Positions 1 to 36,664 of a stretch of 36,664 nt of DNA are shown piece after piece. Source of the stretch: a virus; the IMG/VR virus record IMGVR_UViG_3300009706_000002, positions 1 through 36,664 of that record. The stretch is one strand, 5' to 3'. Both the position numbers and the translations under genes were made by a program. A model generated the notes under the pieces. That model saw nothing but the letters and a program-made list of their open reading frames with translations, was not told where the DNA came from and made no database searches. Each line of letters opens with the position of its first letter. The stretch's first letter is position 1.

Positions 1-123
1 AACGACACCCGCATCTACACTAATCGTCCCGTCTAATAAAATTGCTGACCCCGCAGCGGGTTCTATATTAATGGCTGCACCAGAATCTAGAGTTAGGACT
101 CCTGCTGAATCAATATCTACTGT
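1..123. repeat. Terminal direct repeat, left copy
   Basis: Bases 1-123 are identical to 36542-36664. The repeat lies inside the tail-fibre gene and is 41 codons long, so joining the two copies keeps the fibre frame. I read it as the overlap left when a circular or circularly permuted genome was assembled. A genuine short packaged terminal repeat is possible but would interrupt the fibre gene in the linear virion DNA. Confidence 0.95.
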
Positions 124-375
124 CCCATCTGCGGTTATTTGAATGTTTGCTGCTGCTGCCGCCGCGTCAGTCGTAACGATAGATAAAGTCCCATGAGTAC
201 CCGCTGTAAATACTGCGGTATCACTACTACTCCCCGTCATTGTAATTACTTTGCCGTTAATTGCTACATCGTCGACAGTTAAGGCGGTTAATGTTCCGAG
301 GCTGGTTACGTTAGTTTGTGCCGCCGTTGACAGCGCCCCTACGAAAGCTGTAGATGTTATAGACGTTGCACCAGT
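1..375. repeat. Imperfect 375-bp repeat in fibre, copy 1
   Basis: Aligns in frame with 376-~700 at an offset of 375 bases (125 codons). The encoded proteins are almost identical (shared AAAANIQITADGTVDID and INIEPAAGSAILLDG), yet the DNA differs at many third codon positions. Copy 1 has no GATC while copy 2 has several. Confidence 0.85.
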
Positions 376-3300
376 AACCACCCCAGCGTCTACGCTTATG
401 GTTCCGTCTAAGAGTATCGCCGATCCAGCCGCCGGCTCTATGTTAATTGCCGCCCCAGAGTCTAAAGTTAATACGCCCGCGGAATCTATGTCTACCGTAC
501 CGTCGGCCGTAATTTGAATATTTGCTGCTGCTGCCGCGGTATCTGTGGTTACTATTGAGAGGGTGCCGTGCGTACCTACTGTAAATACGGCCGTATCGTC
601 GGTAGATCCGGTCATAGTAACGACTTTACCGTTTATAGCTACGTCATCTACTACTAAGGCCGTTAAGTCGCCTAGAGAGGTTATACTGGCTTGTGCCGCG
701 GTTGTAACTGTACCCTCCAGGTCGGCTACGATTATTCCTGCGGTTCCGGAAACTACGTTGGAACTGTAGCTTGCGTCTGGTATGTAGGTTAATTTGGGAG
801 CTGAGGCCGAAGTGCTTACATCTACGCCCAGGAAGGCGGTCTTAGCGCCAGATCCGGTATGCCAATGGGGCATCAATCCAATATCAAATCCACTATCAGC
901 GCTGGGCGCGGCGCCGTTTGTAGTTCCCATAGCGATAGTAGCATTGTCTACCACCAGGTCATCGGCTTTAACTTCTGACGAGTCGCCCGTTATTAAAAGG
1001 TTTCCGCTAATGGTAACATTCCCCGTAACGCTTAAATTATCTGCTACGGTAGTTTCGGAGGTAGCGTGGCCTATGGTAACTATAGTAGACTCTACTCCTG
1101 TACCTATCGAAACCGATTCGCTACTGTTTGCTGTATCAATTATTAAATATGCGGCGGTGGACTCTTTTATAGTAAATGCAGTTGCTCTATTATCAGTTAA
1201 AGCAATATTAATATCGTTTCCGTCAGCGCTTATAGAGTCCAGGGCTATATCGCCTACGTTTGTAATCGCCGCCTCATTAAAGGAGGTCGCGCCAAGGGTG
1301 TTTGCCGCCGCTGTAGATGTAATCCCTGCCGCTGCCGTAATTCCGCCTCCGTCTGCTATCGTAATAGCATCGTCGCCGTCTGTATAAGCTATGAGGGCTG
1401 TTTGTAATTCTGTCGTTACTTCTAAATTAGCGAAAGTATCTATCTCGCTTTCCATGTAGGTAGCGAGAGTCTGTACGGTTGTCATCCTCATAGTACCATC
1501 GTCATTAATTAAAACACCGTCGCCGTCGGCTATAGCTGTCGTGCCGCGCGCCGTTCCGCCATCAATTAAATTAAGCTCGGCTGTCGTAACCGTCGCACCA
1601 TCTAAGATCTCTAATTCCGCCTCTAAAATTGCGGCGCTGCCGATAGTAATTCCGCCAACTGTAATAACGCCTGTAGTCGTAATTGTGGAGGATCCTGTAT
1701 CTATTGTCCCGAATCCCGAGGTAATGGATCCGGAATTAATGGCACCTGTGGTAACAATATTTCCACCCCCAACGCTATGGCTTGCGAAATATGTAGATAC
1801 CGTGTCTACATTGGTCATCTTCATTGTCCCAGCGTCGTTAACTAAGAGGCCGTCGCCACTAGCCACAGCGGTAGTTCCCCTGGAAGTCCCGCCGTCAATT
1901 AAATTAATTTCCGCTGCTGTCGATGTTACGCCATCTAGTATGTTCAGCTCTGCCCCTGTGGAAGTAATAGCTGTACCCGCATAATTCAAATTTCCAGCCG
2001 CTATATTTACCTCTCCCGTGCCTTTAGGCGTTATGGTAATATCTATATTTGAATCTCCGCCGGTAGCTGAGATCGTAGGCGCTCCGCCCGTTGCTGCGTT
2101 TGCTACTGTAAATTCATTAACCGCGCTACCCGTGGCGGTAAGTTTAAATAATTCATTGCCGCCCGTATCTAAAACGCTTGTCCCTATTTTTGGGCTAGTT
2201 AAGGTTTTGTTTGTTAGAGTCTCCGCCCCTGTTAACGATACGAAACTCTCGCTCTGTAATGCTGCGTTAAATTCCGCCAGGGATCCCGTTAGGGTGTTCG
2301 TACCTAGATCTATCGATTTATTCGTAAAAGTATCGGTAGTGGCCTTACCTACTAGCGTATCTGTCGCCACAGGCAGCGTTACAGTAACGTCGCCCCCTGG
2401 ATCTCCAGGTGAAAGCGTTAATTCGTGGGTGTCTGCTGTGGCTCCCTCAAATACTAAATTTCCTGTAATTGTCCCGCCGAATGCGATTGTATCTCCGGCC
2501 GCGTCTCCCAGGGTTATCGTTCCGCCGTTAAAAGTGGATGTGCCGGTAACGGTTAAATTCCCGCCTACGCCGACATTTCCGGCGAAGGTCGCCGCGCCAG
2601 CAGTAGTAAAAGCGAGGGCGTCTACGCTGGAGCTTCCGGATCCGTCTACAAAACTGGACGTACCATATCTAATATATAATCCACTGTCCCCAGAGGCCCC
2701 AGATTGTCTAACTAACGCCCAGTTATCTACGAAGGCCGTGCTATTAACTTCTTTTAATTGTACCATAGATCCCCAGGTACCCACATTGTTAGACACAATG
2801 TCTACGCTGGAGTCGTCCGCGCTTATGGAAATAGTTTCGTCTCTATTGCCAGCGGCACGGAGCCAGCCGGTTCCTAGATCTGTGGATTGTACGCTAAATA
2901 AATTATCTACGTTATCGCCGGTGCCTATGCCTACCCTGCTTTCGCTGGCATCTACGTAAAAAGTCCCGCTGTCAAAATTAACGTCCCCGCTGGCCGTAGC
3001 CGTTGTAAAGGCGGCGGTAGATGCAGAGTTAGCTCCTATCGCTGTAGCGTCAATTTCTCCCCCAGCTATATCGACTTTCGTAATATCTACCTCTCCAGAT
3101 CCATTAGGCGTAATAGCTATATTACCATTCGCCCCGTCTGTTATGGTTATAGATCCGGTTGTAGAGTTTCCGGTCTGGAGGGTTGCGTCGTAATCGCCGC
3201 TGGATTGAAAAACACCCGCAGCGCTTCCCGTACCCGCGGCTAAAATCCCGTTTATTGTTACGGTGCCGTTGGTAGAGTTCGTAATTGTTTCGTCGTTTTG

Positions 3301-4488
3301 TAAAATTATTCCAGCAGCTCCCGTAACGTCCAGGCTGGTACTGGCTGTAATAGTGGTAAAGGATCCGGCGGCGGCTGATGCAGCGCCGATAATAGATCCA
3401 TCAATAGCCCCGCTATCTATATTTACGTTAGTCATAGCGTTAGTGCCAAAATCTGAGACAGCGTTAATATCCAGGGCTTTATCTATCTGGATTTTTTCGC
3501 CGCTATCGGTCGTTACAAAAGTCATATAGGCATTAGATGACTCTTTAATCTCCAGGGCCGTAGCTTTATTGTCATCTAAAACGAGATCGAACCCAGACCC
3601 GTCGTCCGAGGATACGGTATCTACATTTATATCGCCCACATTGGTAATATTTCCGTCGCCTACACTTAGAGAGCTAACGGTTGCGGCACCGGTTGAAAGG
3701 GTAGAGGATCCATTATCTATGTTTCCAAATCCGCTCGTTATGGATCCCGCATTAAGGGCGCCAGTTGTGGTTACGTTCGACAGGGTATCCAGCGAAGTTT
3801 CCATGTAGGTTTCAAAATCTGTGAGGGCGACTTGCTTCATCGTCCCGCCGTCATTTACTACGACTCTATCCGCGTCCGCCAGGGTTGTAGAGGTGGCCGA
3901 AGTGTCGCCGTCGATATTATTGATCTCGGCGGCGGTAGAAGTAATCGCGGTACCAGCTATTTTTAAAGTCGTCGCGTTGACTTCGCCAGAGGATCCGTAA
4001 ATTACCGCTTTACTATTTACGATAGTGCCGGCGGAGGATCCGTCTATTAAATTAAGTTCTGCCGCTGTAGAGGTAACTCCATCTAAGATGTTTAACTCTG
4101 CGGCCGTCGAAGAAACGCCGTCCAATATATTAAGCTCTGCCGCAGTCGAAGAAACGCCGTCGAGTATGTTAAGTTCGGCGGCGGTGGATGTAACCAGGAC
4201 GGCTCCGAGCATTAATCCCTTATTGGTGCCGTTGTGCTGGGTTATTTCTACCGTTTCGTTAGTAGTGTCGACTACAAGGACGTCCCCACCATCGCTATTT
4301 TTACGGACTAATAGCGCCTCTGTATTGGTTACGTCTATAATAAATTGTCCCTCTACCGTCTGATCTACGCCAAAGGAGACGTCCCCGGATATGGTCATAT
4401 CTCCGTCGAGGATAAAATCGCCGGTTATCGTCCCGCCGGATGCTATATCTTGAATTAATGAGTCTGCGAAACCGTGGCTAATCGACAT
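1..4488 (-). CDS. Giant tail fibre, N-terminal part (residues 1-1496)
   Basis: This is the first part of a fibre of 2032 residues that continues across the circular join at 36541. It starts at ATG 4488, one base after the stop of the preceding gene. The protein is low-complexity and rich in Thr, Ser, Ala, Gly, Asp and Ile. It carries repeated motifs of the type TSTAAELNILDG, GSITSGFG and TFTNKSIDL, known from trimeric, mostly beta-structured phage fibres. The presumed role is host recognition at the tail. Three tandem 13-residue repeats sit near residues 100-145 (bases 4054-4188). Two 125-residue repeats lie at the other end, near the join. Many plus-strand open frames overlap this gene but are shadows of its repetitive codons. 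Confidence 0.9.
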   Translation of the reverse strand, partial: MSISHGFADSLIQDIASGGTITGDFILDGDMTISGDVSFGVDQTVEGQFIIDVTNTEALLVRKNSDGGDVLVVDTTNETVEITQHNGTNKGLMLGAVLVTSTAAELNILDGVSSTAAELNILDGVSSTAAELNILDGVTSTAAELNLIDGSSAGTIVNSKAVIYGSSGEVNATTLKIAGTAITSTAAEINNIDGDTSATSTTLADADRVVVNDGGTMKQVALTDFETYMETSLDTLSNVTTTGALNAGSITSGFGNIDNGSSTLSTGAATVSSLSVGDGNITNVGDINVDTVSSDDGSGFDLVLDDNKATALEIKESSNAYMTFVTTDSGEKIQIDKALDINAVSDFGTNAMTNVNIDSGAIDGSIIGAASAAAGSFTTITASTSLDVTGAAGIILQNDETITNSTNGTVTINGILAAGTGSAAGVFQSSGDYDATLQTGNSTTGSITITDGANGNIAITPNGSGEVDITKVDIAGGEIDATAIGANSASTAAFTTATASGDVNFDSGTFYVDASESRVGIGTGDNVDNLFSVQSTDLGTGWLRAAGNRDETISISADDSSVDIVSNNVGTWGSMVQLKEVNSTAFVDNWALVRQSGASGDSGLYIRYGTSSFVDGSGSSSVDALAFTTAGAATFAGNVGVGGNLTVTGTSTFNGGTITLGDAAGDTIAFGGTITGNLVFEGATADTHELTLSPGDPGGDVTVTLPVATDTLVGKATTDTFTNKSIDLGTNTLTGSLAEFNAALQSESFVSLTGAETLTNKTLTSPKIGTSVLDTGGNELFKLTATGSAVNEFTVANAATGGAPTISATGGDSNIDITITPKGTGEVNIAAGNLNYAGTAITSTGAELNILDGVTSTAAEINLIDGGTSRGTTAVASGDGLLVNDAGTMKMTNVDTVSTYFASHSVGGGNIVTTGAINSGSITSGFGTIDTGSSTITTTGVITVGGITIGSAAILEAELEILDGATVTTAELNLIDGGTARGTTAIADGDGVLINDDGTMRMTTVQTLATYMESEIDTFANLEVTTELQTALIAYTDGDDAITIADGGGITAAAGITSTAAANTLGATSFNEAAITNVGDIALDSISADGNDINIALTDNRATAFTIKESTAAYLIIDTANSSESVSIGTGVESTIVTIGHATSETTVADNLSVTGNVTISGNLLITGDSSEVKADDLVVDNATIAMGTTNGAAPSADSGFDIGLMPHWHTGSGAKTAFLGVDVSTSASAPKLTYIPDASYSSNVVSGTAGIIVADLEGTVTTAAQASITSLGDLTALVVDDVAINGKVVTMTGSTDDTAVFTVGTHGTLSIVTTDTAAAAANIQITADGTVDIDSAGVLTLDSGAAINIEPAAGSAILLDGTISVDAGVVTGATSITSTAFVGALSTAAQTNVTSLGTLTALTVDDVAINGKVITMTGSSSDTAVFTAGTHGTLSIVTTDAAAAAANIQITADGTVDIDSAGVLTLDSGAAINIEPAAGSAILLDGTISVDAGVV
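376..700. repeat. Imperfect 375-bp repeat in fibre, copy 2
   Basis: Second copy of the 125-codon fibre unit; the match fades at about base 700. It contains GATC sites such as 422-425, unlike copy 1. Confidence 0.8.
4054..4188. repeat. 39-bp tandem repeats in fibre
   Basis: Three full units start at 4054, 4093 and 4132, followed by a partial unit from 4171. Each encodes the 13-residue unit STAAELNILDGVS. Single copies of the same motif recur elsewhere in the fibre (around 1560 and 1900). This is coding repetition, not a CRISPR array. Confidence 0.9.
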
Positions 4489-4489
4489 A

Positions 4490-4846
4490 TTACATCTCCA
4501 CTATTCGTACAGCTTTAGTGGCCGAAGATTCAGACAGCGCATTAAAATAAACTGTCGCACCCAGGCCTCGCGGTACTTTAAGAAAAAAGGTTGTATTCCC
4601 AGGAATAATTAAATCGTTTGATGTGCTGCAATCTCCATTCGTACTAGATACCGAGATAGAAAAGTTAAAATAGATATTTCCCGCAGAGTATACGCCTATC
4701 TGGCTCGCCGTGGCCCCTATGGTATAGTGGACGGTATTCGTTGTAGCGGCATTAGTCCCGGCTGTTATAGCGGACTTAACCGACCATCCGGCCGAAACGT
4801 CTACGTTTAATGTCTCCTGTACCGATCTTTTATGTAGATCTGCCAT
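4490..4846 (-). CDS. Small virion-associated protein
   Basis: 118 residues, no confident family. It starts MADLHKRSVQETLNV, closely resembling the start of the next upstream gene (MANIHKFSPQEALNI), so the two may share an attachment segment. The rest is Thr/Ala/Asn-rich and predicted to be beta-structured, ending KAVRIVEM. It lies between the capsid genes and the fibre in one minus-strand run; its stop is one base before the fibre ATG. A role as a decoration or fibre-attachment protein is inferred from position only. Confidence 0.75.
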   Translation of the reverse strand: MADLHKRSVQETLNVDVSAGWSVKSAITAGTNAATTNTVHYTIGATASQIGVYSAGNIYFNFSISVSSTNGDCSTSNDLIIPGNTTFFLKVPRGLGATVYFNALSESSATKAVRIVEM

Positions 4847-4858
4847 AATATTCTCCTA

Positions 4859-5425
4859 TTATAAATCTATTCCGAGGACTAATTCAATATCGCCAACGCT
4901 AAATGATGGCGTTGTATTCCCTGGGTCGTTTTCACTTGATACCCGAGCCGCCACATATACGCTGGACGAGCCAGACTCCGACTGTAACATCAAAGGTAGT
5001 TGTGGATATGTTTTTGCGGCTCCCGTGAAGGCCTTATATCCCTGCATTATGGTATATACTCTACCGCCGCCGGGGTTCTGCTGTAGGTTGGTAGCGTCCA
5101 CAGAAATACAGCCAAGGTTTTTAGCTGTGCCGAAATCGGCGTCGCTCATACTCCATGCCGCATTAACTGTGCCAACGCTTTGATTAACCTGGAAGAACCA
5201 GAGCTGTATATCAAATAGACTCGCTGACTTCGAGTTTATAGTTATGTTTATAAGTTTTGATGCGCCGCCTGGATAAGCTACAGCGTTCGGTATTTCCGTT
5301 GTATTAAATAATATGTCATTATTTGAATATTGGACGCCAGTAATTGTAGGTGTAACCCTAATTGCCGTCCGTTGTGCCACGATATTTAGCGCCTCTTGTG
5401 GGCTAAACTTATGTATATTTGCCAT
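4859..5425 (-). CDS. Putative virion protein (decoration or fibre-associated)
   Basis: 188 residues. The N-terminus MANIHKFSPQEALNI resembles the neighbouring 118-residue protein. The remainder has alternating hydrophobic and polar stretches typical of beta-sandwich virion proteins. The start has a purine-rich ribosome-binding site (AGAAGGGGA) just upstream. It sits downstream of the capsid gene in the minus-strand structural run, separated by 59 bases from the preceding gene. Function not recognised; a structural role is inferred from context. Confidence 0.75.
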   Translation of the reverse strand: MANIHKFSPQEALNIVAQRTAIRVTPTITGVQYSNNDILFNTTEIPNAVAYPGGASKLINITINSKSASLFDIQLWFFQVNQSVGTVNAAWSMSDADFGTAKNLGCISVDATNLQQNPGGGRVYTIMQGYKAFTGAAKTYPQLPLMLQSESGSSSVYVAARVSSENDPGNTTPSFSVGDIELVLGIDL

Positions 5426-5484
5426 TTTATCCCCTTCTATTTAGGGCGCCAGTAAAGGACTTGACTTGTCCGTGAACAGGCTAG

Positions 5485-5763
5485 TTAACTTGTTGCGTTG
5501 TTTACTTTTACAAGTAGCTCCGCCTTTTTATCTCGAGAGCCGTATTTTATCTCTTCTCCGGCCATCCATTTACGAATTTCTTTTACCGACCAGTCGTTAT
5601 CCGGCACGGTTTCAAACCTAACAGATCCGGAATCGTCTTTTTCCTTGTTAACGACCTTAGCTCCATTTTTGAGCGCATCCGATAGGGTGTTCTTACCCAT
5701 TTCGCCGCTATCGTTAATAGAAAAAGGCTCTTCCCCTGTTCTTTGTACCCATACGTCTGTCAT
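5485..5763 (-). CDS. Small head protein with possible SAP/HeH-like C-terminus
   Basis: 92 residues, acidic and Lys-rich. The segment NDWSVKEIRKWMAGEEIKYG followed by KKAELLVKV resembles the short helix-extended-loop-helix or SAP-like motif found at the end of small phage head proteins that sit directly after capsid. That family assignment is weak and based on pattern only. It lies 77 bases downstream of the capsid gene in the same orientation. A head-completion or decoration role is inferred. Confidence 0.7.
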   Translation of the reverse strand: MTDVWVQRTGEEPFSINDSGEMGKNTLSDALKNGAKVVNKEKDDSGSVRFETVPDNDWSVKEIRKWMAGEEIKYGSRDKKAELLVKVNNATS

Positions 5764-5840
5764 AATTTTATCCTTATCCCCAGTTTGGGCGGCCGTAAAA
5801 ACAGCCGCCGTCTACTAGGATAGTTAGAAAGGTCGAGAGT

Positions 5841-6728
5841 TTAGCTCGCGTTAGTGAATTTATATCCACGTTTGTTATCCGAATCGTCTAGGATTTTTAC
5901 GCCCCAGAGTAAATCGGCTACGACCTTAGTTCCCAAAACATCAATATCGTATTGATCTTGAACGCGTAAATCCTGCTGTACTGCTACAGCACAAGCAGAT
6001 CTATGAAAGATCACAGCCGATACACTTGTACCGCCGGTATCTAAAGAGTTGCTCATAAATACGGGCATTCCCATAGTCTGTCCTACTTGTCCCGAGTGAA
6101 TCGGGCTATTATCGGCATTAAAGCCAGCAATATCCGAACGGACAAAGCTCGCGCCAAATGTTCCGCCTGGATTAAGCATATCAGCGTATACCGTAGGATT
6201 AACAACCATATAAACATCGCCGCCGGTGTAATCTATGTCGTTTTCGCCAAGGTTGGCGATAGCGGCCTCTAGTTCGTTAGCTGTTATTTGGTCATCCGTG
6301 GTGAGTGTTGCGCCCTGGTTAACGGTAATAAGCTGGCCGGCAATAGATGAGTCTAATTGCTTTGCCAAAGAATACCCCATTGCCCTCGAGTATTTCGAGA
6401 AGAGGTCAACCTCACTTTGCACGGCTAAAACATCTGTAAATAGCTTAGCGGCATAATAATGTTGATTTACGGTTAATTGCGTTTCTGTTTCCGCTGGTGC
6501 CACATAACTAACTTGGGCGCCGTCGGTTAGGCTCGCTGCTGTCATTTTAGCAATCTCGGGGAAATGGATCGTATCGCCTTTACCTTTTACCATAGACGAA
6601 TAATCGTCCACAAGGTTTTTAAATACGAGTTTTTCCTCGAAATACTTATAGATAGAGTCTGCCCACATTTCTGGGATAAAATACTGGGTTACGCCAGTAT
6701 CGAAAATAGTTCCTGATGGAGTTGCCAT
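5841..6728 (-). CDS. Major capsid protein
   Basis: 295 residues. It follows the putative scaffold gene after a 14-base gap and has the size and composition of an HK97-fold shell protein. The N-terminal part (PEMWADSIYKYFEEKLVF, then GDTIHFPEIAKMTAASL) and the later VYMVVNPTVYADML and GMPVFMSNSL segments are typical of major capsid proteins that have an N-arm, a long helix and a central A-domain. The C-terminus (VLGTKVVADLLWGVKILD) matches the usual final strands. No protease gene is evident nearby, so scaffold-assisted assembly without maturation cleavage is possible; this is inference. Confidence 0.88.
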   Translation of the reverse strand: MATPSGTIFDTGVTQYFIPEMWADSIYKYFEEKLVFKNLVDDYSSMVKGKGDTIHFPEIAKMTAASLTDGAQVSYVAPAETETQLTVNQHYYAAKLFTDVLAVQSEVDLFSKYSRAMGYSLAKQLDSSIAGQLITVNQGATLTTDDQITANELEAAIANLGENDIDYTGGDVYMVVNPTVYADMLNPGGTFGASFVRSDIAGFNADNSPIHSGQVGQTMGMPVFMSNSLDTGGTSVSAVIFHRSACAVAVQQDLRVQDQYDIDVLGTKVVADLLWGVKILDDSDNKRGYKFTNAS

Positions 6729-6742
6729 AATTTGTTCCTAAT

Positions 6743-7303
6743 TTATTGAGATCTGGCCGACTTTTGCGCGTACTGTTTCGTAATTTGCGCCCATGCCGCC
6801 TGGCGTTCTTTAGGTGGTAATTTGTCGACATCTTCAAGTCGATAAGTCTTACCGCTAATAGTCCCTGGCGTCTCTGGCGGATTAGCCGCAGTTTGCGCCG
6901 TAGATTTCTTCTCTACGTATTTTAAAGTAGCTAGATCTAGTTTAGATAATTGATCTCGTTCATCTTCTGGGAAACCTTCCAGGATGTTCGCCCGTTCGGC
7001 GTTGTCCCGTTCGCGATACCCTTTTAACTCCGCATCCATTGTGGCGCTCTTTTCTTCTAACTCCTGGATAACGACTTTATAATTGCCGTCTGCCTGGAGC
7101 TTGCTCTTCCGCGCATCGTCTTGCTTTAGTTCTATTTCGGCCAGGCGGCCTTCCGCCTCCTGTTTCTTTTGCCGCTGAAGTTTCGCGTTCTGTACTTCCC
7201 TGGTATAGAGATCTTTAAAGTCTACGTCCGCGGTCTGGGTCGCAGTTGAATCGGTCTGATTCTTTGTTTCTTTACCCGCCTGGGCTATCATTTCTTCGGC
7301 CAT
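6743..7303 (-). CDS. Capsid scaffold-like protein
   Basis: 186 residues from ATG 7303, chosen because AAGGA lies nine bases upstream. An in-frame GTG at 7321 has no such site. The protein is highly charged with a long predicted coiled coil (KLQRQKKQEAEGRLAEIEL onwards to about residue 120) and a Pro-rich C-terminal part, the usual layout of phage scaffolding proteins. Position immediately upstream of the capsid gene supports this. It is the first gene of the 21-kb minus-strand structural run and diverges from the terminase gene. Confidence 0.82.
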   Translation of the reverse strand: MAEEMIAQAGKETKNQTDSTATQTADVDFKDLYTREVQNAKLQRQKKQEAEGRLAEIELKQDDARKSKLQADGNYKVVIQELEEKSATMDAELKGYRERDNAERANILEGFPEDERDQLSKLDLATLKYVEKKSTAQTAANPPETPGTISGKTYRLEDVDKLPPKERQAAWAQITKQYAQKSARSQ

Positions 7304-7321
7304 CTGGTCTGTTCCTTCCAC

Positions 7322-7380
7322 ATTATTAAAATGTTGTTAGTCGCATTTTAGCAAATTTTAACTAAATTTCCACTATATAA
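7322..7380. promoter_or_regulatory. Divergent intergenic region between scaffold and terminase
   Basis: This AT-rich 59-bp gap separates the minus-strand structural genes from the plus-strand terminase operon and must hold both promoters, unless transcripts enter from outside. I see no clear -35/-10 pair and none of the 9-bp CTTATAG boxes found at the other promoters. The terminase ATG at 7381 has no upstream Shine-Dalgarno and directly follows TATATAA, so it may be leaderless. Confidence 0.45.
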
Positions 7381-8709
7381 ATGCAAAAACTAACAGCATA
7401 TAAAAATAAATGGTTCAAATTCACCGATTATACGCCGCACCCTGGGCAGCTAAAATTACACAACGCATCTAAAGAGGCGCGGTTTGTCGTGGCGAATTGT
7501 GGCCGACGGTGGGGTAAATCTTTTGCCGCAGCCAGGGAGGCCGAGGTCATCGCTACACAAAAAAATAAATTAGTCTGGATTGTTGCGCCTACCTACGGGA
7601 CTAGTGAGCGAATTTTTAGGATCCTTTGGGACAATATGATCATCAAACACAGATTACCCACCCGGCGAAAATCATTAAACGATCAATATATCGAGTTTGA
7701 ATGGGGATCCATAATCGAGGGAAAGTCGGCGGAACACCCGGAGGGATTGATAGGTGCCGGTTGCGACCTGGTGATTATGGACGAGGCCTCCAAGATGAAT
7801 TTAAAGCGGATCTGGCAGAGCTATATCCGCCCCACGTTGTCAGACAAAAAAGGGAAAGCTATTTTTATTTCTACGCCCAGCGGTTACGATTATTTCTGGG
7901 AGCTTTTTAATCTGGCTAAGACCCGTAAGGACTGGTTTAGTTTTAGCTCTCCGTCCTGGGAGAATACTTACGCGTTTCCCAAGGGCAGAGAGGAAGAGGA
8001 TCTAGAAGAGGCGGCCAGCACCTTATCTCAAGAGGCATTTTCTCAAGAGTACGGAGCTGCTTTTACGTCCATGTCAGGCCGTGTTTATGCTGATTTCGAT
8101 CGCGAAAAAAATGTAGGATATTATCCGTATATTCCACTATATCCAGTCTATCTTTGCCTGGACTTTGGCTATCGTATGCCCGCTGCTTTATGGTTTCAGA
8201 CCTACAGGCATGACGGCGCCAAAGAGAATGACTGGCATATAAACATAATCGACGAGATCCTCCACGTCCCTAATCTAAAGATTTCGGATCTGGCCGACCT
8301 TGTCCAGAGAAAAAAATACAGAATCCAGCAAGTTTTCGGAGATCCTGCCGGCTACCAGGTACAGTCATCGGTCGGCGTTGGCGAGTCAGAGCTATTTTAC
8401 CAGGCGACCGGCCTACGGGTCTGGAGTTTGAGAGATAAGCCGAGCAGATCCATAGCCTCCGGCGTAAGTCATGTGCGCGGATACGTAAAATCGGCGGACG
8501 GGACTAGGCGGCTGCACATAAATAAAAACTGCGTTGGATTAATTGAAGATTTAGAGAGTTACCGATACCCAGAAAGAAACGACGGGCAGCCATTGAAAGA
8601 CTCACCGCTGAAGGATGGGTATTCCGAACATGGCGCAGATTGTTTAAGATACGGAGTGATAAACCGGTTTCCAATTAGAAAATACAAGTATAGGACGGCG
8701 AAAAGATGA
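7381..8709 (+). CDS. terL: Terminase large subunit (packaging ATPase-nuclease)
   Basis: 442 residues. The N-terminal ATPase shows Walker A CGRRWGKS (40-47), Walker B LVIMDEA (130-136) and the coupling motif FISTPSG (162-168). The C-terminal RNase H-like nuclease shows acidic residues in CLDFGY (Asp261), FGDPAG (Asp321) and HGADCLRY (Asp420). It cuts concatemeric DNA and pumps it into the prohead through the portal. It is the first gene of the plus-strand packaging operon and overlaps the portal start by four bases (ATGA). The ATG has no visible ribosome-binding site. The probable small subunit lies far away on the opposite strand. Confidence 0.96.
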   Translation: MQKLTAYKNKWFKFTDYTPHPGQLKLHNASKEARFVVANCGRRWGKSFAAAREAEVIATQKNKLVWIVAPTYGTSERIFRILWDNMIIKHRLPTRRKSLNDQYIEFEWGSIIEGKSAEHPEGLIGAGCDLVIMDEASKMNLKRIWQSYIRPTLSDKKGKAIFISTPSGYDYFWELFNLAKTRKDWFSFSSPSWENTYAFPKGREEEDLEEAASTLSQEAFSQEYGAAFTSMSGRVYADFDREKNVGYYPYIPLYPVYLCLDFGYRMPAALWFQTYRHDGAKENDWHINIIDEILHVPNLKISDLADLVQRKKYRIQQVFGDPAGYQVQSSVGVGESELFYQATGLRVWSLRDKPSRSIASGVSHVRGYVKSADGTRRLHINKNCVGLIEDLESYRYPERNDGQPLKDSPLKDGYSEHGADCLRYGVINRFPIRKYKYRTAKR

Positions 8710-10034
8710 AAGCATATGCAGAACAGATAATTACACAGTCTATAAAAGAACATAAACTGTTAGCCAGCCAGAATCGTCGCGACATGGTACGCAAATACCT
8801 GGACTATTTCTCTGGCGACAATACGACCCAATATATCGAGCGGCGATTTAATTCGGCAGCCTTCCAGGAGGTACCACCGGCCTGTTTTAATATTACCAGG
8901 CGGTTTATTGATCGAATGAGCCGGATCTACACCCTGGGCGCTGTCCGGAATGTCAAAGGACAGTATGAGGATCTAACGTACTTAAAGAATCTAAAGATGA
9001 AACATCTTGAAAAAATGACCAGGCTAATAGGCACCCTGGCTACTCGCGTTTCGTTTAGAACAGATCCGGATCCGCATTTTAACTATATACCGATATACTA
9101 TTTCGACTGCTCTTTCGGCGAGGATCCATATAACCCGACGTCGATTACCTACCCCATGCTACAGCCGGTACATGATGCAAGCAAGACCCAGGATCTAAGT
9201 TACTGTTACTGGGACGCGGAGCATTACGTCGTATACAGCGAGCATGGCGACGTTATAGAAGAGATCCAGCACGGATACGGCGTCTTACCGTTTGTCTTTA
9301 CTCATAGAGATAACCAGCTAGACGAGTTTTTCGTGGGCGGTGCTTACGACGTTGTCTCCTGTAATGAATTAATGAACATTCTATTTACAGAGGCCAATTT
9401 AGGAATGCGATTCCAAATGTTCGGACAGTACGCCATTACCGGGATGTATTCAGACGAGAACATTACCCGCGCTGGATCCGATGAAATTATGGTGGTTCCG
9501 GAGGGCGTAAGCGTAGATATACTCTCGCCTAAAGGCAATTTAGATTCTGCCATGGGCCTTATTCGGCAAATGCTGGATATAACAGCCCAGAATAATCACC
9601 TTTACGTAAGTTTTGAAGAGACGGGGGCAGATCGACCCAGTAGCGGCATCGCTCTAAAGATAAAAGACCTGGAGAGATTCGAGGACTACCAAGACGATAT
9701 AGAGCTGTGGACTGTCTACGAAAAGCAAATTTTTAAGATCGAAAAGGCTGTCGCTGGAGCTAATGGGGTTAATATCCCTGGAGAGCTGGCCTTAGACTTT
9801 AGCGAGCCGGAATATCCCATGACCGTAGCCGACCAGATCCAGATAGACGAATTTAACCTTACACACAATTTAACCACAGAGGCCGGCCTTATGGTTAAAT
9901 ATAATAATGACCTCTCGATTGAAGAGGCCCAGTCCACAATCGAAAAGAATAGGGAGTCTAATGGCAAGGGAAAACAACAACAAGCAAAACGCCCTTTATT
10001 TGACCAGTTACGTAACCAAGCTCCGACGGCTTAA
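8706..10034 (+). CDS. Portal protein
   Basis: 442 residues, within the size range of siphovirus portals of the SPP1 gp6-like type. Recognisable features are the N-terminal RRDMVRKYLDYFSGD and NITRRFIDRMSRIY helices, a central beta-rich region with FVFTHRDNQLDEFFVGG, the long wing/stem stretch NELMNILFTEANLG, and RPSSGIALKIKDLERFEDY before a C-terminal polar tail (KGKQQQAKRP). It forms the dodecameric ring at the head vertex for DNA packaging. Its start overlaps terL by four bases, and its 3' end overlaps the next gene by 74 bases. Confidence 0.93.
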   Translation: MKAYAEQIITQSIKEHKLLASQNRRDMVRKYLDYFSGDNTTQYIERRFNSAAFQEVPPACFNITRRFIDRMSRIYTLGAVRNVKGQYEDLTYLKNLKMKHLEKMTRLIGTLATRVSFRTDPDPHFNYIPIYYFDCSFGEDPYNPTSITYPMLQPVHDASKTQDLSYCYWDAEHYVVYSEHGDVIEEIQHGYGVLPFVFTHRDNQLDEFFVGGAYDVVSCNELMNILFTEANLGMRFQMFGQYAITGMYSDENITRAGSDEIMVVPEGVSVDILSPKGNLDSAMGLIRQMLDITAQNNHLYVSFEETGADRPSSGIALKIKDLERFEDYQDDIELWTVYEKQIFKIEKAVAGANGVNIPGELALDFSEPEYPMTVADQIQIDEFNLTHNLTTEAGLMVKYNNDLSIEEAQSTIEKNRESNGKGKQQQAKRPLFDQLRNQAPTA

Positions 10035-10206
10035 TGACCTTGACCTGGAAATACCGCAAGATTTTTCTATTGAAGAGATAATAGCGGATCCCAACGCATA
10101 CGCGCTGGAGTTTATAGAACGCGAATTTACTAGATATTTACCCAGGTTTATGGAGGCCTACAAGCTCGGCCAAGACCTCGCTATTAAAAATAAGGCTGGC
10201 GGTTAG
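9961..10206 (+). CDS. Small head-region protein of unknown function
   Basis: 81 residues starting at ATG 9961, chosen because GGGAG lies four bases upstream; an earlier in-frame ATG at 9907 lies deep in the portal gene without such a site. The N-terminus is Asn/Lys-rich, followed by YVTKLRRLN and a predicted helical C-terminal half (YALEFIEREFTRYLPRFMEA). It overlaps the portal 3' end in another frame. No family recognised. Its place between portal and membrane protein suggests a minor packaging or head role, by inference only. Confidence 0.72.
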   Translation: MARENNNKQNALYLTSYVTKLRRLNDLDLEIPQDFSIEEIIADPNAYALEFIEREFTRYLPRFMEAYKLGQDLAIKNKAGG

Positions 10207-10208
10207 CC

Positions 10209-10598
10209 TTGGAAAAAGAGGGTTTAGAATTATTTATCGGCGCCCAAGTCTATTGGTTTGTCGGACTGGCGCTATTATTTTTTATCCGAAATATTATAGA
10301 GGGAATGATTGCGGGCCTTTTAATATTTTTAGGTGGAGATTATAACTCAGACGACGTAGTTTATGTCGACGGACTTCCAGGCAGAATTATTCGCGTTGGT
10401 TTATATAAGACAGTCTTTTTCTTATATGATATTACCAACGACCCTTATACCGGAGAGGGACGCGTCAGCGGCGGGACAAAATTAGTGATCCTTAATAGCG
10501 CCCTCCACGATCATAAGATAGAAAAGCCTTTACAAAACCTGGATCTAGGCAGATATAAAAGATCTCCCAGGAAATTAAACCGGAGAACCGATGGTTAA
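10209..10598 (+). CDS. Membrane protein with MscS-like pore/beta domain
   Basis: 129 residues, probably from TTG 10209, two bases after the previous stop. Two hydrophobic segments (about residues 9-27 and 29-42) are followed by FLGGDYNSDDVVYVDG, GRIIRVGLYKTVFFLYD and GTKLVILNSAL. This order, with a last helix leading into a small beta domain ending in a T-x-VPNS-like strand, matches the conserved pore helix and beta domain of MscS-type mechanosensitive channels. Here only two hydrophobic segments remain. It lies among packaging genes and overlaps the next gene by eight bases. The function in infection is unknown; inner-membrane targeting is inferred. Confidence 0.7.
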   Translation: MEKEGLELFIGAQVYWFVGLALLFFIRNIIEGMIAGLLIFLGGDYNSDDVVYVDGLPGRIIRVGLYKTVFFLYDITNDPYTGEGRVSGGTKLVILNSALHDHKIEKPLQNLDLGRYKRSPRKLNRRTDG

Positions 10599-11100
10599 GA
10601 GCGTTAAGAGAAACTATAACTTAAATAAGTTCGGAAACAGTTTTATCCAGGCTTTCATAGACGCTTATAAACCTATGATTAACGAATTGAATCGACAAAT
10701 ATACGAGACGACCGAAAGGTCTGTGGATATTCACGGGAAAAAGTTTAAAAGTTTAAAGAAGTCTACAACCAATATACGTAAACAGCGAGGACAGCCAGAG
10801 CAGCCTCCACTTAAAATCACGGGTAAAATGCGCGGAACTAAAATTATACAGGCCACTAAAGCCAAGCCCTCGTTTGAAATAGAAATGACCGGCCAAAGGA
10901 GAAACGTCTATTATGGATCTTTACATAATGAGGGCTTTACTACTGGCGGCATGATCCCAGGTAAAAAAGTCCCCGCACGTAATTGGTTTGGGATCCCAAA
11001 AGAGTATAAAAAAGGCGGTAAGCGTTATGAGGAGGCCAGCCGGCAGATGAGGTTTAGACTCCGCCGCTCCCTACAATCAGCCATGAAAAAGGTCGCATAG
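10591..11100 (+). CDS. Virion morphogenesis / neck protein (HK97 gp10- or Mu gpG-like)
   Basis: 169 residues, strongly basic. The C-terminal half holds LKITGKMRGT, YYGSLHNEGF and the signature PGKKVPARNWFGIP, followed by a helical basic tail. This pattern (TG-M, Y-G-HN-G, PAR-F-GI) is shared by phage virion morphogenesis proteins that form the head-tail neck or terminate the tail tube. It overlaps the MscS-like gene by eight bases, and its stop TAG overlaps the next start codon (TAGTG). Confidence 0.85.
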   Translation: MVKSVKRNYNLNKFGNSFIQAFIDAYKPMINELNRQIYETTERSVDIHGKKFKSLKKSTTNIRKQRGQPEQPPLKITGKMRGTKIIQATKAKPSFEIEMTGQRRNVYYGSLHNEGFTTGGMIPGKKVPARNWFGIPKEYKKGGKRYEEASRQMRFRLRRSLQSAMKKVA

Positions 11101-12332
11101 TGCCAGCTCCAGAAGATTTTGCCGCTCTCTTTGGAGACGATTTTATAGATATTTTAAATGTCCTGGAGAAAAATTTTCCACCAGAACTAGAGGATTATAT
11201 TGTAGGCATTATCGAGAGATCCATGCACGACGCCACCATTTTTTCACAGAGGATGGCTAAGACTCAGGCCGTAATGGCCGAGAATGGCGTAGCTGGTGGA
11301 CTTATCCAGGCCGCCTTACTTGCGGATCAGCGCTCGGCCGGTAAAATTTTCGGTGAGCTGCGTAACTCTGTTAAGTCTGGCGTAGTCGAAGGTATTAACC
11401 AGTCTGGCAGAATGGGTCAGATCCGCGAATATCCGGCCGATGCTCAGTCTTACACCTGGGTAACAGTAGGATCGCATAAAGTTTGCCCGGACTGCGACGC
11501 AAGGGCTGGAGAGGTAATGTCCTGGGAGGAGTGGGTAGCCGAGGGTATACCAGGCTCCGGCTGGTCTATTTGCGGCGGGCATTGTTACTGCGTTCTAGAT
11601 CCAATCGGAAAAATGGGAGATAAGGTGGAGGCTCCTGTAATCGAGATCGGCGCAAAAACTAGAAAAGGTGGTATAAAAATTCGCAAAGCTGCCCCAGGAG
11701 AATATTTTAGGACGCCTGGTTTCCGCGGCAAGCCATTAACAATAAAAGATACTTACGAACTTGCAGACGAGGTGCTGGCAAGGACTATGCCTAAAGAGCC
11801 TCTCATGACAAAACTCTTTACGAAGTGGGGTAAGAAACATAAGGGCGAGGCATACGGATTAAGTCATAGATTAAAAAAGCGCTCGTCTTTAGCGAGAAAA
11901 ATTGCCAAGGAAAATTTTGAGAACGGCTGGAATGTGAGGCAAATCGTAGGAAAAGATTTAGGCGACGTCGTTAGGTATACTATGCTATTTAATAAATCAG
12001 TTTATACGCGATCGGTTACTGCTGTCCTGGCGGACATACAGGCCGCCGGTTTTACTCCCTGGAAAGTTAAAAATTATTGGTTTGGTAAAGAGTATAAAGG
12101 AATAAATAGTAATTTTATACACAAGGCCACGGGTCAAAAAATAGAAATCCAATTTCATACGCATACCTCTAACTCTGTAAAATTTGGACAAAGCCATGCG
12201 CTTTACGAAAAGATCCGCAGGACAGGAATTTCTCAGAGTACATACGACAGACTCGAGCGAGAGTTATTTTCAGTTTGGGAAGATGTGGCTATACCGCGAG
12301 GCGTAGGCGCTATCGGTCAAATAATAAAATAG
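11100..12332 (+). CDS. MuF-type minor head protein fused to a RelA/SpoT-like domain
   Basis: 410 residues from GTG 11100. Residues ~35-170 form the MuF-like minor head domain, with the cysteine/histidine set in VCPDCDARAG (129, 132) and CGGHCYC (158-164). Residues ~250-375 match the RelA/SpoT nucleotidyltransferase fold in order: HRLKKRSSLARKI (R257, K259, S263, K267), DLGDVVRYT (286-294), EYKGIN (331-336), KIEIQFHT (347-354) and SHALYE. In (p)ppGpp synthetases the equivalents are R-x-K-S, D-x-x-G-x-R, Y-x-G-Y-x-S-x-H and E-x-Q-x-R-T. MuF proteins with toxin-like C-termini are known and may be injected with DNA. Nucleotide transfer activity here is inferred; the Ser/His after the Gly in the third motif is replaced by Asn. 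Confidence 0.85.
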   Translation: MPAPEDFAALFGDDFIDILNVLEKNFPPELEDYIVGIIERSMHDATIFSQRMAKTQAVMAENGVAGGLIQAALLADQRSAGKIFGELRNSVKSGVVEGINQSGRMGQIREYPADAQSYTWVTVGSHKVCPDCDARAGEVMSWEEWVAEGIPGSGWSICGGHCYCVLDPIGKMGDKVEAPVIEIGAKTRKGGIKIRKAAPGEYFRTPGFRGKPLTIKDTYELADEVLARTMPKEPLMTKLFTKWGKKHKGEAYGLSHRLKKRSSLARKIAKENFENGWNVRQIVGKDLGDVVRYTMLFNKSVYTRSVTAVLADIQAAGFTPWKVKNYWFGKEYKGINSNFIHKATGQKIEIQFHTHTSNSVKFGQSHALYEKIRRTGISQSTYDRLERELFSVWEDVAIPRGVGAIGQIIK

Positions 12333-12345
12333 CCGCGAGGGAATA

Positions 12346-12624
12346 TTATATAAAGCCGTCCTCGGCTGTACCTGGGTAGATCCAGGATCCCAACCATTCC
12401 CCTACTCTTTTCGTGGCAAAAGCCTGGTCTATCTTTTCCAGGGCGTTGTCGCCGCCTAAAAAGCGCCGCCGCAGATCCGAGTTCTCAGTCCAGCCCCGGT
12501 ATGGGTTACAAAATTCCAGAGATCTAGTCTCTGCATCTCTTCTAATGATGCAATCCGTGTCCTCTATTGGCGTATCAAAACCAATAAGGCAAAAGTATTC
12601 GTACATCTTTTTAGTGATTGCCAT
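12346..12624 (-). CDS. Small early protein of unknown function
   Basis: 92 residues. The start at 12624 is supported by a strong ribosome-binding site (AAGGAGGT, minus strand). The sequence MYEYFCLIGFDTPIEDTDCI and RRFLGGDNALEKIDQAF shows no family I recognise. It is the last gene of the minus-strand early operon and converges on the MuF gene, with only 13 bases between the two stops. A six-base inverted repeat (CAGATA/TATCTG) precedes the ribosome-binding site. Confidence 0.78.
   Translation of the reverse strand: MAITKKMYEYFCLIGFDTPIEDTDCIIRRDAETRSLEFCNPYRGWTENSDLRRRFLGGDNALEKIDQAFATKRVGEWLGSWIYPGTAEDGFI
12354..12367 (-). terminator. Possible terminator at the end of the early operon
   Basis: The minus strand reads AGCCG-AGGA-CGGCT followed by TTTATATAAT. 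The hairpin overlaps the last codons of the 12346-12624 gene. The U-tract is weak, so this is only a candidate. It would separate the early operon from the convergent packaging operon. Confidence 0.4.
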
Positions 12625-12700
12625 ATATAAAATTACCTCCTTCAGATATTATTTATCTGATTTTATTTTTTAGGCTGGTACGGTTTGAAAGTCTCGCCGG

Positions 12701-13414
12701 CTAACTACACTTATTGGCCTCGTAAAAGGCCAAGGAAAAACCCTCTGGAGTCCACGACCGAGCCTCTTTTGTCTTTTCTGATGAGCCGCCGAGACGCTGG
12801 GTAAAAGAACCCTGGGGGCAGCATTTAACCGGTTCGATTCTTTTTGTCTCTGGAATTTTAAAATCTCCCCACAGGCCGGTCTTTTTAGTATATGCGTTTT
12901 GTTCGATTATAAAGTCGACTTCCTCTTTTGTTACGCCATGGCCGTTTTTAGCGCGTATCTTTTCCAGGCCGGACAAAGTTTTATTATCTGGGTGTAAGTA
13001 TCCAGCATAATCGCAAGGATCGAAATACGCCGGTTTCCCTAATTCTGGTATAAGTTTAGACAGTCTACCTACAGGGTTCTCGATTACCCAAAATTCTGGA
13101 CTATACAGATCTACGGCGCACAATACCTGGTAGACCAGGTCGATGGCCCTATCTGTTTTTCCGTTGGCGTCTTTTTGTCCCCAGTATTGCGCTCCACTAG
13201 ATGAAAAGTCGGTACACGGGGGAGCCGCTATAATACCCTCTACATGATCTATACCAATTTCTTCTAAAAGATATTCACAGGAAAAATCGTTTATATCTAA
13301 ACCGTCCTTAATATCGAAAGCGTATACGTCCCATTCGCCCAAGCTGGTGCCGTTTTGAATAAACGGAAGAGGCCAAGATCTACTATAATCAAATAATGTA
13401 AGCAAGTTTCTCAT
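12701..13414 (-). CDS. C5-cytosine methyltransferase-like protein
   Basis: About 237 residues from ATG 13414 (MRNLLTLFDYSRSWPLPF), which is where the family normally begins; in-frame starts further upstream (13435, 13465) fall in or near the promoter. It shows the Pro-Cys catalytic motif IIAAPPCTDFSSSGAQYW and the ENV-like WVIENPVGRL, plus a substrate-loop-like KKTGLWGDF. This minimal family, with no evident target recognition domain, is widespread in phages and usually annotated as cytosine methylase. The exact substrate is not known. It has its own promoter with tandem 9-bp boxes (13437-13465). Confidence 0.8.
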   Translation of the reverse strand: MRNLLTLFDYSRSWPLPFIQNGTSLGEWDVYAFDIKDGLDINDFSCEYLLEEIGIDHVEGIIAAPPCTDFSSSGAQYWGQKDANGKTDRAIDLVYQVLCAVDLYSPEFWVIENPVGRLSKLIPELGKPAYFDPCDYAGYLHPDNKTLSGLEKIRAKNGHGVTKEEVDFIIEQNAYTKKTGLWGDFKIPETKRIEPVKCCPQGSFTQRLGGSSEKTKEARSWTPEGFSLAFYEANKCS

Positions 13415-13436
13415 ATTCTCAAAATCTCCATACATA

Positions 13437-13465
13437 AGATTAACACTATAAGAGCTATAAGTCAA
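13437..13465 (-). promoter_or_regulatory. Promoter with two 9-bp boxes upstream of methyltransferase-like gene
   Basis: The minus strand reads TTGACT (13465-13460), a 17-base spacer, then TAATCT (13442-13437). Inside the spacer are two perfect boxes CTTATAG (13461-13455 and 13452-13446), exactly nine bases apart. The gene ATG at 13414 follows at a suitable distance. The same boxes occur at 20090-20105, 20166-20190 and 21795-21819. Confidence 0.65.
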
Positions 13466-13545
13466 GTACTATTTCCCGGGGAGAGGGGCTGTAAGAGTTG
13501 GGCTAAAACCCTTGGGGGTCAAATCCAAGAATTTTAAATATCAAG

Positions 13546-14238
13546 TTAATTTTTTCTGGGGATCCCGGCCGATCTCTCCATTTTTTCTAATTCTTTTCGC
13601 CAATTTCTTTTTATGTGGTCGGGCGGTCTACCAGGAGGCAGCGGAGCCAGGCCTACTCGTTCGGCACGTTTACGCCAGGAGTAAGCTATATGCCGCCGGG
13701 CTTTTTTCCTCGCATCTTTAACTGAGTGCCTCAGACGCCGACTTTGCCGGTACGTCCTGGCATGAGGTTTATCATTTTTAGAGTTTCGCTCTGGTAAGAT
13801 CTCCGTAATGGGTATATCTGTTATCGAATCTATAATATCAGATCCATTCGACTCCATTACCTCATAATCTATATCCTCTAACTTCAAAAATTTCTCAAAT
13901 GGGCTTTCAATCTTTACGTGGATCGTATCTTGGAGTTTCCCCCAATGCTTTAACACCAACGTAGCAGCGGGTACGGATCCTTGCTCTGCCTCCCTAATCA
14001 TTGCATCCAATACAGTAACCAGGCGATTACCAGCTACCTCCATGAACCGATCGTAGGCTGCATCTATTACCTTAGGCTGCTTAAACCACTTCTGTACCGT
14101 TGCATGGTTTAAATCTAACTCCCTGGCTATATCCGAATACGATATACTCGGCTTTAACGCCTTTATATCTATGGCTGCCCTCTGCTGAGGTGTTATTTCA
14201 CCGAATACGTTTATTTTTTCTAAGGCCTGGTTTTCCAT
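13546..14238 (-). CDS. terS: Probable terminase small subunit
   Basis: 230 residues. The N-terminal third carries a helix-turn-helix of the type found in small terminase subunits: SYSDIARELDLNHATVQKWF (about 33-52), then VAGNRLVTVLDAMIREAEQG and PAATLVLKHWGKLQ, a helical stretch like the oligomerisation core. The C-terminal half is very basic (RQSRRLRHSVKDARKKARR). In this role it would bind the packaging site and load TerL. It is on the opposite strand from terL and about 5 kb away, which is unusual. It could instead be a transcription regulator. It overlaps the preceding gene by 41 bases. Confidence 0.72.
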   Translation of the reverse strand: MENQALEKINVFGEITPQQRAAIDIKALKPSISYSDIARELDLNHATVQKWFKQPKVIDAAYDRFMEVAGNRLVTVLDAMIREAEQGSVPAATLVLKHWGKLQDTIHVKIESPFEKFLKLEDIDYEVMESNGSDIIDSITDIPITEILPERNSKNDKPHARTYRQSRRLRHSVKDARKKARRHIAYSWRKRAERVGLAPLPPGRPPDHIKRNWRKELEKMERSAGIPRKN

Positions 14239-14482
14239 GTATGAATACGCCCCATATAAATTTAAAAATTGTCCTGGGCTTTACCCTGTAAAAAGTAAAT
14301 CTCCCGCCCCCGTCATATTTCATTAATCCAGGACTGAATACTTCCGACTTATTACTGTATCTTGCCTTGCCTGGCCCAGAATCAGCATTGGCTACACCTA
14401 TAGTTAAATCGTCGTCTCTATTCTGTAGCCATTTCTCTTTCCTCTCTATGGACTCCCTAATCCTTTGATATTTCCCTCTCAT
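14198..14482 (-). CDS. Small early protein of unknown function
   Basis: 94 residues from ATG 14482 (MRGKYQRIRESIERKEKWL), overlapping the previous stop as ATGA, which favours translational coupling; a TTG nine bases earlier is less likely. It is basic, with a Gly/Asp-rich middle (VANADSGPGKARYSN) and a basic C-terminus. No family recognised. It overlaps the probable terS by 41 bases. Confidence 0.65.
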   Translation of the reverse strand: MRGKYQRIRESIERKEKWLQNRDDDLTIGVANADSGPGKARYSNKSEVFSPGLMKYDGGGRFTFYRVKPRTIFKFIWGVFIHGKPGLRKNKRIR

Positions 14483-14724
14483 AAATAGCAATTTAAATGC
14501 AGAATGACGTTATTAAAAGCTATTTTCGCGTGTGAGGTATGCACAAGCCCTGCCAGGCGGATCCCCCCATACCCCGGATCTAAGGTCAGATCGTTACATT
14601 TATTCTCATTAAGCATACTATAATAGTTCTTATTGAGACTAAGCCACATAGACATAGCAGCCCATATCCTTCCAAGTGTAGGCATACGTGAACATAGGGC
14701 ATAGTGTATAACTCTATTATACAT
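14479..14724 (-). CDS. Small early protein of unknown function
   Basis: 81 residues. MPTLGRIWAAMSMWLSLNKN and LTLDPGYGGIRLAGLVHTSH suggest a compact helical protein. No family recognised. The ribosome-binding site for the ATG at 14724 is poor (GAGGT lies 13 bases away), so an internal ATG may be used. A TATAAT hexamer on the minus strand (about 14730-14735) sits just upstream and might be a -10 element. The stop overlaps the next gene (ATGA). Confidence 0.6.
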   Translation of the reverse strand: MYNRVIHYALCSRMPTLGRIWAAMSMWLSLNKNYYSMLNENKCNDLTLDPGYGGIRLAGLVHTSHAKIAFNNVILHLNCYL

Positions 14725-14818
14725 AAAGTTTATTATACCTCATTCCTGTATCCCTGCCAGGATGACGCTAAGAAGAGTCCAGGGGGATAGTGATTCACCC
14801 GTACTAAGACACATATAT

Positions 14819-15004
14819 CTACTCATCAATACGTACCGGGTACTCATCATTAAGCTCTACTATCATGTCTGTTATATCCTTACCTGTAAGCTCCTTCTGC
14901 TCATGTATAGTGTTAAGACAATCATTGCACATACGTTCGTCTAAGTCTCCATCCCTGTCATCATACAGTACGCTGCATTCAATACACGTATAGCTCTCAG
15001 ACAT
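14819..15004 (-). CDS. Small putative zinc-binding protein
   Basis: 61 residues with two Cys pairs, YTCIECSVLYDD and RMCNDCLNTIHEQ, spaced like a small zinc ribbon; the rest is acidic. GGGAG lies seven bases upstream of the ATG. No specific family recognised. It lies downstream of the origin-like region in the early operon. Confidence 0.7.
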   Translation of the reverse strand: MSESYTCIECSVLYDDRDGDLDERMCNDCLNTIHEQKELTGKDITDMIVELNDEYPVRIDE

Positions 15005-15015
15005 TACACATCTCC

Positions 15016-15225
15016 CTATCCTTCCTCATTGTCTATGCCTATAAACTGTCCCTGTGGGGTTCCCTGGTACCACCACCAACCATTACCACTCTTAGCAAAC
15101 AGTTCGGATCTATCCTTTAGATACTTCTTGTTTTCAATATCTCCAGTATAAGGGTATCTTCCAGATGGACTCTTTCTCCAATCATGTTTGTTTCTATCTT
15201 CAGCAGTTGTTATTCTCTTTGCCAT
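15016..15225 (-). CDS. Small basic protein of unknown function
   Basis: 69 residues from ATG 15225 (MAKRITTAEDRNKHDWRKS). The frame stays open upstream to 15333, but that stretch is formed by the DnaA boxes and reads as non-genuine protein, so the internal ATG is preferred. Contains GNGWWWYQGTPQGQFIGID. No family recognised. It is the first gene on the left side of the origin-like region. Confidence 0.65.
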   Translation of the reverse strand: MAKRITTAEDRNKHDWRKSPSGRYPYTGDIENKKYLKDRSELFAKSGNGWWWYQGTPQGQFIGIDNEEG

Positions 15226-15254
15226 CAGTATACTAGATCCTCTCAGTATAAAAG

Positions 15255-15411
15255 TTTTCCACAGTAATACAAGAGTTATCCACAGTCTTTTTAAGGCTGT
15301 TTGTCGACGAGTAGGTGTAAAAGTTATCCACAATTAGGCTCTCTTATATTATATTAGTTAGTTATATTATATATATTATATATATATATATATATATATT
15401 ATATACACACC
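15255..15411. other. Putative replication origin: DnaA boxes next to an AT-rich tract
   Basis: On the plus strand TTATCCACA occurs at 15276-15284 and 15324-15332, both perfect matches to the DnaA box consensus TTATNCACA, and TTTTCCACA at 15255-15263 differs by one base. All three face the same way, the first two 21 bases apart. They abut an almost pure A/T stretch (15343-15405) with a long TA alternation, a likely unwinding element. The region 15226-15457 holds no convincing gene. With no phage polymerase or helicase visible, host DnaA-dependent initiation is a reasonable inference. Confidence 0.72.
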
Positions 15412-15457
15412 CGCGTACGAGAAACCCTTATAATTGATGAATAGTCCCTGCTGCATA

Positions 15458-15655
15458 TCATAGGCCCGGCTTCTTACCGCCGAGGGTTTCTAGTCCTGGT
15501 ATGTCATCTATCTGCTCTGGACTGAGGGTTTGGTCGCCATACTTGTTATGCGCCCTTAATACTTTAAGTGCTTGTTTGGTGCGGTCTTTGGGTATCGTTC
15601 TGCTAACCTTACTGTACTTTTTCTTCATACTAGTGAGCGTTCTTAATTGAATCAC
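15458..15655 (-). CDS. Small basic protein of unknown function
   Basis: 65 residues from GTG 15655, chosen for the excellent AGGAGG five bases upstream. Very Lys-rich at first (MKKKYSKVSRTIPKDRTKQA), then SPEQIDDIPGLETLGGKKPGL. No family recognised. It lies between the nuclease gene and the origin-like region. Confidence 0.7.
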   Translation of the reverse strand: MIQLRTLTSMKKKYSKVSRTIPKDRTKQALKVLRAHNKYGDQTLSPEQIDDIPGLETLGGKKPGL

Positions 15656-15680
15656 CGTTGCCTCCTATAGCTATTTAATT

Positions 15681-16076
15681 TCATAAGCCCAGGAAAACCT
15701 TTTTCTTACCGCCATGGTATTCATAAGCATGACCATGTATTTTTAATAGGTCATTCAAAGAGTCTTTATGCCCCTTAATGAAGAGTTCTCCCAATACGCG
15801 GCCATACTTGCCCACTCCATAGGATTTAAGCGTAAATATGCCTTTATCGGCCTCCAGCATATCTTTAGTATAGGCCTTAGCTAGCAGCCCCTTCTTCTTT
15901 TCTTCCTTATTCCGGGTACGACACTCCCAGGTATCTACACCCATAAACCGGATCCGTCTTTTGACCCAGACGTCAAATCCCAGGTCAATCATGGCGTCTA
16001 CCGTGTCTCCATCGACTACCCGGGCTAATTGTGCTTTATAAGCATACAGATCTAGAGTTTTTGGCAAAATTCGCAC
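15681..16076 (-). CDS. SNase-like (thermonuclease) endonuclease
   Basis: 131 residues, the length of a single staphylococcal-nuclease OB-fold domain. Catalytic and calcium-binding residues are present: VVDGDTVD (Asp22), RRIRFMGVDTWE (Arg41/43, Asp48, Thr49, Glu51) and YGRVLGE (Arg93), matching D21, R35, D40, T41, E43 and R87 of the classic enzyme. There is no signal peptide, so it probably acts in the cytoplasm on host or phage DNA/RNA. It overlaps the preceding gene by 25 bases. Confidence 0.9.
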   Translation of the reverse strand: MRILPKTLDLYAYKAQLARVVDGDTVDAMIDLGFDVWVKRRIRFMGVDTWECRTRNKEEKKKGLLAKAYTKDMLEADKGIFTLKSYGVGKYGRVLGELFIKGHKDSLNDLLKIHGHAYEYHGGKKKVFLGL

Positions 16077-16414
16077 TCCTTAAACCAATTCTTTAAGTTA
16101 TACTCTTTGGCGAAGGGTTCCGTAGGCTTTGGTATCTCCGGGAGCCATTCCTTATGCCAGTCCTTACACAAATCATTTATCTTAACAGAAATGTCTACTT
16201 TCTCGTCGGTGTTCTTAGGGAAGAAATAGGCACTTTTAAGCTCTGGGATCCTATGGTGCCACTCCCTAAGCGTTTCTATAGTTTGCTCGACGATCTTTTC
16301 CATTGTATGGGCAAATTCCCCGACGAAATAAAAGGCGTGTTCAGTATTAACCAGGATTACCGTCTCGTACTCCCAATGGATCTCCTTCTCCCTGCGCCGC
16401 TTAGGCTTATACAT
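16052..16414 (-). CDS. Early protein of unknown function
   Basis: 120 residues, rich in Glu, Lys and Trp, with a CEFCQ pair near the C-terminus and HTMEKIVEQTIETLREWHHR predicted to be helical. No family recognised. Its ATG directly follows the stop of the preceding gene (TAAATG) and its end overlaps the SNase gene by 25 bases, so it is embedded in the early operon. Confidence 0.72.
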   Translation of the reverse strand: MYKPKRRREKEIHWEYETVILVNTEHAFYFVGEFAHTMEKIVEQTIETLREWHHRIPELKSAYFFPKNTDEKVDISVKINDLCKDWHKEWLPEIPKPTEPFAKEYNLKNWFKECEFCQKL

Positions 16415-16615
16415 TTAATCTTTTTGTTTGCATAATGGACATCTCCTCTTTGCACATCCTAACTTTGGAAAGTCTCCGATATATTTCCAAGATAGGGGTT
16501 TTCTCTTGTTTTTGACTCTTTTCGCATAATATATCGTTGGTCGCCACTCCCAGACGCTCCGACAATCGGGGCAAACCTTCGGCGGCCTGGCCTTTGGGAT
16601 GTTTCGCCTCTCAAT
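16415..16615 (-). CDS. Putative zinc-finger protein lacking a standard start codon
   Basis: The frame is open from a TAG at 16631-16633 to a TAA at 16415-16417 that abuts the next ATG. It encodes RRNIPKARPPKVCPDCRSVW, then PTIYYAKRVK and ends LGCAKRRCPLCKQKD, a plausible four-cysteine zinc-binding protein. There is no ATG, GTG or TTG in frame. An ATT at 16613-16615, nine bases after the ruvC stop, is the best candidate start (66 residues). Codon usage resembles the neighbouring genes. Start and expression are uncertain. Confidence 0.55.
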   Translation of the reverse strand: MERRNIPKARPPKVCPDCRSVWEWRPTIYYAKRVKNKRKPLSWKYIGDFPKLGCAKRRCPLCKQKD

Positions 16616-16622
16616 TCGCCGA

Positions 16623-17108
16623 CTAACCCGCTAGATCCTTTATCTCTCCGCCAGACAAGTACAATTCCTTCGTCTGGTTGGCTATCAGTATAGCATCCGC
16701 CGTAGCCAGCGTAACCTTTAGTAGCGGCGCCCGCTGCTGGGCTAAGTTTTTAAAGTGAGTCTTTCGTAATGTTTTCTCTTTAGGGTAGGATCCATAAAAC
16801 TGCATCCACTTATACGGCGTTATAAGGTAGTAGGGGATTTTAAGCGTAGCCAGGATACCCAGCCACTCCCCGAAGTTCTTACCAAACTTAAAAGTAGAGG
16901 CTACTCCCTGTCCAGGCATGGAATGTACGCTTTCAATGGCTACCAGGGCGTTTTTACGCTCTCTATAGGGCATTAACACCTCTGCCATGTCTCGCACAGT
17001 ATCCGGACACTTGCAAACGGTGAAACCTAAACCCTCTATGGCGCAAACGCCGCCAGAAACACCAGGATCTATTCCAATAAACGCGAATTTGTCTATTTTA
17101 GGACTCAT
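16623..17108 (-). CDS. ruvC: RuvC-like Holliday junction resolvase
   Basis: 161 residues with the RNase H fold motifs of RuvC-type resolvases: FIGIDPGVSGG (Asp14), LVAIESVHSMPGQGVAST (Glu59), TPYKWMQFYG, and TLATADAILIA (Asp138). It cuts branched DNA at recombination or replication junctions before packaging. Here it sits with Rad52-like and SNase genes. Its ATG lies inside the end of a small overlapping frame (17098-17271). Confidence 0.9.
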   Translation of the reverse strand: MSPKIDKFAFIGIDPGVSGGVCAIEGLGFTVCKCPDTVRDMAEVLMPYRERKNALVAIESVHSMPGQGVASTFKFGKNFGEWLGILATLKIPYYLITPYKWMQFYGSYPKEKTLRKTHFKNLAQQRAPLLKVTLATADAILIANQTKELYLSGGEIKDLAG

Positions 17109-17271
17109 TTTGGCCTATAATGTAGTTTATTATAGTCTTTGCGCTTAATGGCATTGTATTAAACGTCAAATGGCGCGGAATTGGCGTTTGATCCGATACC
17201 CAGTCCCGACCATAAAAAAAGTCAAAACCTTTTCTTGGGCGTTTAGTCTTTGCTTTTAGTTTTTTAGGTAT
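17098..17271 (-). CDS. Small protein with a possible ATA start
   Basis: This frame fills the 155-base gap between two genes and reads PKKLKAKTKRPRKGFDFFYG, then RDWVSDQTPIPRHLTFNTMP, ending IIGQNES, a sensible basic protein of 57 residues. No ATG, GTG or TTG lies near its N-terminus. An ATA at 17269-17271 follows AGGGGG by six bases. An internal ATG would leave only 18 residues. It overlaps both neighbours slightly, as real genes in this operon do. No family recognised. Confidence 0.5.
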   Translation of the reverse strand: MPKKLKAKTKRPRKGFDFFYGRDWVSDQTPIPRHLTFNTMPLSAKTIINYIIGQNES

Positions 17272-17473
17272 TTTTAGCCCCCTTTTCGACTACTTTTAAC
17301 ATTCTTTCGATACGCTTGGCGCCCTTAATTATCGAACCTATCAAATCCAGGAGTATTTTAATGTTTTCCCTGGATTTAAAATGTCGAAAAAAGTCTCCTA
17401 CCTCATTTTTTAACATTTCTACAGCCAGAATTAGTTTTAATGTTTTTCTCTGTTTATCGGTCTTATTTGTCAT
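17264..17473 (-). CDS. Small Lys-rich helical protein
   Basis: 69 residues, very basic and helical (LILAVEMLKNEVGDFFRHF, then IIKGAKRIERMLKVVEKGA). Its ATG overlaps the methyltransferase stop (ATGA), which suggests coupled translation. No family recognised. Confidence rests on the overlap arrangement and coding appearance. Confidence 0.62.
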   Translation of the reverse strand: MTNKTDKQRKTLKLILAVEMLKNEVGDFFRHFKSRENIKILLDLIGSIIKGAKRIERMLKVVEKGAKNT

Positions 17474-18231
17474 TGTTCTTTACACAGCTCTTTAAGCCGC
17501 TTTCCAATGATATAGGGGATGTGCGGGACAACCGCGTTTCCGAGTCCAAACTTTCTATGTCTGTCCAGCCCTGGGGAAATCCCATTATTTTTTCTAATTC
17601 TTCTGGAGTCAGCAAATATAGATCTCCATTCTTCTTTAGTTTTAACGGTTGGTGTCCACCGCCTTTTGGTGTTCTTATTGTTGGGCTGTAATCCATAAAT
17701 ACTCGAATCTTTTTTTCTTTGAATCCGCCGTAAATATTGTGAACCAAACAACACTCCTCGCTGAACACAGACCGCAAAGTATCTTCTTCTCGCTTGTGGA
17801 ATCCCAAAATCTCTTGCATCAAATATTGCATCTCCCCACTCGTACCCAATATTCTCGATCTCTTGGCGTAATATCTTTGTCCATTTTTTGAATCCTTCCA
17901 CATTTTCAAATATAATTGCTTTTGGTTTTCTTTCATCACAAACGCGGATCATTTCATAAAATAGGTCGTCTTGTTCAAAACCGCCGCGCTTACCGGCCAG
18001 ACTAAACGCCGGACAAGGAAATCCACCGCTGATAATGTCCACCTTTTCAAGATTATGAGAACCAACCTTGCGAATATCGGTGAATTTTTTAGTATGAGGA
18101 AACCGGACTGATAGAAGTTGTTGGCAATAGTCATCAATTTCGACTTGCCACCTAGTCTCAATACCGGCCCACTCAAAACCAAGATCAATTCCACCAATGC
18201 CGCTGAACAGGCTGCCGTGCGTTATTTTCAT
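17470..18231 (-). CDS. C5-cytosine DNA methyltransferase with motif IX in another frame
   Basis: The open frame of 253 residues holds motif I (LFSGIGGIDLGFEWAG), the catalytic loop GGFPCPAFS (Cys73), ENV (IIFENVEGF), QARRRYFAV and GNAVVP. It methylates the 5-carbon of cytosine in a short target; the target is unknown. The stretch between about residues 160 and 225 is odd. The usual LTPEELEKIMGFPQGWTD segment (motif IX region) and the preceding recognition region are encoded in the +1 frame (17540-17790), while GNAVVP is back in the first frame. Two compensating frameshifts or sequence errors would explain this. The single-frame product would lack a normal recognition domain. It starts six bases after the annealase gene. 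Confidence 0.8.
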   Translation of the reverse strand: MKITHGSLFSGIGGIDLGFEWAGIETRWQVEIDDYCQQLLSVRFPHTKKFTDIRKVGSHNLEKVDIISGGFPCPAFSLAGKRGGFEQDDLFYEMIRVCDERKPKAIIFENVEGFKKWTKILRQEIENIGYEWGDAIFDARDFGIPQARRRYFAVCVQRGVLFGSQYLRRIQRKKDSSIYGLQPNNKNTKRRWTPTVKTKEEWRSIFADSRRIRKNNGISPGLDRHRKFGLGNAVVPHIPYIIGKRLKELCKEQ

Positions 18232-18237
18232 TGTTTC

Positions 18238-19110
18238 TCAAAAGGGAACGAAATCTAATCCATTTGTCTCGGCTAACCATTTCGGAATAGATATAGGCCC
18301 TATATCGCCTTTATTCTCAAAGGGCGGGCTGTTTAAGCAGTCCTCTATCTGGCTCTTAGGTATCCAGACCCTCTCCTTCTCGCCGCAGTTGGGATCTCCT
18401 ATTAAAATAGCCTTATATGCCCCAGGATCCGAGTAGCAAAACATTTTAGGCACCGTTACGAATGCCTTACTATCGTCATCTTGGGAAATAACCCGCCCGG
18501 CTGGGACTTGAGGGGGGAGCGGTTTAATACCGGACTTAATTATATTTTCAGTTGTCGGTACGTGTTGTATGGGAGGGGGAGACTCGACCACGGATCTGTC
18601 CTCCTGGGACTGGGCATGAGCTGAAGTTGAAGGCTCTTTTGCCTCAGTCCGAGGTAATGGGACTTTCTCGGACTTTACGTCCGAGCGAGGAGTATCCCAG
18701 GAGTTCAAGTCGACATAACCGCGATCGTTAGTCTCCGCGAAATGATCGCCCATAGAGTAAAGATCTCTACCAATACCGAATAGGACAGCTACGCGCTTTA
18801 ATGCGTCAGACACGGCGCCTTTTTCCGCCTCTATGTCCGTTTCCGTCCCGCAGTCCATTTTCGATACGGTCTTACCGCTCGGTAATTGTACTGTCAATTT
18901 ACAGAATATGCGACCCTTAATTTCCATATATTCGTTTTCCCAGTTTTCGGATCCAACCACATTGTCTAAAACATCCATTACATACCTGGCATCTACGTAG
19001 GCCAGCATCTTTACGTAACCGTTAGGTTTATCGTATCTCGCCTGGCGCCACTTAACCTCGTCCGGGGGTACCGGTTCATGCAATGTCTCCATTATTTTTA
19101 TATCGTCCAC
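18238..19110 (-). CDS. Rad52/Rad22-like single-strand annealing protein
   Basis: 290 residues from GTG 19110, chosen because AGGAG lies six bases upstream; the frame remains open to 19242 but overlaps the previous gene. The Rad52-family core is visible: VKMLAYVDARYVMDVLDNVV, NWENEYMEIKGRIFCKLTV, TETDIEAEKGAVSDALKRVA and VLFGIGRDLY. A Pro/Ser-rich linker (about residues 135-200) precedes a C-terminal conserved patch (RVWIPKSQIEDC). It pairs complementary single strands in recombination-dependent repair or replication. It lies upstream of the methyltransferase and RuvC genes. Confidence 0.9.
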   Translation of the reverse strand: MDDIKIMETLHEPVPPDEVKWRQARYDKPNGYVKMLAYVDARYVMDVLDNVVGSENWENEYMEIKGRIFCKLTVQLPSGKTVSKMDCGTETDIEAEKGAVSDALKRVAVLFGIGRDLYSMGDHFAETNDRGYVDLNSWDTPRSDVKSEKVPLPRTEAKEPSTSAHAQSQEDRSVVESPPPIQHVPTTENIIKSGIKPLPPQVPAGRVISQDDDSKAFVTVPKMFCYSDPGAYKAILIGDPNCGEKERVWIPKSQIEDCLNSPPFENKGDIGPISIPKWLAETNGLDFVPF

Positions 19111-19153
19111 TATAAGCTCCTCTATTTCGTTTTTAATGTAATTTTTCCAGCCC

Positions 19154-19531
19154 CTATCGCTTACGCGTTGCCTTATACTGGTGGTAATCGTAATGCGGGT
19201 TCCTATACATAGGCTTAGTCTCGGATCCTGTGAATAGCGCACCCTGGCCGTCCGGATCGAAAGGTTTCTCCGGGTAGACCGGAGTTACCAGGCGGCCAGT
19301 TATGGTACACTTTCGCTTAGGGTGTTCATATAGGGTGCCGGCTTTTTTAAGCTCATTACAGCGCCCACTCACAGCATTTATATCTATTAAGGTGAATTTT
19401 TGGATCTCTCGCAGCGTCCTGGGCTTATCCTGTGCGTACAAATACTCTAATATCTGCTGGCGCTGGGCGGTTGTTACTCCAGATCCCTGGATTTCTGAAT
19501 ACGCCTGCTTAGACGTGGATCTAACGCCCAT
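19154..19531 (-). CDS. Winged-helix DNA-binding protein
   Basis: 125 residues. RQQILEYLYAQ, TLREIQKFTLIDINAVSGRC and NELKKAGTLYEH form a winged helix-turn-helix of the kind seen in phage proteins that control choice of replication or resolution partners. The C-terminal quarter is Tyr/Lys/Arg-rich. Its ATG overlaps the previous stop (TAATG). Role as regulator or replication accessory is inferred. Confidence 0.8.
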   Translation of the reverse strand: MGVRSTSKQAYSEIQGSGVTTAQRQQILEYLYAQDKPRTLREIQKFTLIDINAVSGRCNELKKAGTLYEHPKRKCTITGRLVTPVYPEKPFDPDGQGALFTGSETKPMYRNPHYDYHQYKATRKR

Positions 19532-19698
19532 TATACCGCCTTTAGGTCTTTTAGCTTTTTCAATACGTACCTATCCATCATTTTTTCTATCTGACGGCTG
19601 GCAGACTTACCCTCCAATTTGCAGAGGCCGACGAACTCCTGGCGGGTCTGCGGGTTTATATCGTATACGTGAAAATGTACTTTATCTGGTTTTGGCAT
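19531..19698 (-). CDS. Ribbon-helix-helix DNA-binding protein
   Basis: 55 residues: a short beta strand (KVHFHVYDI) followed by two helices, TRQEFVGLCKLEG and SASRQIEKMMDRYV, the Arc/CopG/MetJ layout. These proteins bind as dimers to tandem short boxes. The genome has 9-bp tandem boxes at four promoters, including the one driving this operon, so autoregulation is a natural hypothesis. It overlaps the small membrane-protein gene upstream and the winged-helix gene downstream (TAATG). Confidence 0.72.
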   Translation of the reverse strand: MPKPDKVHFHVYDINPQTRQEFVGLCKLEGKSASRQIEKMMDRYVLKKLKDLKAV

Positions 19699-19843
19699 TT
19701 TTGCCCTCCCTTAACCCGGCATATATCGCCCAGGCTAATAGTGTTAATAATAATATATGAGCTATCCGGATTCCAAACGGATCCATTACGTCGGCCGTCG
19801 CTCCAAATGGCTGGTAGTTTAGTATAGTGATTAGTTTCTGCAT
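19682..19843 (-). CDS. Small single-span membrane protein
   Basis: 53 residues with one hydrophobic helix (IAHILLLTLLAWAIYAGL, about residues 27-44) and a short basic tail (REGKNAKTR). Its ATG follows directly on the previous stop (TAAATG), and its end overlaps the ribbon-helix-helix gene by 17 bases. No family recognised. Early expression and inner-membrane location are inferred. Confidence 0.65.
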   Translation of the reverse strand: MQKLITILNYQPFGATADVMDPFGIRIAHILLLTLLAWAIYAGLREGKNAKTR

Positions 19844-20056
19844 TTAGCCTCCCGTGCAATATACATTTAAGAAATTTAGAATACCTCTAAGTGTAGGAAT
19901 AATGTTTTTTTTACTTAGGCCGTGTATTTGCTGTATACCATAGGCCTGGCGGTTTTTTCTTATAAACGTCCGAAAACTAACAGCCTTCCGTCTGCTGCTA
20001 AACCACCTTTGGTGCGTCCCCTCCTGCGTATTGTACCTAAGTCTGTATAACTTCAT
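19844..20056 (-). CDS. Small very basic early protein
   Basis: 70 residues, rich in Arg and Lys (MKLYRLRYNTQEGTHQRWFS, then RRKAVSFRTFIRKNRQAYG). GAGGA precedes the ATG. It is the first gene of the minus-strand early operon and lies downstream of a promoter with 9-bp boxes. No family recognised; small basic first genes often act on host machinery, but that is speculation here. Confidence 0.75.
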   Translation of the reverse strand: MKLYRLRYNTQEGTHQRWFSSRRKAVSFRTFIRKNRQAYGIQQIHGLSKKNIIPTLRGILNFLNVYCTGG

Positions 20057-20080
20057 TTATTCCTCGTTTAAGTTGTTTCG

Positions 20081-20110
20081 ATCTTACAGCTATAAGAATT
20101 ATAAGTGCAA
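20081..20110 (-). promoter_or_regulatory. Early-operon promoter with two 9-bp boxes
   Basis: The minus strand reads TTGCAC (20110-20105), an 18-base spacer, then TAAGAT (20086-20081). Boxes CTTATAA (20105-20099) and CTTATAG (20096-20090) lie nine bases apart within the spacer, as at 13446-13461. It drives the gene starting at 20056. Confidence 0.6.
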
Positions 20111-20144
20111 GCATTATTGTATAAAAAAATAAATTATTATTTAC

Positions 20145-20190
20145 TTGCATACCATTAATAAGGCTCTTACCTTTCTTATAGTTCTTATGG
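20145..20190 (+). promoter_or_regulatory. Plus-strand promoter region with three 9-bp boxes
   Basis: TTGCAT (20145-20150) lies 17 bases before TACCTT (20168-20173). Boxes CTTACC, CTTATAG and CTTATGG start at 20166, 20175 and 20184. The 20 bases 20163-20182 are identical to 21801-21820. It would drive the accessory genes from 20321. Confidence 0.55.
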
Positions 20191-20321
20191 TTGATTTACT
20201 CAAATACGTTTCTTTTTTTGTTGCCCTGGTCGTTCTCCCGGGCCTTTCGTCTAGACCCCATAAAAATTATTTTGAATTGGTGCCTGTGGTTTCTGTATTA
20301 ATAAATAAGGAGAATAAATAA
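20187..20321 (+). CDS. Possible small membrane peptide ahead of 20321 gene
   Basis: 44 codons with one hydrophobic stretch (YVSFFVALVVLPGL). The stop TAA overlaps the next ATG (TAATG), which is the only support. There is no ribosome-binding site and the start lies inside the box region, so it may be just a leader. Confidence 0.25.
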   Translation: MVDLLKYVSFFVALVVLPGLSSRPHKNYFELVPVVSVLINKENK

Positions 20322-20710
20322 TGGATTACACTAAGATCTTAAACGAGGCCCACGTGGCCGGCATGGCCGCTGGAGAGGCCGCGATCCCTACAGCTATGGT
20401 AGTGTCCCAACACGCCAGCGTCCTGGACGACAATAGCCCGGTAGTAAAGTCCTGGCACGTTCCCGAGGGCGTCTGCGGCTTTGCCTATGTTATCACTAAT
20501 GAGCATGGTAACGGTAAATTCGTTAAACACCTTAAAGCACTTCCCAGAGATTACTCGCGCGGAAAAAAAGACTATTACGGCGGCTATTACGTTAAGTGGG
20601 TTCGTGAGTTTGGACAAAGCTACGAGCGTAAAATAGCTTACGCCGGTGCTTACGCCAGCGTATTAAATGATAATGGAATAAAAGCCTATTCACATGGGCG
20701 CTTGGATTAA
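20321..20710 (+). CDS. Conserved phage accessory protein of unknown function
   Basis: 129 residues. HVPEGVCGFAYVITNEHGNG, then YGGYYVKWVREFGQSYERK and ASVLNDNGIKAYSHGRLD are a pattern I have seen in hypothetical proteins of phages and mobile elements; the role is unknown. AAGGAG precedes the ATG. First gene of the plus-strand accessory cluster. Confidence 0.82.
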   Translation: MDYTKILNEAHVAGMAAGEAAIPTAMVVSQHASVLDDNSPVVKSWHVPEGVCGFAYVITNEHGNGKFVKHLKALPRDYSRGKKDYYGGYYVKWVREFGQSYERKIAYAGAYASVLNDNGIKAYSHGRLD

Positions 20711-20725
20711 CTAAGGAGGTATGTA

Positions 20726-21067
20726 ATGAAGTTACTAACGAAAGCAATCGAGAAGAAGTTGCGAAAAAACGCTGAGACAAAACCAGAAAAACTTAGAGAT
20801 ATGGGACACGTTCCGGTCGTTAAGTTCTTCGGCGGGCCTTATACGGCCTTATTCACAGAGCTATTCCCAGACGGCGATACTCTTTTCGGCCTGGTAGACC
20901 TTGGCATGGGGTTTCCCGAGCTTGGTTACGCCAGCTTAAAAGAAATAGCCAGCGTAAAGGTTCCGCCCTTTGGCCTGGGGATCGAAAGAGATATGTATTT
21001 CAAAACAAAGAAAAGCCTGGAAGAGTACGCGAACGTGGCAAGAAATAACGGGAGGATCATAGCATGA
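20726..21067 (+). CDS. DUF2958-family protein
   Basis: 113 residues matching the DUF2958 pattern: VVKFFGGPYTALFTELFPDG, LFGLVDLGMGFPELGYASL and the IERDMYFKTKKSLEEY ending. The family is found on plasmids and phages next to anti-restriction and other accessory genes; its biochemical role is not established. AGGAGG precedes the ATG. Its end overlaps the next gene by four bases. Confidence 0.85.
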   Translation: MKLLTKAIEKKLRKNAETKPEKLRDMGHVPVVKFFGGPYTALFTELFPDGDTLFGLVDLGMGFPELGYASLKEIASVKVPPFGLGIERDMYFKTKKSLEEYANVARNNGRIIA

Positions 21068-21324
21068 CTGATTTAAAAAAAATACAAAAAGAAAACGCCA
21101 AACGGATCAAGTTTGATGGAAACGCTTTGTCTGCCCTGGGGGCGAAAATAGCCTTACACGGCCAACTAATGGAGGTTGGCGGATGGGCATTTAAAGACCT
21201 GGAAGAATTTAAAGGATTAAATAAGGCCGTAGAGGTTGTTAAAGATCAGCTCGATAATGATGTGGCCTCCTGGGTTAATTCAAAACTTCCCTTGGACGAT
21301 AGAGATGAGGAGGATAAATCATGA
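21064..21324 (+). CDS. Small accessory protein of unknown function
   Basis: 86 residues, Lys- and Asp-rich with a helical N-terminus and an acidic end (PLDDRDEEDKS). ATGA overlaps link it to both neighbours, so it belongs to the same translationally coupled set. No family recognised. Confidence 0.72.
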   Translation: MTDLKKIQKENAKRIKFDGNALSALGAKIALHGQLMEVGGWAFKDLEEFKGLNKAVEVVKDQLDNDVASWVNSKLPLDDRDEEDKS

Positions 21325-21572
21325 GTAAACAGAAAAAATATTTAGTGTTAACAGTCGGATGCTTGGAGGCACTAATAAAAGTAGCGATGAAAAGCTCGCA
21401 CCAATGCGCTGTCTTGCGTCTTGAGGCCGCCGGTAAAAGCGTCCCTGGGCAGTTATCCTATACAGACGCTTTCCAAGAGCGCGTCTGGGCGATTGCGGCC
21501 GGGTTTGATAGCTACAAAGAATACCAGGAGGCGTCGGTAGAAGAGGTTAACAGGAGAAGAAATGAAAATTAA
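21321..21572 (+). CDS. Small accessory protein of unknown function
   Basis: 83 residues, predicted helical (LEALIKVAMKSSHQCAVLRL, then VWAIAAGFDSYKEYQEASV). GAGGA lies upstream of the ATG, which overlaps the previous stop. No family recognised. Confidence 0.72.
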   Translation: MSKQKKYLVLTVGCLEALIKVAMKSSHQCAVLRLEAAGKSVPGQLSYTDAFQERVWAIAAGFDSYKEYQEASVEEVNRRRNEN

Positions 21573-21771
21573 AGCAAATAATAAATATATTTATGATCCC
21601 GTTCCTCTGGATATTCTAGATCCACGTACAGATTTAAAAGGCGGCGAGGTCGTAACCGTAGTAAGCCTACCGGGCTGTCCGCCCCCTGGTACCATGAACC
21701 ATGCCCATATCGACTATAAAGATAGCCTGGCCGGCCTGGTTCATGTTAACAGCCTAAGGGGTATAAAATGA
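21562..21771 (+). CDS. Small accessory protein of unknown function
   Basis: 69 residues. GGEVVTVVSLPGCPPPGTMN and AHIDYKDSLAGLVHVNSL look like a small beta-barrel, of a type often seen as hypothetical proteins in phages. AGGAG precedes the ATG. It overlaps the previous gene by 11 bases. Confidence 0.72.
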   Translation: MKIKANNKYIYDPVPLDILDPRTDLKGGEVVTVVSLPGCPPPGTMNHAHIDYKDSLAGLVHVNSLRGIK

Positions 21772-21782
21772 GAAAAAATAGC

Positions 21783-21820
21783 TTGCGTATCGTTCCTATA
21801 GCTCTTACCTTTCTTATAGT
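21783..21820 (+). promoter_or_regulatory. Internal promoter region with three 9-bp boxes
   Basis: TTGCGT (21783-21788) lies 17 bases before TACCTT (21806-21811). Boxes CCTATAG, CTTACC and CTTATAG start at 21795, 21804 and 21813, all nine bases apart. It shares an exact 20-base match with 20163-20182. A ribosome-binding site (AGGAGG) and ATG 21838 follow. Confidence 0.55.
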
Positions 21821-21837
21821 CTTTAGGAGGACATAGA

Positions 21838-22023
21838 ATGATTTTGTCTTATCACCATAAAAAGAGGAGAGAAGAGATGGAGAATAAAAAGAAAAAAGAG
21901 GCTAAGGACTGGTTCGACAGCCACGTCATCGTCAGCGGCCTGGACAAGAAGGCCAACAAGAAAATAAAAGAGTCCCTAAAGGCGGAGTTAGCAAAAGATC
22001 TAGAAAAGGAGGTGGGCAAATGA
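21838..22023 (+). CDS. Small Lys-rich accessory protein
   Basis: 61 residues, highly charged and helical (KKKKEAKDWFDSHVIVSGL, then KKIKESLKAELAKDLEKEV). AGGAGG stands nine bases before the ATG, supporting this start over the internal one at 21874. It overlaps the LPD29 gene by four bases. Function unknown. Confidence 0.7.
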   Translation: MILSYHHKKRREEMENKKKKEAKDWFDSHVIVSGLDKKANKKIKESLKAELAKDLEKEVGK

Positions 22024-22574
22024 GATATATAACTACAGCCGAAGTCGCTAAAATGATCCGGAAGGATTTAAAAGATCATTTCCCTGGCGTTAAGTTCTCC
22101 GTTAGGTCGGATCATGGATCTATAAGTATTCATTACACGGATGGCGTAGAAAAAGACCTGGTTAATGACGTGGTGAAACAATATGAGGGCGCCGGATTTG
22201 ATGGATCCATAGACCTGCAATACTATAAAGACCATTACTTACTGCCGGACGGATCTATATGTCTGGCGAGTAATTCCGGATCTGAGAGTAGTGGAGGCTG
22301 CGTCCCCCATAAGGAATACCCAAAGCCCCCAGGAGCAGAAGAGGTAAACTTAGGCGTAAAATACGTTTTCGTAACGCATAATTACTCTACAGAGGCCGTA
22401 ACTAAAGCGGTAGAGGCAGCCGCTCCGGATCTATGCGTACAGATCTATCCTGCCGGCGATGAATACTGGAGCGGCGCGAGCTGGTCTTTGGATCTGTCGG
22501 GCATGGATTTTTACCAAAGTCGAGCGATTGACAAGGAGATCCATAAGGCAGTAAATAAAGGATTTAAAGGGTAG
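22020..22574 (+). CDS. LPD29-domain protein
   Basis: 184 residues. MRYITTAEVAKMIRKDLKDH and FPGVKFSVRSDHGSISIHYT, then VVKQYEGAGFDGSIDL, match the large polyvalent protein-associated domain 29, a module common in phage and plasmid accessory proteins with no proven activity. The C-terminal half (VTHNYSTEAVTKAVEAAA) is less typical. Last gene of the plus-strand cluster, followed by a terminator. Confidence 0.78.
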   Translation: MRYITTAEVAKMIRKDLKDHFPGVKFSVRSDHGSISIHYTDGVEKDLVNDVVKQYEGAGFDGSIDLQYYKDHYLLPDGSICLASNSGSESSGGCVPHKEYPKPPGAEEVNLGVKYVFVTHNYSTEAVTKAVEAAAPDLCVQIYPAGDEYWSGASWSLDLSGMDFYQSRAIDKEIHKAVNKGFKG

Positions 22575-22643
22575 ATCTGGCGTCCACAACGGACAAGGCT
22601 CTGGCGTATGAAACAAGACGGTGGGTAGCGCGTGGTTGACCAG

Positions 22644-22695
22644 GGCGCCTAAAGCGCCGTTAGATGGGCTTAAATGTCTGTTTAGCGGCGTTTTT
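22644..22695 (+). terminator. Rho-independent terminator with an overlapping alternative hairpin
   Basis: CGCCG (22655-22659) pairs with CGGCG (22686-22690), extended by T/G, T/A and A/T pairs, and is followed by TTTTT. The same left arm can pair instead with GGCGC at 22644-22648 (loop CTAAA), giving two mutually exclusive hairpins. It ends the accessory cluster. Confidence 0.68.
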
Positions 22696-22724
22696 ATATA
22701 TAATTAGTATGTATTGTCGAATAG

Positions 22725-22798
22725 TGGCAAAGCGGCCGCTACAGGCCTTTACATCGTTATAATGCTGTGGAGGGCGCTATAACGGCCTACGCTTGCCA
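22725..22798. other. Nested inverted repeat between convergent gene clusters
   Basis: Three stacked helices: TGGCAA(A)GCG with CGCTTGCCA (22725-22734/22790-22798), AGGCC with GGCCT (22743-22747/22784-22788), and GTTATA with TATAAC (22756-22761/22778-22783). The end loop is 16 bases. It starts a few bases after the stop of the last structural gene on the minus strand. No U-tract follows, so it is not a standard terminator. Confidence 0.6.
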
Positions 22799-22803
22799 AA
22801 GGT

Positions 22804-23835
22804 TTAAAATTCCTCTTCTATAGAGACGTTAATATCCCAGAGCTTATGCGAAACCTGGGTCATGTCCAGGCTGCTATTAGCAAACCTGGCGAAAATATGT
22901 TCGCTCTCGGCGTTATCTCCTGTAGACGATTTATCTACTGAAAAAATAAAGGGTAGATGGTTTCCGTTTGTCATATTCCAGACGTCCCCTACAAACGAGT
23001 CCTCGTCGTCTGGTATAATATCATATTCCGCCGGCATTAAATTAGAGGAGCTTAGAAAGCTAAAACCCATGTCGTATGCGATCCGGCCGCCATGAGACTG
23101 GTAGCCATTAGCTGAGGTCGTAAAAGGCGATTTAGAGGTACTAGAGGCCGTTCTACCGTAGGATCTAAGGTTACTATACCTCTGGCCGCCCTCCGATTGC
23201 TGTACGGTGTTTAAGTCATCAAAAGAGATCCGCCTGGTTACAGCCATGTTCGGAGAGTTTGGCATATCGTAATACTCTCCAATTAAAATACAGCCTACAA
23301 ATAAATCGGTTGAACCATCGAAAGCTGTGTCGCCCTCAAATTGGATCCCCCAGTACCTATAGGTCTGCTCTCCCCCTGTATTCGTCCATGAAATAATGGT
23401 CGAGCCGTCGGTTGCCGGAGTTACCACCGAGGTAGACACGGCATCCCCGTTAACAATTTCAGCGATAGTGGGATATTGGGCCGACGCCATATCTACGACG
23501 TTGACGTGCGATTCGGTATCGCTACCGCGGATTTTAATTCTTGCGCTTGCAGAATTGCAGTTGTGGTTAAGAATCGCCACGAACGATACCGGCCTACTTG
23601 CGTTTTGCGTATCTATATTAATAAGTACATGATCGCCAGTTGCTGCGCTTGTGTTAAAGTCTACCTTATTGAGTGGGCGCATATCGAATAACTCCGCCTC
23701 CGAGCCGGTTTGTATCGCGATTGTATTCGATACACCCATTACATCAAAATTTCCGTTCTGAGCTACTCCCCTGCTTAGTAGATAATTAATCCTATCGCAG
23801 TAAAATCTCGGGGTACCAATGTCCATGTTAGCCAT
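22804..23835 (-). CDS. Distal tail protein
   Basis: 343 residues, no named family. It shows GTPRFYCDRINYLLSRGVAQ at the start, a beta-rich middle with HVLINIDTQNASRPVSFVAI, and SVDKSSTGDNAESEHIFAR near the end. It is the last gene of the structural run, directly after a larger tail protein and the tape measure, so it probably belongs to the tail tip or fibre base. That role rests on position. Confidence 0.8.
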   Translation of the reverse strand: MANMDIGTPRFYCDRINYLLSRGVAQNGNFDVMGVSNTIAIQTGSEAELFDMRPLNKVDFNTSAATGDHVLINIDTQNASRPVSFVAILNHNCNSASARIKIRGSDTESHVNVVDMASAQYPTIAEIVNGDAVSTSVVTPATDGSTIISWTNTGGEQTYRYWGIQFEGDTAFDGSTDLFVGCILIGEYYDMPNSPNMAVTRRISFDDLNTVQQSEGGQRYSNLRSYGRTASSTSKSPFTTSANGYQSHGGRIAYDMGFSFLSSSNLMPAEYDIIPDDEDSFVGDVWNMTNGNHLPFIFSVDKSSTGDNAESEHIFARFANSSLDMTQVSHKLWDINVSIEEEF

Positions 23836-23836
23836 A

Positions 23837-26110
23837 CTAAACCTCTCTCGCTATTACGCTTATGTTACCAGGCTTACGCCTGGTCTGAATAATGATAAAA
23901 TCTTTACCTGACCAGCTACCGCCCCCAGGATCGACGTTCATCGTACCAAAATCTATTATATCTCCTACTTCCAGGTTAGAATATGCGGGATTAATTAAAC
24001 TGAATTGTACTGTTAATTTTATAGATCCGAATAGCTTTTGTCTGTACGTAGCCCAGTCGTCGTTCCTGGCAGATCCGCCAGAGACGGCCGCTGCCAAAGC
24101 CCGCAGCGTAACGGTAATAATATTTTCTCCCGCTGCAAAATTATAATCGCTACGATCTCCAGAGGTTTGTGTTGCCTGGCTCCTATATTCGTCTTTAGCT
24201 GGATGTGGACTGTAGTTTATAATGTGTTTTGTCTCTAGCTCGTCAAAGCTCACCTGGTTTATCGAAAAGTTGGCTATATCCTCTTTTGTAAGTGTAGCTA
24301 TTGAAGAGGGACTGTCTGCTATAAATATATATCTCCCTGCCGATCGCTGGTATATATAAATAAACTGCCCCTCGTATTGCAGCAGTTTTAATAAACCCGC
24401 GATAGATCCCTGGTCGTTTTGCCAGTATAATATCGTCCAGGTTTGGTTTGTTTTTCGCTCCGTATCTAAGGCGCTCCAGCCCGTAGGCGTATCAGTTAGC
24501 CCCAGGGCGCTATGTAATAAACTACGATGCGCCTCATGGATATTTGCAACGCTACCGCTTGTATAGCTTTTTAGCTCCCCGGCTGCGTCGCTGTAAACCG
24601 TCTCTAGGCTATCTTCATTTTTAATATTTGATACGGACAGTACGTAAGCATCGAGATGGATTACGCCTGTCCCGCCCGAGGTTGCCTCGTCTATCTCAAG
24701 TTCGGCGGTAAGTTTAAGATCCACATAAGCTGTAGCCGCTGTCGTTACCAGGGTTAGTGTTTGATCTGATCCAGTATCGGCCGCATGGGCCGAGCTTTCA
24801 GCAGTATCAGCAGCCGTCGAAAGTTCTGCTACAAGTTCTAAGCTGTCTACGTCAGTATGTTTGTCGTAGTTACTTATCCTATATGTCAAGACTATCTGCG
24901 CCCCCTCTTCAGTCTCGGGGATTACGTATCTTTGGACATGAACCCTCGCCGTTCCTGGAGCTACGGACACATTTTCTGAGTAAGCATAAGTACCGGCGTT
25001 TCCAGTATTTAGATTATAAGACTGTCCTATACTTGATTCAGCCCAGCCCGTCGCTGTGGAGTTTTCGGAGTCCGAGGTGGGGGTCGTCTGAAATCTATAT
25101 TTTCCATTAACGCCTACATTAACGCGCTCTATAGATCCGGCGGTTGTCGTCGAGTCTGACGTAGTCGTAAAAGGCACAAAACCGTCGCGCGTGGGTACAT
25201 ATTGCGAATGTTTAGAGGTAGATCCGTCCTCAGTAACTCCGGTAATGAAATAAGCGTAAGCGGAGTCTGCTAATGTAAACGGAATCGGCCGCCAGTTATC
25301 GGTACCCGTCCCAGGGTATTCGCTGTCGTTACCAGCAAAAGCGCCAAAAGACAAAGGAGCTAAAACCTTTTCCGCAGAATAAACGTCGGGATAGTTGATA
25401 CGATCCCAGGGGGAATACGATTTAATCGAGAGGCTTATTTTGTCGTCTCCATGCTGTATTCCATAGAGTTTGCCCGTATATATATGTAAGCAGTCAGATA
25501 GTGCCGTGCTGCCGTTTAGTTGGATATACACCCTAACGTCTTTATTTAGATATGTCCTCGTTCCGGACAACACCTCGGCGGAGAAATCGTCCCCTTTATA
25601 TTGAAAGTTTACTAGATCTATGGAAATATTACTTACTCTTGCCGTCGATCTTACGAGATTAATCGACTCCCTGACTGATGGTTTATTAGTTATAACACCG
25701 TGGTAATAGACAGAGTCTACCGTTGTACTCCCCAGGGCGATAGGTGTAAAATTATTCCAATATATAGCGTCGTTATTTTCGTGTGCCTCGGCGCTTGTCC
25801 CCATTTGAGCGCGGGTTACGATTACATTATTATAAACTATTGTATGTATCTTTACAATCTCAGACTCTACTTTTAAGTGATCTCCGACCGTAAAGACCGT
25901 GCCGTCGTCTGTGGGGAAAGTCTCGGTAGACGTGTCTACGTCCGCTGTTAATAAATCTGCGGATCCCCCAGGTTGTAAAACAGCATCCCATCCACCCTCG
26001 CCTTTTCCTTGTGCGTCTCCATTAAAATACCCTATCTGAATTAACCAATTCTCTTGAATATTCCCCTGTTTAGATGCGGCAGAATATGCGGCAGGGAGTG
26101 TTAGGCTCAT
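23837..26110 (-). CDS. Large tail-tip / baseplate protein
   Basis: 757 residues. The N-terminal SLTLPAAYSAASKQGNIQEN and repeated beta-rich segments (VYYHGVITNKPSVRESINLV, SDCLHIYTGKLYGIQHGDD) resemble tail hub proteins. The C-terminal half includes WTILYWQNDQGSIAGLLKLL and a final NLEVGDIIDFGTMNVDPGGG. Position right after the tape measure (ATG overlapping its stop by four bases) fits a hub or tip component. Exact family not recognised. Confidence 0.83.
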   Translation of the reverse strand: MSLTLPAAYSAASKQGNIQENWLIQIGYFNGDAQGKGEGGWDAVLQPGGSADLLTADVDTSTETFPTDDGTVFTVGDHLKVESEIVKIHTIVYNNVIVTRAQMGTSAEAHENNDAIYWNNFTPIALGSTTVDSVYYHGVITNKPSVRESINLVRSTARVSNISIDLVNFQYKGDDFSAEVLSGTRTYLNKDVRVYIQLNGSTALSDCLHIYTGKLYGIQHGDDKISLSIKSYSPWDRINYPDVYSAEKVLAPLSFGAFAGNDSEYPGTGTDNWRPIPFTLADSAYAYFITGVTEDGSTSKHSQYVPTRDGFVPFTTTSDSTTTAGSIERVNVGVNGKYRFQTTPTSDSENSTATGWAESSIGQSYNLNTGNAGTYAYSENVSVAPGTARVHVQRYVIPETEEGAQIVLTYRISNYDKHTDVDSLELVAELSTAADTAESSAHAADTGSDQTLTLVTTAATAYVDLKLTAELEIDEATSGGTGVIHLDAYVLSVSNIKNEDSLETVYSDAAGELKSYTSGSVANIHEAHRSLLHSALGLTDTPTGWSALDTERKTNQTWTILYWQNDQGSIAGLLKLLQYEGQFIYIYQRSAGRYIFIADSPSSIATLTKEDIANFSINQVSFDELETKHIINYSPHPAKDEYRSQATQTSGDRSDYNFAAGENIITVTLRALAAAVSGGSARNDDWATYRQKLFGSIKLTVQFSLINPAYSNLEVGDIIDFGTMNVDPGGGSWSGKDFIIIQTRRKPGNISVIAREV

Positions 26111-28419
26111 GCAAGACCCAGTCTTTGAGCCTTCGCAATCGCCGGAATAATAGAATCTATTACTGTTTCGTCTACCAATGGGGCAGATATATTAATTACA
26201 ATCGAACCAGCTCCAGCCCCTCTAGCGGATCCGGCGCCGCCTAATGGCGTTACCTGGACGTGTTCTGCTCCAGCCTCTCCAGTTAAAAACATTGTTGGAC
26301 TGGTAACCACCTCGTCGGCGCCCGTTGCAGCCGTTTTAAACTCTCCAATGCTTTGAGAGATAGACATAACATTAGCGAAAGCCGTAGCGCCTACAGCGGC
26401 GGCGGCTACGAAATTATATGGAGGAGGATAAGCGCTCATAGCTTTGTTCATAGCGGCATAGGCATCAATTACCGCCGCTACTTGCTGTAGCCTGGCCGAG
26501 ATTTTCAATCCGCCCGCGAATTGTCCCGCGGCAGCAGCTAACCCAGTCGCCAATCCAGAGTGGATACTTAGTCTGGCCGATACGGCCGCCGCATCGAGTT
26601 GAATCATTTTCTTATTGTTAAAGTTCTGTAATTCTGTTAGATCTATATTATACTGTTCAGACATAGCGACGAGAGCCACGTATTGCTCGGCGGCCGCCTG
26701 TTTTTGGATCTCAAAGCCAAAATTCTCCAATCCGGCTCTCTCTACTAAAAAGTTCTCGTATATGGCAGCCTCTTTAGATAGTTGCTCTTTTGTTTTTTCG
26801 GTTACTATGGTCGCAACTTCTTCTTGTGCCTCTATTCTTTTTAACAGCCCATGTTTAATCGCTTTCGTAGCAAGCTCTTCTGCCTTTTTAGTGCTTAATC
26901 CTTGTTTATGTATTGACTTCGAGAGGGAATCTATAAAGCCTTTAAAAGTTTTAGCCCCCTTAGATCCCTCCTCGTATAGAGTGAGTAAGTGCTTTTTTGT
27001 ATCTACTATCTTTTTTTGTTGTTCTGCGGACGATAGTTGTGCGAAGGTACGCCTTGAAAGATCCCCTAACGACGCCTCTAGTTCCTTTGCCTCCTTGTTA
27101 ATGTCTCCGAAAACATCGGACATTTCAAGTAATTTTCCTACAGCGAGGCCAGCTCCCACAATCAACGCCCCCCAGCCTGTCTTTACTAGAGTGGCCTGGA
27201 ATTGTATTGTCCTCAACTTAGCCATTACCATAGCGCTATTATATATTAAGATAGCCCCACCTACCCCAGTAAAGGCAACGGTATAAGATTTTAGAGCCTC
27301 TGCATCCATAGCATTCGCAAAATTGGTTAAGCCCGTTACCGCGGAATTTAATGGCCCCTCTACAAATTCAAATAGTCTTATGCCAAGCCCCTCCATGGCG
27401 CTATTCATTAGCGTAACCTTACCGGCTAAATTGTCTAACTGTATGTCCGCCATACGTTTCGCAGATCCGGCGGCGTTATCTAATTCATTTTTTAACGCCC
27501 CGACCTTGTCCGTTCCGTCCACCAATATACTGAAAGCCGTAACGGCTCGTTTATCTACAAGGCCTAACATCTCGGTTAGGTCTACTCCGCTATCTTTTAA
27601 TTTTTTAAGAGCGGGTATTAGTTCCTCGGCGCTTTTAACGGATCCGCCTAATCTTTTAGATAAAGCGGAGTTAGTATCTGCGAGTTTTAAAAATATAGTG
27701 CGTAAAGCTGTACCAGCCAGGGATCCATCTATACCGGCGTTAGCCAGGGCGCCCATAATGGCCGTAGTACCCTCGACAGTAAACCCCACTTCTTTAGCGA
27801 CAGGCGCTACAAACTTCATCGAGTCTGTAAATTTTTGTATATCCAAAGCGGATCTAGAAAACGAAAGCGCCATTACATCGGTTACTCTTCCAGTCTCTTC
27901 AACGTTTAGACCAAAAGCCCTTAGAGTTGTCCCGGCCACAGCGGCGGCCTGGGCTAAGTCTACCCTGGCTACAGAGGCCAGATCCAAGGTACCCTTAGTT
28001 ACTTTGGTAATTTCTTTTGCAGTAAATCCTAATTTAGCAAACTCTGTTTGCAAAGATGCGACATTTGTAGCCGTAAACACCGTGGTAGACCCCAAGTCTC
28101 TAGCGTTTTTCTCCAGGGCTTGCATTTGCTTTGCTGTCGCCCCAGAAATAGCCTCCACGTTAGACATTTCTTTCTCGAAATCTTTACCAACACGGACGAC
28201 GCCACTAATTGCCCCAGTAAGCGCCCGAAAAGCCAAGTAACCTAGACCAAGTTTCGCAATCATGCCCCCCATACTTGACGTAACGCCTTTACTACTCTTA
28301 GTACTGGACTTATAGGCCCTATCTAATTTTTTTACTTGTTTTTCTAAAGCTCTTATGTCGCTCTCGACCTTTTTAAGTCCTTTAGCGGTAAATTGGATAA
28401 TTTCTTTATTCGTTGCCAT
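26107..28419 (-). CDS. Tape measure protein
   Basis: 770 residues. The N-terminus is a coiled coil (RALEKQVKKLDRAYKSS), followed by the TP901-type tape-measure core: FEKEMSNVEAISGATAKQM, DLGSTTVFTATNVASLQTEF, AAVAGTTLRAFGLNVEETGR and ALANAGIDGSLAGTALRTIF. Hydrophobic stretches lie near 365-430 and 620-690. It sets tail length; at about 1.5 angstrom per residue the tail would be around 115 nm. It overlaps the chaperone frame by 14 bases. Confidence 0.93.
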   Translation of the reverse strand: MATNKEIIQFTAKGLKKVESDIRALEKQVKKLDRAYKSSTKSSKGVTSSMGGMIAKLGLGYLAFRALTGAISGVVRVGKDFEKEMSNVEAISGATAKQMQALEKNARDLGSTTVFTATNVASLQTEFAKLGFTAKEITKVTKGTLDLASVARVDLAQAAAVAGTTLRAFGLNVEETGRVTDVMALSFSRSALDIQKFTDSMKFVAPVAKEVGFTVEGTTAIMGALANAGIDGSLAGTALRTIFLKLADTNSALSKRLGGSVKSAEELIPALKKLKDSGVDLTEMLGLVDKRAVTAFSILVDGTDKVGALKNELDNAAGSAKRMADIQLDNLAGKVTLMNSAMEGLGIRLFEFVEGPLNSAVTGLTNFANAMDAEALKSYTVAFTGVGGAILIYNSAMVMAKLRTIQFQATLVKTGWGALIVGAGLAVGKLLEMSDVFGDINKEAKELEASLGDLSRRTFAQLSSAEQQKKIVDTKKHLLTLYEEGSKGAKTFKGFIDSLSKSIHKQGLSTKKAEELATKAIKHGLLKRIEAQEEVATIVTEKTKEQLSKEAAIYENFLVERAGLENFGFEIQKQAAAEQYVALVAMSEQYNIDLTELQNFNNKKMIQLDAAAVSARLSIHSGLATGLAAAAGQFAGGLKISARLQQVAAVIDAYAAMNKAMSAYPPPYNFVAAAAVGATAFANVMSISQSIGEFKTAATGADEVVTSPTMFLTGEAGAEHVQVTPLGGAGSARGAGAGSIVINISAPLVDETVIDSIIPAIAKAQRLGLA

Positions 28420-28864
28420 GCTTTTTCTTTATTGCTGCTTCCTGCTTTTTATTCCTTGAGCTGGTCATATCATTTAAAGTTTTTTTTATGATAAAAAATT
28501 TCTCTACCCATACTGCCGGTTGCTGACCATAATCGCCAGAGTACGCGGGAGTGCCGGTTTCTTGGGCATAAATATAGCGAGAAATATCCTTTTGATAAAT
28601 AGAGTCTATGAAAAAGTTATAACAGGCGAAGAACGGGAGCTGCTGGTAGACCATAGATTCGGCGCTCTCGTCGGATCTAAAGGACAGGGACTCGTAATAA
28701 ACCTCCATAAGATACGCCCATAAGTCCTCGTCTTTTTCTATGGCTATTTCCGGTTGTCCCTTATTCTCAGTAAGAATAGATTTAAACGTATATGGGATTT
28801 TATGAAAATTACAGCCCTCACATCCTTTTTCAATGTATACGTTTAGGGCTAGGAGGAGGGCGCT
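28406..28864 (-). CDS. Tail assembly chaperone, frameshift extension (gpGT-like)
   Basis: An open -1 frame continues the chaperone after the A8 slippery run at 28864-28871. It reads SALLLALNVYIEKGCEGCNF, HKIPYTFKSILTENKGQPE and onward into YYESLSFRSDESAESMVYQQ and a basic tail. The 52 codons before the first ATG (28708) are clearly coding but have no start of their own, which supports expression by a -1 ribosomal frameshift. The predicted fusion is about 252 residues. It ends within the tape measure start. Confidence 0.82.
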   Translation of the reverse strand, partial: SALLLALNVYIEKGCEGCNFHKIPYTFKSILTENKGQPEIAIEKDEDLWAYLMEVYYESLSFRSDESAESMVYQQLPFFACYNFFIDSIYQKDISRYIYAQETGTPAYSGDYGQQPAVWVEKFFIIKKTLNDMTSSRNKKQEAAIKKKHGNE

Positions 28865-29163
28865 TTTTTTTCCAGTATTTGCTCTTTCTGGATTATATTA
28901 ACTATCTCCTCAGTCTCGGTGTCTGTGAGCTGCTTTAAAACATGGTCGACGGCTTTATCATTTACTTCCGCGTAATCGTCGAAGTCTCCGCCGCCGATTC
29001 CACACCTTAGCCAGGCCGTGCGGGCTTTATATACGTTACGAATAGAGGCTGTCTCGCCGTCTTTATATACTAGTTCTGGAATATCTTTACATTCGTCTAT
29101 CTGGTCTATGGTCATGTTTTTAATTTTGACCTTACGGCCAGATAGTAGTTTTACATCTTTCAT
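28849..29163 (-). CDS. Tail assembly chaperone, short form (gpG-like)
   Basis: 104 residues: LLSGRKVKIKNMTIDQIDEC, YKARTAWLRCGIGGGDFDDY and LKQLTDTETEEIVNIIQKEQ. The size and place between tail tube and tape measure are typical. The last codons GAA AAA AAA GCG form an A-rich slippery site; frame 0 stops at TAG 28849, four codons after it, while -1 slippage enters the longer form. Confidence 0.85.
   Translation of the reverse strand: MKDVKLLSGRKVKIKNMTIDQIDECKDIPELVYKDGETASIRNVYKARTAWLRCGIGGGDFDDYAEVNDKAVDHVLKQLTDTETEEIVNIIQKEQILEKKAPSS
28864..28871 (-). promoter_or_regulatory. -1 ribosomal frameshift site
   Basis: Eight consecutive A residues on the minus strand, read GAA AAA AAA GCG. The A AAA AAA heptamer permits simultaneous -1 slippage of two lysine tRNAs. 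The -1 frame is open for 152 codons. Confidence 0.78.
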
Positions 29164-29199
29164 ACATTGCCCTCCACAGCGTTAGATTATTTTAAGAAA

Positions 29200-30234
29200 T
29201 TAATTAACTTTCAAAACCGCGAGATTCCCAGACGCCGCCGCGCCGGTTGTCGCTGTCCAGGGGATCTCTACAAACATTCCCTCGTCGGCGAAATCAATAT
29301 TATGTCCTGTCATCCGTGCAGAGGGTATACTAATATCCCAGTTAGCTCCATCGTTAAGAGCGAGTGCGTATCCGGTAGAAGGATTAGCGACCCAATCTGT
29401 AGACAGCGCGTCCGCCATATTCGCATCGTATTTTACAGTCATAGATCCAGAAATATCATATAGCCCGCCTCTAACGTATCCGTCGGCCTCAGCGCTTGTG
29501 CCTTGCCATCCTAATCGGCTTGCCGGGTTTGTAATCGTCATGGTAAAGGCTTTAACCGTTGCCGTGTGGCCGCCTACCGTTAAAACGGTAAAATTAAACA
29601 ATCCTTTTTCATAGTCTGAGGCTGTCGTTGCCCCGGTTACTCCGGAGTCTTTTATAACAGGTTTATATCCAGACATAAACTGTCCAGACGCATGGACTCT
29701 GCCGCCATCCGTTCCCATGTCCATAGACAAAGTAAGATTTTGAAGTACCGCGCTGTGCATAATTTGATCGTCCGAATCTAGTCCCGTTGTACTCGTTCCG
29801 GCCTCTAATAATATAATACCTACATTATCTGCCGTAGTTGACCCGTGAGACATATCCTCCTGGGCGTCGTGTACTGCTGCGTTTATTGTAATTGTTCCGG
29901 TTGTATCCGCTACGCCAGTAACTAAACTTACCAAAGTTTCTAACAGTAAATTATTTTCGACTAGATAGTCAAAATCCCAAGTCCATGTACCAGATCCATA
30001 GTGGCGTATAAGATCTCCGTCCTCATAAGCTCTTCTGCCAGAGCGCAAAGCCTCCGAGGTTGAAAAAGCGGCGTCATAATTTATGCCGTTTAATGCCCCC
30101 AGCCGCATAAACATATTTGATCCGCTAACAAAGTCGGCGGCCGCTAGGTCGCCGTCGCCCCCAATGGCTAAAGCCGAAACGTCCTGTTTCCCTACTATGA
30201 CTTTATATTCTCGTCCCGATGCGTTAGTTGCCAT
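29200..30234 (-). CDS. Major tail (tube) protein
   Basis: 344 residues. YKVIVGKQDVSALAIGGDG, then SGTWTWDFDYLVENNLLLE and VKAFTMTITNPASRLGWQGT, LYDISGSMTVKYDANMADAL are typical of siphovirus tube proteins with a beta-sandwich core and an added C-terminal domain. It stands between the neck/terminator genes and the chaperones, the expected position. Confidence 0.88.
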   Translation of the reverse strand: MATNASGREYKVIVGKQDVSALAIGGDGDLAAADFVSGSNMFMRLGALNGINYDAAFSTSEALRSGRRAYEDGDLIRHYGSGTWTWDFDYLVENNLLLETLVSLVTGVADTTGTITINAAVHDAQEDMSHGSTTADNVGIILLEAGTSTTGLDSDDQIMHSAVLQNLTLSMDMGTDGGRVHASGQFMSGYKPVIKDSGVTGATTASDYEKGLFNFTVLTVGGHTATVKAFTMTITNPASRLGWQGTSAEADGYVRGGLYDISGSMTVKYDANMADALSTDWVANPSTGYALALNDGANWDISIPSARMTGHNIDFADEGMFVEIPWTATTGAAASGNLAVLKVN

Positions 30235-30248
30235 TTTTCACTCTCCTA

Positions 30249-30443
30249 TTAATTTTTTATCAATTTATTAACTACCAGGTATTTAATCTGCTTATCCGGC
30301 GCGCCTTTTAAGTTTACGGCCTCACCTTTTAAAAGTTTTTGATGCTGTGTTTCCGACAGCGCCCCTTTATTCGGCATAAAAGTTTTATATCCGGCCGTAG
30401 CGGTGTATATATTCTTACTTGGTGCGTCTTTTTCTTTTGTCAT
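30249..30443 (-). CDS. Small tail-region protein
   Basis: 64 residues, basic (YKTFMPNKGALSETQHQKLL, then PDKQIKYLVVNKLIKN). Small proteins of this type often stand between tail terminator and tube genes in siphoviruses. No family name can be given. Confidence 0.72.
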   Translation of the reverse strand: MTKEKDAPSKNIYTATAGYKTFMPNKGALSETQHQKLLKGEAVNLKGAPDKQIKYLVVNKLIKN

Positions 30444-30468
30444 TTTAAATTTCCTTACACAAATTTAT

Positions 30469-30927
30469 TTAATCTGCCCGACTTATCCTACATACAAAAT
30501 TGTATTTTATTGTATGTAGGCCATCTACCGCCTCTTCGTCCTCTTCCGTAGCCCCTACTTCCATATCTCCGACAACACCATCGAACCAGCCAAGGGATCC
30601 AGCGACGCTAGTATTATTTGCCATTATCTGGTATAGCCTCTCGCCGTCTGCTAAAAACTGTTCCCAATAGCTCTCGTCGGGAGATTGCTCGATAGAATAC
30701 ATGGCTACATCGACGCTATATGTCTTTGTCCATTCTGTCGGCATTGTAATGCTGTCTGTTTCTGCCCCGCTTCCCCAGAGTCTAACGGAGTAAGACCCTT
30801 TATCTTCATAGGTGGGGGATATATAAATAGCGCCATAGTCTCGGTCGGCACTAATCAAACCTCTCAGTTTTGCCAGGACATTCTTATAGAATACGTTGTT
30901 ATATGTAGTATCAAGTACGAGGGCCAT
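30469..30927 (-). CDS. Tail terminator / completion protein
   Basis: 152 residues. It has an N-terminal helix region (YNNVFYKNVLAKLRGLISAD) and WTKTYSVDVAMYSIEQSPDE leading to HTIKYNFVCRI at the C-terminal strand, a layout seen in proteins that cap the tail tube. Its ATG overlaps the preceding stop by one base. The assignment rests on size, strand pattern and position. Confidence 0.75.
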   Translation of the reverse strand: MALVLDTTYNNVFYKNVLAKLRGLISADRDYGAIYISPTYEDKGSYSVRLWGSGAETDSITMPTEWTKTYSVDVAMYSIEQSPDESYWEQFLADGERLYQIMANNTSVAGSLGWFDGVVGDMEVGATEEDEEAVDGLHTIKYNFVCRISRAD

Positions 30928-31946
30928 TATATCCTATAGCGCCTATTCCCGGCCATTTGGGATCCACCCTTTACTTTGCCGGCATAACCGCCAGTGCCTC
31001 TCGTTATTCGTACAGAATCCAGCGAGTTCGTAGCGACTCTCTCTCCAGCTCCGTACACCTCTATTTCCCATTCATCATTTGCCGTAGCGGCGGAGCTGTC
31101 CGTGGATCCAGCGAAACGGATCTGTAGTCCGCCTGTTAAGTCCTGGAAGTCGCCGTTAATTGTTTCTGAGGTTACTACCTGGACGGCTTTTAGATCTGAG
31201 GATGACTTTTCATGTACGGAAAACGTCGCCGTACCAATGGCTCCGGCGTCGCTGATTATAATTTTTATTAGATCATAAGTCCCATTATACGCGCCCCTGG
31301 TCTGTACCGGTCTAACGGATCCGGCGGTATACGTAACGTCGCGAATAAACCCCCTGGACGAGTCCGCAGTTACATTATGGGGTAGCTGTATCGCTCCGCT
31401 GTTTAGCGCTGCTATGTTCTCCATAGCCTCCTCGTCAAAGGCCGCGCCCACTTCATTCGTAGGATCTTCAGAGTATAAAATCATAGATACAGCCATTAAA
31501 GCGGACGTCCTGGTTACGATAAAGGGATAGTTACCCTCCCTGTCTTTCCAGACTTCCCGCGATAACCTGGCATCTAACTTAGCTTCGACCAGGCGGGAGG
31601 CATTACGTCTCATACGCTGGCGAAAGGTTGCGGCGTCCTCTCCAGATTCCATTATTAAATCGTTAGGGCTTGTCGCACTATTATAATAATAAACGGCGTC
31701 TATAGCGCTATCGAAATACCATTCGCCATTTACATTTACAACGCCACTATTTGCCTCTGGATCTCCTAAGTCTTGCCCGTCGACAAACAAAACCGTAGCG
31801 ACTCCGCTACTATCCGCTCTATATAAAGAGCCACTATGCTGCACCCAGTTATAGATCCTAATTTTAGAATCGGAGGTAGAGATCTGGGGATATACGTCCA
31901 GCAAGTCTCTATCGGTGCAATATTCTATAGTACTAGTTACTGCCAT
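30927..31946 (-). CDS. Head-tail connector / neck protein
   Basis: 339 residues. The opening IEYCTDRDLLDVYPQISTSD resembles DUF1320-like adaptor proteins. RQRMRRNASRLVEAKLDARL and TRTSALMAVSMILYSEDP are the helical connector part. A Thr/Ser-rich beta C-terminal domain follows (ATFSVHEKSSSDLKAVQVVT), which is longer than usual. It begins just after the lysis module and starts the tail genes. Connector role is probable, not certain. Confidence 0.75.
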   Translation of the reverse strand: MAVTSTIEYCTDRDLLDVYPQISTSDSKIRIYNWVQHSGSLYRADSSGVATVLFVDGQDLGDPEANSGVVNVNGEWYFDSAIDAVYYYNSATSPNDLIMESGEDAATFRQRMRRNASRLVEAKLDARLSREVWKDREGNYPFIVTRTSALMAVSMILYSEDPTNEVGAAFDEEAMENIAALNSGAIQLPHNVTADSSRGFIRDVTYTAGSVRPVQTRGAYNGTYDLIKIIISDAGAIGTATFSVHEKSSSDLKAVQVVTSETINGDFQDLTGGLQIRFAGSTDSSAATANDEWEIEVYGAGERVATNSLDSVRITRGTGGYAGKVKGGSQMAGNRRYRI

Positions 31947-32051
31947 TTACGCCCCCATCTTAGTTTTTTTAGTAATATCATATAATTCTACTTTTAATTT
32001 ACGAAATCTGCCGCCTAATACACCTGGCCTTTTGAAATCTTTTCCATTAAT
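31947..32051 (-). CDS. Tiny protein with possible ATT start
   Basis: Frame of 34 residues, NGKDFKRPGVLGGRFRKLKV then ELYDITKKTKMGA, filling the gap between two genes. Its TAA abuts the next ATG and its ATT overlaps the previous stop. No ATG/GTG/TTG near the N-terminus. No family recognised. Confidence 0.42.
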   Translation of the reverse strand: MNGKDFKRPGVLGGRFRKLKVELYDITKKTKMGA

Positions 32052-32439
32052 AACCTTTTAAAACCGCGGAGTGCCAATCAATAGCTTTTCTAACATCGTC
32101 TGTACTTAGATCTAGGTTCCCATCAAAATCAGCTTTCCAAACTTTTTTCTTTTTACCGTCTTTGAATAAAACAACGCTTGGGAAATTCCGCAGTCTTAAT
32201 TTTCTTACTGTCTCTGGAATATTTTTTGCTGGGAGTATCATTATCATAGTGCCATGATAGGCGCTATCTCCTTCTACAATAAACTTCCCTTGGTAAAAAT
32301 TCTGTTTATTATCGTCTGACCATTCCGCGGTAAACCTCACCAAGTGCATTCCTTTGTATATTGCTCCCAAAAAATTCGCATCGTTTACCTCTTGCTGTGC
32401 GGGCTGACCAAAAGCTAATGATAATAGTAACCACCTCAT
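32047..32439 (-). CDS. Secreted thioredoxin-fold protein lacking the CxxC motif
   Basis: 130 residues. A short N-terminal hydrophobic signal (MRWLLLSLAFGQPAQ) precedes a thioredoxin-like core: LVRFTAEWSDDNKQNF, where Trp-Cys-x-x-Cys would be expected, and LRNFPSVVLFKDGKKKKVW with the cis-proline strand. No cysteine is present, so it cannot act as an oxidoreductase. Role unknown. It overlaps the preceding gene by four bases. The region has few GATC sites, like the fibre tip. Confidence 0.75.
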   Translation of the reverse strand: MRWLLLSLAFGQPAQQEVNDANFLGAIYKGMHLVRFTAEWSDDNKQNFYQGKFIVEGDSAYHGTMIMILPAKNIPETVRKLRLRNFPSVVLFKDGKKKKVWKADFDGNLDLSTDDVRKAIDWHSAVLKGY

Positions 32440-32777
32440 TGGACTGCAATTCTTAAGTTTGTAATCTGTTTATTTAGTTCTTTAATTTCATCTTGCAGTC
32501 CCTCAATAATACCATAGATGTCATCTTGATTTTCTTGAAGATTTCCTACCTGCTGTTTATACTGTTCGTAGGAGGGACTCCAGTTAAAATCGCTAATCCC
32601 CTTACTCGGATACTCCTGAGAGAATAGAGACAAAGGTATGGGTAACTCTTTAGCCTCCTGTATATCTGCCTGTAGCACATACCACATCCCAACAAGTGAT
32701 GCAATTCCCATTCCTGCTCCAATCATAGTCTGGATACTAAGGGTAAATTTAGTGTCTGGGCTTAATTCTTGTGGCAT
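32436..32777 (-). CDS. Small membrane/coiled-coil protein near the lysis genes
   Basis: 113 residues. MPQELSPDTKFTLSIQTMIG leads to a hydrophobic segment (GAGMGIASLVGMWYVL), then a C-terminal coiled coil (NQDDIYGIIEGLQDEIKELN). Its first 24 residues are duplicated exactly, with different codons, in a relic at 34851-34931. The type recurs in marine phages beside fibre genes; function unknown. Confidence 0.78.
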   Translation of the reverse strand: MPQELSPDTKFTLSIQTMIGAGMGIASLVGMWYVLQADIQEAKELPIPLSLFSQEYPSKGISDFNWSPSYEQYKQQVGNLQENQDDIYGIIEGLQDEIKELNKQITNLRIAVQ

Positions 32778-32798
32778 TATATACGCTTCCTCGCCTAC

Positions 32799-33095
32799 TT
32801 ATACATTGTCAGACCTTAGCCCGCGTATAAATTCTCGGATCCCGTGGGCTACGATATTATCCATAGCATCTACGATCCATGGCTCGATTAAACTATGCCA
32901 GGCCTTTTTAGAGAACTCCCATTTTGCCAGTCCAAGGGTAAGCGTAACCCCCAGGCCGTACATTACAGAGCCAAACTTACTCTTTAACGCCTGGTTCGGT
33001 ATCTTTTTAAGTATATATGCCATTAGAACGCTCGCGCCGCCTATAGCGGCATACGCAAACTCTGGCCCTACTATTTCATTTAACCATTCTACCAT
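32799..33095 (-). CDS. Putative holin-like membrane protein
   Basis: 98 residues with one or two hydrophobic segments (EFAYAAIGGASVLMAYIL and FGSVMYGLGVTLTLGL), a charged middle and a polar tail. It lies beside the endolysin and a coiled-coil membrane protein, a common place for holins. No family match can be claimed. Confidence 0.62.
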   Translation of the reverse strand: MVEWLNEIVGPEFAYAAIGGASVLMAYILKKIPNQALKSKFGSVMYGLGVTLTLGLAKWEFSKKAWHSLIEPWIVDAMDNIVAHGIREFIRGLRSDNV

Positions 33096-33109
33096 CGTTT
33101 ATCCTTTTT

Positions 33110-33349
33110 TTATTTTAACACCCCTACCAAAGCAACGAATACCCCCAGCATACCCATCATAAACCAGGTGATCCCCTTAAAGAATTGGAATTTTTGCTCT
33201 AAAGATCCTACACGGCGACTCTCCGCCGGTAGATCTGTGTGTAATCTATCTAAAGTTTTTTCGATGTTCTCCAGCTTTACAGTATGAGCGGCCAGCGATT
33301 GCGTTACATAGTTCTGGAATTTTTGCCTGGGGTTATTTTGTTGTGCCAT
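33110..33349 (-). CDS. Coiled-coil tail-anchored membrane protein (XhlA-like)
   Basis: 79 residues: a polar coiled coil (LAAHTVKLENIEKTLDRLHT, then RVGSLEQKF) followed by a C-terminal membrane helix (ITWFMMGMLGVFVALVGVL). The layout is like haemolysin XhlA or accessory lysis proteins. Its ATG overlaps the end of the endolysin gene by one base. Involvement in lysis is inferred. Confidence 0.7.
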   Translation of the reverse strand: MAQQNNPRQKFQNYVTQSLAAHTVKLENIEKTLDRLHTDLPAESRRVGSLEQKFQFFKGITWFMMGMLGVFVALVGVLK

Positions 33350-33843
33350 TAAACCTCCAGGGCGCGGCGGAACCAGCCGTAATAAAATTTTTCTGTGTAG
33401 GGCTTTTTATTAACCACATCGACATAGCGTTTAATTCTAAAGGCTCTAAACCTCTCAGTCTCCAGATCTTTTATAGCGGCGATAGTGTTCGGCCCTATGC
33501 GTCCGTCTACCGTAATCTGTCGGCCTTTTCTGTTCTTATGGTTTGCCGCTTGCTGTAATATCTTTGTAGCCCCGGAGATCCCGCTGTTAACTACGGTATC
33601 GAAATAGGCCTCCTGGAGTCTTTCGGGGAGCTTGTCGCACTTACTTGGCTTATAATATAGTTTTCGGTATAGGTCTATCGCCTCGCGCTCTGTAAGGGCT
33701 TTTATCTCTTCCGGATCCATACTGGTACCCCTGGCAGACAAGCCAAATTTAGTAACGCCTCCGGGATCGTCCGGATCGTTGGTTATGCTTGCCCCTCCTT
33801 CGCGCTGCAATACGCCAGATATAAACTCTGAAAATTTACTCAT
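33349..33843 (-). CDS. GH108 endolysin with peptidoglycan-binding domain
   Basis: 164 residues. LQREGGASITNDPDDPGGVT shows the EGG signature (catalytic Glu15) and KFGLS of GH108 N-acetylmuramidases. The second half (ITVDGRIGPNTIAAIKDLE, ending EKFYYGWFRRAL) is the usual peptidoglycan-binding domain 3. There is no signal peptide, so release needs a holin. It overlaps the preceding gene by four bases. Confidence 0.93.
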   Translation of the reverse strand: MSKFSEFISGVLQREGGASITNDPDDPGGVTKFGLSARGTSMDPEEIKALTEREAIDLYRKLYYKPSKCDKLPERLQEAYFDTVVNSGISGATKILQQAANHKNRKGRQITVDGRIGPNTIAAIKDLETERFRAFRIKRYVDVVNKKPYTEKFYYGWFRRALEV

Positions 33844-34100
33844 ACTGTTTGAACGACTCCGTTTCTGAGTTTATGTTTGCCTGGGATCTGGGCGCCTATT
33901 GACGAATGAACTTTATTACATTCTGCAATATACGCCGCCTCTGCCTCAGTAAATACATCGGTTTCTAATGCTACAGATCCATGCGCCCAAACGACGTAAC
34001 GCCTGGAGGGGTGGGCGCGGGCGTCCCTAACCTCCTGGACAAAAATAGATCCAAAGTAAATCGCTATATCTTCGCCCGCAGCGCATCTCCTATAAAGCAT
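33840..34100 (-). CDS. Small protein of unknown function
   Basis: 86 residues: IYFGSIFVQEVRDARAHPSR and YVVWAHGSVALETDVFTEAE, with three cysteines. No family recognised. It lies just upstream of the endolysin (four-base overlap) and one base downstream of the preceding gene. Confidence 0.7.
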   Translation of the reverse strand: MLYRRCAAGEDIAIYFGSIFVQEVRDARAHPSRRYVVWAHGSVALETDVFTEAEAAYIAECNKVHSSIGAQIPGKHKLRNGVVQTV

Positions 34101-34101
34101 T

Positions 34102-34335
34102 TTACAAAGCTGAGATGTCTTTAATTAGCAATTTGCAGCTCGAGATCTCCTCTTTTAGCCTCTCCACTTTAGACTCTCTAGAGGACAAAGCATGGTCGAC
34201 CTCCTGGAGCGTTACCAGGCGCTTTTCCTTTACGCCCTGGATCTCCAGGTGGTACCTTACCGGATCTTGGGTATGGTCGGCCGAGACTTTTACTCTTTTA
34301 GCCGACTTCTCGGAGTTATATTTTCCTAGATCCAC
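34102..34335 (-). CDS. Small coiled-coil protein of unknown function
   Basis: 77 residues. The C-terminal half is a coiled coil (ALSSRESKVERLKEEISSC). It overlaps the preceding gene by 20 bases. No family recognised. Confidence 0.68.
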   Translation of the reverse strand: MDLGKYNSEKSAKRVKVSADHTQDPVRYHLEIQGVKEKRLVTLQEVDHALSSRESKVERLKEEISSCKLLIKDISAL

Positions 34336-34702
34336 TTTCTTTAATTCCGTTTTTCATCTTTTCCAAATCCTCCATGTAATCGACAAAGCCTTTATCTATT
34401 ACGCCGAACCTTTGATCTTTAGCCAGGCCGTAGATTACATCTACTTCCTCTTGCGTAAGATTTACCGTTCCGGTTGCTTCTTCCAGCTTATCCATGAGCT
34501 TAATGCGGTCGCGCATATCGGATGGAGCCAGGCCGCCCTCGGGGATGCTGTTAAGCGCCCCTTTCATTAGCGTTTTGTATTCTACCTTTACGGGATCTCC
34601 GCCAGTTACTTCGATCTCAAAGGTTTTTAGTTGCACGTTTATTAATCCGTTTACCATTTTTCTTTCCTCCACAGCTTGTTTATTGGTTCTTGTTTGTATC
34701 AT
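34316..34702 (-). CDS. Small protein of unknown function
   Basis: 128 residues. FEIEVTGGDPVKVEYKTLM, then GLAPSDMRDRIKLMDKLEEA and LTQEEVDVIYGLAKDQRFG read like a compact helical protein with a short N-terminal strand. Its ATG overlaps the stop of a 51-residue gene (ATGA). The pattern resembles small proteins beside lysis or tail genes in marine phages, but I cannot name a family. Confidence 0.72.
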   Translation of the reverse strand: MIQTRTNKQAVEERKMVNGLINVQLKTFEIEVTGGDPVKVEYKTLMKGALNSIPEGGLAPSDMRDRIKLMDKLEEATGTVNLTQEEVDVIYGLAKDQRFGVIDKGFVDYMEDLEKMKNGIKESGSRKI

Positions 34703-34854
34703 TTATCAAATCTTTTAATTACTTTTTTTATTTCTGCCCAGAGCTGATCGTCTTTTTTCGACTTGGTCTGCTTGGTTATGAAATCGCCCACGTAAACCAG
34801 TAAGCCGATCGACCCGTGTTTTTTCAGTAGTTTTTTTAATATTATTTTAATCAT
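34699..34854 (-). CDS. Small basic protein
   Basis: 51 residues (MIKIILKKLLKKHGSIGLLV, then YVGDFITKQTKSKKDD, ending VIKRFDK). ATGA overlaps link it to the relic frame upstream and to the next gene, so it is translationally coupled. No family recognised. It marks where the host-type composition (GATC at 34807) resumes after the imported fibre tip. Confidence 0.62.
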   Translation of the reverse strand: MIKIILKKLLKKHGSIGLLVYVGDFITKQTKSKKDDQLWAEIKKVIKRFDK

Positions 34855-34931
34855 GCGTTTCCCATTCCTGCACCAATCATCGTCTGGATGCTAAGTGTGA
34901 ATTTAGTGTCTGGTGATAACTCTTGTGGCAC
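34851..34931 (-). pseudogene. Truncated duplicate of the 32436-32777 gene
   Basis: A GTG overlapping the fibre stop opens a 26-residue frame, MPQELSPDTKFTLSIQTMIG then AGMGNA. The first 24 residues equal those of the 113-residue gene at 32777, while the DNA differs at several third positions. I read it as the edge of a recombined fibre block that carried the start of its old downstream neighbour. It may still be translated and feed the next ATG (ATGA). Confidence 0.75.
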
Positions 34932-36664
34932 TATGCGTTCTCCAATGCTTCTACTTTTGCTGATAATTCTTGGACTGCTTTTACTAAAGCAGGAACTATT
35001 GATTCTTCAGATAAAGCCCATGGATTTTTCAAGTCTCCCTTTTTATAAGAATCATCAGCACTATCATTATCCCAAACTTCATCATTTCCAACTTCAACGG
35101 CTTCAGGACATACATCATTTAATTCTTGAGCAATAAAGCCCAAGTCTGAACTTCCATTAGCTTTCCAATCCCACCTTCTGACTTTCATGTCTAAGACATC
35201 CTGTAGTCTTGACCCCTCATCAACAATATTCTCTTTCATTCTTACATCGGAATCATTTACCCAATTACTACCACCAGTTGCCACATGAGTTGCTCTACTG
35301 CCATCACTATAATCCCAAAGTTCTAATAATCCACCATCGGGACATCTCAATCTCCATTGGTGTCCACCATCTCTTGTGAAATACAAGGCTGATTGGTCAG
35401 TGCTTGAGCCTGTACTACAATCTAAAAATAAATTTGCTTCTGAGTCAGCCCCACCAGTTGCTTCAATCTTCATAGTTGCCGATGAGGCGTGGGCGACATG
35501 AAGTACATTAGACGGAGCCGTAGTCCCAATTCCGACATTGCCAGAGGGGTCAATAACCATCCGTTGACCTAATGCTGCACCACTTGCTCTTGTATAAAAC
35601 GCAAGTTCTCCATCATCTTTATTTGTAGTATCTGTCCCACTATGAGTTGCCATCCTTGTAATCTCAGTACCATTCCAATATTGTCTAATACCACCCATTC
35701 CAGAACCAGCACCTGAAAGATTTGCATCAGAAACTATCCATGCACTATTATCACTTGTGTTTTTTAGTTCGAGCATTCCTCTTGTAGCACCTGCTGCCAA
35801 AACAACACTTAATTTCTCTGCAGGACTATCAGTCCCAATGCCGACATTGCCATCTTGCTGAATCGTAAATTTTGTAGCAACACCAACATCGGCAGAACCC
35901 GTATCTGTTGAAATCTTAAACTTGTTACTATCACTATTATCCAACCCCATAGCCCAGATTTCACTATCAGCTACAAAAAACATAGAAGCATCACCAGCAC
36001 CCAACTGACTAATCTTGAGTTGCCCTAAAACATCAGATGAATTTTCTTCTATTACAAGATTAGTATTCGGTGCCGCAACTCCAATTCCGACATTGCATCC
36101 TAAAAATGATATATCACCAGCTCCATCAAATTCAATTCTTTCAGCATCATCGGCTATTCCAATGGAAGTATCATCTCCCATTAAGATGTTGGCTCCCATT
36201 GTTAAATCAGCCGCCATATTTACAGCACCATCTATATCGACTATATCAAGGTTGGTGGTTCCTACCACATCTATGGCTCCACTAATATCTAATGTCGCCG
36301 CAGCAAGCTCTCCGCTTATAGCTAAGTTTCCAGAGCTGGGATTATAGGTTAATCCGGTATCAGTCTCCGCCCCTTGAGTCCCCGTTGCTCCATCCACAAA
36401 AACAGGATAGACCGTTTCGTCTGTACTGTTATTAGCGCTCGCCGTAAAGCTGGTTGCTAAAGTGGCCGTATCTGCATTTCCAGTAATGTCGCCGGTTATA
36501 TCGCCTACAAAGGCCGTGCTTGTTACTGAAGTCGCCCCCGTAACGACACCCGCATCTACACTAATCGTCCCGTCTAATAAAATTGCTGACCCCGCAGCGG
36601 GTTCTATATTAATGGCTGCACCAGAATCTAGAGTTAGGACTCCTGCTGAATCAATATCTACTGT
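34931..36664 (-). CDS. Giant tail fibre, C-terminal part with S74 autochaperone domain
   Basis: Bases 36541 to 34931 encode residues 1497-2032 of the same fibre; 36542-36664 repeat bases 1-123. The last ~115 residues form an intramolecular chaperone (peptidase S74) domain. It begins near NDSDVRMKENI, the usual self-cleavage region ahead of Ser-Asp, followed by RRWDWKANGSSDLGFIAQE and a C-terminal coiled coil ending VEALENA. In known members this domain folds the trimer and then cleaves itself off. Codon choice and motif content of about 34855-36400 differ from the rest of the genome: no GATC sites and no CCWGG that I could find. This suggests the tip was acquired by recombination. The stop TAG overlaps a GTG that opens a short relic frame (34931-34851). 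Confidence 0.92.
   Translation of the reverse strand, partial: TVDIDSAGVLTLDSGAAINIEPAAGSAILLDGTISVDAGVVTGATSVTSTAFVGDITGDITGNADTATLATSFTASANNSTDETVYPVFVDGATGTQGAETDTGLTYNPSSGNLAISGELAAATLDISGAIDVVGTTNLDIVDIDGAVNMAADLTMGANILMGDDTSIGIADDAERIEFDGAGDISFLGCNVGIGVAAPNTNLVIEENSSDVLGQLKISQLGAGDASMFFVADSEIWAMGLDNSDSNKFKISTDTGSADVGVATKFTIQQDGNVGIGTDSPAEKLSVVLAAGATRGMLELKNTSDNSAWIVSDANLSGAGSGMGGIRQYWNGTEITRMATHSGTDTTNKDDGELAFYTRASGAALGQRMVIDPSGNVGIGTTAPSNVLHVAHASSATMKIEATGGADSEANLFLDCSTGSSTDQSALYFTRDGGHQWRLRCPDGGLLELWDYSDGSRATHVATGGSNWVNDSDVRMKENIVDEGSRLQDVLDMKVRRWDWKANGSSDLGFIAQELNDVCPEAVEVGNDEVWDNDSADDSYKKGDLKNPWALSEESIVPALVKAVQELSAKVEALENA
36542..36664. repeat. Terminal direct repeat, right copy
   Basis: Exact copy of bases 1-123. 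The unique genome length is therefore 36,541 bp. See the left copy for interpretation. Confidence 0.95.

Follow-up and report, generated by a model that had tools for sequence, protein, structure and literature searches.

The genome of a virus known from IMG/VR record IMGVR_UViG_3300009706_000002 carries short boxes repeated in tandem with a 9-bp period at four separate places, and the question arises as to whether these boxes are operators and, if so, which protein would read them. The window, that is, the whole stretch of DNA analysed, comprises all 36,664 bases of this genome. Since its ends are identical over 123 bases (an exact terminal direct repeat, 1-123 and 36542-36664) and are joined in the near-identical contig L005, the genome is probably complete, and circular or circularly permuted. 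No similar DNA was found among phage records, and, among the best-ranked phage records listed, terminase identity does not exceed about 31%. DNA outside called genes makes up 6.3% of the genome. Besides the boxes, a 300-nt direct repeat with 72% identity was identified (1-300 and 376-675), around which the only listed open reading frames are antisense-looking ones on the plus strand, and the two copies are probably repeats within a long structural gene spanning the ends of the record. An 82-nt repeat with 85% identity (32699-32780 and 34853-34934) was also detected; the gap preceding 34699-34854 appears to contain a remnant copy of the start of gene 32436-32777.

Tandem pairs of the box CTTATAGNT with a 9-bp period were found at three sites, 13446-13461 and 20090-20105 on the minus strand and 20175-20190 on the plus strand. 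Site A (13446-13461), identified by exact match, reads CTTATAGCT CTTATAG, and site B (20090-20105), identified by both exact match and matrix scan, reads CTTATAATT CTTATAG. Site C (20166-20190, plus strand) is composed of three units, CTTACCTTT CTTATAGTT CTTATGG, and site D (21786-21819, plus strand) of four degenerate units, CGTATCGTT CCTATAGCT CTTACCTTT CTTATAG, again with a period of 9 bp. As the first unit of C and several units of D are off consensus, only A, B and C are counted as clear pairs. All four sites are located inside the non-coding 6% of the genome. Sites C and D have an exact match of 20 bases in common (20163-20182 and 21801-21820), which is part of a 44-nt direct repeat of 80% identity starting one base before the TTG hexamer. 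Both the box coordinates and the exact 20-base match given in the original prediction proved correct on re-reading of the sequence.

The specificity of the boxes was estimated by scanning the whole genome with a matrix derived from the sites. The best pairs scored 26-27 bits (26.8 for site A) and site D 17.4 bits, compared with 12.4 bits for the best unrelated place, but this first matrix included the D units CCTATAGCT and CTTATAGTC. With a leave-one-out matrix built from A, B and C only, these three sites stayed the top three, the left-out site scoring 22.7-23.3 bits (23.3 for site A), and site D, which is not used in the A/B/C matrix, ranked next at 16.0 bits, the best unrelated place being at about 12.5. 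The scan for which the original prediction had called thus yielded no equally good tandem boxes elsewhere. When coding and non-coding blocks were shuffled separately with matched composition, three similar tandem sites never appeared together in non-coding DNA at any of eight periods, with 300 shuffles for each, and two such sites appeared in 5 of 2400. A cruder shuffle of the whole genome, which ignores location, gave a cluster of four at period 9 in 2 of 100 cases, a modest significance. The 20-base match between C and D is the longest exact internal repeat of the genome, an AT run and the terminal repeat aside, and the longest in 60 shuffles was 17. Altogether, the excess of tandem 9-bp boxes is real: as in a multi-site operator system, the same tandem motif is present at several gene starts, where promoter activity is presumed, and absent from the rest of the genome.

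Each site lies in a promoter-like context. On the minus strand, site A is flanked by TTGACT (13460-13465) and TAATCT (13437-13442) at a spacing of 17 (13437-13465; a weak sigma-70 match, 8/12), and site B by TTGCAC (20105-20110) and TAAGAT (20081-20086) at a spacing of 18 (20081-20110). In both, the spacer is filled by the two boxes, the -10-like hexamer starts three bases past the second CTTATAG, and a short leader is followed by a Shine-Dalgarno-like sequence and an ATG; the likely ATG of a methyltransferase gene follows the pair of A after about 20-25 nt, and the ATG at 20056 follows that of B after about 25 nt. On the plus strand, C (20145-20173, TTGCAT-17-TACCTT) and D (21783-21811, TTGCGT-17-TACCTT) are weak promoter-like pairs of the same geometry, TTGC(A/G)T-17-TACCTT, within the 44-nt repeat, and the CTTATAG units are positioned at and after the -10-like hexamer. 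The TTGNNN hexamers of the original prediction are present at all four sites: in A and B no more than 4-5 nt separate the hexamer from the first box downstream, and in C and D TTG (at 20145 and 21783) is 21-30 nt upstream of the shared units. None of the four pairs was picked up by a consensus promoter scan, which found no more consensus promoters in the region than chance would give. Because the hexamers are weak and consensus promoters occur at chance frequency, promoter function is deduced here from position and should be read as putative. The transcription start of B is uncertain, because its boxes also offer a TATAAT.

The genes behind the four sites are non-structural. The gene behind A (12701-13414, minus strand, start codon assigned tentatively) is similar to DNA cytosine methyltransferases (PHROG 757, E 2e-39; Pfam PF00145, E 4e-6), and is the second methyltransferase-like gene in addition to that in the leftward operon. 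Sites B and C are arranged back to back between the leftward and rightward operons. The leftward operon behind B starts with a 70-residue gene (19844-20056, minus strand) with no family match, and includes, as judged from profile matches, an Erf-like recombination protein, the other methyltransferase and a resolvase-like protein. In the rightward operon, which follows C, the first clear gene (20321-20710, plus strand) matches PHROG 22149, a family of unknown function (E 7e-7). Site D is in a 66-nt gap, the sole sizeable gap of this otherwise tightly packed operon. None of the other intergenic regions of at least 48 nt in this genome exceeded 6 bits in the matrix scan, and the divergent region of structural genes before the terminase (7322-7380) is devoid of CTTATAG boxes, in agreement with the proposal that the boxes cover non-structural but not structural genes, which holds in this genome. 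Region 7322-7380 carries repeats of its own, ATTTTAG / AATTTTA / TAAATTT, and is well conserved in three relatives. The genes behind the boxes may be expressed early.

The most likely reader of the boxes is the product of the third gene of the operon behind B (19531-19698, minus strand), a 55-residue protein of sequence MPKPDKVHFHVYDINPQTRQEFVGLCKLEGKSASRQIEKMMDRYVLKKLKDLKAV; its position in an operon behind a boxed promoter is as originally described. By sequence, the ribbon-helix-helix assignment does not reach significance: the match to Pfam PF19839 (RHH_9) is 14 bits, below the cut-off of 23.4 (E 0.04), no ribbon-helix-helix match was obtained with NCBIfam or PHROGs, and a sequence search of solved structures returned nothing relevant. 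The ribbon-helix-helix fold consists of an N-terminal strand and two helices joined by a turn, within some 45-50 residues, and its dimers insert a two-stranded ribbon into the major groove. An AlphaFold2 model without alignment, predicted as a single chain, has an extended N-terminus followed by two helices, 15-28 and 32-52, albeit at low confidence (pLDDT 63); poor modelling is to be expected when an obligate dimer is predicted as a monomer. None of the Foldseek matches of this model is significant by itself (E above 1), yet ribbon-helix-helix proteins are frequent among them (CopASO, ParG, Arc, AtaR, PutA, AmrZ, AvtR and FitA). In a second structural comparison, 16 of 16 entries were of the ribbon-helix-helix type (Z 2.3-4.7). 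The fold of the 55-residue protein is probably ribbon-helix-helix. That it binds the boxes is suggested by gene position and by analogy with F55 of SSV1, omega, Arc and CopG, and this we believe and doubt in about equal measure.

The boxes might instead be operators for another protein, either the winged-helix-like protein encoded at 19154-19531 (minus strand; PHROG 1123, E 1e-15; PHROG 2440, transcriptional regulator, E 1.5e-4; MarR_2, E 0.002, below cut-off), the helix-turn-helix protein encoded at 13546-14238, or a regulator of the host. The matches of the two phage proteins to DNA-binding families are at least as good as that of the 55-residue protein, and the winged-helix gene is in the same operon as the 55-residue gene. 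Winged-helix proteins, however, usually prefer inverted repeats, while the boxes are direct repeats spaced at less than one helical turn, and the 13546-14238 protein also matches terminase small subunits. We consider a different reader rather unlikely.

The boxes might also be positive elements, through which an activator or a modified polymerase would switch on weak promoters at a given stage of infection. The promoter-like pairs are indeed weak at all four sites and missing from the consensus scan, and phage middle promoters with activator boxes provide a precedent. On the other hand, the boxes of A and B separate the two hexamers, a position from which most bound proteins obstruct polymerase, and activation in this manner seems improbable.

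A role in coding was examined because the 9-base unit equals three codons and because the bases shared by C and D can be read as ALTFLIV in one open frame. On this view, a stretch encoding part of a hydrophobic peptide (ALTFLIV in either frame) would have been duplicated to give C and D, and regulation would be confined to A and B. Both repeats are indeed within open frames: that of C in 20145-20321, the stop of which overlaps the next ATG, and that of D in a 22-codon frame (21768-21836) with an ATGA overlap with the previous gene. The differences between C and D, however, are distributed 4/5/2 over codon positions 1, 2 and 3 of the shared frame, so that third positions are avoided, in accordance with the earlier claim that they are not favoured. 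The coding signal is nil in the repeat segment of C (z 0.4) and in the short frame of D (z -0.2), and ambiguous for the whole frame of C (z 2.0, a value of 2 being reached by 16% of spurious frames); in addition, site A carries the same box with the corresponding frame closed. A purely coding role was set aside on these grounds, and the duplication of a coding segment at C and D is quite improbable. The reading at the DNA level, regulatory rather than coding as originally proposed, is well supported by the location of the sites, the shuffles, the leave-one-out scan and the codon-position pattern. A hydrophobic frame of 44 codons (20187-20321) is possible, running from the ATG at 20187, which lies within site C, to an overlap with the next ATG; its coding signal is ambiguous.

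Iterons or other replication or packaging sites, which tandem short repeats near non-structural genes may recall, were set aside as very improbable, because the boxes are scattered across 8 kb, at gene starts and in either orientation, and a better origin candidate exists at 15226-15457. This intergenic candidate origin contains three DnaA-box-like motifs (TTTTCCACA once and TTATCCACA twice) beside a long AT-rich tract.

The preferred reading is that the boxes are operators for a small phage repressor, most likely the 55-residue protein, forming an autoregulated set. A small phage-encoded DNA-binding protein, most likely the 19531-19698 product, would bind the boxes as adjacent dimers, one dimer per 9-bp box in the major groove, covering the spacer in A and B and the start region in C and D of four weak sigma-70-like promoters, and so would occlude RNA polymerase. 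Bound protein would repress the leftward operon encoding the regulator itself (B), the divergent rightward operon (C), the distal part of the latter (D) and the separate methyltransferase gene (A), so that negative feedback within the set would limit or time the expression of the non-structural genes. This operator reading is favoured by the excess and location of the sites, the fit of the boxes in the spacers of A and B, the conserved geometry of C and D, the non-coding signature, the absence of boxes from other intergenic regions, the likely fold, the gene position third behind B and the precedents of ribbon-helix-helix proteins. It is weakened by a sequence match below every cut-off, the pLDDT of 63, the weak hexamers and the presence of other DNA-binding proteins nearby. 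As a whole, the explanation stands at an even balance, and what it describes is likely a plausible and fairly ordinary kind of viral switch.

The analysis rests on one genome, because no early-region relatives sharing the sites were found: searches of viral contigs gave no independent phage with an early region sharing sites A-D, and searches of genome contigs with the terminase and the regulator gave no early-region relatives. No homologue of the 55-residue protein was found in viral and genome contigs. Some of the terminase relatives are near-identical contigs, and the others are short structural-gene fragments ending before the boxes; the near-identical contigs cover only site A, which is unchanged over 160 bp. 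Only distant relatives (38-44%) were found for the 20321-20710 protein, and a repeat search detected no boxes in them. A scan of viral contigs for TTGNNNTTATARNTCTTATAG gave 30 loci, which were taken as chance since all but one lacked even a weak match to the tested proteins of the window; the exception showed 25% identity to the terminase. A single locus with GCTCTTACCTTTCTTATAG was rejected, its context being unlike sites C and D.

If the pairing of protein and boxes is right, a single genome suffices to give a 55-residue protein without a recognisable sequence family its fold and its precise DNA targets, and the compact, testable operator code provides access to early gene control in phages of a group known only through metagenomes. 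More tentatively, with doubt outweighing belief, the pair may represent a sequence-orphan family of ribbon-helix-helix repressors that reads 9-bp direct-repeat boxes in promoter spacers, co-ordinating non-structural operons and a DNA methyltransferase in a phage lineage without isolates. Searching the literature for ribbon-helix-helix dimers with stated base-pair spacings gave no precedent for a spacing of 9 bp.

Among known systems, the operator of the Arc repressor is located between -35 and -10, and its half-sites are inverted and about 11 bp apart. The phage system resembles that of Arc in its phage origin, the similar size of the candidate protein and, at A and B, a putative operator between -35- and -10-like hexamers, but differs in its direct 9-bp repeats, and no sequence similarity between the proteins was detected. 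Arc, of phage P22, is a ribbon-helix-helix protein of 53 residues (PMC4803016).

The alignment of ribbon-helix-helix dimers on tandem short repeats at promoters is already known from F55 and SvtR (PMC5569661), omega (PMC4803016) and CopG (PMC8251345). The omega repressor of the omega-epsilon-zeta operon binds as one dimer per short unit and polymerises along repeat arrays at its operator (PMC4803016), as is proposed for the phage protein, but its unit is a 7-bp heptad in a plasmid system. Adjacent dimers of CopG are chained on one operator (PMC8251345), again as proposed for the phage, but CopG is a plasmid copy-number repressor of different sequence. F55 of the Sulfolobus spindle-shaped virus SSV1 binds tandem ATAGATAGAGT in or beside several viral promoters including its own (PMC5569661), and the phage likewise combines a viral ribbon-helix-helix candidate with tandem short repeats at several putative promoters, including that of the candidate itself. 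F55 belongs to an archaeal virus with archaeal promoters and the repeat ATAGATAGAGT, and its binding has been demonstrated, whereas the phage case is known from sequence. If the inference is right, the phage boxes would work in the same manner as the F55, omega and CopG systems.
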